A stretch of DNA of 64,000 bases, taken from NCBI GenBank assembly GCA_021234155.1, contig JAJEKV010000052.1, positions 9,565,284 to 9,629,283 on the forward strand, read 5' to 3'. Below the pieces are notes generated by a model. That model was given only the letters and a program-made list of their open reading frames with translations, did no database searches and was not told where the DNA came from. Shown here piece by piece: positions 1-64,000 of this stretch. The stretch's first letter is position 1, and every line of letters begins with the position of its first letter. The position numbers were made by a program, and so were the translations under genes. The stretch is from Isoetes taiwanensis (Eukaryota > Streptophyta > Lycopodiopsida > Isoetales > Isoetaceae).

Positions 1-1439
1 TGCTTTATGACAGACCATGGGAATGGAGTTCCAGTAGCTTGGGTTCTCACATCTAGTCAAGAGGAAGAGGAGATCCGGCCAGTGGCTTGTGGCCATGAAG
101 GAACACATCCATAATAATGATCCCACTTGGTCCCTTCTTGCTTCATTGTGGATGATGCCCGTAGAGATCAATGCTTTGAGGGATGTTTGGCCCATGTCAC
201 GTATCCAATTGTGCTTGTGGCATGTGAGGCGGCCCGGTTGAAGATGTTTGTGAAGCGGGTTAAAGATAAGAAGCCTTGGGGCCCAAATGTTCAAGGAATT
301 AGGAGACATCATGTATGGTATTCATGTTGATGGGGATGGTAGATATGGGCAAGACTACATAGACTCATGTAGGGAAGAGGGATTAAGGCAGCGTGGAAGA
401 GTTCAAGGAAAGGCACAAGGTCTACAAGAAAGTTGTGAAATACATGAGCAAGGTGTGGACAAAGAACATTACTTCTGGATTGTTGCTACTCGGCGGTATC
501 CCCATGCAAACCAAGAGACAAATGCAAGCATAGAGTCATATCATGCCACTATGAAGAGGAGGCTTGGTCTCTCAAGCATTCATTGAGAGGGACGAGGATT
601 GATTGGTTGCTTTACATGCTGACATGCATAAATATCCTTTTGATAGGTTCAAAGAAAGATAATGGTTTTAAGATCAACCGCATGAGCGAGAAGCGGGTTA
701 TCGAGACAACAATCATTGGAGCAAAAAAGATTCACGATGCAAAGATGAGGTGGCTAGACTACCAACAAGGAAGGGCTGAAGTTTGGAGCCAAAACATGGA
801 TGCTTGGGATGAGAATAGAGGCCCTTCCTTACATGGTAGTTGTGGCAAATGAGAATTGGGCTTCTTTGCGATTGTCCATGGGGTATGAAGGGTAACATGT
901 GCAAGCATCAAATTAAAGTGATTCAAATGATGGGCAGCTATAGGGATGATGACATATTGAGAGTGTGTGGAACTCTTTACGGTTCCCAAGCTGGTGGTTT
1001 GAAAAACTTGAGATCTATTGCAGAGGATTATAAGGTGGATGAGTGTAGCGATGACGTCGTGCTTTCTAGTTTGACCTCAACAAGCCTCATTGATGTCGAG
1101 GAGGAGCCACATGTTGGTAAGTGCTTCGTAGACCCTACACGTAGAGACATGTTGGAGAGTATAGATGCTAGCCTTCATAACATAAGGGATACATTAAGTA
1201 GCAACCCTCACATCATTCGTGAAGTTGATTTCCTTCTTCGAGAGCTCACCCAAAAGTTAGAGAATTTGAAGTCCTCTACTGTTCAAAGAGGTGTTGCACC
1301 TTGCATGCCAACAACAAAGGACTTCAATGGGAGCACCATAGCTAGGCCAATTCCTTTCATAGAATGCCATAAGAGGAAGAAGAAAGTGGTGGGGGATACC
1401 GTGTTTGCACGTGAATGTGAACGACACCTTGAAGAGTAA
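1..1439 (+). pseudogene. MULE-type transposase with SWIM zinc finger, frameshifted, 5' end outside window
   Basis: Pieces of one Mutator-like transposase follow each other in changing frames. The first bases encode a DDE-domain stretch ending PVAWVLTSS. A later frame gives the MULE-typical IQLCLWHVRR (about 205-235), then TNASIESYHATMKRRL (about 510-570). The last open piece (840-1439, 199 codons) holds a SWIM finger, CDCPWGMKGNMCKH, preceded in another frame by NENWAS. In this family the DDE domain cuts and joins DNA and the SWIM finger binds DNA. Several frame changes and stops make the copy non-functional, although the SWIM-containing 3' part is open to its stop. It could belong to the same element as the Ulp1 gene and minisatellites to the right (inference). 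FAR1/FHY3-like host genes share this architecture, but the decay argues for a transposon. Confidence 0.8.
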
Positions 1440-1494
1440 ATGTTTCTTAATGCTTGACTTGTGGATCTTCTATAGTAAATTTATGATATAACTT

Positions 1495-1865
1495 ACCTGG
1501 AGTCCACTAAACCACTTAACCACTAAACTAGGCTTAGTCCACTAAACCACTAAACTAGGCTGTCCAGGTTAACCACTGGAGATGTCAAGTGGTTAACCTG
1601 GACAAGTTCAAGTTGTCTAGGTTAACCACCTGGACAACCATGTCAAGTGGTTAACCTAGACAAGTATAGTGGTTAACCTAGACAAATGATCCACTTAGGT
1701 GGTTAACCTGGACTCGTGTAGTGGTTAGCCTAGACAAGTATAGTGGTTAACCTAGACAAGTATAGTGGTAAACCTAGACAAGTTTGTCTAGTGGTTAACC
1801 TGGACAAGTTTGTCTAGTGGTTAACTTGGACAACCCAGTCTAGTGGTTAACCTGGACAAGCATAG
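1495..1865 (+). repeat. Minisatellite, left array, first block
   Basis: Diverged tandem copies built on AGTGGTTAACCTGGACAAG with some palindromic GGTTAACC cores. Unit length is roughly 24-28 bp. This is the same family as the longer block at 2610-4390 and, reverse-complemented, the array at 7642-9350. It ends just upstream of a TATA box. Confidence 0.9.
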
Positions 1866-1919
1866 AAGGGAATATTTAAACCAACGGTTCTTTCTAACGG
1901 TTCTTTCTAGCCTTCAAGC

Positions 1920-1928
1920 TATATATAC
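1920..1928 (+). promoter_or_regulatory. Putative TATA box downstream of the minisatellite
   Basis: TATATATAC lies about 55 bp after the last clear minisatellite unit and about 100 bp before the first ATG at 2024. Two copies of ACGGTTCTTTCTA lie just upstream (about 1883-1908). The spacing fits a plant core promoter driving the short broken gene that follows; no transcript evidence is available. Confidence 0.45.
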
Positions 1929-2023
1929 CCTTGCCTTAGTTGTTCTTGGTAGAAAGTTAGTTGGTTTCAGTTGAGTTCAGTAGTAGTCGAGTTTCTTTGC
2001 TTACTGTTCAAGCCAAGTGACAG

Positions 2024-2515
2024 ATGGTGAGGACCCGACAATAGCTTCGTGAGAGCAGTGCCATCAATGCCCACACTCTTGAGGATATTCTCGTCCACTT
2101 GAATGAAATTCAGGAGGATGTGGGGCTAGATCTCGCCCAACCTAACAACATCAAAACGTTCAAAAGTAAGCATGTTCTTTCTTGTCTTCCTTCATATTTA
2201 TGTTCTACTTTCATATTAATCTTTTCATGATCCCCTCATGGTTCATGCAGAGGCAGTGGAGAATGGGGAATTCCTAGACCCCCTAGACCTCACACCGACC
2301 TTAAAACCTAGGGCATTTGCAACCAGAAGGCTTTGAGGGCATTTATGCGGGAAGGCAACACTCTAAAAGCTGAATTGAAGAGGCGGCGAAAGTGTATTAT
2401 CCTAGGGGCAAACCCTATCGCTTTGAATGATGTGGGATTTGTGCTAGCTGGGGCGTTATGGCAACGGATGTTGATTCAGGCAACACTCCAAAAAGTGGCG
2501 TGTCCCGGATGATGA
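2024..2515 (+). pseudogene. Broken two-exon gene between two minisatellite blocks
   Basis: Unrecognised gene. An ATG at 2024 opens MVRTRQ, followed by an in-frame TAG and then a coding-like stretch (SSAINAHTLEDILVHLNE). A GT donor after 2165 and an AG acceptor before 2251 would remove an 85-bp intron. Exon 2 continues with coding-like sequence rich in basic residues (AELKRRRKCIILGANPIAL) but changes frame. It lies between the two blocks of the left minisatellite and behind a TATA box, so it was probably an accessory gene of the same mobile element. MVRTR-type starts are common in plant retroelement gag proteins, but nothing else here supports gag. No function is proposed. Confidence 0.4.
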
Positions 2516-2609
2516 TGACTCGATACATGTATTTCTTACCATCATAGGGTTTGTGAAGATGCTTTTGTAGAGAAGTTTCATAAAAAGTCTCATGTTTACC
2601 GGTTTATAA

Positions 2610-4390
2610 TGAGGTTAACCTAGACATGTGGTAAACCTCGACATGTAAAGTCCTAGACATGTAAGTCTAGTGGTTAACCCGGACATGTAACTCTAAGTGA
2701 TTAACCTAGACATATAAGTCTAGTGGTCTTGCAAGTCTAGTGGTAAACATGATGTAACTCTAGTGGTAAACCTAGACATGCAACTCTAGTGGTTAACCTG
2801 GTTAAGTCTAGTGGTTAACCCGACATGTAAGTCTAGTGGTAAACCCTAGACATGCAACTCTAGTGGTTAACCCGACATCCATGTATAGTGGTAAACCGAC
2901 ATGTAAGTCAAGTGGTAAACCTAGACATGAATGGTTAACCCGACATGTAACCTGGTGGTAAATGTAAGTCTAGTAGTTAACACCCGACATGTAACTCTAG
3001 TGGTAAACCTAGACATGTTCCTCTAGTGGTTAACCTAGACATGTAAGTGTAGTCCTCCATGATATTTAGTGGCATGTATAGTAAACCTAGACATCAACTC
3101 TAGTGGATTACATGTAAGACTATCCTAGTGGTCCCGGACATGGCATGCAACTCTAGTGGTTAACCTAGACATGCAAGTCTAGTGGTTAACACGGACATGT
3201 GTAAACCTAGACATTAAGTCTAGTGGTTAAAAGTTTCATGTTTAACCTAGACATGCAAGGGTAAAAAACAGTCTCATGTGGTAAACCTAGACATGTAAGT
3301 TTAGTGGTTATATGCAAGTCTAGTGGTAAAACCTAGTGGTGGTAAACCTAGACATGTAAGTCTAGTGGTAAACCTAGACATGCAACTCTAGTGGTTAACC
3401 TGGTACATGTCTAGTGGTAACTCTCTAGTGGTTAACCTAGACATGTAACTCTAGTGGTTAACCCGGACATGCAAGTCTAGTGGTTAACTGACATGTAAGT
3501 CTAGTGGTAAACCTAGACATGACATGCAACTCTAGTGGTTAACCTAGACATGTAAGTCTAGTGGTAAACCTAGACATGCAACTCTAGTGGTAAACCTAGA
3601 CATGTAAGTCTAGTGGTACAAACCTAGACATGTAAGTCTAGTCAAGTCTAGTGGTAAAACCTAGACATGTAAGTCTAGTGGTAAACCTAGACATGCAACT
3701 CTAGTAGTTAACCTGGACATCCATGTATAGTGGTAAACCTGGACATGTAAGTCTAGTGGTAAACCTAGACATGTAAGTCTAGTGGTTAACCCGGGACATG
3801 TAACTCTAGTTAACCCTAGACATGCAAAGTCTAGTGGTTAACACATGTAAGTCTAGTGGTTAACCTCGACATGCAAGTCTAGTGGTTAACCTACATGTAA
3901 GTCTAGTGGTAAACACATGTAAGTCTAGTGGTTAACTGTAACTCTAGTGGTAAACCTAGACATGCAACTCTAGTGGTTAACCTAGACATGTAAGTCTAGT
4001 GGTTAACCTGGACATGTAAGTCTAGTGGTTAACCTGGACATGCAAGTCTAGTGGTAAACCTAGACATGTGGTAAGTCATGTGGTAAACCTAGACATGTAA
4101 GTCTAGTGGTTAACCTAGACATGCAAGTCTAGTGGTTAACCTGGACATGTAACTCTAGTGGTAAACCTGGACGTGCAACTCTAGTGGTTAACCTAGACAT
4201 GTAAGTCTAGTGGTTAACCTGGACATCCATGTATAGTGGTTAAACTAGACATGCAACTCTAGTGGTAAACCTAGACATGTAAGTCTAGTGGTAAACCTAG
4301 ACATGACATCCATGTAAGTTTAGACATGCAACTCTAGTGGTTAACCCGACATGTATAGTGGTTAACTAGACATGGTAAAACCTAGACAAG
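2610..4390 (+). repeat. Minisatellite, left array, main block
   Basis: About 60-70 copies of a ~26-bp unit of the form TCTAGTGGTTAACCTAGAC plus ATGTAAG. Common variants are GTGGTAAACC for GTGGTTAACC, CTGGAC for CTAGAC, and ATGCAACTC for ATGTAAGTC. Truncated units and out-of-phase joins are frequent, so the array looks reshuffled and shows no stable higher-order period. It fades into AT-rich sequence after 4390. Confidence 0.95.
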
Positions 4391-4797
4391 ATAAGATAGC
4401 AAGATATGTTTACTTGATGTTTACAAGATATGAATATATACTTGATATGTGCACATGATGCTTATTTACATACATGATGTTTAGAATTTTATTAGTGATA
4501 TGTTTGCACGATATGTTTAAATCTGAAGCCAAAATAACATCAGCTTTTCATATACTTATAGTGGCACCGAGCCGATACAAATACAAAAGGCACCCTGGCC
4601 TGATACGAAGGGTTAGCAAGAAAAAAAGTTTTAACAGGAAAAAAGGCTTAGCCTGAAACATCAACTTCTTATCAAGAACAGAAAACTGTATTTTCATATA
4701 ACTATTTTTAGATGAGAAATTTTCAGATAATTGTTCTCATTCAACCTGTGCTGGGGTCTTCCTTGGCGTTTGACCTGTCACTATAGCCTGATGCAGT
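4391..4797. other. AT-rich spacer, no gene seen
   Basis: AT-rich sequence with repeated GATATGTTTA/GATGTTTA words between the array and the 3' end of the Ulp1 gene. I see no coding or RNA feature. Confidence 0.5.
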
Positions 4798-5302
4798 TTA
4801 CCTAGCATAAAGGAAAAGGACTTCCTGCAATTGGCCACTGCTGAAATGGTAAATCATTTTTTGATAATAACTGTTTTTTGATATGACTTTTTTACTTGCC
4901 TTCGGATAGGGTTCCTCGGCCTTCTTGAAAATGAAATCCTGGAGAAAATACTTGGCATACAATATAGTGTAGATGCCACAATCAGATCCATTGTCTTGCT
5001 GGGGACATGGCACACGAAGAAGAGGACATCTGTACCAGGCAGGCAGATTGGCAGACCATGACTCGTGCACTTTCCTGAGAACACTAAAGCAAATCAAAAG
5101 AAATTCAGATAGTGATGACTAAACCAATACACAAATGGAATAACACAAATGACTTACTTGATGGCAGCATTTTCCAAGGTTGAATGGTAGCCACTAACAC
5201 AATCAAAGTGGAGCAATGAGGGTGTGTTCGTCCCAAGAGCTTTGCAGATCTCGACATCATAGCAGAATACATACAGGCTCCAATGGCCCGCTGCGATTGT
5301 GC
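4798..5302 (-). CDS. Ulp1-like cysteine protease (peptidase C48), C-terminal catalytic exons
   Basis: Two exons carry the C-terminal core of a SUMO/Ubl-specific cysteine protease. The upstream exon (about 5302-5158) encodes GHWSLYVF with the catalytic His, then LLHFDCVSGYHS with the Asp. A GTAAGT donor and a TTCTCAG acceptor remove 5157-5075 and rejoin in frame as AIKKVHESW. The second exon (5074-4798) has QDNGSDCGIYTILYAKYF, the oxyanion Gln and catalytic Cys motif, and ends at a stop. The full catalytic triad is present, so this part is not obviously dead. The family cleaves SUMO or related modifiers. In plants many such genes are carried by MULE (Kaonashi) or CACTA transposons, and the neighbouring MULE remnant and flanking arrays favour that origin over a host desumoylase. 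The N-terminal exons are uncertain. Confidence 0.75.
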
Positions 5303-5683
5303 AAAAATCGGTGCTTGAGGGTAAAAGAAACACACTAATGGGAAATAGAAATAGTCAACTTACCTTCACATACCGGGCAGCCAATACCAAAATATTTCTT
5401 CTATTGGATCGCCGTCTTCATTTGAATCTGTATCTTCTTCTTCCGCTCAATGGAGTCTGGTGGGAGTGGGAGCAAAATTAAGAGGTGATCATGTTTGCAG
5501 AGATACTGAGACCCATCAAACTAGGATGTATCCAAAGAATGATGCTTCCTCGATCAATGGGAATTGCATGGGATAGAATTACTTTTTGAATGCATGAAAG
5601 CAAATAAAGCAAAATTGGATTAAAGCCGGACAAAATGCACATCATGGTTTTTAAATTGAAGCAAACATAGCAAATCAATTACA

Positions 5684-7186
5684 TCATCGACTTACATTAG
5701 ATATGCCCCAACGCATTCCTTTGTTCACCCATGATTTAAACATCTTTTTTCGGGATCGCCCTGTGCACATCCTCAAAGCACTCACCACCTGGCCTGCTCT
5801 ATCATAAATTAACCTCTCTTGACGAACCCCAAACCTATATTGGGCTCTTGACGTGAATGGGCCATTGGCGGTTGTATGAAAGCACAATTTTCTTCCCGGT
5901 TTAGGCCTCCCCAATCCCCAAACCATGGTAAAGAGGTCCTCTATCTGCCAGAAGGTGTGGAAAGCAAGCTTATAGTGCGGAGCTAGGCTCAAATTGTTCT
6001 CATGGGGCGTGGACCCTCTCATTGGTTTTGATGGTGTAATCATATCGAAAAGCTCTACTACTGCACATGGGGCAGAGGGAAGGAAACGGGGAATGCCGAT
6101 TCTCATGGCTAGAAGGACCTGGACTTACTCAGTTTGCCCGAGGGCTCTGGCCGATGGTGGCTCCTCGGGGCTTCCTCCGGCCCTGCCAGATTTGAGGATT
6201 TCTTCATTTAGATCTGCCATGACACGGTTAACTTGAGAAGTCCACTCGGATTCTCTTGTCTGCATGTCATCAGCAGCCAAGGGATTCCACTCTTGCTCCT
6301 CAACACCCTCCAAGCCATAAACAATGGCTATAGTCTTCGTATATCTGGCCATTCTAGCCTCCTTGTCTTTTTCCCACTCAGCATTCCTCCTGGCAACATA
6401 CTCTTCAAGGATATTTCTTGGCTGCCTCCTTATCTCCTATCAACCCCTTCATTTTGCTAACCCGATCCCAACCAATCTTGAGTGCATGGTCTTGGCACCT
6501 TCTCAAATATCTTCTCTGATTAACCCGGTACCTGTACTCAGGGTCCATTCTATAGGCAAGATGATATGCTGAAAGGTCACGGTTGGGCCTTCTCTTTTGC
6601 TTTGTGGTTGCTTGCCTGCGTCTTCCCACCGGTGCTCCCTCCACAACAACTGCAAGGTTATGTACATTGCTCATGTGTGCCCATGACCTCAACCTTTTTC
6701 GGTGTCCCATACACACCCGGAACTAAACAACAGCGCCTCTTCTTCTTGAGGGAGTAATAGTATGCCCGGCTTCATGTGATGTTCCTCTATCTCGGTCGCC
6801 ATCACTAAAGCTGCTTCAACCTCAGGAGGTAAACGCACCCCTGTGCCTTCTTCCCCTTCTTCTACCTGTGTCTTCTTGGCAGATCCCTTCTTTGCCCCCT
6901 TTTGAAAAGCAATCGGATCCTTCCCCTTCTCGACTGCTACAACTTTCCTCTCTTCATAGTTGGGCTGGTACTCATTATCAGAATCGGAAAGGCTCTCTGA
7001 ATCTGATGACATTGCGCTTGAGCATAAGATTCCACAAAAATAAAGCTTAGCTCTGTGGCAGCCCTGCCCTTCAATGCAAGCGGCCCAAGCTGGCGCCAGA
7101 TGAACTCCGTTTGAGCTTCGGTTTGCCTCTCGGGCTTGATCAGGTGGGTGCGCGAGCTGAACAGAACTAAGACTGAGCGCATTCAC
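5684..7186 (-). CDS. Probable upstream exons of the Ulp1-protease gene, unrecognised domains
   Basis: Four consecutive minus-strand open stretches (7186-6689, 6716-6405, 6352-6125, 6106-5684) precede the protease exons in the same direction. The first contains an acidic, low-complexity start (SSDSESLSDSDNEYQP) and basic KKGSAKKT runs. The second is strongly basic (GRRRQATTKQKRRPNRD). The fourth has WQIEDLFTMVWGLGRPKPGR. None matches a family I recognise. Acidic and basic unstructured N-termini are usual for transposon-carried Ulp proteins, so I read this as the non-catalytic part of the same gene. The frame changes between pieces may be introns or decay; exact junctions were not resolved. The 7186 start is only the open-frame limit. 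Confidence 0.45.
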
Positions 7187-7641
7187 CCGGGAAACAAAAC
7201 TCGGCCATAGCCAAAACAGTCGAGCTCATGCCTTCAGACAGGTTTACACATGGCAAACAGCCATTTGCTCTTTTCAACCATTAGATTTCATTTCAAATTT
7301 AAAAATATGCTATGTTCAACCATTAGATTTCATTCAAATATAAAAATTGTCTCGGGCTCACCATTTGCAGAGTAGGACAATTCCAAGGCAGATAGTCGAG
7401 GGTTTCTTATAACCCGGTGCGGTGTGATTGATATGGGACTCTTCAATTATGATTGATATGGGACTCTTCAACTATGATTGATGTAGCATTTAATAATATA
7501 ACAGGCAATGCAGGGGAATAATATAACATGATTGATGTTCCGTGCAATCCACTTTCATTATCTAAGTTGCATGGCACTGTTCCACTGTAATTGGTGCAAC
7601 ATTTTCTACCATGCTTCCTAATTATTTGCCATTACACTTAG
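7187..7641. other. Spacer between Ulp1 gene 5' side and right minisatellite
   Basis: Probable upstream region of the minus-strand gene. It includes short direct repeats such as ATTGATATGGGACTCTTCAA (twice, 7428-7472) and CAACCATTAGATTTCATT (twice, 7277-7333). No gene seen. Confidence 0.5.
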
Positions 7642-9350
7642 TTGTCCAGGCTAACCATTACACCCACATACCCACTAGACTTAGTTGTCCAGGCTAACCA
7701 TTGCACCTACATGTCCATGTTTACCATCTCAAATCTCAAGTGCATGTCCAGGTTTACCACTAGACTTAGTTGTCTAGGTTTACCATTACACTTGCACACT
7801 GGACATGGTTGTCCAGGTTTACCATTGGACTTGCATGTGCAGCCTAACCATTGCAACTACATGTCCAAGTTTACCATCTCAAGTGCATGTCCAGGTTTAC
7901 CACTACACTAAGTTGTCTAGGTTTACCACTAGACATGGTTGTCTAGGTTAACCATTGCACCTAGGTTTACCACTACACTAAGTTGTCTAGGTTTACCACT
8001 AGACATGGTTGTCTAGGTTAACCATTGCACCTACATGTCCAGGTTTACCATCTCAAGTGCATGTCCGTTTTACCACTAGACTTAGTTGTCTAGGTTGACC
8101 ATTACACTTGCATGTCCGTTGTCAAATTGGTTGTCCAGGCTAACTATTACACTTGCATGTCCAAGTTTACCATTGGACTTGCATGTCCAGGCTAACCATT
8201 GCAACTACATGTCCAAGTTTACCATCTCAAGTGCATGTCCAGGTTTACCACTACACTAAGTTGTCTAGGTTTACCACTAGATATGGTTGTCTAGATTAAC
8301 CATTACACCTACATGTCCAGGTTTACCATCTCAAGTGCATGTCCAGGTTTACCACTAGACTTAGTTATCTAGGTTTACCATTACACTTGCATGTCCAGGT
8401 TTACCATGTCAAATTGGTTGTCCATGCTAACCATTACACTTGCATGTCCAAGTTTACCATTGGACTTGCATGTCCAAGCTAACCATTGCAACTACATGTC
8501 CAAGTTTACCATCTCAAGTGCATGTCCAGGTTTACCACTACACTAAGTTGTCTAGGTTTACCACTAGACATGGTTGTCTAGGTTAACCATTGCACCTACA
8601 TGTCCAGGTTTACTATCTCAAGTGCATGTCTAGGTTTACCACTAGACTTAGTTGTCTAGGTTTACCATTACACTTGCATGTCCAGGTTTACCATGTCAAA
8701 TTGGTTGTCCAAGCTAACCATTACACTTGCATATCCAAGTTTGCCATTGGACTTGCATGTCCAGGCTAACCATTGCAACTACATGTCCAAGTTTACCATC
8801 TCAAGTGCATGTCCGGTTTACCACTACACTAAGTTGTCTGGGTTTGCCACTGTCGCATGGTTGTCTAGGTTAACCATTGCACCTACATGTCCAAGTTTAC
8901 CATCTCAAGTGCATGTCCAGGTTTACCACTAGACTTAGTTGTCTAGGTTTACCATTACACTTGCATGTCCAGGTTTACCATGTCAAATTGGTTGTCCAGG
9001 CTAACCATTACACTTGCATGTCCAAGTTTACCATTGGACTTGCATGTCCAAGTTTACCATTGCACCTAGTTGTCTAGGTTTACCATTAGACATTGTTGTC
9101 TAGGTTAACCAGCACACCTACATGTCCAGGTTTACCAAATATGCTCTGGAAGTCCAAGTTTACCGCTAGACTTAGTTGTCCAGGCTAACCATTGCACATA
9201 CATGTCCAAGTTTACCATCTCAAGTGCATGTCCAGGTTTACCACTACACTTAGTTGTCTAGGTTTACCATTACACTTGCATGTCCAGGTTTACCACTGGA
9301 CATGGTTGTCCAGGCTAACCATTACACTTGCATATGTCACTAGGTTAACT
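7642..9350 (-). repeat. Minisatellite, right array, inverted relative to the left array
   Basis: Tandem ~26-bp units of the form TGTCTAGGTTTACCACTAGA plus CTTAGT. This is the reverse complement of the left-array unit (CTAGTGGTAAACCTAGACA). Variants include GTCCAGGCTAACCATTGCAC and GTCCAAGTTTACCATCTCAA. From about 8121 the variants recur in a fixed order: GTCAAATTGG starts at 8121, 8408, 8695 and 8982, an exact 287-bp higher-order period of about eleven units. Open frames across the array are products of the repeat, not genes. Confidence 0.95.
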
Positions 9351-12300
9351 ACTATGGTTGTCTAGGGTTAACTTCTATGCACGTATATGACATTAGGTTA
9401 GGGTGATTATGTGACAATACTTACTGTTAAGGTTGGTTATCCAGTGACAATACTTACTGATTTTGCTAAAAAACTTGATAACTTGGGCAATCATGCTAAA
9501 AATTTGTTAGGTTGACATGTATCTTCAAAATGGAGCACATTGGAGCAATGGAGCACATTACTAAAAAAAACACTTTCATAAAACCGTGGCAAAACAATAG
9601 CAGAAAAATAATATTTATTTTTTTACAATAGCATCTTCGAAATCATACTTCGGGTGGTTCAAACGGCCTGCCACTGCAGGTTGCAAGTGCCATTGCAGGA
9701 GCGGGTACGGTGATGATTGAGGGATCATCATTCTCCATAGCAGCGAGGAGTCCATTCCTTAAGCGGGTGTGAGCAGTCCCTTTCCTTCGGTTCCCATCCA
9801 TAGCATGGGCTTCGGATGCATGCCTCGGATAGCGGATGGGCCATCCGGATGGCCGATGGATGATGCATTGTCAGGCGGATGGTGATTCGATCCATGGCCG
9901 AGCTTACCACGATTTCCTGCCCGGTTTTACCACTTCCCGGAGTAGGAATACGGCGCTCCCAATTTGAATGCCTGCACTCGTCAGAGAAGAAATGCATTTG
10001 CATGGGGCTCCACATCGCAGCCTTCCTCTCCATCTCCTCCACAAAGGAGTCTTACGTTGGCGGAGAGGTTGAAGCTTTATTGAAGATGTTTTTATGGCTT
10101 GGATGAGCAGCTCTTGCAGCTTCATGCGTAGGATATCCTTAGTTCAGAGCCCATATGCAAGCGGAAGTTCAATGTTTGAAGGAATTAATCATGGTTTCTA
10201 CAGACCTTCTCGAGAATTTGCCGCCTCTTGCTGGCAAAGGAAGTAGACATTTGAGAAAGTTGTGAGCATATTTCTTCCCTTTATTATTGTTCTCAAATTT
10301 TTTTGATATGTTACTGTCTACCTCAAGCAATCTCTCACTCAAACCATCTATAAGTCATCAATTCAAGCATTATACCGCCCCATGCCAGCACATTTTAATT
10401 GCATCTTTCTTTCTGCCGTAATTATTGTTGAAGCCTCACGCTATCTGACCAGTTTAGCAGGGTTCTAAGTTAGCACGTGCTAGCATGCTGTTGAATACGA
10501 CTGAGCATGGCCTCCCAGAGCTTTACAGCAAGCGAACTGCTTCCAACCTATGTGGATGCGACACAAATATTGCATCCTGATCTCTGATTTATATCCATTT
10601 ATGCAGGTAGATTTAGGGCATTTTAGTTTGGTAAATGATATCTCTTTGCTATTTCATATATTGACTAGCTAGAACTGAAGATCGATGGCAGTGACCTGGA
10701 TCATTAGAGGAAATTTGAGATCTCATTTCATCCCCATAAGAATCCTCCAATGAAATGGCTACCCTCTATTAACTGCAATTAATGTAGCACCAAAAATTTC
10801 ATTGTTGTCGTTTTTCCCCCATAACTTTTGATCCACTTGTCAAAATGTTGCGGCGTTTGTTGCATTAGATGCGGAATGAAAAGATCTTTCCAATGATGTA
10901 TGGTTATGATGTATTTCAATATGGTCATATGCGTTAACCTTAAAAAAATATGATTTTTTGCTTATTTCTTATATATTTATATCGTAAAAGATGCATGAAT
11001 GGGTTATCACTAGATAGATTTTGTGAAGACGAACCCATTGCTACAAAAAGTTTTTGAATCGGAGTTCTGGATCAAAAGTTATAATGAAAAAATGATACTA
11101 CAGAAGTTAGTTACAGCTGCATTAATTACAGGCTGCCACATAATACTGGAATGAGATATACTGAAGGTCTTCTCTTATTGGACAGTTTAAAAAGCTGACA
11201 TGGCATTTTAAGCATCCCTTAATGGGACAAAATGTGATCTCATTTTTCCTCTAATGGCACACTTTACGGAGAGATTTTTAGAATATGTGAAGATCTATGG
11301 CAGTAAACTGGATGCTCCTTATGATCATTGATTGTGGCATGTTAACAACTGCCTTTAACTTTGTTTTTGTGGCTCTAGCCATTTGCACCTTGCTCAATTG
11401 ATTGGGATCATGGACATAGCTTGAACTGCATGGTAAAGGTTTATCTATTGTTATGTCAGGTAGAAAAGGGAAAAATAGAAAAGGGCAAAGTAGAAAGCGG
11501 TATTTTTGGGGTAACTGATGAAGATAGGCCATCAGAATCATCTCATCAGATAACTATCTAGCATTCAATGATAAGTCGATGTTTACATCCATAAATGTTT
11601 TGTCGAAGTGATCATTTGTGAAATTTCTGTTATGTTCAATAGTCTGTTGCATGAACCGGACAATTTTGGCATCTAGGACTGTTATAGCACAGTAATTCTT
11701 TCAATAAGAACATCTTTGTCATCATGGATTAGCTTGCCAGTTCATAGAATTAAACTTGGTTTCTGGTACATCTGTACTCTATTTTTTTAAATTTGTGTTC
11801 TTCAAAATAAGTTTTTTAAGGTTGCAGGGTTGGACTATGGCATATAGGCTTTGCAACTTAGAGCCTGTTCATGTCTGTAGTACTAACATGAACTACACTA
11901 ATTGAGTTCTTCCTCCTTACAATAGTTTTGCTAAAAGATTGTATTTTTTGCCTCTATTTTGTGATCATTCCTACATATTTAACTTCAGTATTATTTGGCA
12001 GAATCTTACATGTAGGTCTTTGTTGGAAGACAATCTTAGGTAGACAAGTTGAAGCCAATTTTAATGAAATTGGTATAGTTGCATCTCAACTATGGATTCC
12101 TTGCTGTCCTTCAGCATCAGTACTGTAGTAGAGTACAATTATATCACTTATGACAAAAATTTTGTACTATGGTTATGAAGTAGGCATAACCATAAACAGG
12201 AATTTCATTATCATATGCTGGAGAAATATGTTGATTTGGAGCCACTCTTCGTAACTATTTCATTTTCCAATTGATCCCTGCTATTTATTTGGTTACATGG

Positions 12301-13324
12301 GCTACCGCAAATGGCAAATTCTTCCAGAATGAAAAGTAAGAAGGTGGCACTTGCATGTTAAAGATATTTTGATGGCACCTTTGTTTGTGCCATGCCCATT
12401 TGTAAGACTAACTACATTACTATGAGTACAATCCCACCATGCGAGATAAGACAGAACATGAAGGGTTTGCAAATAAAATATGAAGACTGCACCAAAAGTG
12501 TAACCATAATGCCACGTACAGGTTGAGAGGTTGTTATTGTTGACGACATACTTTTTGCTTTAGTGTATCATTGAACATTTATTCAGGTGAGTTGCAGTAG
12601 AAAAAGATTTGTGCATTTTATGTTCTTGAATTACTTTGACCTAATATGCATAATGGCCAGGCATTTTGGAACATTATACACTTCAAGCTGCATAGTTATG
12701 CCCTTCGTATATCTAGAAATTTTGCATTTAGCATTTGCATGAATGTGTAAAGGAGAAACAAGGAACATTGTAGGTCAGTGCAATCTTTAGTGCGTTATAG
12801 CAAAAACTTGATTCAATTGTTCTCTTTGTAGGTCACCTCATTTGCAGTTTTGCTGCCATTTGAAGCTTGTCTACACTACACTATACAATTTTAGGATATT
12901 GAAAATAAGTGATTACATCTGAACTGCAGGGAATCACAATCCATGTTAAGTGTAGTTAGCTATATGATAGAATGTTGTTTAGATACCAAGAGTGACGATT
13001 ATCACTTGTAGTTTTTCTGCAATCGTAAAGCATGATATTCAACCTCTACTATAGCAGATTTTTTGGGCAGTGTGCCAACATCAAGTTAGCAAAACATTCC
13101 ATGGAGACTATGCAACTTGAAGCCACTAAGCTATGTGATAATGACGAAACTAGAATAAGAGTCTGTTGTTTTATGCCTGTAAATGTAGGGAATCGCGTAT
13201 GCAAAAAGGTGCCATTCAAAATGTTTATCCAAATGTCTAGGATGCTCTTATTTTCAGAAAACAATACAGATGATTAGCATTATGTAGCCAAACGAATTGT
13301 CCTGCAAGATGTGAGGCTTTTATT
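9351..13324. other. AT-rich intergenic region, no recognised gene
   Basis: About 4 kb with only short frames. A GC-richer patch at 9660-10130 has overlapping open frames on both strands that match nothing I know. CATAACTTTTGATCCACTTG near 10824 resembles a word common in plant retroelement leaders, but no LTR or primer site accompanies it. No tRNA or long ORF seen. Confidence 0.5.
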
Positions 13325-13452
13325 TTTAGTAATTTATTGAGTTTTCTTGCAGATCAAGATCCCACTCAATAAGCCTGATAAGCTCAAAGCTGATGTGTCT
13401 AGGCATGATGTGCTTAATGTTTGAGGCCAAAGAGTGCCCCCATCAGATCCAA
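13325..13452 (+). other. Isolated exon-like stretch, unrecognised
   Basis: After a good acceptor (TTTTCTTGCAG, ending near 13351) comes coding-like sequence IKIPLNKPDKLKADVSRHDV, then a stop and more coding-like residues. No flanking exons were recognised, so it may be a captured exon or chance. Confidence 0.25.
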
Positions 13453-13904
13453 GGATTTTTCCTGATCAAAGGCAATATTGTTATTGATTAGAGGAAGAAT
13501 TGAAGGGATTTTTAAAGTTGATCCATCGGCATTTCTGTCTTATGTGTTTGAAAATGAACTCATTAGCTTCCAGGTTGAGCTATTAAATCCATCATTCTTT
13601 AACATCCTGATATTTGAAATAAGTGATAGTTTTTGTTTTAGCTTTCTATTACTAAGATAATGCATGAAAGTAGAATAAGAGTCTATTCAACCATGACAAT
13701 CAAAACAAAAAAGCTTCGTGTATTTAAGAACTATTCAAATAATTAGTGCATGTTAGGTACTGATGGAAAACATCTACGTTTCTAAGCTTAAAGGCCATAC
13801 TGGGCCTTTCAATATTTTCTTTTTTATGTCAAAGTTTAGATGATTTGCATTTATGATCTACTTCTTGCTCATAATGCTTAACAACATATCTAATGTTTGT
13901 TTCG

Positions 13905-13946
13905 GTCCCATGGACAATAAAAGCAAAATCAATCTAATTCAATTAA
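13905..13946 (+). mobile_element. Short LINE-type 3' tail
   Basis: GGTCCCATGGACAATAAAAG followed by AATTCAATTAAT resembles the 3' terminus shared by LINE copies elsewhere in the window (GTCCCAT...GGACGTTAAAA plus a short tandem tail). The body is missing, so this would be a heavily 5'-truncated insertion. The match is weaker than at 33.5 kb or 63 kb. Confidence 0.35.
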
Positions 13947-14654
13947 TGACCAACCAACTGTAAACGTCCATACGCCATTAAGAATTTAAAATGCATTCTT
14001 ATGTAGTTTTGATAATATATTTCCAATGAAAGCCCAGCAACGCTGGGCACTTTTTCTAGTCATAAGATAGATACAAAATATGTAGAGGTGGTCTTACCAG
14101 AGAAACCAACCTTACTACTAACAAGATACAATTCATGTCAGCTACATTTAACCGCTCTCCATGCAGTTCTTTTCCAATTCAATTTTGCCATCCCTTTTGG
14201 TCATTTTCATGATGCTCCTGAACATTTTTATGTCGCTCTTGCATCTCCTGGATCTTCTATAACTTGGCCCTAGCATCCTCATCAAAGATAAGAGTATGTG
14301 CAATCTTTTGTAGGATAGAGGTTTTAGCAGCAGATGGAATAGCAACAACAGAGGTATCGGTAGCGTTGGCAGAAGGGACAACATAAGGTAAAGGGAACAC
14401 AACAGAGGTAGGAGGCGCGTAGGAGGAAGGGGCCATTGCAAGGTCATCTCTCTTAGCACGAAAATTTACAAACAGAGCAAGTTGAGGAAACAAATCAGCA
14501 AGCTGAGAACCATTAAGCAATTGCAAGGCATACTTTAAAAACATAAGGCCACTTTTCACAACCGCACAGTCAAGAAGACAGTGACCAAAGGAAAAGAGAC
14601 ACAAATTTGAGCTCCATCAATAATAGAATGGGCCAGATGAGTACCTAGACCATT

Positions 14655-16141
14655 AGCAATAGAATAGAATAGAATAGAATAGAATAGAATAGAATAGAAT
14701 AGAATAGAGTTTTTAACGTCCACGGAGACCAATAGGTCATGGGACCCATACAATGGGCTAGTACAATCATTACTATTAGGATTAAAAACCCTGCCTCCGA
14801 AGGTTTTCAAAGGGAAAACCCTTGCAGTAATGATGATACTAGACAAGCCGAGATAATGACTAACAGGGCTCCGGTACCGTGCACGTTTATCTAGAACCTC
14901 AAGTATGTATAATGCCAAGTCATGCACGATGGTGCTCGAGAAGTTGTGGAAGCATGGAATGGAATGCTAAGGTCAAAAATGATTCCCGACTATCTCAAAA
15001 GTAGGCAACTTCGGGGAAAGTATGACTTTCATCTTTAATAACTCATGGCGGCTTAGCGAGGCACATAGTCTAAACTTCTCGGGCAATTCGCGGCCGCTCC
15101 CATCTACTGTCTCAGTCAAGTAGCTGTGGGACCTGAGGACTGAATTGTGCAATAGCTACAAGCTTGTTCCTGGACAATGAAGCAAACAAAATAAGCTTGG
15201 GGCCACTTGGTGCCAAGGTGGGATTTATGTGTGCATGATAATGGCCGTTTTCATTTGGGCCAAAGTAAGCTGCGTCCCCATATCTTTTGAGAAAAAGCGA
15301 CCATTGAGATATTGTTGCAAAAGTTCGGGATCAGGGCAAGCATCGGGCAAGGCTCTGGTTGCAATGTTTCAGACAGGCTCCATGTAGTGCAATGCTCTTT
15401 CCAACATCGTTTCAAAACCCCGGTGAGGAGATTCAGCCATGGCAGTGCAGAAACGGGATACCTAACATCATCCATGTGGTGCACTTTCTGCGGATATAAT
15501 TAGGAGATGCATGCTTCATGGTAGAATGTTGAAGAGGCCAAAAACCTGTCTCTTGTAAAAGAATAGCATAGGGCACCGCTGTTTTAACTCCGAGGCTGTA
15601 AGTGAGCAATACTGATAAGAAACTATGACACCAAGAGATCAGGAGGAAGATTAAGAATAGAAAACCAACATGGCATCTTAAGTGCATGAACCAAAATATA
15701 AAATCACTCCACATTGGACCCAAGCCATCTGCCCCCAGTTGCTCAACAGCAGCAACATCATCAAAAAGAATCAAGAAGAACTTTTTATCCAGCATCTTAA
15801 GCTGATAGCCTTTTTTCTTTAAAGATGGCCAGTCAACCAATAACCAAGCTTTCTAGAGAAAATGCTCCAGTAAATTGACTAACCACACTAAACGACATCA
15901 AATTACCAATACATTTCTTATGCAAATCACGATCAATCTCAACCATATTGTATCCAAATGCCTGAACAGTATTCTTATACATTTTAAACTGATAAAAGCC
16001 TTCAACAGGAGGTAACTGAAGGTCCAAATGAGTTTCCTTTGCCCGCAACTCATTCAAGAGGTTACTAGAACCTTTTTTATTATCTTGAATCATCACATCA
16101 ATAGCTATAGCAACACAAACTACAAAAGTAGTTGACGACAA
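14655..16141 (-). mobile_element. Degraded LINE: ORF1-like region and 3' end with an ATTCT-repeat tail
   Basis: Reading the minus strand, 16141-15250 holds broken frames with a DUF4283-like signature of plant LINE ORF1 (MLDKKFFLILFDDVAAVEQL, then FIFWF). A hairpin-rich 3' UTR follows near 14860-14790 (GGGTTTTCCCTTTGAAAACC). The element ends GGTCCCATGACC, then CCGTGGACGTTAAAAACTC, then about nine ATTCT units (14659-14707). No reverse transcriptase remains between them. ORF1 proteins bind the LINE RNA; here the frames carry stops and nothing is functional. The 3' terminus matches the family at 33.5 kb and 63 kb except for the tail unit. The ORF1 assignment is moderate, the 3' end assignment strong. 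Confidence 0.6.
14659..14707. repeat. Microsatellite (AGAAT)n
   Basis: About nine perfect AGAAT units followed by GAGTTTTTAACGTCCACGG, the reverse complement of the LINE terminus. The repeat is therefore the tail of the minus-strand LINE rather than an independent microsatellite. Confidence 0.9.
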
Positions 16142-16907
16142 GTCCTTGATCTAATCACTAAAGCACTTCCTGCTAGTATTTACCCCAAGAGTTGACCTCC
16201 AAGGAAGCGCAGGAGACTGATCTTTATTAGAATTGGTTTTAGGGGTGTCAAGGCACCATCCACAGAAGCATTACTGCCATTCAAAGCATCTGTACTATTC
16301 AGTGCATTAGCACAGGATGTCAATGCAGAAAAATCACATTCTTGAAAGATGCTCTAACTAAAAGCCAGAGGGTTAACATGCAATGTCAAATTTGAACCCT
16401 ACACCTGTATGGATATAGGAGATTTTGTAAGCAATTTGGAAGTTGAAGCCATTCCTTTCAAAGGGGCTTGACAATCTTCTAATTACAATAGTCCAAAACA
16501 ATAATATGAATCCAACAACTTGGCATTCTGAAGTTGCATAATGATATGAGAATTTTGAGTCTAAGAAGCATGAACTGGGAGGATTTTATGGTGCTCAAGA
16601 CCGGGTCTTACGAGCCCTCCAGACAATAATGTAATGATGTTGAGATCCAATTGGGCTTATGCATACAAATTTAGAGTAGTGAAGTTAGTATTTTGCACAA
16701 AGATTCTGAGGGTTTGAGCCTTGTTATTAGAAACAAAGAAAAGAAATTTTCTGCAATACCCTAATTGTGTTGCATATTTCCGTGAAGTCAATAGCTGGAT
16801 GCACAATTTCTTCCCGCTAGGGCTTTGTTATTGGCACAAGGGTCACACCGGCTGAAAAAAGTATGGCGGGAGCACTATAAGCGGTGGTTTGCAGCGTGGT
16901 CTATAGA
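16142..16907. other. No recognised gene
   Basis: Mixed sequence with stop-rich frames between the LINE remnant and the tandem duplication. Coding-like words on the minus strand could be more decayed LINE ORF1, but I cannot support this. Confidence 0.4.
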
Positions 16908-17900
16908 CTACTCGTAGATTGTGGCTATGTCTGATGCCAAGGGACAGGAGGCGCACCTGAATGAGCACTTTGCTACCATTCTATGGGATGCAGCCACTCT
17001 TACGAAGCCTAAAACAGAGCACTACTGCATGCTGATTAATCCAACGCTGGAACGTGGCCCACACCAGTACTTGAAAGCACATGTATCTATGAAGAAACGG
17101 AGAGCTATTGCCTCCATGAGGACGGGATCCCCATCATCTCGGGTGAAACGAAACACTTCACCGAGTACGATGGAGGGCGAGAGAATCCCGGCAAGATAAG
17201 AGAATATGCCGGTGTTGCCGCCCATGCAAAAGCGAGAGGATGGCGCCATGCTCTGCGGAGGTTAGAGCATTCCGCGCGCCATTCATAGCATATGCGAGAT
17301 CTTAGATGCTTTCGAGACACCGATGCATCACTATTTGGCATCGGCCGATAGTTGTAACGCCTCTCATCCTACATTTTGCAAGTCTCCACCGTCAAAGCAT
17401 CCCTTGCAGGACAAGGGATATGAGAGCCTACTAGTAGATTTTGGCTATGCCATGCCAAGGGACATGAGGCGCACTAATGAGCACTTTGCACCATTTTATG
17501 GGATCACCACTCTTCTGAGAGCCTAAAACATAGCACTATTGATAATCATTTTGGTCCACACCAGTTTTTGAAAGCACATATATCTATGAAGAAGCGAGAG
17601 CTATTGCCTCCATGAGGGCGGGATCCCCATCATCTGGAATTGAAACATGTCACCGGAGTACGGATGGAGGCGGAGAATCCCCAAGCGGGAGAAAATGCCC
17701 GTTTGCGCAATAAGAGAGGATGGGGTTTGCTTTGCGGGGAGTGGGCATATCACTTCCGAATAGCATGTGCAAATCTTAGATGCTCTAAAGACGCAAAGCG
17801 TATCACTTAGAGCAAAATGAATAGTTACCGCGATCTCTCATCCTACATTTTACAAAAAATCGTCAAAGCATCATCCTTAAAACAAAGGGATATAAGATTA
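16908..17900. repeat. Two-copy tandem duplication of a ~520-bp unit
   Basis: Copy 1 (16908-17427) and copy 2 (17428-17900) align end to end. Both begin CTACT(C/A)GTAGATT and share ATGCCAAGGGACA, AATGAGCACTTTGC, GGGATCCCCATCATCT and CTCTCATCCTACATTTT(G/A)CA in the same order. The copies have diverged, with many single-base losses in copy 2. A third copy may start at 17901 (CTACCAG). No protein family is recognisable; the origin is probably non-autonomous transposon sequence. Confidence 0.75.
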
Positions 17901-18038
17901 CTACCAGAATTTTTCCTCCCATATGGGGGTTTTTCCATCCCAATAGTGGGGACACATTGTATAATAGTATGTGTATTATTTTGGTGTAGTTTTTCTCTAC
18001 ATTCTGTACTGCAAGAAGCATCTCATAGGCCCGCTTTG

Positions 18039-18085
18039 GCCTCCGCGGACGTTAAAATATACTTCCTTCCTTACTTCCTTTCTAT
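18039..18085 (+). mobile_element. LINE-type 3' tail with TTCC-rich repeat
   Basis: CCTCCGCGGACGTTAAAATA followed by CTTCCTTCCTTACTTCCTTT matches the conserved terminus seen at 33510-33550 and 62958-63070. Nothing recognisable precedes it, so it is a short 5'-truncated copy or the end of the debris to its left. Confidence 0.6.
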
Positions 18086-18547
18086 AACTTTGGTTGGGGA
18101 AAAAAGGTTTTAATAAGAAATAGGGGTTTCTTTTGAGGCATGGATCATTGTGAAAACAAAAAAAAAATAAGATTGTGTATTGAACGGGAGCAAATAATTG
18201 AAACGAGAGCAAAAGGAATATTCCTTAAAGATCTCCTTATTTTTTACAAAAAAGGGGTTAAAATAAGGTTAAAAAAAAGGTGCATAAAATTGTATTTTGA
18301 CTCCCCCCTCCCCCCCTCTAATGACTAAATTTTTTTGTGCAACGGGAGAATTCCTTTTTAAAGTAACACTTTTCGTTGCAAATAGAATGTTCTTGAAGTA
18401 TATTTTTAGAGAGAACCACTAATTTAAGAGGATAAAATATTTAACAAAAAATTGAAGTAAAGTCTATAACTGAAATTGTAGTATTCTCAAAATTTAAAGA
18501 TAAAATCTTCATATTCACATGCAAAATTTACAGTATTTTTCTAAGAC

Positions 18548-21500
18548 TCAGTTATGTACAAAAGTGTGAGTAGTGATGAGAGAGGGATCCAATACGTCAT
18601 AATATTCATTTATACCATTCTCATCATCTTCACTTCTTTCACTGTCACTCGAGGAAGTGCCCGAGTTATCTTCCTCATCACTATCAACAGATGGTGAAGC
18701 ATTGCCACCACCACTTCCTTCTTCATCCTCTTCCTCGTAATTACAAGACTTTTTAAGTAAATTGATAGTCCTCTGGCGCAGACGATTGCCAAATTTCAAT
18801 TTGAAATCATAGCACAATATAGTCACATCACTTAAGTTCAGCTCATCCCTACAACCCACTTTCTTGGACTTCCTCCCTTTTCCTTGACTTCTCATTTCTA
18901 ACTCATACCTACCTTCAAAAGCATTTTCTGAACGTGTCGCAAGCTAGTGAATCTTGAGTTTTAGTTACTAAACCTTCCTCCTTGACTATGTCAAGAACTT
19001 TTGCTATCCAAAAAGGTCGACCTTTGTCATCCTCCTCAGTTGGAAGAGCAATCAGTATACCTTTGGCAATTTCTGTGATATTACCGCGTCTTGATCCGAG
19101 GTACATGACTCAGTCCTCATCTTCCTCTACTGCAGGTGCTATGGTAGCATTGCTTGGACATGTCTGGTTCTGGGGTAGATGGAAGGTGTTAGGCCATTGA
19201 AACGGGTCTTGCAACTGTCTTAGAGCTAGGTTTTGCAAAACAATTTTCTGTTCAAGAAAGAAATTTCTCCACCACATGTGATCTTCTTGTAAGAAGTACT
19301 TAAAGCCAGAGGAAATTCCATTTTCAATGGCTTTTAAAGATGTCAATGGGGTACTTTTCTTCTGCTTGGACTTCTTAGGATTTTTGAGAGGAAGTTGCTC
19401 AGCACGTTCTATGAAGCAAATGTCTGGAACAGATTTAAGGAAGTGCAATCCCTCTGGTAGACTCCAATCCTTAGTTGTGGTGTACTTCTTTTCCTGTAAG
19501 AAGTTTTGTCCATCCTTCAAGTAGAACTTGATGTGATGTTGAAAGGTAAGATCATTCAATTTGTTCACAGCTTGTTCTCGGAACGTTGAGGGAAAACAGA
19601 CTCTCTAAAGTCAGCAGTCTTTTTAAGAAGCTCGACCACTGGAATGGGAGTGTAAGAATCTTCAATGATTCGAACTAAAGTAGGAAGACAAAAAGTTTTC
19701 TTCCTTCTAAGACGCACGAAAAATTTGCTGAACATCTGGCCAATCTGATCATGAGTGTGCCCTACAAGTAAAAATTCGAGCTTTACTTTCCTGAAGATCC
19801 TTAGCTCCACTAGCATGGCACAATAAGCAAAGAGTGTTTGATTCTTGTTCTCCCTTGTAGTGTTGTCAAGTTGCAGATAGAGCGCTGGTAGTAGTTGCTT
19901 TTGCTCGCATAAGACCTTGTTAAGAATTATAATTAAGAGGTTCGAGTCACCATGCAAGTTTGGATACGTCAAATATACTTTGCACTTTAGACTTCCTTTG
20001 AAGACCATAGCTCCTACAAGGTGGACTTTAACAAAACATTCCTCTGACACATCTTTTGGAATATTTAGGAAATGGGGTAGAGTTGTCTAGAGTTGTCTTT
20101 TTTTGATCCATTCCGTCAATTACAACAGACATATATTGCAGTGGATGTTCGAGACTTTTTTCTGTGTTTGGCAAGCTTTCTTCTCTGTGCTGCTTGTTGT
20201 TTACGATGTCTAGCAAGGTTCTGTTGCTCAATATCTGTTGAAGAAATTGTGTCAAAACATTTTCTTTAAAATAAGTGAGAGATTGGAGAACTTGAGTTTA
20301 CTTCTTTCGACCTCTGTCTTTGCAATTTCTCGTTGAATTTTTAATTCTGCACACCTTGAGCAAATAGACATTCTATGTCTCTTAGGAGTTTTCACAAGAC
20401 CGAATTCACTTTTCCAGAGTCTAGTGAAGTGTGAGTAAGAGATATGCTGAAACTGAATGCAAGTCTCTTTGTATTCTTTGAAGACATTTTTTTTTTGTAA
20501 TGTTGTCTGTCAAATGATACTTGTTGCTAGTAGGCAAATTCTCACATGTTTGTCTAAAATATTTCTCCATCCATGTCACAGCAGCCAAGGCATGCATTGT
20601 TACAACTCTTCTTGGTCCACAGTGATCATCAATTGCTGGGTTTTTATCCAGTCTTTTATGTATTTGAGACATTCTTGTGGACCCTAAACAGTGGACAACC
20701 ATAAAGCATTTTTGGCAGACTTGTTCACGGTTAATGTAGTGCAAGAAGGTGTTACGGTCTGGTCTTACATGATAAGCTAAGTAGGCATTCTGGTCTGCCA
20801 GTATCATTGAACTGTAGTTATCTCTAACTGCTCGTAATTTAGCCATGTTAAATCTGTTGATGCAACCCATTGAGCAGCATTTAGTTCTTAGAAGTCTCCT
20901 CATTTTGTGTTCATCCATAAGGTTTTTTCTTCTTACAGAGGAGCATGCTCTCAAACTAAAATCCACCTTGAATTTCTTCGAAGATTGGCTGGAGAACATG
21001 TAATCTCGTTGCTCCTCGTTGGTGTCTTCATCTTCTGTTGAAAGTTCAACTCTAGGGGTGACCTTCTCTACCCTGAGTGGTGTGTTTATAGAGGAAAACA
21101 GACCACGTGAAGCTATTCCCGGATAAGGCGGTGGCACAGTGTTAAAAGATGGTGACGGTCCATAAGAGGTTGTGGCAGCAGCTATTCTTGTACCATCTTG
21201 AAAAGGAGTTCTTGCAAACATCTCCTTTACCGCAGACTGGAATCCTGCAAATCCATGTGTGACAACTGTTGTGTGAACATGAGTACATGCTGCAACATTG
21301 TCCTCATTTGTAGTGAAGTCTTGGTGAGAGAGATTGTAGAGAATCTCACAGTCTTCTGTACATTCTGCATTCCTTGTGTTTTTGCACGAAGGAGGAGAAA
21401 CTACAAATGGTGGGGGTAGCTTGTTCTTTGTGTTTTTGCACGAAGGAGGAGAAACTACAAATGGTGGGGGTAGCTTGTTCTTAACCACTTGTTGTGGCCT

Positions 21501-21810
21501 CTGTAGTTCTGGGGGATGGAAGAAAGGGTGGTGGCAGTCTGCTACAAACAGGTGGTGATGTTGTGTAAGGAGGAGGAAGGGTAATTCCTACTGGACTTAA
21601 TGACGGGTGATGGCAGTCTGGTACTTGCTGGACTTGGAGTGTCTTCGAGAAATCAACAAGGATCTTGTAGAGGTAGGAGTCGGAGAAGCCCGGTCTTCAG
21701 AAGAAAACATGTTCTGGCCAAGCATTTCTTCAGAACTAGAAGAGCTTGAGACAACAAAAGGTGTTGGAAGTTTGTTCACGAAGCGGTTCGTCATCTTCAA
21801 CAACTGCAAA
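18548..21810 (-). pseudogene. DDE-type transposase of an unusual eukaryotic DNA transposon
   Basis: A long minus-strand gene now split by frameshifts. The N-terminal part (21488-20421) starts with proline-rich in-frame 18-residue repeats, then a Cys-rich region CCSMGCINRF and VCQKCFMVVHCLGSTRMSQI. A frame change at an A9 run (20486-20494) leads to FTRLWKSEFGLVKTPKRHR and CSRCAELK. Next come two acidic motifs expected of an RNase H-fold transposase: SVVIDGMDQKKT (about 20135-20100) and LQLDNTTRENKN (about 19880-19840), followed by LLVGHTHDQIGQMFS. The C-terminal part has GRPFWIAKVLDI and an acidic Ser-rich tail ending at 18548. This order (Cys cluster, IDGMDQ, LDN..ENKN, GHTHDQIDQ) is that of the uncharacterised DUF7869-like transposon proteins known from algae, fungi and animals. 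It is divergent from the ParB/methylase-like gene. Several frameshifts show it is dead. Confidence 0.7.
21375..21482 (-). repeat. Two in-frame 54-bp repeats in the transposase N-terminus
   Basis: TGTGTTTTTGCACGAAGGAG starts at 21375 and again at 21429, 54 bp apart and nearly identical. On the minus strand each unit encodes an 18-residue PPPFVVSPPSCKNT-type repeat. A diverged third copy (TPFVVSSSSSSEE) sits near 21755. Confidence 0.85.
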
Positions 21811-22180
21811 GTAGTGTGGAGACATGAGAAACTTTCTCGACCGCAGAATGTTTCTTATTCCCGAATACAAGACCACACTGTTCAAGTGGAAGTCCTAGTA
21901 ACAATTAAGCGAAAGATAAACTAAAAGTTATTCCGAAATACAGTGGAGCAGGAAAATAAGATAACGTATTCCATTTCACATAGAAAAAGAGCAGGACATA
22001 AGGGGTACCTTTAAAAGGAAATTTTGGAGCTCTCACTTCTGTATTCTAGTCTCTGAGTTCTAGATGCCAGCGCCAATGCCCTTGATTTTAAATACAGAGA
22101 CTGTATTCCCGTGTGCATAGAGAAATCATGGACGGGTGAGTGCAAAAAGTACATTCTATGTTCATTTTCCCTTCTGTTGC

Positions 22181-22360
22181 CTTTTTCGGAATACACTTTG
22201 GCTTCTGTGAAGAACCGAAAGTGTATTCCAGAATACACTTTCGCTTTAGACGAAACTGAAAGTGTATTCCAAAATACTTTCGTTTTCCTCTGAAGCCAAA
22301 GTGTATTCCGGAATACGCATTCGCTTCAGACGAAACTAAAAGTGTATCAGTTTCGTCTGA
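22181..22360. repeat. Palindrome array 1 in the divergent promoter region
   Basis: Copies of a CpG-centred palindrome, ideal form GTGTATTCCGGAATACAC. Dyad centres lie at about 22187, 22229, 22270 and 22309, i.e. 42, 41 and 39 bp apart. A further half site (AGTGTATC, 22341) lies inside a perfect 12-bp inverted repeat TCAGACGAAACT/AGTTTCGTCTGA (22326-22360). The copy at 22216-22243 is a 28-bp palindrome with one mismatched pair. The spacers also pair (TTTCG...CGAAA). The array lies between the divergent transposase and ParB/methylase-like genes. Further imperfect copies lie at 21848 and 22515. Confidence 0.85.
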
Positions 22361-22566
22361 AGGCAAGGTGTAATCCTGTGTAGAATTTACCTACTTTTTC
22401 CTCTAAGGGGATTATTTTCTTGCACTTTTTAGACTACAAGAAGCCCTTTAAATCGTTGAAATTTGTGTTAAAAAGTCTTATATTTGTCATGTTTGAGTAT
22501 AGAATTCTCTTATTTTATTCCCGAATAAGATTTTGTCTTCGTTTTATTTTCTTTTCTTTTTTTTCA

Positions 22567-25199
22567 GATTTTAACAACAACGTTTTTAGAGGCAAGACGG
22601 AAACAAGAAAGCTCCACGAAAAACATTGAAGGTGACGAAGAAACCTCACCAGCAGGCAAGGGTCCAGGAAACAAAGGAGTCTGCTGTGTATGAAAACTTC
22701 CAGACGCAGTGGTACATAACAAGGAGAATTGGAGTAAAGTACAACACACTAACTTTCCTCCACGTCTGTGGAAGTCCGGGTGGCAAAAGGTTTGATGACA
22801 AAGAGTTTAAATGCATGGGTGTCATCAGAGACATTTCCGAAGTTGCCAGTCAGTCTGGACAACAGAGACGGCTATCCTTCGGAATGTCTCAGGGATTCAT
22901 AGTTGTGGACCAGGCCTATTTTAGACTTGGTAGAGTGAGCCCTCAAGCTTTGTATAAGTACATGACTCATTACATTAAGCTGAGGCTGGCTGAAATCATA
23001 AGAAGAGTACAATCTACTCAAAGTGAGGATTTTGCTTGCAGCAAATTCGAAGATGAAGTAGTGGAAGAGGAGAAGCAAGACGATGCCTCTAGTCAGAAAG
23101 AACAGGAGGAAAGTCCTAGTGGTTCAAAAGAGCATCAAAGGAAGAGCCGGCCATGAGGCACCATTGCAGCAAAAGAGCAAAAAAAATGCAAGGTGCAGGA
23201 AATTGTGGTGCAAGAGATTCCAGAAGAAATGCCAAAGAAGAAAAGAGGAGAAGAGAGGTCGCCATTAAAGAAAAGAAGGTGGACAAGACCTCAGAGAGAA
23301 TGGAAGAAATAAACTTCCACAAGTATGTGCAAGACGTCATGTATTTGCCAATAACTTCCATGAGGTTGCCACCAAAGAATGAAGCTGGTGAACGCCCTCT
23401 TCAAGTTCGAAAGATTTATGCTGGTCACTTAAGGAACCTGAAGGATAGGATCAAGGGCAACCCTAATGCCCACATTGCTCCAATTGTCATTCTCATGGAC
23501 AGAACCCAGTGCATGGACCCCAAGGAGTACGACAGAGAAAATGCAGACACTTACATGCATTACGTTCTAGGGGCAACCACGGTTTTAAGGCAAGGAGGCA
23601 GTTGTACAAGGAGAAAAATAACCCGAGATACCTCTCTGTCCGTTGTGCTATTTACTGTGGCCTGACGGACAAAGAAGCGAAGATCGTTGCCAATATGCAT
23701 AATGCTGACAATGAGTACAAACTTAAAATGAGTTTCGTCCACAAGATTAGGTTCATGCACAGGGAGTATGTGATATTTAAAGAAAAATGTGGAGAAGATC
23801 TGAAGAAACCAGCAAACTCCTTGGAGTTGAAGGAAGTGTATACTATCGAGTGTTGCCTCAAGTACGACGAGGCCAACAAATGATAGTCTCTGATAGCCCA
23901 CGACAACTGGTTTCAACTAGCTTTTAGAGATGGCAGAGTAAGTGCTTTTTGTATTCCGGAATAACCCTACAGTTTTCCCATTAACAATTTTTATCTGAAT
24001 ACAGATCTGGGATCTTCAGAACGAGATTTTCAACATGTTTGAGAGAGGGGAGTTGAAAAGCAAAGGAAAGGTCTCCAACAAGAAAAAAGGCTCCGACGTT
24101 CCAAAAAAGGAGATGACTATAACTGCCTGGAGAGAAATGCAGAGCTTCACAGATATGGACTTGCTCGAAACGCTACTGCAGAAAGTTGTGGACAAGGAAT
24201 TTACGCTGGAGGAAATGTCCAAGGAGCTGCACAAGTATGTTGAGCGTCACACCCTTTGTTTTTCTTTTGTTTTTTTGGAGTAGGAGTCACATTCATCAAA
24301 GTAAAAAAGTTTTTTGTGGCACATTTGCTTAACGGTGCACAAGTGTATTCCGGAATACGTCTCTCCCCTGATTCATGGCAAAAGTATATTCCAAAAAATA
24401 CTTTTCTTCACACTGAAGCTAAAGTGTATTCCGGAATACACTTTAGCTGCGCAAAAGGGCATAACATATTCTGGAATACACTAGTGCTTAGTTGTAAAAT
24501 AAAATTGTATTCCGGAATACACTTGTGCTTTGAAGTGTATGGTCTTTGTATTCCAGAATACACTTTAGTTGCCTCTGTGTACCGACTACGTTTTTCGTAG
24601 AAAGATTGATGTTGTGGTTATCTTTCAGCCAAAAGAAAGCCATAACATGTCAAACATGTTTGATCGAACAATTAAACATTGACAGTTGGGATAGATGTAA
24701 AGAGCTTTATCCTGTCGCAACTTCAGACGAACGCATCATCCAGTACGCGCCAAATTTTGAGGGCTGGATTGTCTTTTTGTTTCTCCTTTTTAGTTTTTCC
24801 GTTTCTGATTGTTACAGTGTGTTTTTTATTATAGAGCAAAAAGAAAAACAAAGACCTACCGGAGGGCTTCATGTACCTGGTAAGGACAGCACGGGAGGAG
24901 AGAATGTTAGCGGACAGGCGTGTTGTAGATGCTGAGCCCTTCGACTATGAACGCTTTACTATATTCGATCAAAACAATCTGTTTTGTATAGTTCACGGTG
25001 ACTGCACGAAGTTGTCCGGATCAATCAAGCCTCAAGATTTCACCTTGATAATAGCCAACCTACTATATGGCTTCAAGCTTAAGGACAGCCGCTACGACGA
25101 CCAACCTTTAAAGAACTCTGAGTTCAATGCTTTTGTCGACGGCACCTCTATGCTTCAAAATTTGCTCTACCAAATCGATTCCAAATCCTCTCAAATTTG
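22567..25199 (+). pseudogene. ParB-like plus DNA-methylase-like protein of the same transposon
   Basis: A multi-exon plus-strand gene, divergent from the transposase. After an acceptor near 22585, a basic N-terminus leads to an unrecognised domain (YENFQTQWYITRRIG... to IKLRLAEIIRRV, 22680-23010), then a Lys/Glu-rich linker. At 23400-23690 comes a ParB/sulfiredoxin-like domain: PLQVRKIYAGHLRNLKDRI, HIAPIVILMD, YVLG, then NHGFKARRQL and VRCAIYCGLTDKEAKIVAN. The expected GGNH motif is broken by one missing G at 23571-23575. After introns containing palindromes, 24690-25199 has SWDRCKELYP, then VHGDCTKL and DFTLIIANLLYGF, the layout of an amino-DNA methylase (GDC, then DPPY) with NLLY in place of DPPY. 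Sequence homology stops at 25199. ParB-methylase fusions are known from phages and plasmids. Here the gene is frameshifted and its catalytic motif is lost. The domain calls are by eye. Confidence 0.6.
24340..24565. repeat. Palindrome array 2, six sites about 41 bp apart, inside an intron
   Basis: Six copies of the GTATTCCGGAATAC palindrome, with centres at 24351, 24392, 24432, 24472, 24513 and 24554 (spacings 41, 40, 40, 41, 41). The copy at 24421-24443 is perfect over GTGTATTCCGGAATACAC and beyond. Others carry CCAG, CTGG or CCAA in the centre. The spacers between palindromes share little sequence. The array fills the intron between the exons ending near 24238 and starting near 24629. A single further copy (TGTATTCCGGAATAAC) lies at 23951 in the preceding intron. 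Confidence 0.9.
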
Positions 25200-26589
25200 A
25201 GGTACTAATTTTGATAATTTTTTCTAATATCCTTACACAAGAATTGGCAAAATTCTCTCTCCATCTTCGTAATCTCAAAAGAGCATTTACTCTCAAACAA
25301 TTAGGGAACTGGCCTTAAGGTCGCTTTTTCTGTTTGAATAAGTGATATGGAGTTCAGATCATCACTTATTATGGAGAACTGGCTTGTGTTGGTAAGAAGT
25401 CAGGATTTCCATCAAAACACTAGTAATAATTCTAGTTGTGCAAACAGCTTTACATATAGTCTTTACTACTAATTTCGCTAGTCCATGTGGCACTTATTTT
25501 CGTAGGTCTATTAAAGAGTCTATTCTTTCGTATTGTGTCGAAGGCTTTATGACGAGTATGTGATATGTGGTTGAGAGTGTGTGGTTTGAAACCTGCCTGT
25601 CCCTATGCCCTTTTCTGTCATTTACTTGACCTTTGTTCTAGTACCATTCTGTTCCATTTTGCAAAAACCAAGCAGATCATTATTGTTTTCCAATTTTTAT
25701 CTACTTTATACCTTGTTAAATGTTGTCATTTCATTGGTATGCTCTCATACTGCGTTGTTGATCATATTTGCGGCTTTTTCCCCTCCAGCTTTTGACACTT
25801 TTGTTGTTAAATCTTCTAGATTCTAAGTTTTATTCCTTGCCAACTTGTGCAATGCATTCTCCATTTATTGATTCATTAGATGCACCATGTCTCTGTCATA
25901 TCTCCATCTATGATGCCCCTTTGTAATATAGTTTCTTCACATATATCTGCCAATTTATGGTGATCACTGCTTTACTTTTGCATTTTCTGATTCCTGGCCA
26001 GAATCTACAAGGTTTTCTGCTTATCCATGATGCTAATGTCTGGTCTTCCTGTAGGTTTTGCCATCTTTTCGTTCTTAGTATCTTTTGATTTTCTTTTTTT
26101 CTTTCTTGTAACTTTCTATTCTGTTGCGTTCTCCCCTTTCTTTCTTTTATTCTGTGTGCATTGTCATACCATATTGCACTTTTGAATTTGCTATATGCCT
26201 CTGTTTCCATCTGTTTTGTTTTATCTGAAGACCACCTTGTTAGCTTCCATTAGTGTTTTGCTCAATGTGTTTGTCCCTTCTTTTGCCATCTTGCCTGTCC
26301 AGTCAATTTCTTTCATTTTATCATTCATTTCTCTTGCTTTATCTTCTACTTGATCTTCATCTTAGAGTTCCAAGTGTCATATTTCTGCTTTTCATCTTTT
26401 TTTTTGTTGCCAAAGTCACTTGTAATGGCTGGTGTACTTCCTATTCCAATTGACCCATTTCCACTTGATGTCCTTAATTTGCTTTAATCTTTCGCTACAA
26501 TAATTACATACTCCACTATGCTCTTTTTCGTGGCCGTTTGATATGTGTATCCTCCACTACTAGGCCTCCTGCTTATTCTCTTACCATGT
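25200..26589. other. T-rich intergenic region, no recognised gene
   Basis: Sequence right of the dead methylase-like exon. A perfect palindrome CTCAAATTTGAG sits near 25192. Pyrimidine-rich sequence with poly-T runs dominates 25600-26590. No TIR of the transposon was found here or at 18.35-18.55 kb. Confidence 0.5.
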
Positions 26590-27590
26590 CTGCCCCACTT
26601 CCCTTTACTATCCCTGGTGTCTTTCAGTTTTCTTTGCCATTCATCCCTTTTCCTTGTTAGTGTATTCATCTCTTATTGTTCTATTTTCAGCTTTCTATGT
26701 TTTTTCTCTTATCCTTCCATTTAGATCCCCCATTGTTATATCACTCCCGTTGCTTTCCATTTTCTATGGCTTCCTTATAGCCATTAGATTTAGTACATCT
26801 ACATTCGGTGGTATGTATGCTAGCAAAATATATTCGATGTATTATAAAAATGATTAGGGCCTTCATGCAAATGCTTTGTTAACTAAACTATTCTAAGAAT
26901 AACATGCAAATTCAAAACTCCAGCGTGACAAAAACCTAATCTTTTCTTTGCGAGTTCCATAGAACATGAAATCCCGTATAATATACTTACTAACCAGCAA
27001 ATTTTCTAACAAGTTGTTGGCATTCCAAACGTTCCAAGTTGCAGATAAATTTCTTATGATTGCAAAGGAAGAATTCAATGATCTAATTGAGCACTCTATT
27101 CACATACGCATGTTAGTCCTTCTTGCCATGAACTCATCTCACTGTTAATTTTTGAAATCTTTGTGTTTCTTTATATAGCAAGTCTATATCCAAATTATAG
27201 GGCTATTTTTTCAGAATAGGGATATAAGTTCTTTTAGAAGCTATAAAAGTGTCTATCTTATCCACTTAAAAGAAAAAGTGTTGTTAGACATGACCTCAGT
27301 GGGGTTACTAGGATCATATCTTCGAGGGATCATAGATGTGCGCACTCAAATATGTTCTTCGGCATGGTATTGAAATGTATCTTAATGTATCATTGTACAA
27401 TTTATCAGCACGCTTATTATTGCCAAGATTTCTTCCTTGAAAACCCCTTGGAAAAGGGATTTAATTCTGACACTAACACGTTTGTTGTTCTCTTTGATTA
27501 GGTCCCATAGGCAAATTTGTCTCCAAGGAAGATAAAATTCTTTCAATTCAATTAATTTCTAGCACATAAATATGTAGCATAATAACATGG
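26590..27590 (+). repeat. Repeat R, copy 1 (uninterrupted)
   Basis: Homologous to 31650-31798 plus 33548-34150. Shared stretches include TTGTTCTATTTTCAG, TATTCGATGTATTATAAAA (cf. TATATGATGTATTATGAAA) and GCATTCCAAGTTGCAGATAAA-like sequence. It ends with a LINE-type tail (GGTCCCATAGG, GATAAAATTC, TTTCAATTCAATTAA at 27500-27552). This copy keeps CCCGTTGCTTTCCATTTTC intact where copy 2 carries a 1.75-kb insertion, so it serves as the empty site. Confidence 0.85.
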
Positions 27591-30158
27591 GGTTTTTTGT
27601 GTGTTTTTGTACGCTTTTCACAAAGGTTTTCCTAAGATTTCATGGCGTATTCGAATGGATGTACTAATGCGTACATCTAGAGTGCACCATATCTTAGTCG
27701 TTGATTTAGTTTTTTTTTTTGCAATGGTCCAACATCGAAGGGCTCAAAACAAAAGCCCTCTTTTTATTTTAGGGGGTGAACATGCAAGCCTCGTGGATAG
27801 CATTTCAGGGCATTCTTGCAAAAAATTAATGTTCTTGTGATCAGACTTACGCAGTGGCATGGATAGGCAATGTACTCTGCTCAACGAAGAAATCCTGTCT
27901 GGAATGGCAAGCTAACGTTTTTTGTGGATGATTCAAGCATTCGAGACGGAAGCGGAGCATTTATGGTAGAAATTTATTCCCATGGAGCCCTGAGTGATTA
28001 TTTAGTAGGAACTGTAGCAAGGCAAAATAGTGCCGCAAATACTCAGTTTATGGCTTATAGTGTCTTGTGAGATCTTGGTGTAAAAACATGGCATACTCAA
28101 TGTTTCGTCGGACTCCATTCTGATCGATTCTTCTTCCTCTCAAACCCTAACCCTAATACTCCATCTTCTAGACCTAATTCTTCAAGCTCTAGGGCAACAG
28201 AGGCGATTATGGCTTATCCTCAACAATCTTACCAATCTACTGAGTCTATTTCTAAGGATTCTCACGAACATATCCCATTATGTGGAAGCATATCTCGTGC
28301 CTATATCCGTGCGGTTTCCTAGAGCTTTTCTTTCAAATCAAATAATGTGGACATCACGGCACATCGGTTTGAAGCGGCCGGATTTGCGGCATATTTGAAG
28401 CATCGGATTTGTCAAAGCGGATGTCAAGTTTTGGGCCTTTATAAAAAACTTCTAGGGCAAATCCAGAGTTCGGGTTTCTCCTACGGCCCGAGCTTCGGGA
28501 GGTTTCATCTGCGACGAGCTAGGGGAGTTCGGGAGTTCCGAGTTGGGGAGTTCTTTTCCTTTTTATTTTTGAAATTGGCGGAAGGGTCGGCCTGCGAGGA
28601 ATCTCGAGATCTCCAAATGATCCACCGCAGCTCAAGTTTTTCACCGGAGTTAAGAAGAAGCTGTCATGTGCAACAAATGGCGCCTAGGGGTCGCTTTGCT
28701 TATTCAAACCTCTGCATTAATGGCTTCCTTGTCAAATTTCGTTGCATTAAATCGGTCGTTCCACGTGCTCATTTGCTCCATTTACGAGCATGATGATGCC
28801 CTACGTTTGCATATAAAAAGGGCTTCTATTTCTTCCCCGTACTTTTTTCAATTATCATGTGAGTATATAGTCCCTCCTTTCTCTCAATACCTTCTAATCC
28901 TCTTTCCGCTCAACCAAATGGTTTATAATTCTTAAATTTTTTCTCTTTTGCTCTTGGTTGGATTATAAGGCAAGCTTTCTTGATTCATGGCTCCAGTTTT
29001 CTAATGGTGAAAAACGGAACTACCAAATTGGTAGTTTGTTTGGCGATTCTTTGCTCCTCTCATAATTCACTTCTTTCGGTGCTTTAACGTGGAGTTTTTT
29101 TTGTTCTCTTGCGATTTTTTGAATACTTCATACATCTTTTGATTCCGGACACATATCGTAGTTTTTAGATTTTGCACAACAAGAAATGGGGATTTTGGCA
29201 TCGCGATGATCGTAACACTATTAACCAGTTTTCTGTAGAAGCGAAATTTTAGCGAGGAGATTCGGCCCTTACACACACGAGATGATGTAAACCGGACATA
29301 ACGAAGGATTATATGACGCATGTCTGCACGATGGACACTTTATGAAGTTTGGTTTTGCAATGGCTTGCAATGGCTTTTGTAGCCCACGGTTCTAGCATGG
29401 AGAATTCTTGAAAAAGCTGGATTGCTTGATCAAGCAAGGGGTACAATGCGCTGGATTACAGATTATTTTATAAAGGTTTTATCCTTCCAAGAATGAGCTA
29501 TACTTCCAGGTGAAATTTCACCCCTTGTCCTTCTAAGCATTATGTTATCTTCAATTTTTCATTATGCATTGTGCTCTCTCTCGTTTGTTCTAAGCTTCAT
29601 TCCACACTGTTAAACCATGGAATTCATTGCTTCAAGTTATGCAATGGCTTGCTTTCCTCTGTCCAAGCTCAAATTTACATACTACCTTGCTAGCATTTGT
29701 CATGTTCTTGGAAAGTTTTTGCATATGTGTTGCTCAAAATACATTAATGCTAAAGTATTCTCTGTACTATTCTCTATGCAGGTTCAAAAAAAAATTGCAA
29801 GATGTTGATATCTCTAGCAATGCTTACGATGGCAATTGCACAAACAACTAAGGAAGATCGAGTTTGTCGCATGATCCATTTCTATTTTATGTGTAACTAT
29901 CAATGCCTACAGTTTTTATTCCGTCAAGACAAGCAAATTGTTGCAACAATGCTATTTTAGAATGATTTCAAGACAATTTGAGCGCATTGTTACAATGTTG
30001 TCATTTTGAAACCTATAAATTATGCAATTTAAAATATATGGTTTGCAATAACACACTTTTATTTTATTTTCATTTTTCTTTTTCTGTTTACCACAGAATT
30101 TATCTATGTTTGTTTCTTTTGTGGCCCGAAGGGCCAAAAAATTTTTGTAATATAAGAA
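27591..30158. other. Insertion-like debris between repeat R copy 1 and the MITE
   Basis: This 2.6 kb, together with the MITE, has no counterpart between R copy 2 and the intact pectate lyase, where the two are only about 40 bp apart. It contains a short RNase H-like fragment at 27.9 kb and GC-rich stop-filled sequence at 28.35-28.7 kb. Otherwise it is AT-rich sequence with no gene seen. Confidence 0.5.
27870..28070 (+). pseudogene. Fragment resembling a retroelement RNase H domain
   Basis: A 66-codon frame reads FFVDDSSIRDGSGAFMVEIY, then LSDYLVGTVARQNSAANTQF. This recalls the first strand of the RNase H domain (acidic residue, then GxGA) in plant retroelements. Only the first part is present, with no active-site partners downstream, so it is a fragment at best. 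Confidence 0.35.
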
Positions 30159-30597
30159 CCAACATAACTACTATGAACATTAATTAACACAAACCATTAT
30201 ATTATACATGTTTAATTAAATTCCCCCTTAAACCCCCTTTTGTTTGGGTGCATATTCACACGGGGGGTGACTTCGGGCAACGAGAGCTGTTGGATAGGCA
30301 TATTCACCCCTTATTCCTTAATCTACACCGTACACAAAGTTCCTCGTTTGTGGGGTATGAATGTATAGAATTTGTTATACTGTATAACAAGATTTACAAA
30401 ATACTATAAGATTTCAGGCAATATACTATATGGTGTTGATTTTGTACGTGCAAAACATAATTACAAGGGCTCTCGCTGCCCGAAGTCACCCCCCGTGTGA
30501 ATATGCACCCAAACAAAAGGGGGTTTAAGGGGGAATTTAATTAAACATGTATAATATAATGGTTTGTGTTAATTAATGTTCATATTAGTTATGTTGG
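30159..30597. mobile_element. 439-bp fold-back MITE with ~130-bp terminal inverted repeats
   Basis: The left arm (30159-30288) and right arm (30468-30597) are near-perfect reverse complements. They begin CCAACATAACTA and end at GACTTCGGGCA(A/G)CGAGAGC, with only a few mismatches. About 180 bp of AT-rich unique sequence separates them. No coding capacity. I could not see a convincing target-site duplication (flanks ATATAAGAA and ACAAGTTTA), so the superfamily is undetermined and the true ends may lie slightly inside. The element sits in the stretch unique to the first copy of the local tandem duplication. Confidence 0.9.
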
Positions 30598-30649
30598 ACA
30601 AGTTTATGAAAGATAAATGGCGAGATTTTCATTTGGAAAAAGATTTGAA

Positions 30650-31640
30650 TCAAATGTATGAAATTGTGCTTTATGGTAGATTGACGAGATACAATGAAAG
30701 TCCACCTTTCTTGGCTAGGCAAAGCCTCAAAAGGGTTCGTGTTTCACCCCTTTATCTTTCATATGTTACCTCATACTTGACATTAAAGACCGAAGATGTT
30801 GTATCATGGCCATATGGTACATACTACACTGTATGCTATGGGAGGAAGGTATGTCCACATACATGTCACATGTACTTGCTTTACATTGAATTTCATAGTC
30901 TTTTAGCATCTTAACAAGAAGGAAAATTTTAATTAATAATGAGTTAAAGAAAGAAGGAACATTCTTTCGTTTCTCGTTTTGATCAAATCAAGCTGTACAT
31001 GTATAGTTTGGTGATGTGGTACACTTGAAATGAATGGGGTACATTTATTGTGCCTTCTTGGCTTTATGGCACAATTGAAATGAATGGGGTACGTTATGAT
31101 ACCTTCTTAGCTTGAAGATTATATAACTTTTAATCTCTTTGTTACCTGCAACATACGTATTTCAGAAGTGGCTCAAATTATATGTTTATGGTGCCAAAGC
31201 AATAAAGTAGAAGTATACCTATTTCTATGCACCAACTGCATACCAATTAGCTTCACTCAATATTCTAGGTCCTGCACTTCCTCCTACTGCACACATTAGC
31301 TAGTTCTTATAATGGTTCACCAAAGTGGGCATAGCCAAATTTAATCCTACATTCAAACAAAAGAACATGACTGGTTGGTCTAGTGGTAAGGGTGGGGGGT
31401 TTGGGGGGCAATGTCCAGGGTTCAAGTCCGTGGTAAACCAAAAAATTGTTATTATTTATCTTACAATATAAATGCCTTGTAATATCATACCTAGGCATCC
31501 TTTCTATACATACTTGGGAGAAGTAATTGTACATGACAGTAACTTTCATAACCTTATCAGCACTAAAGCCATCAAAATGTCCCAAAATCATGACCTGGAT
31601 AGATTTCCATGAAAAAGTGGCCAAATTTATGGATTTTTAC
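30650..31640 (-). pseudogene. Partial tandem duplicate of the pectate lyase gene
   Basis: Aligns along its length with 34190-35330 (3' flank through intron 2 of the intact pectate lyase). The exon 3 relic (about 31600-31498) reads VMILGHFDGFSADKVMKVTV, one or two residues from the intact [20 protein letters not shown]. The exon 4 relic (about 31352-31220) has lost its frame. Exon 5 is missing: the intact gene's 34672-34888 is deleted here, joining the 3' flank to the intron near 31130. Exons 1 and 2 are absent because the duplication ends in intron 2 at about 31640. A 79-bp tRNA-like insert splits intron 3. No product is possible. Confidence 0.9.
31370..31448 (+). mobile_element. 79-bp tRNA-like (SINE-type) insertion
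   Basis: Absent from the paralogous position in the intact gene, where AACATGTTATTAC is uninterrupted. The insert has a pol III A box TGGTCTAGTGG (31376-31386) and a B box GGTTCAAGTCC (31419-31429), 32 bp apart, and ends TGGTAAACCA plus an A-rich stretch. This is the head of a tRNA-derived SINE or a retroposed tRNA fragment. The G-run between the boxes would not form a normal anticodon arm, so it is not a working tRNA gene. No target duplication is visible. Confidence 0.7.
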
Positions 31641-31649
31641 TTCCCATTG

Positions 31650-34150
31650 CTATTTTGGTGTGTTTCAGTTTTCTTTTCCATTCATCACTTTCCCTTGTTA
31701 GTGTATTCATCTCTTGTTGTTCTATTTTCAGCCTTTCTATGTTTTTTCCTTTTATCCTTGCATTTAGATCCGCCATTGTTATCATCACTCTCTTTGCTCC
31801 TCATGTGATTTCACACAGGTGGGAGCATCAAGCCAGCAAGCCTTAGCATAAGGCATCGGCAGCAGCATGACAAGATTCAGCAGCCAGAACTGACTCTGTA
31901 GCACGATTTTGCATCTTCAAAGGTGAGCTTCAACAGTACCTGCTTAGCCTTGCTTTGGCCCTTTCAGTCACGCAGACCCCAGCTCGGTTTGGATTTGGTT
32001 TTGCCCTTGCCCAGTAGCTCAATTTCTATAGGAACCAGCGTCAAGGAGGATCGGCCGGATCACGGTTTGCCAGGCATCGATTCAGCCCGCCTCTGGTCCC
32101 CTTTGTCACTCATAACCTACCTTGAATCCGGCGGAGCTTCAGACCAGGTTTGGGATTGTGTTTTGCTTTGTTCTGGTTCATCCCTTGCCCAGCTATTGGC
32201 TCTGCTTTCTTTGTCTCCGCTCTTGGAGGTACTTTGTTTTGTGGCTCGTATCCTACAGTTTCGATTCCTTGAAGCTTGGAGCTCCCTTCTGTTCTTATAA
32301 GCACTTCTGCTCGCCCATCCTCTTGTTGCTCTGAATGGCTCGTCAGATCAAGCGCATGGCCAGGGAGACCCGTAAAGGAAAGAACCTCGTTAGGCTGCCT
32401 GAGCCGATCTTGAATAGGCCCTATGACCCCGTGATTGCGCCATATCTTCAGGCAGCCCCATCATTTGGGCCTCAGCGCCCTATACTGGCACACCCAGACT
32501 CACCCCCAGACACGCAATCCGCTCCAGATGCATCTTTGGCTGCAGCCTTGACCAGGATTGATGCTCGGATCCATTGTCTGCCTCTAGATTTGTTGGTCGG
32601 GATACGCACGATCCAATCGACAGTCACACTCACAGGAACATCGGCTCAGTTGCCCTTGGGAAGCTGGGTCCAGCTTTTAGAGATCTTTGCTCATAGGCTG
32701 ATTCAAAGACAAAGACGGCGATTACACCCGTACCTCCCACAGGGTTAGCGTCTGAGCATGTGGATGTTACGTCCCAGGCCGATGATGCCACACCTATGCC
32801 CACACGGCCGTCATCCGAGGATTGTTTGCCCCTACCGCACGGTCCCGCTTTGGCTCGACCAGGCCACGGCACTTACCGTTAGCCCCGAACCCACGATTGT
32901 GGGTTTGGAGGAAGCAAGCGACACTCCCGGGCAGGTGAGGTGACCCGTTTCTTTGCAGGTGATGCACGAAGGCGGATGGCATTCTCTCGCTTCGCCGAGT
33001 TGGAGCGGCATCTACTTTGAGCCCTGGCCATTTACTTGGTCGGGCCGGGGATGCTTTGTCCAGCCGCACATCCTCCTCGCCATGGCAATCACTTGCAAAG
33101 GACCTCCTTCTCCGGCCCGGGAAGACCTTATCCCGCCACCCACTCTGCCGACGGAAGGATCAATTATGTCGAAGTCCGCGCGAGGCTCGTCCTCGCACCT
33201 AAGTGGGCCAGGTGTATAGAGGCGGCCAGGCTATCATTCGGGATCACTGGCCACTTGATCCGTGGGCAGTGTCTGTGTAGTTGATTTGACTTCGACATCT
33301 GCTTGGGCTTATGCCCTTTTGTTTTGTTTTATTCTAGTATTGTGATTCGCTACGGGGCATAGTCCCCCGAGTTCTGTGTACTGGGGCTAGTCCCCACGTT
33401 GGATTTTGGCTTCGGCATTTTTGGTTTGGTCACGGGGCTTGGTCCCCGAGTTTCAGTCTGGGCTTTTGCCCTCTCCTTTGTATTGGGTCCCATAACCCGA
33501 TTGGGTTCCGCGGACGTTAAAAATTTCTTCCTTCCTTCCTTCCTTCCTTTCCATTTCCTACTGCTTCTCAATAGCTTTTAGGTTTAGTATAACTACATCC
33601 AGTGCTATGTATACTAGCAAAATATATATGATGTATTATGAAATAAATTCTAGAGCCTTCATCATATGCTTTATTAGCTTAATCATTCTAAGACTAACAT
33701 GCTAATCTGGCACTCCAGCATGATAAAAACCTATAACTTTCTACTTGCAATAATCTTTTCATTGAGTGTTCCATAGACTATGAAATGCGTACAATATATT
33801 TACTAACTAGAAAATGTTCTAACAAGTCGTTGGCATCCCAAGCATTCCAAGTTGCAGATAAATTCATTATGATTGCAAAGGAAGTATTCAATGATATGTT
33901 GTATTTCTTTACATAGAATGTTATGTTTGTAGGGGTATATGGTAGAGGTTGGTTACCTTTTTTAAGAGGTTCGATATTCCCTCAGAACCTTAGGAGAAAT
34001 CGTATTTCATATTTCAAAATCATAGGCATCTCCAATCATAAATGGCTATAAGCGAAACGAGGGCTGTATGTTTGATTGGACCCCAAAGGCATATTTGGTC
34101 TCCGCGGACGATAAAAGTCCTTTCAATTCAATTTTTTTCTAAAGATAAAT
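31650..34150 (+). repeat. Repeat R, copy 2, split by a LINE
   Basis: 31650-31798 and 33548-34150 together match 26590-27590. The split falls at TTTGCT / TTCCATTTC, contiguous in copy 1. Copy 2 ends in a related LINE-type tail, GGTCTCCGCGGACGATAAAA then TTTCAATTCAATTT (34100-34135), about 40 bp from the pectate lyase 3' flank homology. Confidence 0.85.
31799..33547 (+). mobile_element. ~1.75-kb internally deleted LINE with (TTCC)n tail
   Basis: The borders are set by comparison with the empty copy at 26.75 kb. The 5' part is leader-like. An ORF at 32335-32748 (137 codons, MARQIKRMARETRKGKNLVR, proline-rich) could be the start of an ORF1 or gag-like protein, and more broken frames follow to 33284. 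No reverse transcriptase is present, so the copy is non-autonomous or deleted. The 3' UTR has repeated hairpin words (CGGGGCTTGGTCCCCGAG, GGGGCTAGTCCCC). It ends GGTCCCATAACCCGATTGGG, TTCCGCGGACGTTAAAAA and a TTCC repeat. No clear target-site duplication was found. It inserted after the tandem duplication, because copy 1 lacks it. Confidence 0.8.
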
Positions 34151-34683
34151 GAGTGAACATATTTATGATGTTTAAATTGCCAAATTTTTAATTGCAAATG
34201 GTAGATTGACGAGATACAATGAAAGTCCACTTTTTTTATGGCTTGGCAAAACCTCAAAAGAAGTCCGTGTTTCACCACTTGATCTTTCATATGTTACCTC
34301 ATAGTTGATGTTAAAGACCGAAGATATTGTATCATGGCCATATAGTAGATATTGCTTCAATACTATATCCTATGGAAGAAAAGTTTGTGCATATACATGC
34401 CATATAGGTACTTGTTTTACAATGCATTCAGAAGTCTTTTAGCATCTTAACAAGAAAGCAATTGTAATTGATAATGAGTTAAAGAGAAAAGGAACATTGT
34501 TCCATTTCTCTCGGTTTGATCAGATCAAGCTGTACATGTATAGTTTGGTAATATGGTACAATTAAATTGAATGGGTTACATTTATTGTAGCCTCTTTGAT
34601 TTTTGGTACAACTAAAATGAATGGGGTACATTTATGGTACCTTCTTAGCTTCAAAATAAACTAAGTTTTAACGAGGAGCTTCT

Positions 34684-36118
34684 CTAGCATCTACTACCAA
34701 CACTACAATGGAGGGCACCAGCAGAAGCAGTTATTTGTGGAACTGACGCTGCTGGTCTAATGGCAAATCTTTGAGCTATGGTATATCCTGGATCGGCACT
34801 TCCACTTCCTGACTGTACAAAGAAGGCACCATTGAGGAAAATGTCTCCTTGAGATTTCCATATCCAGTTACTATTTCTACCAGAAGCTTCTCTCTTTGTT
34901 ACCTGCAATATACACGTCACAGAAGTGGCTCGAATTATATGTTTATGGGGGCAAAGCAATAAAATAGAAGTAATACCTGCTTCTGTGCACCAGCTGCATA
35001 CCAATTAGCTTCACTCAATATTCTAGGTCCTGCACTTCCTCCTACTGCATACATTAGCCAGTTCTCATAGTGGTTATTCACCACATGGGCGTAGCCAAAT
35101 CTAACCCTGCATTCGAAGAAAAAGAACATGTTATTACTTTTCTTACAACATGAATGTCTTGTAATATCATACCTAGGCATCCTTTCTACACATCCTTGGG
35201 AGAAGTAATTGTACACGACAGTCACTTTCATAGCCTTATCAGCACTGAAGCTGTCGGAATGTCCCAGAAGCATGACCTGGATAGATTTCAATAAAAAGGT
35301 GGTCAAAAAGTACGGATTTTATAGAAAAGATGGCATCTACCACTGACCTTGTCATGGTTAGTAAAGTGGTTGTTAGAGATGGTAACCATATTAGAGGCAT
35401 GGATAACATCAATAAGTCCATCAGTAGCATGGGAGAGAAAGTTATGATCGATCCAGACATTGTTAGATCCAAAGACAGCAATGGCATCACCGTCAGCGCC
35501 GTTACGGTCGCCAGTGTGGGTGACGGAGGTCATGATGGTACCGTGGGAGCCAGGGACGCAGTTGATGATGGTAAGGCCATGGATGATAACGTGGCTAGAG
35601 AATTGGACGGTAAGGCAGGGGCCACCGTTACCGATAACCACGTTGGCACCACGGCCGTCGATGGTGGTGTAACTATTGACCATGAGCTCCTGTTTGAGGC
35701 GGATGGACATGCTGGACGCAAACACGATCCAAATGGGCCCGATTTGGACGGTACCGTAGCGCAGGGTTCCGGGCGCAGGATGAACCGGGTCATCGCCAGG
35801 ATCTGTCACCACGTATAGCCTCCCACCCTTGCCCCCCATTGCATTCTTTCCAAACCCTACTGCGCAATCCGCCAGATGCATCCGGTTCTTGCTCCAGTTT
35901 GGGTCGTATCTCCAACAGTTGTCTATCACATTTCCTCCATAGCTGTACCTGTATAACAGAATTGAATTGAATTGAATTGTCCATAGACATAAACATTTGT
36001 CGAACTAGACTGCCATGCATTATTACCTCGGTGCTGGTGCTGATGCTTCTACCGGTGCAAATATAAGCTGAGAACATATAATGAGAACCAGGAGCATTAC
36101 ACAGATTGGTCGCGACAT
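34684..36118 (-). CDS. Pectate lyase (polysaccharide lyase family 1), five exons, complete
   Basis: Secreted enzyme that cleaves de-esterified pectin (polygalacturonate) by calcium-dependent beta-elimination in the cell wall. Exons: 36118-36027, 35948-35348, 35276-35173, 35106-34977 and 34902-34684 (stop), 381 codons; all introns are GT/AG and every join keeps frame. Residues 1-26 form a signal peptide ([20 protein letters not shown]...EA). The conserved start [18 protein letters not shown] spans exons 1-2. Core motifs are [17 protein letters not shown] (about 184-199), ATDGLIDV (about 205-212), [11 protein letters not shown] across exons 2-3, and [14 protein letters not shown] (about 264-277) with the conserved Arg region. 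[14 protein letters not shown] lies near the end. An in-frame ATG at 36199 would add 27 residues and bury the signal peptide, so 36118 is preferred. A 3' piece is duplicated at 30.65-31.64 kb. No lesion seen. Confidence 0.93.
35954..35975. repeat. Short (GAATT)n repeat in pectate lyase intron 1
   Basis: About four GAATT units followed by GTCCATAGAC in the 78-bp first intron. It resembles the AATTC-type LINE tails nearby (TTTCAATTCAATT), but the intron is too short to hold an insertion body, so a simple microsatellite is more likely. Confidence 0.6.
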
Positions 36119-36223
36119 CTCAAGTGTTTCTTCGCCTTCCAAATTTTCATATTTAAGCACTCCTTCGACACCCCACGTCTCACGTCCAAGTCGTGACATG
36201 AGCAGCTCAATCGATCGTGCCAC

Positions 36224-36233
36224 TATATATTAT
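36224..36233 (-). promoter_or_regulatory. Putative TATA box of the pectate lyase gene
   Basis: On the minus strand ATAATATATA lies about 105 bp upstream of the ATG at 36118, with CCCAATAAAAAGG just upstream. A start about 30 bp downstream would fall near 36195, just past the alternative ATG at 36199, supporting 36118 as the start codon. Confidence 0.5.
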
Positions 36234-36239
36234 GCCTTT

Positions 36240-37617
36240 TTATTGGGCCCGACCCAACATCGATTGTTGGTCAATTGACCAGGGAAAAAAAAAATTTAAT
36301 TAAATTACTCCTGGCCCCGGTCCGGCAGATACGTCCACCGCAGCAGGTCGGTCTATCTTTCAGCTCTTGTTTTTTATCATGCTATTTAAAAATGCATGTT
36401 TCATGCTTTAAAATGCTCCTGTTTTCTAGACATGGGCTTCACAAAGTATTAAGAATTCGGTCTAGATTCCATTCGCTTTCAGAAGCTCCTAGATTGGCAC
36501 AACCTCTTCGCGGAAATATTTCAAACTGTAGCCTGGAATGCAGTATTGTACAGCCAGATTCGACACATTTTTTCTGAATAAATGTCCCCTCTCCATCTCT
36601 ATATGTCTTCTTCCAATTCTAGCTTGTGATGACATAAAAATTCAGGATTCTTGTGGTAGAAAACACTCATCACTAACAGTATGATTTTGATGCAGCCATT
36701 TCCAACAAAATTGAGGCATTGTTTTTTGAAATATCGAGAAGCATGTAGTTTATTGTCTTTGAAGGATTTAGTTTAAAATATGCTCGTGTCATGCATGCTT
36801 CACTTTAGTGCTTCAATTTAATTTAATGCTTCAATGCTAAGGGCACATTTTTATGGTAGGAATATATAATTCTGGCTGTTTTGAAGTTGTTTTAAAGGTT
36901 TATTTATTATTGGTTCTTCACGAGGTATGCAGATTTTTTATGAATTATCTGCACGAACATAAAAGTTTAGATTCCTGCAAAATAGGCCACAAAATATCCC
37001 CAAAGTCGGCCTCCTCACCTAAGTCCGTGGGTCGACCCAACTACGTAAGTCGCCACTATAATAACACAGTTTTAACATTGTCTTCAATTCACTTTGAGCC
37101 AAACAAGTAAAAATGATAAGGATGTAAAAATAAGTTACTTTATATTTTGCTTTTGCATCAAATGAGATCGTGCCACATCGCATATCTTTCTAGAACCTCT
37201 CTGTAAGTTCTCGCTGCTTGCAATTTCTCTAAAGATTTTACCTTCGAATCTACTTGCAATTCTGGAATCCTGTTCTACTCAGAATTCTGAGAATTTTTAC
37301 TAGGCACAAAATGTAAAGTAACATGTTTCCACATTAAGAGAATGTCTCTCATTCCAGAGATACAATGCCTCCGTCTAACGGCTTCGGGAATGTTTCCATC
37401 TCTAGAGAGACATTCTCTTAGGGAGTGTTTCCATCTCCATAGAGACATAAAGAAGTGTCTTCATAAAACAGATATATCATGGATGTCTCTTTATGTTGTT
37501 AAAAGTTAAAACAGTTTTGGAGTTGTCCCTAAAGCTGCAATCACATCCCTCTGATGCGAAACTCTTAAGCTTTTAAGAGTGACAGGAAGGAGAATAAAAA
37601 GATACATGCATATAATA
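36240..37617. other. Intergenic region between the two intact genes
   Basis: Holds the 5' side of the pectate lyase and the 3' side of the NADK3-like gene. A diverged inverted repeat (AAGAGAATGTCTCT at 37338 with AGAGACATTCTCTT near 37407) could be a small fold-back element. No other gene seen. Confidence 0.5.
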
Positions 37618-40123
37618 CTAAAGAAATATTTTTAATGGTGGACCACCTGATGAAATTTTGACTGTAGACCCAAAGGTGATGGGCCTGGACAGATGTGAGC
37701 CATCAAAGTAAATGCAACCTTGCCTGCAACCCCACCTAATGTGCATTACCTCATCCTTCTTCACCCAACCACGAAGATGTTGGACGTGGGTCTCATAAGG
37801 TAAAATAGGTTCCCGCACCATATACTGCAGATTTTCTGACAGCAATGGCATTGAATATCCTCCAGCAGAATGCATAGCTGCTGTTGAACCTGCTGCTGTA
37901 CATAAACGCAATCCACTTGACCGGCTGTGAATTAACGGGGTGATCTGGTCACCATTGCTTTGCTTGCAGATTCTGTATATAACAGAAGCTCCATCAACCA
38001 GTCTTATCTCAAAATATGCACATTATGCAGCTTACACAGGTCCAAGGATCCAAACCTAAATGTAAACCGCGACACAGATGCTGGATTTGGATGTGCCAGA
38101 AGTACGTCATTCAAAGCAGGGATGTCATATGCTACATCATCAATATATGTTTGGATTCGATGTAGCTCAATTGCCATTCTCCTCTTTTCTAATATTTCAT
38201 CCAGCACCTGCATAAATATGACAGTAACAATACTTTCAACATTTGATTGGTAACAAAGACATGCTCACTTGAGCAATTCAAATATTCAACATACAGCAGA
38301 AGTTTCATAAACTACTCATTAAGTCTACAATAATGTTCTATGGATACGCACTTGTTGGCCTGTTTCTCCAGTACTCTTGCTATGCAATGAGCTGATGCAA
38401 ACTCAGAGGCACCATAAGTAGGCCAAGTTCTTGTAGAAAGAAAGTTTAACGGACATTTTCCTAACTCCAGTACTCTTGCTATGCAATGAACTGATGCTAA
38501 CTCAGAGGCAAGATCCCATAAGTACGTCCATTGAAGATATGCACCAAATGACGCCTTCGCCATCCACATGGCCTGGTGCAACTGCTGCACCCCAGCAAAT
38601 GCGCATGAGATAATGGTGCATACATCACAGACTTATTGTTTATAATGTCTTCAATAATATGCGCAATAATTATACAACTGTTTGAAACATGAAGAAAGTT
38701 TTAAACCTCTTGAAGCAATAGCCCATATAGCTAAAGAAGGACAATGGCCGCATGAAAATGGGGAAGTTTGGTTTAGCTTTTCCATGCTGAACTTGATCAA
38801 GAGAATAAAAAGCACAACATAATATTGCAAGCCAGGGATGTCAAGGTCTATGTTCTGCCCTCACCATAATCAGTAGCATGAGGTCTTTAACAGTTCTAAT
38901 AGATGTTCCAAGTGACTCATTATAGAGAATGCTCCATGCTGACAATTCATTCAATTGTGAAGAGAGTATTTTATTTTCCATCCATCTTATGTCAAGCGGC
39001 TTAAATTCTAATCCTTAAGCAATACACGTTGTTATTTGTTCTAACAACTCCCATTTGAACATGGCTACAGAATTCCCTTACACTGGCATAGATTTAATTA
39101 GACTGATTAGGTAAGTACTATTACCTGTAAAAAAAAGGGGGATATGGTGGCAATATCTTAAAATTGAAGAGAAAGAGAGCTCTTCAAAAGGGACAGCAGT
39201 ATTCTGGGACAAACAACCATAAACTTCCCTTATTCCACAAATCTAGTGCATGGATGCAAGCATTACATTATCATAATTACCCTAAAGCTATTATCATAGA
39301 TTTACAGCTTATAGAAAAGCAAAATCAATTTCATATCTTGGTAAATGAGCAAACCTGCTCAAAATTGTCTGCGGACGCACCGCATAGGTAGCCTCTACTA
39401 CGTGTTGCATCGAATTCTTCTAGCTTAGATTCTACCTGGGGTACACAGGAACAATATGTCATTTGATACTTAGAAAAGTAATTCTATGAATAACTGAATA
39501 ACTTGATAGAACTATTTTGGAAGTTAAGGAGCACCAAATAGACATATTTATCAAACTCGTTATATTGATTACTAACTGCAAAGGTATTTACCAAACATTT
39601 CATACTGATAATTAAGAAGTTAACCTCATCAGACTTCGTTGGATCTGAATTGACTCCCAAAACTGGAATGTCATCATCCAAATAATGGCTGGCTTGCAAT
39701 AATGTCCCGTCTCCGCCAACAGTAATAACAAGATCTACACCCCGAATGGGTCTATCAAGCTCCTCTCTCATAACAAGTTTCCAGTCCACTGCCTTGCGAT
39801 CAAGCACATCCTTGCATTTCTGGACTGTTTGTTCATGAACCTGATGCCTGTCAAACAAATTACCAGCTACCTGAAAAAAAAAACAAGAGTTTGAGCCATG
39901 ACTGTTGCTAAGTAATTCAAACCATAATCAATACATCCATCCTCATCTAGCAAAATCCTTTGTTCAGAAGCGAATTTAAAGGATCTTACGCCTAAATATA
40001 CTGAAGATTGCAGGAGCCAAATACCTGGTTTTGAAGAAATGAAATATCCCGGTGGATGCCAATATATAAATCGTAGGCGCTGCGCTTAAGAAGAACTAAA
40101 ACTCGCTTCATGGTAGCAGACAT
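37618..40123 (-). CDS. NADK3: NAD(H) kinase, NADK3 class, five exons, complete
   Basis: Phosphorylates NADH/NAD+ to NADPH/NADP+ using ATP. Exons: 40123-40025, 39870-39625, 39435-39355, 38207-38056 and 37972-37618 (stop), 310 codons; all GT/AG, all joins in frame. Diagnostic motifs in order: VGGDGTLLQASH (84-95, the GGDGT nucleotide-binding motif), IPVLGVNSDPT (101-111), ALNDVLLAHP (173-182), and LCTAAGSTAAMHSAGG (216-231) with the Gly-rich NADK signature. It ends SSGGPPLKIFL. The spacing and the short N-terminus match the plant NADK3 branch rather than the longer plastid NADK2 or cytosolic NADK1. A second ATG five codons in is an alternative start. The C-terminus IFL is not an obvious peroxisomal signal, although Arabidopsis NADK3 is reported to be peroxisomal. 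Intron 3 is about 1.15 kb. No lesion seen. Confidence 0.93.
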
Positions 40124-40129
40124 GAGGGG

Positions 40130-42469
40130 TAGCCATAGACAACAGGGGAAGAAGAAGCATCACGACATACAGACGGAATGAATGCGTAGGTTATGTAGTA
40201 TAAATACTTGTCCTATCTGCAACTTGATATATAACGTGATCCAAAAACAATCTGCCACTGCCAATTGTTAAAAATTCGTTCCCTTGGTCTAATACAATTT
40301 GTGATAGCAGCAAAAAATACTTAGTAATGGGTTTGTGTTGGTTCATATGGCGCTGATGTTTGAATCTGCATTTTCGCCTTGTGTTCCAATGGCGGTATGA
40401 TGACGAGGTGTTCTTCCTAACAACTCAATTTGTTCTTCGAACTTCCAATTCACAAATCATGTTTTAATGCCCCATTGGCAAACTCAAATAAATAAAACAG
40501 TAAAATATATAACTTGGCTAGGATTACTAAAAGATAGTTGGGCGGGTGGGTCTCTGTATGTGCGTGCATTGTGACACAAATTAATGCACACAATGGCATT
40601 TGTGTGTGTTTATGCCATTTATCCTCCATCATTTATTTCCATTTTGTAGTTTGAGTTTTTAAAAGTTTGAGCACCTGAACTGTAGAATGCCTTTCAAATG
40701 GTGGTTGCTAGGACTTTTATGTCGTTGCTTTTAACATTATGGGAGGGAGCCAAGCAAAGGCCCAATGGTATAAATCCCATTGTGATCTAAGTTCCCATTG
40801 GTCAGTTTCCTATTGATCATGAAACCCCGAAGCATTCTAGAGGTCAGAAACAGGACCAGAAGTTCCCATGACTGCCTCATTTTGGAGGAGTCAAGTAAAG
40901 GTGTCCATGGGAATGATGCTTGTTTGGCGCCGAGGTCCGACCTTCGCATGTGGGTTAGAAATCTCAGGCATTCCAGCCCATGGGAAGGCGCCCAAAGGAG
41001 ATTACATTGAACCCTTATTAGCATTACTATCTACTTCGGTCAATACCTCCGTAGGCTTAACATTCCATATTGCATCTTGAGCAAAACACAGATTGCATAT
41101 CTGCCTAAATATTTTCTATTCCCAAGAATCTGTGTTAAAAGCGTAACAATAAGTCATATTAAGCCTAGTTAGGCTATAAAGACGTGTATGTGTTATCATC
41201 AATACAAGATTAATAATCATTTGCTTATATCTAATTCATTTCTGTATCAAATATTTACACATTTCCCTATCTTTTTGCATTTTTTTAGGCATTCATTACG
41301 TAGCCATCAGGTATACAATTGCATTATTTTATAATATCCAAGTCACACAAGCATTATACTGCCCAGCCTTTCATTGCAATCTGTTAAGTACATAACTATT
41401 TAGAAAGATATTAGTACTCAAGGTATTTATAAAGCTAAATTATCATATCAGATATATTGTACATCAGGTAATGATGCAAAAGGTACATTGGTGTTTCTTG
41501 GTTTATCATCTTTCACCAATTGTGCTTTTTTTGCCCTTGCATACTTTCAAGAAAAGCTAAAATATGTAGTCCTTACATAATAATTGAGATCAAATCTAAG
41601 CGATCTGCGATTGCCATCCAATACTTACATATAAGAAAGTAAATAGAAAAAGCACTCTAGTTTAGTTTTATTAGCCTCTATCATAGTCTGAGACTAGCTG
41701 TGCTCCATTGTTTTGTCATCCAATCACAAGCCTGAGCTTATGTTGTTTAAAAGAAAAAATATCTACTCCATAGTAGCCATAAATTTGTGTTATGATCTGT
41801 TCTAATATTCCATATAGCTTAGATTTAGCAAAATATTTTATATTAGTAAATACCTTCCATGGGGTTGATTAAGATACCATGTTACATTAAAATTCTCATC
41901 TTTTCTAGCATTTTGCAGTCCATGGCCATCATTTGACTATTAGTTTTGAGTTATTGGCATCCACCTTGCAGCAGCAGCCCATGACTGTCAGATGCTACAC
42001 GGCTGCCATGCTCAAGATCATAAAACAAGAACAAAGAGACAAAGGTGTACATAGAATATGGGAGATGTGCTCTTGAAATAAAACATGGTTACATCTGAAG
42101 AGGCTCTGGTCTAATACAGTATAGACCGCAAATCTGAGCCCTAAATCTAGCTAAATCTAAATTGTACACTTCTGTTAACCTTAGCATGTGTCAATTTTAA
42201 TATGCCTAAATGCCTAATATAGTTTTCAACCACTAGACACTTAACATATGCACGATTTGGACCACTTGGTGGTTAACAATGCTTGCCGCTAAAAGTTTTT
42301 AGCATGAAAACATGTATAGACTTTTATACGATAAATTCAACAATTACAATTTGATGCCAAAAATTAGTGGAATAAACGGTGGTAATGGTTGGGTTTTATC
42401 GCTGAAAGCTGAACATGAGTGCGTAATATCACTCAATGCCCAGACCATGTCGATGTCGATGGGCCAGAA
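40130..42469. other. Intergenic region upstream of the NADK3-like gene
   Basis: AT-rich, with short unrelated frames on both strands. It should contain the NADK3 promoter, but no TATA box at a convincing distance stands out. No RNA gene or mobile element recognised. Confidence 0.5.
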
Positions 42470-42470
42470 G

Positions 42471-43215
42471 TTTTTTTTTTTTTTGAAGAACGTGTTTTAC
42501 TTCATATTATACACTCAAAATATTACAAAGTACTTCCAGAAGTAAGGAATGTCCCTGAAGCATCAATCACTTTTAGATGATCACTCCATATTGGAATTTT
42601 AATACGATCAGGCCAATTGGAGATCTCGAAGCAATTATACAACTTCTTCTTAATTTCTTGAAGCACCACACGAGAAGAAATAAACTTATCATAAAGACCT
42701 TTCTTCGCCCCATACACTCCATATTAGCCAAGACTTTGCCATGTGAAATGCAATCCTTTTAGAAGCGATCCAACCGATTTGGATAAATACCCAAAAAGAA
42801 AGTCCGACTATCCAAAGATACTCCAAAAAGAGAATGCGGCCGGGACCTAAGACTACTCATTTCGCACACAAATATAAACAGTGCTCCAATGTTTCAATGC
42901 ACCGCTCACACATTGGGCAAAGTGGGCTTACTCCCGGCTTAAAGCGATGAACCATCTCATTAACTCTGAAAGAGCGATGAATCACCTGCCAAAGTAGAAC
43001 ATTTACCTTTGAAGGATTATATTTAGACCAAACAAGGTTCCAGATGGATTGCCATTGAGAAGGCAAAGTCTGTAAGTGCCATTTTCGAGAAGGTGATAAA
43101 GTATTTGATAGCCATCCTCTTATATTTCCAGAAGTTGTATCAATGGATAAAGTATTTCCAGAAGTTGTGTCAATGGATAGCCATCCTCTTATATTATGAG
43201 GTGGCCCAATATACG
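42471..43215 (-). mobile_element. 5'-truncated LINE with zf-RVT domain and poly(A) tail
   Basis: On the minus strand 43090-42860 encodes the C-terminal zinc-binding domain of plant LINE ORF2: KWHLQTLPSQWQSIWNLVWS, then KVNVLLWQVIHRSFRVNEMV and CPMCERCIETLEHCLYLC (CxxC...H...C). A non-coding 3' UTR follows and the element ends in A14 (T14 on the plus strand, 42471-42484). The reverse transcriptase proper is absent. A local rearrangement upstream duplicates GATAGCCATCCTCTTATATT and TATTTCCAGAAGTTGT (43109-43196). The A tail distinguishes it from the TTCC-tailed family elsewhere in the window. Confidence 0.75.
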
Positions 43216-43218
43216 TGC

Positions 43219-43219
<1 letters not shown>

Positions 43220-43250
<31 letters not shown>
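43220..43250. repeat. A31 homopolymer
   Basis: Thirty-one consecutive A residues on the plus strand at the 5' edge of the minus-strand LINE fragment. It is in the wrong orientation for that LINE's own tail, so it may be the tail of another retroposed copy. Confidence 0.9.
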
Positions 43251-43252
<2 letters not shown>

Positions 43253-43259
43253 TAAAATT

Positions 43260-46199
43260 AAAAACATGGAGACCTTTAAAAATATAAATACCATAAATGT
43301 GAACCACGTGATCAGCCATAAAATCGTGAGTGGGCATTGATCAGTTTGTGACTATGCGTTCGTGCTCCAAATATGCATGTAAAATAACCATGGCATAGGA
43401 AGGGCCATTGTGACATTTTACGTATTTATATGGTATCTACACATATATAATTGAGAATGTCCGATAGGGACGTCCAGGTGGCAAAAAATCTGAAGCTCTA
43501 AAGCTTAACGCATATTTTTCCCGGACAATTTTTTGCAAGAAGAAAAGAAAAGAAAAAATGATGCTCCGTTTCGACTCACCTTACCGCCTTCATCGCCATA
43601 GCCATAGACATAGTCGTGAGAATTTCGGCACAATCTCTGCCTGTTGTAGAAAATTCAGGTGTTGTGCGCTTTCCATCCTGATTTTAAACACCCAGATCAC
43701 AGAAAGGAGATGAAAAGCCATAAAACTGGAACCACTTCTGAGACAAGAATCCCTGATTTCTGCTCCTAACGCCTCTGTAATGCCTTTGCCTATCTTCCCC
43801 TCAAAAATGGATTTTGAATTTCTTGGTTAAAAGCTCTCGAATTGACAGATTCAACCTATTTGGGCACAAAAATCCCTGTTTTACGCAGACCGAAATCCCT
43901 GCTTTTTGCTTTGCGATATGCTCTGTTTTCCCCCAAAAATACTCTGTTTTTCCCCTTTGATACGATTTGGGAGCACAGAACTGGTCCGCATTCTTCTGCA
44001 GGCTATGGCATGTCTCAAAGGCAAATCCGGATCATCTGATGGGCGAATGCTTCAAGTCCAGACTTTCTAATCTCAGAATGTAATCATTTTCCTAATTTTA
44101 TATCACCCGCGCAGGCACTTAGAACACTGGCAAAAGTAATCTCATCTGGTCTTACGAAATCCTCTTGCAAAAGGCCTCTTTACCATCCTTATGCTGAGAA
44201 AAGCCAGCAATCAATGAGTTCCGTGATACAATATCTCGTAAAGGCATCCTGTCAAAAACTTTGTTAGCTCTACTCTACTTATCAATAATTGTATTGTTGA
44301 CAAACACATCAGCTGTGCAACCATCCTTGGGTCGGAAAGCATGGGGAAAACAGAGAAACAAAAAAAAAAACAGTAAAAAATGCCCCTTGCCGGCCTCTGA
44401 AGAATGGACGACCGTCCAGTGGCCAAGCTAGTGTCGAAGAAGAAGCGCTTTTCTCTGTTTTTGTCCTTTAAATTTGGCGGACACCAGCTATATCTGACTA
44501 TTCTCTATTTTGTTGCCCGAGATTTTTTTCTTTTCCTTTTTTTAAACCCAGACCTAGATAAGGTTTTTTCAAAATCTTACTCTAGATATTCTCTCATCTA
44601 TCAATTACATGGATGGATGGACCAGAGCAAGTCACCTTGGCCTTTCTAGTTTGCATTCTCAAGTAAAGGTTCTGGAAAACAATTGTTTATAGACCATGTG
44701 TGCCCAATATTGCCTTTCGTCAAGCATAGTTAAAGATGCACAAATCCTCTCAAATGTGTCGAGTGTGTGATATGCAATCTAGGCATATATATTGAATGTC
44801 TATAAAGAAGTTGCATCTAAAAAATAAATATTGATAAACCATATGTATGATGTCATCAAACAATCTCTAGGGACCCAAACCCTTCCAAGTTCATGAAGTG
44901 TTAATAAGCCATACAAATTTTTCAAATTTAAACAACTTGAGTGCACCTTCATGACCTTAGGCTAAAGTAAATTTTGATAGCATTGTGGAGGGATCCTACA
45001 TTCATGATACCAAATCTTGCGTCTCCATGGAGTGTGACTACACCCGATGACAAGTATGTTAGGTACCACCACACCCAATCATTAGCATGATGGACTAGGT
45101 TATATACCACATGTAAGAACTATAGAGAATAGTATCATAACAAAACCACCATTGTGCGACAACGATCAGTAGCTTCCTCAGATAGGAGGAGGACTAGCTG
45201 GAGTAGTAGCAGGTCTTTAATGTCTTAAGGATTAGAAGCAAAGCTTCAGTGATTTGAGGTTGAGTGAATAATTCCAAGTCCCAAGCTTATTTTAATACGT
45301 TAAAGGTTGGTTGTGGCGATGTTTTTTAAGTGGTAAAATTTAGAACATTGTAGAGCATTTAACTTTAATTTTTACCAGTGGTGAAAATTGAACATTGCGA
45401 AGCATTAAGGGAAGTAGGTAGAACTATATTTGCACCGGGAAAATTGTTTAAAGGATGTATATTTGCACCAAATAATTTGTTAGATAGTAGATGCCAAGTG
45501 TAAGGCAAATGTCCTGCGCTTTGCTATTGTGCCAACCAGTGCAGTAGCCGCCTTCGGTTTTGGTTTTATGCCCGGACGGCTGGGACGTTGTTTCCTGAAC
45601 GAAGTTAACTTAGGTTGAGAATTCCTCGCATCAAGTTGGAGGTCTTGACACGCACTTCAGACGTTTTGTGCTGCACCCCAACCTATAGAAGAGCAATCAT
45701 GCTAAGCATAGATATAAGACATGCAACCCAACAGGCCTGGGTGGTTATAGATGGCTCACAATGAACGGTACTGGAGCATCCAAAAAATCCAACATTTTAT
45801 TTGGCAAGATCTATCAAAAGAAGATGAAATGAGATGCGCAGACCTTTTTAAGAGTTACACTACTATTCCTTAGCAAACAACCCATCCAAGGAATTTTTTG
45901 CAAGATAAATGCATATATAAGTATGACACGATTAGCAACATGCAAATTATAAAAGAGAGAATCCCATCTCCCTAACTTGACAAGAATTGAAACTCTGTAT
46001 GTCTTTTACATGTTAATCCATTTTACCAATCGAAAGTGCATCTTCAACATGCATTAAACATACAAGGAAGGACCTGGTGAACAAGGGCCTGGTGGCATGC
46101 AAAAGAGCTTTAGACCTTTAACTGTGAACAAAGCATTGTATTTCGATTCCTGCAAGTTGATAGAGTGATAGGAAAAATAAGCGATGACCTTTGTTTGAA
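43260..46199. other. No recognised gene
   Basis: Mixed AT-rich sequence. Frames at 43842-44039 and 44404-44649 match nothing. The right part may belong to the LTR described next, whose 5' limit I could not find. Confidence 0.4.
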
Positions 46200-48414
46200 T
46201 CTATCAGTTGTAATTCAAGGATGCCTATTGTGGAAGCTGAACTATCACAAATCCCAAGCTAGATAATATCTGGAACATATCGTAAGTCTAGTTGATAGGG
46301 TTGGAAGAAGAGAAACGTTCGCGGCGGCCTTGGCCGCCGCGATAAGTTTCTTGTACGTATAAATGTCATGACACGTCACTATGGGTATTTTGGGGCCATT
46401 GTGGAATAAACTAAAAGGGTTTAAATTAGCTATGCTAAAAATACCAGTTAATTAAGCCAATGGGATTAAGCCACCTGGACCAACTCGATTGGCCCACGCT
46501 ACTTACCCATTTGGGAAGTAATCAAGTGGGTCTCCAGCCCCAATTCTGCCCCAAATCAATTTCCGAGGAGTTGGAGAAGGAGCAGCTGCTTGTTCAAACC
46601 TGTCAACCCAGCTAACCATGGAAACTCTCAGGGACAATGGATCAAGCCAGGACATAGGTTAGTACCTAGATAGAATGATCTTCTAACTAACCCTTCTATG
46701 TGTAGATTTGTGATTAGTCTCTATATATTATGCTTTGATTAAGGTTATGGTTGAATCGATGTATGTATAGTGGATGTTCTCTTTTTGTTCCTCCTGTGTT
46801 GTGGGAATTAAGGGGTAGAGACCTAAAGGCCATCTAGTAGTAGATATGCTCCTAGCTAGAATCCCTTAAATCCCGTTAAATGTGGCCTGTGCACAAGAGC
46901 CCACCTGGCTAGGGATGGTATGTTGTGGTTCAACACCATACAATGGACACGGTGGTGAAGTAGAGGTGGAACCTTGCCTCGCATGGCTAAAGGATTCCTA
47001 TAGTATGCTAGGCTTATAGTCGGTCACTGTGTGTGGGCCGGGTATAGGTCTGACAGCATCTGGGTCGCAAGATATGTGCCTATAGGGATGTCCTAGACTC
47101 GATGAGCACGGCTGAGGCCGGCTTGTGGGTTTTGGGAGGTTAAGTCAGGTATGGATGTGGGGGTGCCAGTGATCAGGGAATAAATTACTAATTGCATATT
47201 TCTATTTAGCCATAATGGCTTTAGCTAAACTTGCCTGAAACTAATCCCAAAACTTTCTGTGTTTTAGCTACACTCTTCAAATTTTCCCTCTCATACTTTC
47301 TAGCGTTTAGCTAAACTAACCCAAAATTCATCCCAAAAATTTCTGAGATGCGGGCACAGAAAACTTCAAGCTAAAATTATTATACTTTTTTCCAATTGTT
47401 TCCATTTACTTTAGTCATTTTTTGTGTGGAAACTTCCTAACAAAATGCCAACTAGCTAAGTTTAGGCCTCAAATTATTCCATGGATGCTAGGAAATAAAT
47501 ATTAATCATATATTTTCTTATTATCTAGAATTATTTTAGCCAAACTAGCCCGAAACTCATTCCAAAATTTTATATGGCTTAGCTAAACGTTACAAATTTC
47601 CACACTCTTATTTTCTAGCATTTGGCTAAAGCGCTCAAAGGTTAGGGTAGGCGTGAAAAAAGTTAAGCTAAAATTATTATTTTTTCCTCCATTTTTTCCA
47701 TCTACTTTAGCCAACATTTTTTGAAAATGTGCTAAAAAATCGCCAAATTGCTAAATTTAGCCCTTAAGTTATTCCGTGCCAGTGATGCCACGATCCTCTA
47801 GCCACCAATAGAACCATCGTGTTCGGGAGGGGGTTCACCCCTTTCTTGCCTCGTCGGACCGAGGAGATATAACCTAGAGTATAGGGTGATTCCATGAGAT
47901 TACGTCTCCGGAAGGCTACAACCATGTCATAGCATATTGCAGCCTAACTGCAAAATGTGCACAGGAGGGGCGAATGGAGTGGACTACCCTAGCCATTGTT
48001 CTATGCCAGCCAACGCCATTGTCATTATTTCGTCCGTTGTTATCTGGAGGCCCTGACTGTCAGTTGACTCCCATGAGTCTGAGCCCAGGATAGAACCTTC
48101 ATTTATGGTGCATTTCCTACGTTATATTGGTATTATGTTGATGTTGTCTTGATGATGGATGGGCCACCCTTTAGGGTGGCATACTATTGTGTATGTTGTG
48201 CTAGGTGCTAACATGTATGTACACTTCCACTATATAGGATTCCCATAGAAGGCATGGGGCGAATGACACCTCCCTGACCTTCGCCCGGACAGTTGACCAT
48301 CACAAGTGGTCCGAGCCAGACGTGGGGCCTTTCCATAGTGATGGAGTCGCCATGGGAGGGGAATTTCCTGTCTTTATACGATGGGAGCATCGTATAGGTT
48401 GGGGGAGCGTTACA
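46200..48414 (+). mobile_element. Ty3/gypsy (Del/Tekay-like) LTR, 3' end defined, 5' limit uncertain
   Basis: The right edge is clear: GGGGGAGCGTTACA ends at 48414, immediately before an initiator-tRNA-Met primer site. A GTTACA end with this primer is typical of long Del/Tekay-type chromovirus LTRs. Inside are a perfect GC-rich inverted repeat (CGCGGCGGCC TT GGCCGCCGCG, about 46320-46341), a possible TATA (GTATAAATG, about 46357) and a stem TATACGATG/CATCGTATA near the end (48375-48396). The expected TGTAAC start was not found, so the 5' coordinate is a guess. No gag-pol follows, leaving a solo 5' end. A hAT-type MITE interrupts it. Confidence 0.6.
47174..47778. mobile_element. 605-bp hAT-type non-autonomous element
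   Basis: Flanked by an exact 8-bp target duplication CCAGTGAT (47166-47173 and 47779-47786). The ends are CAGGGAATAA and, reverse-complemented, CACGGAATAA: nine of ten bases match and both start CA(G/C)GG as in hAT elements. Internally it is two diverged ~300-bp tandem copies (from 47176 and from about 47489), sharing TTTTAGC(C/T)AAACT-type and TTTCTAGC(G/A)TTTGGCT-type words. No coding capacity. It inserted into the gypsy LTR. Confidence 0.85.
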
Positions 48415-48415
48415 A

Positions 48416-48428
48416 TGGTATCAGAGCT
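48416..48428 (+). other. Retrotransposon primer-binding site (tRNA-iMet)
   Basis: TGGTATCAGAGCT directly follows the LTR end with one intervening base. It is complementary to the 3' end of plant initiator tRNA-Met. Its position fixes the LTR orientation as plus. Confidence 0.85.
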
Positions 48429-51400
48429 ATGATCTCGGTAGACCTTGATCATAGCCTTGGCCAAGTTCTAACTCGTTAGCTTGATTAATCATTAATGTAG
48501 AAAAATCACCCTAACCCTTAGGTATTGTGCCATTTAACTTAAGTAGGAGAAAAATGGGAAGATTATGAAGTAAATTGTAGGATGTAAGAGTAGGACCCTG
48601 TTGAGTTTTTGGTAGAACAAGGTCCCTGACTCTCAGAAGCCATAACTTTTCGTAGGAGGCTCGGATGAAGGTGATTTTTGTGCCATTGCGTTGAGAACAC
48701 TTAAATTACTTAGGATACCCATTGGATGGCATACCAAATGTCATCATTTTGGCTCTAGATTCAAGGGGGCATGTTGGGGGAAAAGGGGTCCCAGAATCAT
48801 GAGATAAACTCAAAAAAATCCCTATGCACCCACTTATATGTGCCTGCCATATAAAAAAAAACTTATACGTATATTTTGTATTAAAAGAAGAAAAAAAGTT
48901 AGGAGTAAAAAAAAAAAATTCGGGTATGTTTATTTTCTCTTGGTCGGTCCTTTTTTCTACACTATCATTCCTATTATTTCAGGTTGTCACATGGGTCGGT
49001 TATGATGCTTTGTTTTGTTGGGTCTTGTCGAGTTGTTTGGTCATAGAGGTTAGGTCTATTATTGTTGGTGCATTTGTTGCGCTTCTTGCTCTGAGCCAGG
49101 ATGGTTATTGGAAAATTTTGCCTAGGTTAAGGTGCTTTGTTGGTCTAGAGATATGTTGCTTACCCTTCTAGGTTCGTCTAGATATTGTTTAAATACATGT
49201 TTGTCGTTGTATGCAATAATAGAAGCCTCTTCATATGCATATTGTGCGTTATGCACGTTTTGTAACGGTTGCTTGGTTATTTATATAATTGTTCCAGCCC
49301 TAGCTTGTCCTTTCAACACGAGGTTTAAGGATGCATTACCAGGCTCGATGGTTATTGGAGGTCGAGTTATGGCTTTTCATTCGTCTTGAGTAGGCAAGGT
49401 TTGTGTATGGTTTGGTGCTTGTAATGTCTTCGTTTCTCGTAAGCTTTTATATTTTTATGGGTTCCTTCTAGTGTTATCGTGCTATGGGGTTTTCTGTTAA
49501 TATAGTGTTTTATTCTACTTATAATTTTAGTATCAGATGTGGAAATTGTAGTTCATGCATGCACTATAATCTCATCTTCGTCATGTTTTATATGCAAGTC
49601 CCGTTTGGCCCCTCTTGTTATTCGCTAAATTGTTCGTTTAATATTGCTCAATCCATGCATTGGGTTTCTCATCTTCAACTTGTCAAGTATGCCACCTCAT
49701 ACAAGTATTCCCACATCATGGGCATATTTAGTAAATGGCAGGGGTTCGTGTCTTCTTGACAACGGGATGAAATTTAGATGGGTCGGGGGACACTATTTTT
49801 AAGTATCTATTTAATTTTTCTCTTTGGTCTTTGCGATTTCTACAGGTAAATTCACTTTGCATATGAGCATTTATACTAAAATTGTCATTCTTTGGGTAAG
49901 AGCATCCATTTGGGAATATAGTAACTCCCGTCGAAATCTGATTCATTGCTTGGCTATTCCATGGATTTCTATCTTTGCAGTCTAGGTAGCGTCCTGTGCA
50001 ACATAGATTTTAGTTGTGGGATGTGCATCTGTTTGGCAGTTGATCTCGTTTTGCAAGTTAGACGATTCTCAATCCACGTTAATTTATTTCAATAGTTACA
50101 TAGTTCATTGGTTTGGTTAGAAGTGACTCTTTTTTCTCCAATTTCTCTTGCATGTAATTTCATTTGATATTCACTATGCTTGCTCTATTTGTTTTACCTC
50201 ATTACTTCTCCCTTCTTCTCCTCCTTTTTTGCATAAGTGTCTCGTCCCATTCAACCTTTGTTGCAATCAGTGGTCCCTTTGCTCTATTTGTTCTTTTACT
50301 CCATGTATCTCATGATGTCCCCTTCATTTGTTTTTTGTTCCTCGATATCTTCCGATTTGTTATGCTTTGGTCCTCATTTCTTGATCCCATTTCTTTGTCC
50401 ACATTTCTTTTTGTTTCTATTCTTTCTTGCTCTAAGGTTTTCGAGCTTTGTTTCTAGTGGTAGGCATAGGTAGGTGAGTGCATGCTATGTTCTTAGTGGT
50501 TTTCATGGATGCCCTTATGAGAACCTATACTCGCACTTTATCATAGATTCTTAGTGTCTCTTTAGTGCCTTTGAGGGCCCTTTGGCCATTTGCATTTTGT
50601 GACCTTGGCTACTTTGTCTCGTTTTGCTCTGTTCCTCCATTCTCGATCCCTTTTTCCATCCATTTCATTCTGATCTTCTGTTTGTCTTTTTTTACCCTAC
50701 ATTTGTTCCTTTCCCCTTTTGTTCCATTTTATCCCTTGAAAGACATCTTTGCTCTGCTATTGTCTTGACTCCCTCCTTTGTCTGCCTCTTGACTCGTCGT
50801 AGTTCTTCTTGCCTTGTTGGTCCAGTCATCATGCCTTTTCTATGTTGATCCCTTACGAAAAGGGAAGAGTTTGTTTGGTGTACATCTATCCTGCATGATG
50901 TTTACATGACATTCCCCTTTTCGGCCTGCATTTGAAATTTCAAAACGCGGTTATATCATCGCATATTCATGCATGTTGTAGTGGTTCTTGTTGTTGGTTG
51001 TCTTGCATTCTTATATGGTTTTTATTCTTGTTTCAGGTTGCACCCAATTTTCTTCATGCATTCCTCGTCTTAGCATTGACCCCATCCTCGCTGACTCTGT
51101 GGCATCATCTACCGATGTTCTCAATTGCCTCCTCTCTGCCTTGCCTTTTTTGGTAGTCTTTCTGTTCCTTCCAGCAAGTGCTAAGTTGGATTCATTTTTG
51201 GCTATCATTTGCCCTGGCTCGACAATCTGCCTGCCAACCCGTTCTTTTGTTAGAAATCATTCATCTCTAGTTGTCGACATTGTTTTTGCTCTCGCCACTT
51301 CTGACTTCCTTCTTATCGATACCGCCTCCATCGTGCCCTCTCACCCTTTCTTCTGTTCCCTTTTGGGGGTGGTCCCAAAAGATCATCAAGTTATTCATCA

Positions 51401-51820
51401 AGTTGTTCTCTTGAGTCTGTTAGTCCCTTGATGTCATCTTCCGACTATGTCATATGGTCCCCTTTGGATTCCTTGGATTCATTGTTCCAGGCTCCAGATT
51501 TCTGTCACCTTAATGGTTCCTTTTGTTCTTGAGTCTCGGGATCACTATCGTCTTATTTTTGTAGGTTATGTTTTTTCTACTTTTGAAAGTTTGCTTGGAT
51601 CAGTTATGCATGTAGGGTATATATTTAGGTTTTAGTCCTTATTTGTCATGGTGTTTTGTCGTTATAATATTCACTGTAGTTTGCTGGTACATTGATTCTT
51701 CGGTTTTGATTTCAGGTGCTCTTTGTTAGCTTGTTGACTATGTGGACTATGTCCTGTCTTCATGTCTTCCATTTTATGAATTCCATGGTGGGTGGTTTCG
51801 GTCTTTCTTATTAATAGTGG
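48429..51820. other. Pyrimidine-rich region, no recognised gene
   Basis: The first ~400 bp may be leader of the gypsy element. From 48.83 to 51.8 kb the plus strand is T-rich with many TTTCAG acceptor-like words. Frames such as 50988-51431 are low-complexity artefacts of this composition. No gag-pol or host gene recognised. Confidence 0.4.
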
Positions 51821-52834
51821 GGTTTGCATTGTCTTCATGAAAGTTCGCTTGAATCTGCCCAAGTTAAGAAGTTTCTTCAGGATAACCCATCCTACCGGCG
51901 ATTCCAAGAATAGTTAGACTCTTGATCCCGGAGGCATTGTACGAAGAGACTTTATGCATCCCGGTTACCCCAGGGTTTCTTGGGCCCTTTCCCCTCTACT
52001 TGCATTGGCATCCCGCATCGTCTCATGCTCATTACTTTTTTCCTGGCATCGAGGTGCGCCTTATAGTCTCTCGTGGCCTCGATCTATAATGGGGTTTGAG
52101 GTAGGTTCCTCTTTGTGTCGGATGATGATATTTGTGCATAAAGACCTTTCCCTAGAATGCTATGGTTCTCTTCTTGTATAGAAGATAGGGAAAGGAACGC
52201 TAGTTTTGGCGCCAGATCTCCTTTCGGACCCAGGCTTTCTTTGGCATAAGCCTGCTATAATGCAGACTCTCTTTGGCCCTTTCTTCCATAAAAGACTTGT
52301 GTCTTCCTGATTCCTCATCGGCGTTTCCTCTAAGCTGAATCTTGTTGTTGTATGGAGTTCCCCCCCTCCCATCTCTTGTTCTTCTATATAGGTTTTACTT
52401 TTCGTTCACAGTTGGCCAATGGGCTTCTGCATTTTTCCCAGCATAGCACATGGCGCTTCTAGAGGGCAACAGGGGGACGCCCCTCCGGGTCCAACCTATA
52501 TTTTCCTATCTCGGCGTAGCCCCGTGGCCTCCGAGGATCCTTATAGATCGTCTTTTAAATTTTTGATATTGCGTTCTTGTATTTCTAGTCCAACTTTATA
52601 GCTTGCTGACTCTTGACCCATAGATGGCTCCTAACACAGTTGACTGTCACATGTGGTTTGATCTTGTAGTTTGGAGCTCACTGATGTGCATGGGGCTGCT
52701 TTTTATATGCCCCTAGGTCGAGCCTATCTTATCTATTAAAATGGTAAGGTGTTGGGTTTCGTGCCGGAACGCCGCAAGTTACGCCGCATGCGGCGTTCCC
52801 TCTTCCTATTGCGACAGAGTTTTCCCCTTGCGTC

Positions 52835-53275
52835 TTGGCAACGACGATGTTGATCGAAGATGCTGATCGAAGATGCTTTGGGCACAAAAGAACTGTAGTG
52901 GCTCTGACCCACTGCAAGAAGGGTTGCGTCAATTCGTTGCTCAGAACAAATGTTCCTATTTGCTCAGAACAAATGGCTCAGAGCGTCTTCCTATTTGCTC
53001 AGAACAAATGGCTGCCCCATCGAACTGGTGGAGCCTATCGGTACAAGGCCTTCGAGGCCATTTTGCTGCTTGGGCGCCTGTACTTTGCCACTGTGGATAT
53101 GAGGATTAGGGTTCGTAGAGGTGGCCGTACCTCCCAGATCTATGTCATCCGCCAAAGCATTGCCAAGGCTTTAGTTGCTTATTATCAAATGTACGTGAAG
53201 AGCAGTCCAAGAAGAAAATAAAGGAAATCTGGCAGCTCTAATGGCCTGGTAGAGAACATTATCCCTAACAAAAGC
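52835..53275 (+). pseudogene. RPS16: Ribosomal protein uS9 (RPS16) processed-like pseudogene, copy A
   Basis: Reads [30 protein letters not shown], then [11 protein letters not shown] and [20 protein letters not shown], all close to cytosolic ribosomal protein S16. Between CKKG and YKAFE the expected segment is replaced by three ~23-bp repeats (TTTGCTCAGAACAAATG core), although [10 protein letters not shown] is still readable in a shifted frame. After YYQMY the frame shifts, and [11 protein letters not shown] is in another frame. It lacks introns over this span, as far as visible, and lacks the RPS16 C-terminus. It cannot make a normal S16. The open frame of 128 codons is fortuitous. Confidence 0.85.
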
Positions 53276-54325
53276 GCAACGTTCTTGACATCTGGTACAT
53301 TGTTTTCGTGCCAGCATCAATATGAGAGTCGCATTTGGTCTCAGGTAAGGACCCTGAGATGCCGATCTTCAGGCTTTGCAGTGCGCAAATATAGCCATGG
53401 CACTATTTTGGGCATCCACTAATTCTTTACTCTGCATGCAGAGTCGAAGCTTCTGAAAGAGGATTATAAGCAATCATCATGATGCATACCAGCAAACCAG
53501 TGTATGCTCCATATCTCGCACTTCCTGCTTCTCGAACGTGTTTGCTACAACTTTTTTTTTTTGCCCATCTGGTAGAACTTCTTCTTAAATTGGATTGTCT
53601 GCTCTATTTAAATTGTTTGTTTTGCCACACCTGTACATTGTGGCCTTATGGCTACTAAGCGGCATCAGTTGTTTTCTCACTCTTTGGCTATTAAGGAATC
53701 GTGGAGGCTATAATTTGATCCGGAGAATACAACATGTTGCTAAGGAGAAGAGTGATATGGCATGAAACAGGAACGGATCAAGATGTGTAAAGATTCTGAT
53801 GTATTAGGTAAATCTGTGGCAATAATTTTGGCTTTACTTTATAGGAGGCTAAATTTGTGATCACTGAATAGGTCTTTGCAATGTAAAGGACATTTCCCAT
53901 TCCTTTCTTCTTCTTCTTTTCCTGCATGCAGCTACTTGAACGGACCTAATCCTCTATGTTTCTAAAGCATAGTGATCGAATGAGCCTGCAAGGTCTGTTT
54001 TTATAAATACTGTTCTTATGTTAGGGAATAATTGTGAAGGCTTAGCATTTTGCTATTCTCTCATTGTACTAATAGATACATGTCAATCTAGATTCTGAAT
54101 GACATGTTTGCTAATCAACAAGGTTAGAACATGTTATTATAAAGGTAGGAACTGCATTCACTTGAACTGAAACTTAGATTTCAGAACGTTGCACATGTGC
54201 AGAAATTTTGTTTGCAATAAAAAGCTAGCTAGCATTCTCTGAAAATTTACTTTGCACTATAATCTCCATCATAATTGCATGTATTTAGATGTGCACATTA
54301 ATTTAGTTCGAAATAATATTTAGTT

Positions 54326-54426
54326 GCTTATTAGCAAATGTACATGAAGAGCAGTCCAAGAAGAAAATAAAGGAAATTTGGCAGCGGAATGGCCTGGTAG
54401 AGAGCATTATCCCTAACAAAAGGGCA
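54326..54426 (+). pseudogene. RPS16 3' fragment, second repeat in copy A
   Basis: GTTGCTTATTAGCAAATGTA through AGCAGTCCAAGAAGAAAATA and GGAAATTTGGCAGC repeats the end of the RPS16 pseudogene (53173-53260) and its 3' flank, about 1.2 kb downstream. It marks the start of a second serial copy of that flank (to about 56345). A stop replaces the Gln of AYYQ. Confidence 0.8.
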
Positions 54427-54435
54427 ACATTCTTG

Positions 54436-55496
54436 CACTGCGACTCGCATGAAACCAACAAAGCGCCCGATAGATAGGCTTCTCATTCATCTCAGCAGAT
54501 TTTCTACAATGGTGGACAGTGGATAGCCGCACACATGCGAACTACCCACGAAAAATAAAGGGAAAATCCAATTATATCATTTGGACCCCAAAACAAATAC
54601 AATGCTAATAGATGAGTGGCTGATGTACCTGCCGAAAGCTTATCACCGGGATTAAAAAACCCCGCCCTTTCGGGTTTTCGAAGAAAAACCCTAGTGATAA
54701 AGCCGAAGGGGCTTAGACAAGCGTAAGGCATAGAATCGCTCCCAAAACCAGCGCATGGAGAAGTCAAAACGGATGGCTCGCCAACTGCACTGCACATCAC
54801 CAACAACAAACGAGAAACATACCAAAGAATAGCATCACCCGGTGGGTGGAAAAAAGCATCACCCACCCGTGGAAAAACATGATAAAACGAAACTTGTACA
54901 AAATATAATAAACAAAGAAGGGGGAGGGTGGGTTCAAAGAGAATAAGGTGCTGGCGAGAGAAGAGGAAGCGCCCGATGAAACGTCGATGTAGAACTCTGC
55001 AATAAGTAGCAAACGCCCAACTTGATGAACGGCCCAAAAATGCATCGCGATGCATGCATCGCGACGCATGCATGCTTCGTCTTGAGTACAGAATGCCGAT
55101 TCGCTTCTGCGAATCGGCGACATTCTTGCACCGCGACATTCGCATGAAACCAACAAAGCGCCCGAATACCAAAGGACTTCCTTAACAAACTAGGATCGAG
55201 GACGAAGGTCACAGGATGAAGGCTAAAGGCCGGAAAGGATAGCAGGAAAGCAACGCCAAATTGGCCAAACCAGGCAGGAAGAAGCCCCTCCCCTGCCTGG
55301 AAACAAATCAAAGAGAATAAGGTACCGCTGAGAGAAGAGGAAGCGCCGATGAAACGTCGATGTAGAACTCTGCAATAAGTAGCAAACGCCCAACTTGATG
55401 AACGGCCCAAAAATGCATGCGATGCATGCATGCGACGCATGCAATGCATGCATGCTCGTCTTGAGCAAGAATGCCGATTCGCTACGCGAATCGACG
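54436..55496 (-). mobile_element. Tandem insertion of two related elements sharing a 9-bp target duplication
   Basis: ACATTCTTG occurs at 54427-54435, 55120-55128 and 55497-55505, bounding a 684-bp unit and a 368-bp unit. Both units start CAC(T/C)GCGAC and contain the same ~190-bp end, with GGAAGCGCC(C)GATGAAACG and CGCCCAACTTGATGAACGGC. They end in a hairpin (GCCGATTCGC/GCGAATCGGC) and in dense ATGCATGC/CATCGCGATG palindromes. Copy B lacks both units: there ACATTCTTG runs straight into ACATCTGG (about 59180-59195). The longer unit holds a LINE-like 3' UTR hairpin on the minus strand (GGGTTTTTCTTCGAAAACCC near 54700). Long minus-strand frames here are compositional. Confidence 0.75.
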
Positions 55497-57589
55497 ACAT
55501 TCTTGACATCTGGTACATTCTCTTCCTTCCAGCATCAATATGAAAGTCGTGTTTGCTCTCAGTTAAGGACCATGAGATGCCGATCTTCAGGTTTGCAGTA
55601 GGCAAATGTAGCCATGGCACTTGTTTCTTTACTCTTCATGCAGAGCCGAAGCTTCTTAAAAAGGATTATAAGCTACTATCACGATGCATACCAGCAAACC
55701 CGTGTATGCTCCATAGCTCACACTTTCTGCTTCTTAAACATGTCTGCTACAGATTTTCTTTTGCCCATATGGTAGAACTTCTGCTTAAATTGAATTTTTT
55801 GCTCTGTTTCAATTGTTTATTTTGCCACACCTGTACATTGTGGCCTTATGGCTGCTAAGCGGCATCAGTTATTTTCTCTCTCTTTAGTTATTAAGGAATC
55901 GTGGAGGCTATAAGTTGATCCGGAGAATACAATATGTTTCTAAGGAGAAGAGTGATATGGCATGAAACTGGAACAGATCAAGATGTATAAAGGTTCTGAT
56001 GTATTAGGTAAATCTGTAGCAACAATTTCGACTTCACTTTATAGTAGGCTAATTTTGTGATCACTGAATAGGTCTTGAGCAATGTAAAGGTCATTTCGGA
56101 TTCCTCTCTTTTTTTTTCCTGCATTTTTCTATTTGCATGCACTTCTTGCAGGAAGAGCAGCAACTTGAATGGACCTAATCCTCTATGTTTCTAAAGCATA
56201 GTGATAAAATGAGCTTGCAAGATCTGTTTTTATAAATATTGTTCTTATGTTAGGGAATAATTGTGAAGGCTTTGCATTTTGCTATTCTCTCATTGTTTTA
56301 ATAGACACATGTCAATCTAGACTCTGAATGACATGTTTGCTGCAGTGTTGCAGCGTATTGTTGCTCTGGAGCAGGTTAAAGTGCGGGAGGCACGTGTGAA
56401 GGCGGCCTCGTTTGTTATAAGTCTTAAAAAAAAGTTGGCACAACTTAGCTTAAATATTGTTCAAAAGTTGTTGCAAAAACCTACTTAACATGCGATAGAA
56501 AGTTGACAAAAGGAGGTCATTGCTTTGACAAAAGATTTGACACTATGCAGTAGAAACAATGTTGACACAACACAAGCACTTTGTGTGAAGATAGTAGTAT
56601 TCGACACAAATTTGTCACTACACATAGGACTTGTCACAAGGGTTGACACTATACCCCCATCCTCTTGTATTGTCTTCATGAAAGTTCGCTTGAATCTACT
56701 TTATGCATTCCGGTTACCCCAGGGTTTCTTGGGCCCTTTCCCCTCTACTTGCATTGGCATCCCGCATCGTCTCATGCTCATTACTTTTTTCCTGGCATCG
56801 AGGTGCGCCTTATAGTCTCTCGTGGCCTCGATCTATGATGGGGTTTGAGGTAGGTTTCTCTTTGTGTCGGATGATGACATTTGTGCATAAAGACCTTTCC
56901 CTAGAATACTATGGTTCTCTTCTTATATAGAAGATAGGGAAAGGGACGCTAGTTTTGGCGCCAGATCTCCTTTCGGACCCAGGCTTTCTTTGGCACAAGC
57001 CTGCTATAATGCAGACTCTCTTTGGCCCTTTCTTCCATAAAAGACTTGTGTCTTCCTGATTCCTCATCGGCGTTTCCTCTGAGCTGAATCTTGTTGTTGT
57101 ATGGAGTTCCCCCCCTCCCATCTCTTGTTCTTCTATATAGGTTTTACTTTTCGTTCACAGTTGGCCAATGGGCTTCTGCATTTTTCCCAGCATAGCACAT
57201 GGCGCTTCTAGAGGGCAACAGGGGGAAGCCCCCCCAGTCCAACCTATATTTTCCTATCTCGGCGTAGCCCCATGGCCTCCAGGATCCTTATAGATCGTCT
57301 TTTAAATTTTTGATATTGCGTTCTTGTATTTCTAGTCCAACTTTATAGCTTGCTGACTCTTGGCCCATAGATGGCTCCTAACACAGTTGACAGTCACATG
57401 TCGTTTGATCTTGTAGTTTGGAGCTCACTGATGTGCATGGGGCTGCTTTTTATATGCCCCTAGGTCGAGCCTATCTTATCTATTAAAATGGTAAGGTGTT
57501 GGGTTTCGTGCCGGAACGCCGCAAGTTACGCCGCATGCAGCGTTCCCTCTTCCCTCTTCCTATTGCGGCAGAGTTTTCCCCTTGCGTCT

Positions 57590-58030
57590 TGGCAACAACG
57601 ATGCTGATCGAAGATGCTCGTCGAAGATGCTTTGGGCACAAAAGAACTGTAGTGGCTCTAACCCACTGCAAGAAGGGTTGCGTCAGTTCGTTGCTCAGAA
57701 CAAATGTTCCTATTTGCTCAGAACAAATGGCTCAGAGTGTCTTCCTATTTGCTCAGAACAAATGGCTGCCCCATCGAACTGGTGGAGCCTATCGGTACAA
57801 GGCCTTCGAGGCCATTTTGCTGTTTGGCGCCTGTACTTTGCCACTGTGGATATGAGGATTAGGGTTCGTAGAGGTGGCCGTACCTCCCAGATCTATGTCA
57901 TCCGCCAAAGCATTGCCAAGGCTTTAGTTGCTTATTATCAAATGTACATGAAGAGCAGTCCAAGAAGAAAATAAAGGAAATCTGGCAGCTCTAATGGCCT
58001 GGTAGAGAACATTATCCCTAACAAAAGCGC
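57590..58030 (+). pseudogene. RPS16: RPS16 pseudogene, copy B
   Basis: Nearly identical to 52835-53275, including the three ~23-bp repeats that replace the central segment, so that lesion predates the segmental duplication. One G is lost relative to copy A (GCTGTTTGGCGCC against GCTGCTTGGGCGCC), shifting the frame before RRGG...SQIYVIRQ. The promoter-side hairpin GGAACGCCGC...GCAGCGTTCC has one change. Confidence 0.85.
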
Positions 58031-59079
58031 AACGTTCTTGACATCTGGTACATTGTTTTCGTGCCAGCATCAATATGAGAGTCGCATTTGGTCTCAGACC
58101 CTGAGATGCCGATCTTCAGGCTTTGCAGTGCCCAAATATAGCCATGGCACTTTTTTGGGCATCCACTAATTCTTTACTGTGCATGCAGAGTCGAAGCTTC
58201 TGAAAGAGGATTATAAGCAATCATCATGATCATGATGCATACCAGCAAACCAGTGTATGCTCCATATCTCGCACTTTCTGCTTCTCGAACGTGTTTGCTA
58301 CAGCTTTTTTTTTTTTGCCCATCTGGTAGAACTTCTTCTTAAATTGGATTGTCTGCTCTATTTAAATTGTTTGTTTTGCCACACCTGTACATTGTGGCCT
58401 TATGGCTACTAAGCGGCATCAATTGTTTTCTCACTCTTTGGCTATTAAGGAATCGTGGAGGCTATTATTTGATCCGGAGAATACAACATGTTGCTAAGGA
58501 GAAGAGTGATATGGCATGAAACAGGAACGGATCAAGATGTGTAAAGATTCTGATATATTAGGTAAATCTGTGGCAATAATTTTGGTTTTACTTTATAGGA
58601 GGCTAAATTTGTGATCACTGAATAGGTCTTTGCAATGTAAAGGACATTTCCCATTCCTCTCTTCTTCTTTTTTTCCTGCATGCAGCTACTTGAACGGACC
58701 TAATCCTCTATGTTTCTAAAGCATAGTGATCGAATGAGCCTGCAAGGTCTGTTTTTATAAATACTGTTCTTATGTTAGGGAATAATTGTGAAGGCTTAGC
58801 ATTTTGCTATTCTCTCATTGTCCTAATAGATACATGTCAATCTAGATTCTGAATGACATGTTTGCTAATCAACAAGGTTAGAACATGTTACTATAAAGGT
58901 AGGAACTGCATTCACTTGAACTGAAACTTAGATTTCAGAATGTTGCACATGTGCTGAAATTTTGTTTGCAATAAAAAGCTAGCTAGCATTCTCTGAGAAT
59001 TTACTTTGCACTATAATCTCCATCATAATTGCATGTATTAGATGTGCACATTAATTTAGTTCGAAATAATATTTAGTTG

Positions 59080-59180
59080 CTTATTAGCAAATGTACATGA
59101 AGAGCAGTCCAAGAAGAAAATAAAGGAAATTTGGCAGCGGAATGGCCTGGTAAAGAGCATTATCCCTAACAAAAGGGCAA
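59080..59180 (+). pseudogene. RPS16 3' fragment, second repeat in copy B
   Basis: Counterpart of 54326-54426, here continuing without interruption into CATTCTTGACATCTGGTACA. It shows the ancestral sequence before the element inserted in copy A. Confidence 0.8.
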
Positions 59181-60039
59181 CATTCTTGACATCTGGTACA
59201 TTCTCTTCCTTCCAGCATCAATATGAAAGTCGTGTTTGCTCTCAGTTAAGGACCATGAGATGCTGATCTTCAGGTTTTCAGTAGGCAAATGTAGCCATGA
59301 CACTCTTTTGGGTATCCATTGTTTCTTTACTCTGCGTGCAGAGCCGAAGCTTCTTAAAAAGGATTATAAGCTACTATCACGATGCATACCAGCAAACCCG
59401 TGTATGCTCCATAGCTCACACTTTCTGCTTCTTAAACATGTCTGCTACAGATTTTCTTTTGCCCATATGGTAGAACTTCTGCTTAAATTGAATTTTTTGC
59501 TCTGTTTCAATTGTTTATTTTGCCACACCTGTACATTGTGGCCTTATGGCTGCTAAGCGGCATCAGTTATTTTCTCTCTCTTTAGTTATTAAGGAATCGT
59601 GGAGGCTATAAGTTGATCCGGAGAATACAATATGTTTCTAAGGAGAAGAGTGATATGGCATGAAACTGGAACAGATCAAGATGTATAAAGGTTCTGATGT
59701 ATTAGGTAAATCTGTAGCAACAATTTCGACTTCACTTTATAGTAGGCTAATTTTGTGATCACTGAATAGGTCTTGAGCAATGTAAAGATCATTTCGGATT
59801 CCTCTCTTTTTTTTTCCTGCATTTTTCTATTTGCATGTACTTCTTGCAGGAAGAACAGCAACTTGAATGGACCTAATCCTCTATGTTTCTAAAGCATAGT
59901 GATAAAATGAGCTTGCAAGATCTATTTTTATAAATATTGTTCTTATGTTAGGGAATAATTGTGAAGGCTTTGCATTTTGCTATTCTCTCATTGTTTTAAT
60001 AGACACATGTCAATCTAGACTCTGAATGACATGTTTGCT

Positions 60040-61670
60040 TGCGAATGTTGCGGCGTATTGTTGCTCGAGGTTAAAGTCGCGGGGAGGCACGTGTGAAGGC
60101 GGCCCCCTTACGGTTGAAGGAGGGGGACACAAGTTAAATCGGTGTTCTTCGGGCGACTAAGCAGTGGCGATATCAAAGATCTATATGGCGTCCCTTGCTT
60201 TGCGATGGCGGGACTTTGGAGGATCTCGCTTGCTTTGCGGGTATGTGCATGCCCATTTCTCGGGGTTTTTCGCAACAAGACTCTTCCCCTATGAGCGAGG
60301 AGATCGCGGGGAGCTTGTTTTGGGGGTTGTTAAGCCATCTATTCAACCTCACCAGCGTGAGAGCTTGGAGCGAGAGCTCTCGGAGAGGGATTTAGCAAAT
60401 GGCATGTATGTGCATGGCCAAGGATAAATGTCCCGGGCTGGATGGCATCCCCAGTGGAGTTCTTCGGACTTATTGGGAGTGGGCTAGTGAGTCGATTGTA
60501 CCCGTGGTGTATCTTGAGTTCTTTGCGGTCTTCTCAAATGGATAGGATCTTGAATACCGCATGCATTTCCTTGATTCCTAAGGTTAAGCGACCTTCTACT
60601 ATTAATGATTGGAGGCCTATCTTCTTGTTGTCCTCGTGTATAAGATTATTGCGAAAGCCACGGCGTGAAGTTGAAGCCCGGTGTTGACTTCTTCCATTAG
60701 TAATGTGCGATGCAGGTTTGTCCCCAGGAGGAACATTTTGACTAATGTTGCCGCGACTTATGAGGGGCCTTTATTGGGCTAGAAGAACGAGGTCAAGGCA
60801 TTGCCTATCTTAAGCTTGACTTTGCCAAAGCTTACGATAGTGTCCGTTGGGGAGTTCTTATGCGCCATGATGTTAGCGTTGGGCTGTGGTCCACGCTTTG
60901 AAAACGATCATGGGCTGCATAGGTCGGCCGACGCGGACTACGGTGGTGTGCGTAGTGAACCCTTCGCCTTTTTCTCCTTAGGCGAGGGGTGCGTCGGGGG
61001 TGCCCTTTGGCGTCGTTTTTGTTCTGATTGTTTACGTTTTTGGCTGCGGGAGGAGGGAGTGGTGGATGGGCTTCGGATGCGGGGATGGTAGCCCGGCCAG
61101 ATTATTAACCCGGTTCGCCGATGACACTTTCCTCTTCTTGGTGGCAAAAAAGAGAGGAATTTGCGGAATGTGAAGGGTTTGTTGGATACTTTCTCCTTGG
61201 CCTCGGGCATTCTTAAAATTGGGGTAAGTGCTCCGCATTATGGGCCCCAAATGACTCCGCCTCCCCCTTGTTTGGCTCTATTTCCTTGGAAGGTGCTTCC
61301 GTAATGTGTGTACTAAAAGTTGTTGGGTATTCCCTTTGGAGGGGATGTTTCCATGGGGAGGGTGTGGGATGAGATTTTGCAGGGGTTGCAGAAACACCTC
61401 AATTGGTGGAAGGGTAGCAAGTTGTCCATGGCGGTAGGATCACTATTGCCAAGTCGGTTACTTTGTAGCACTCATGTGTATCTGAAGATCTGCGATGCTA
61501 GCTCTGAGGGTAAGATCTGTGCTTTGGATAAGATTGTTCGAAATTTTATGTGGGGCGGGGATGATGAAGGGGCAGTTGTTAAAGTGGCTTGGTGGAAGTG
61601 TCTCCGCCCCCGGGAGGATGGGGGCTTGGCCATTCTGGATTTGGCGCTGCATAGTAAGGTTACATAACAA
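60040..61670 (+). pseudogene. LINE ORF2 reverse transcriptase, frameshifted
   Basis: Successive frames give the reverse-transcriptase order of plant L1-like LINEs: KCPGLDGIPVEFF (60430), AFISLIPKVK-type sequence with NDWRPI (about 60560-60625), a KLDFAKAYDSVRWG segment (60800-60850), an RFADDT active-site segment near 61110-61130, and LLGIPFGGD with LNWWKGSKLSMAVG (61320-61440). IVRNFMWGG and VAWWKCLRPREDGGLAI follow near 61530-61640. The catalytic FADD box is present, but at least five frame changes and several stops separate the motifs. The endonuclease domain and ORF1 are missing. Homology ends at about 61665. The copy is long dead. Confidence 0.85.
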
Positions 61671-62470
61671 ATAATGTTCTTCATTATCATAGCAGAAAAC
61701 AACCAGTTGTGCAATATTGGTGTGATGCAATGGAGATGTTTAAAACTATATCGTTTCAAATGTCATTTTCCATGAAAATTAAAAATGATGAGTGCTTGAT
61801 CTTCTTATTGCTAAGATATGTAGGAATGAATAGGCATGCCATAACTAAATGGTCAACATGTGTAAGACTAAGAAGTGAGAACAATATCACTCGTAGCACT
61901 GTTCTCCCCAATCAAATATTCCTGCCTTAGACATTAGTAGTATATTTGGGGAGTGTTCTCTCCAACGGAATGGTGCTTAGTTTTTTTTTTCCCCTCTCTC
62001 TCTTTTGTTTATTCCATACATTTTGGGTGATGCAAAGAGTTTAATCCATTATTTTTCTAGGAGAACAGGCTACAAAGACTGCATGCCTTTGCTTCCACGA
62101 TAATTAGACAAAGCTTCCTTCCATATCCCCTGTGCAACAATGAGTTGGTTCATAACACCAACATTGACACAAGCTGTACCTCACATAAATTCACCCCTTA
62201 AGCGAATCAGTATATAGAAATGTTCGAGGCAGCCTGCCACGATAAATTTCCTGTAACAATAAAAATGCTAACTAGCATGTCCGTTTGTCCATCGCATAGT
62301 AATTGTCCACAAAATACAAAGCTCCCATCACAAATATCTCACAAAGTTAAAGTTGTACTTGATTGAATTATCCATCAAGGAATTCATATACTACTACCAA
62401 AACAATTGAGTATTGCAAATAGTGTTGCGTTACAACCATTGTTCCTTGTAATTCTTTGGAACTTGGAAAT
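61671..62470. other. No recognised gene
   Basis: AT-rich sequence between the LINE remnant and the TRIM-like element. No repeat or gene recognised. Confidence 0.5.
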
Positions 62471-63361
62471 TGATACGATTCTTGAAATTTGGGAATGTTT
62501 AAATAATTATGAAACAATATTATCTCAAAAGAAGTAGTGAAGAACAACTACATACTGGGTTGGATTACAACAAATTGATTGGAGCACATCATTAACCGCC
62601 CAATCGGATCCACTGGGTTGATGAAAAATATAAACGCTATGGCAAATACAAAGCTCTGGCTCTGGCTTACTAGCCTTTCAGACTAATCTTGATATTCCAT
62701 GTAGTCAAGTCTAGGGCATGAAGGAGCAGAAGGGACGAGAGCTTCTAGATTTTGCTTCTCGTAGGCTTTTAGTAAGATAATTCACATATGTTCTTGTGAA
62801 AAGATAATCTTCTCTATAAATGGCAGGCTCCAAAGATTTGCCAATTCATCCATATGCCTAGCCCCAACAATTCTATGGCATAGTAAGATTCTGTAGTACT
62901 TGCACCACATGCAGAAGCCCTCGTTTTTTACCACCTTGAGAACTTCTTTTAATAATCCATGGACGTTAAAATATACTTCCTTCCTTCCTTCCTTCCTCTG
63001 CCCATAACCCGATTGGGTTCCGTGGACGTTAAAAATTTCTTCCTTCCTTCCTTCCTTCCTTCCTTCCATAGATTCTTCTCTTTTAATAATCCCTCTGTTT
63101 ATAGATCCCAGAAGAATCGCAAACCTCCGCTCTGATACCAATTAATACGACTCTTGAAATTTGGGAATGTTTAAACAATTTTAAAGAAGTAGTGAAGAAC
63201 AACTACATACTTGGGTTGGATTACAACAAATTGATTGGAGCACACCATTAACTGTCCAATCGAATCCACTGGGTTTGGAAAATATAAACGTTATGCAAAT
63301 ACAAAGCTATGGCTCTGGTTACTAGCCTTGCAGACTAATCTCGCTATTCCATGTAGCCACA
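62471..63361 (-). mobile_element. TRIM-like small LTR retrotransposon
   Basis: Two direct repeats, 62471-62707 (237 bp) and 63143-63361 (219 bp), share GAAATTTGGGAATGTTTAAA, GAAGTAGTGAAGAACAACTA and ATTACAACAAATTGATTGGA in order. Next to the inner edge of the right repeat, GCTCTGATACCA (63129-63140) is the reverse complement of the tRNA-iMet primer site. The element is therefore minus-strand, with its 5' LTR on the right. LTR ends are TG...CA in the left copy and TA-terminated in the right copy. The internal part is only ~435 bp, of which ~120 bp is a nested LINE tail; no gag-pol. No clear 5-bp target duplication or polypurine tract seen. Confidence 0.75.
62959..63080 (+). mobile_element. Severely 5'-truncated LINE tail insertion with target duplication
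   Basis: Flanked by TTTTAATAATCC at 62947-62958 and 63081-63092. The insert reads ATGGACGTTAAAA plus (TTCC)n, then CCCATAACCCGATTGGGTTC, CGTGGACGTTAAAAA and a second (TTCC)n. It holds only the last bases of the LINE family seen at 33.5 kb, twice in tandem, the second nested in or templated after the first tail. It lies inside the TRIM-like element. Confidence 0.8.
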
Positions 63362-64000
63362 AGTCAAAAAACAGTTGCAAATCTGTGATGTTGCTGTGGC
63401 AGTAATCTATGATCCCTTGTCATATTTCCGGCCATTACTCCCTCATACAAACGAACTACAAGAAGTTCCATCCAATTTAAAAAGTAGACTCCGAACTAGT
63501 TCCAATGAAGTAAAAGTGGCCTCAATCAGAGCTTTAATTGCGGAGATATGTCCAATTGAAATTTAGCCTATATTTTTAGATCTCTCCACGATTTCAGCCT
63601 TTTTTAGCAGGCACTTGCCTTTTATATTAAAATAGCTACTTGCCTTTACTTGACTTATCATATGGGATATTATCTATGGGCTTTTCTTCAAGCTCCCCCA
63701 ACTAATAATCATCCCAATGATAGTGCATCGACCCTTTCCATAAATATCAATGGTTCTTCATACCCAAATATTATATTATCCTATGCTCCTTCTTTCTAAA
63801 CACCTGAGGAAACAAAACAGAAGTTGGGTCTGCGTTCTTATTGTAGTTTCGACACGTGTCCTCTCCCTCCAACACGGAATGGAAGTCGGCTCGAGGATTC
63901 CGCTCAGCCGGTGAACAACACTTCTGGTCACCGGTGTTCTGCTTCTATTTATCGGTATCTCACATCTTCTGCTTGTCTGCTTCAAAGAGGTTCTTCCGAA
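63362..64000. other. No recognised gene
   Basis: A 63-codon plus-strand frame (63375-63566, ending ALIAEICPIEI) and a minus-strand frame at 63776-63985 match nothing I know. The sequence runs off the window. Confidence 0.4.

Follow-up and report, generated by a model that had tools for sequence, protein, structure and literature searches.

Arrays of a CpG-centred palindrome in the noncoding DNA of an Isoetes taiwanensis transposon family with a predicted ParB-like DNA methyltransferase

An 18-bp palindrome with a CpG at its centre is arrayed in the noncoding DNA of a transposon copy in the window (the whole 64-kb stretch of DNA analysed here), and as far as the genome was sampled these palindromes belong to one family of DNA transposons with terminal inverted repeats. 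The family carries two divergent genes that share a promoter: a DUF7869 gene, whose product we infer from its place in the element to be the transposase, and an accessory gene that joins a region resembling ParB to a predicted DNA methyltransferase. We give about even chances to the proposal that the palindromes are element-specific address sites, at which the ParB-methyltransferase would bind its own arrays and mark its own noncoding DNA, thereby sustaining the expression of both genes or regulating itself.

The element and its two genes

A terminal inverted repeat of ~25 bp, identified by alignment and fuzzy search of copies in the 1.658-Gb genome (1,110 contigs), is common to nine left ends and 13 right ends. 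Both ends are in view in four copies (L017, L021, L029 and L031), and each of the four has a 4-bp target duplication that can be read from its flanks (TTTA, ATAC, TATA and ATTA), the combination that defines a DNA transposon of this type. These copies are 3.2-4.3 kb long, have lost most of the coding sequence and are non-autonomous, whereas a coding copy (L030) measures ~8.3 kb, with a left end that by estimate falls just beyond the fetched stretch.

The copy in the window is decayed and truncated, and retains the left end together with disrupted transposase and accessory genes. Its decayed left terminal inverted repeat (18166..18190, forward strand) was located by alignment of the nine left ends and by fuzzy search of the window and the other loci, and a fuzzy search for the right terminus found none anywhere in the window. 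A search for the partner repeat with the window's own flanks and the first left-end probe also gave none; the right ends were obtained from other copies. The transposase gene (18551..21242, reverse strand) is delimited by exon matches in other copies and contains the DUF7869 domain at ~19565-20086 (Pfam PF25273, E 9.4e-45, on the open reading frame 19565-20050); its coding part may extend further upstream, as the DNA homology reaches ~21810. On the forward strand, six-frame reading, exon matches and weak ParB-family matches in copy L035 define the N-terminal exons and ParB-like region of the accessory gene, broken here (22605..23937, with the ParB-like region at 23399-23937). Exon P4 (24005..24234) follows from exon matches, and exons P5 and P6 (24633..25199; six-frame reading and exon matches) are predicted to encode the beginning of the DNA methyltransferase, in which motif IV is degenerate. 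The exon for motif I is absent from the window copy and present in other copies. No Rfam or tRNA matches were found in the window.

The first-pass annotation had described the accessory product simply as ParB-like. A weak resemblance to ParB indeed exists, but the protein is not a plain ParB relative, as its downstream exons encode a DNA methyltransferase of bacterial type. In L016, L018+L019, L028, L032 and L033 the gene continues beyond the point at which the window copy stops, and the added exons match PF01555 (N6_N4_Mtase) with an E value of 5e-17 alone and 1.2e-18 together with the preceding exons of L028. A match to the solved CcrM structure (6pbd, E 4.4e-12) spans both catalytic motifs, and motif IV lies ahead of motif I (DLPYGF and DAFSGSGTT in L028). 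By these features the downstream part is predicted to be a beta-class, CcrM-like N6/N4 DNA methyltransferase.

Motif IV is preserved in six of the 11 scored copies, as DLPYGF in L019, L027, L028, L033 and L036 and as DIPYGF in L037, and is shifted, cut or mutated in the other five (L026, L030, L032, L035 and the window copy); L016, which the identity filter placed outside the 11, also reads DLPYGF. Motif I is intact as DAFSGSGTT in L028, L030 and L035, its GSGTT is also present in L037, and it is altered, shifted or uncovered in the remaining seven of the 11. The aspartate at the first position of motif IV, together with the CcrM match, would favour adenine as the target. Relatives of the protein comprise two proteins of the liverwort Riccia sorocarpa and five with Gb_ names, which we take to be from Ginkgo biloba; P0002, P0003 and P0004 are partial models without a clear motif IV, and the presumed Ginkgo protein P0001 has DIPH. 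Since the usual motif is DPPY or SPPY rather than DLPY, and in view of this DIPH, catalysis may have been lost in some lineages.

The resemblance of the middle region to ParB is weak. On copy L035, the profile phrog_1033 (ParB-like partition protein) matches with E 0.0015 and TIGR03764 (ParB) with E 0.017, the latter scoring 14.8 bits against a curated cut-off of 143.75. DUF6551 matches the middle region in three of seven members (best E 0.0055). Neither Pfam ParBc nor any PDB entry matched the ParB-like region, a protein search with this region alone returned no homologue, and the structure prediction of the relative P0002 reached a pLDDT of 30.7.

When the genome was searched with the protein, at least 150 copies of the gene were scored among 3,427 candidates, many with open frames of 450-587 aa. 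Median pairwise dN/dS within the accessory gene was 0.13 for the motif I exon (27 pairs), 0.19 for P1, 0.19 for P4, 0.24 for P6 and 0.26 for the ParB region, and within the transposase gene 0.32 for the N part and 0.43 for DUF7869; these values are rough, since the pairs are not historically independent, many synonymous distances approach saturation and dN is inflated by frameshifted copies. After exclusion of matches below 40% identity (including P6 of L016), pairs of fewer than 60 codons, pairs with dS of 0.05 or less and saturated pairs, the pairs scored were 27 of 55 possible for P7, 23 of 55 for P6, 41 of 91 for ParB, 42 of 91 for P1 and 33 of 78 for P4, and for the transposase 66 of 66 (N part) and 45 of 55 (DUF7869). 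The ratio was below 1 in every scored pair. Judged by these ratios, the accessory gene is kept as a protein under purifying selection.

Placement, number and evolution of the palindromes

All ten palindrome centres listed in the first-pass annotation are present in the window copy. A mismatch search places four in the promoter array (22179..22318), with centres at 22187, 22229, 22270 and 22309 and 4, 1, 4 and 1 mismatches to the 18-mer, and six in the intron array (24343..24563), with centres at 24351, 24392, 24432, 24472, 24513 and 24554 and 2, 5, 0, 4, 1 and 2 mismatches. The latter array is contained in a GT-AG intron between conserved exons (24235..24628, forward strand), as defined by its splice borders and exon matches, and at the copy centred on 24432 the perfect palindrome extends to 32 bp. 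With up to three mismatches, the 18-mer matches the window seven times where 0.01 matches are expected, namely at six of the ten centres and at 23957. With five mismatches allowed, chance alone would yield ~1.6 matches per window, and the centre at 24392 is therefore counted by its position in the array. Four additional single sites lie in the element, all outside coding matches: two degenerate palindromes in the part of the divergent promoter nearer the transposase gene (21853..21943, centres 21861 and 21934; mismatch search), one centred on 22521 (22513..22530; mismatch search and exon matches), ~80 bp upstream of the first accessory-gene exon match, and the one centred on 23957, which the site search and the flanking exon matches place in a small putative GT-AG intron (23938..24004, forward strand).

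The earlier observation that the sites lie only in noncoding parts held throughout the larger sample. For this count, a site was a match with at most one mismatch in 12, and coding sequence was that covered by tblastn matches (E 1e-4) to the protein pieces, so that exons beyond these pieces count as other. In the window slice and 19 stretches chosen by the motif, 174 sites lie outside coding matches and none in 46,775 bp of coding sequence; three copies chosen through the protein add 38 sites, again with none in 8,753 coding bp. Thus none of 212 sites, and none of 88 clusters, falls within the 55,528 coding bp of the 215,203 bp in all 23 stretches (P ~4e-12 for the clusters, if they fell at random). 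The sites recur at particular places, including the divergent promoter, the small intron downstream of the ParB-like exon, the large intron, an intron within the methyltransferase and the DNA upstream of the first accessory exon. A site lies 75-120 bp before this exon in 13 of the 15 copies with the exon in view, and in the small intron in nine of the 13 copies whose stretch includes the exons on either side; the frame remains open through this intron in L016 and L035, where intron retention could therefore lead to translation of the site. L035 has eight promoter sites and seven in the intron array, L036 has seven and six, and the more diverged L037 has few.

Genome-wide, 3,720 exact copies of the core GTATTCCGGAATAC are present, compared with ~7 expected from base composition and none for the reversed control. 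The first-pass annotation had proposed a genome search for clusters of the site alongside the ParB-like gene, and as far as sampled its expectation was borne out: 966 pairs of exact cores are 40-44 bp apart, compared with 174 across the 25 spacings of 15-39 bp (among 50 listed pairs of the latter range, 28 are at 19 bp and eight at 31 bp), and parts of the element are present in all 19 motif-chosen stretches, as coding matches in 18 and as the left terminus in L029. These stretches, some of which adjoin, cover the first 50 listed of the 3,720 core places. Palindromes are also present in all three copies picked through the protein rather than the motif (L035 and L036, picked for long open frames, and L037, picked for its divergence, and hence not a random draw). 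A satellite unrelated to the element finds no support in either sample. In viral contigs the 18-mer was absent, and prokaryote genomes gave a single match, which by estimate is about chance.

The spacers had been described as much less alike than the palindromes, which is correct but graded. In a symmetrised profile of 118 array sites, whose core positions were part of site selection and whose outer positions were not, conservation is strong in the core, persists at +-7 to +-12, is weak at +-13 to +-19 and is absent at +-20 to +-23; the proposed alignment of palindromes against spacers thus finds the palindromes more conserved and the mid-spacer not at all. The core itself is preserved in copies of either age, old or young, and also where a site stands singly outside any array. 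The arms share on average 3.3-4.0 of 7 positions within an array and 2.6 of 7 between loci. Because arms are more alike within arrays, with no special complementarity between arms of the same spacer or the same site, we conclude that the arrays expand and become homogenised in the manner of tandem repeats, with the palindrome itself maintained.

Distances between neighbours up to 140 bp apart peak at 41-43 bp (79 of 124), with smaller classes at 19-20 (8), 31 (2) and 52-54 bp (7) and others at 22, 25, 49, 56-60 and 64 bp. The spacing of ~41 bp had been taken to put the sites on one face of the DNA. The unit is indeed mostly 41-43 bp, but the same-face argument is weak, as a unit that is near constant within an array is expected from tandem duplication alone and, at the 43 bp of the repeats in the L035 intron array, the sites drift round the helix. 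In 256 sites with at most two mismatches, the core centre is CG in 114, CA in 67 and TG in 49, and the other core positions are changed in <6%. Decay of CG mainly to CA and TG is the mark of methylated CpG, so that the host most likely methylates these sites.

Candidate binders of the palindromes

From the element, its genes, the distribution of the sites and the selection on the exons, we infer that the palindrome is a protein site, that the ParB-methyltransferase is its binder and that this protein marks its own family. The palindrome arrays would then be its cis target, and the protein would mark or remodel the noncoding regulatory DNA of its family, probably through adenine methylation, given the D-L-P-Y motif IV and CcrM as the closest solved relative. 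The transposase and accessory genes might thereby stay active against 5mC silencing by the host, or be autoregulated. Such a scheme would be akin to that of VANC in VANDAL elements, although the protein differs and the site is palindromic. A more specific version, which we hold only tentatively and consider rather less probable than the general proposal, is that a captured bacterial ParB-methylase reads parS-like arrays and writes 6mA or 4mC that overrides host CpG silencing for its own family only, non-autonomous copies included.

The main rival is that the palindromes are sites of the DUF7869 transposase, or of a splice form of it, for transposition and autoregulation, with a separate role for the methyltransferase. 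The transposase could equally be the binder, and in maize the TnpA sites of Spm act in both processes. One array does occupy the promoter that the accessory gene has in common with the transposase gene, and each of the four non-autonomous copies has arrays 0.37-0.8 kb in from both of its ends, an arrangement that fits either binder and that comes from copies found through the motif, so that their array content is biased. However, in coding copies kilobases separate the arrays from the left end, introns of the other gene contain arrays as well, and the transposase is no more conserved than the accessory protein (median dN/dS of 0.32-0.43 versus 0.13-0.26). Taken as a whole, we regard this alternative as unlikely, if still a serious competitor to the ParB-methyltransferase.

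It is more doubtful that the element is driven by a host transcription factor with the palindromes as its binding sites. TTCnnGAA is a partial heat-shock element, and the core holds TTC-CG-GAA, two boxes of such an element; sites are also present in the promoter. Nevertheless, conservation spans GTGTATTCCGGAATACAC and reaches ~+-12, far past TTCnnGAA, a third phased box is absent, introns are filled with sites as well, and the core lies within the element in every one of the 19 sampled stretches. An ordinary tandem repeat in introns and promoter, conserved through recent duplication and with no binding function, is improbable in our view: it would account for the greater likeness of arms within an array and for the near-constant unit length, but not for a core held in old, young and single sites beside random mid-spacer positions, nor for the recurrence of sites at separate introns. 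Selection for hairpins or cruciforms in RNA or DNA, to which the rough complementarity of neighbouring arms might point, we rejected as very improbable, since arms of the same spacer or the same site are no more complementary, and covary no more, than in within-array shuffles (p 0.99 and 0.98).

Comparison with known systems

ParB binds clustered palindromes at parS, and the element likewise combines clustered palindromes with a ParB-like protein; it differs in that no parS sequence is present and in that its ParB matches fall short of the curated cut-offs. In the Spm/En elements, TnpA is an element protein with subterminal motif arrays and methylation-linked regulation. The clustered sites in the promoter region of the element itself are shared with Spm/En, whereas the site, the protein and the position of the arrays are different.

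Fusions of a ParB-like region with an adenine-type DNA methylase exist in bacteria, as in Bce_0392 of Bacillus cereus (PMC5512222). In the present case, in contrast, the fusion resides in an intron-bearing plant DNA transposon and its resemblance to ParB is weak; palindrome arrays are not mentioned for the bacterial fusions in the available text of that report (PMC5512222). Captured DNA methyltransferases have been tied to eukaryotic transposons before (PMC8885841; PMC5890265). N4CMT of bdelloid rotifers, a host gene, silences transposable elements and has SPPY, as do most bacterial N4 enzymes, and a host 4mC enzyme is also found in Marchantia (PMC8885841); retrotransposons with C5 DNMTs and DNMT-bearing DNA transposons in marine viruses have been described as well (PMC5890265). 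The family described here differs from these in being a DNA transposon with an amino-type methyltransferase, DLPY and its own candidate site arrays. In the mostly open-access literature on methyltransferase-bearing elements, in the text available, C5 enzymes in retrotransposons and host 4mC enzymes appear, and the present combination was not found.

The VANC proteins of VANDAL elements (Arabidopsis MULEs) offer a further parallel, as they too are encoded by an accessory gene of a transposable element and are associated with short motifs in tandem repeats of fast turnover (PMC5735166; PMC10398659). According to the parts of the report available, VANC motifs form tandem repeats in the introns of VANC21 and VANB21 and upstream of VANA21 (PMC5735166). 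Here, similarly, repeats occupy introns of the accessory gene and DNA close to the promoter of the transposase gene, and in both cases the noncoding DNA of the family is enriched in the motif (PMC5735166). The differences are the DUF7869 transposase and 4-bp target duplication, the accessory protein, which by its DNA methyltransferase matches is a ParB-like DNA methyltransferase and not of VANC type, and the 18-bp CpG-centred palindrome in place of the directional YAGTATTAY (PMC5735166). Anti-silencing encoded by a transposable element and linked to motif arrays is already familiar from VANC; the present family would add a transposon-borne, putative amino-type DNA methyltransferase that is accompanied by candidate target-site arrays of its own. 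If the proposal is correct, plant transposons would have arrived at sequence-specific anti-silencing a second time, apparently independently, here with a DNA-modifying enzyme in the place of VANC; the 3,720 exact cores and at least 150 gene copies make a role of 6mA or 4mC in land-plant genomes testable at named sites.

Spacing of cores and junctions with element ends

Genome-wide, pairs of the palindrome core fell into discrete recurring spacing classes at 19 bp and 31 bp, beyond the class at 41-43 bp; among 50 listed pairs of the 174 spaced at 15-39 bp, these two spacings accounted for 28 and 8 pairs, respectively. At three places in the fetched genomic stretches around cores (L025 1632, L025 5874 and L027 2589), a palindrome immediately adjoins an element end, with TATTCTGGAATA in two of the three and GTGTATT in the other. 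Element copies whose end touches a palindrome seem to have inserted into or next to their own sites, or to have been duplicated via them. Approximately 48 bp inward of the left terminus, GGAATATTCC was present in seven of nine aligned left ends, where it represents palindrome half-sites in everted order.

Changes within element copies and other features of the window

In its 5' portion, the broken transposase gene carries a 54-bp tandem duplication (98%; window 21370-21477), and the ParB-like exon of the L018/L019 copy is interrupted by a retrotransposon judged Copia-like by eye from its reading frames. Elsewhere in the window, two large arrays of one 26-nt repeat in opposite orientations (1501-4374 and 7629-9333, with 44 and 42 exact short-core matches, respectively) bracket approximately 3 kb containing short minus-strand ORFs (5684-7186); together they are probably a second mobile element, one whose subterminal arrays are inverted. 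A pectate lyase fragment (PF00544, E 5.4e-10) lies on the minus strand at 35303-35929.

Relatives of the methyltransferase

In P0001 and P0005, probable Ginkgo relatives of the accessory methyltransferase, DIPH or DISQ replaces the DPPY/DLPY of motif IV. These proteins are perhaps non-catalytic or domesticated forms.
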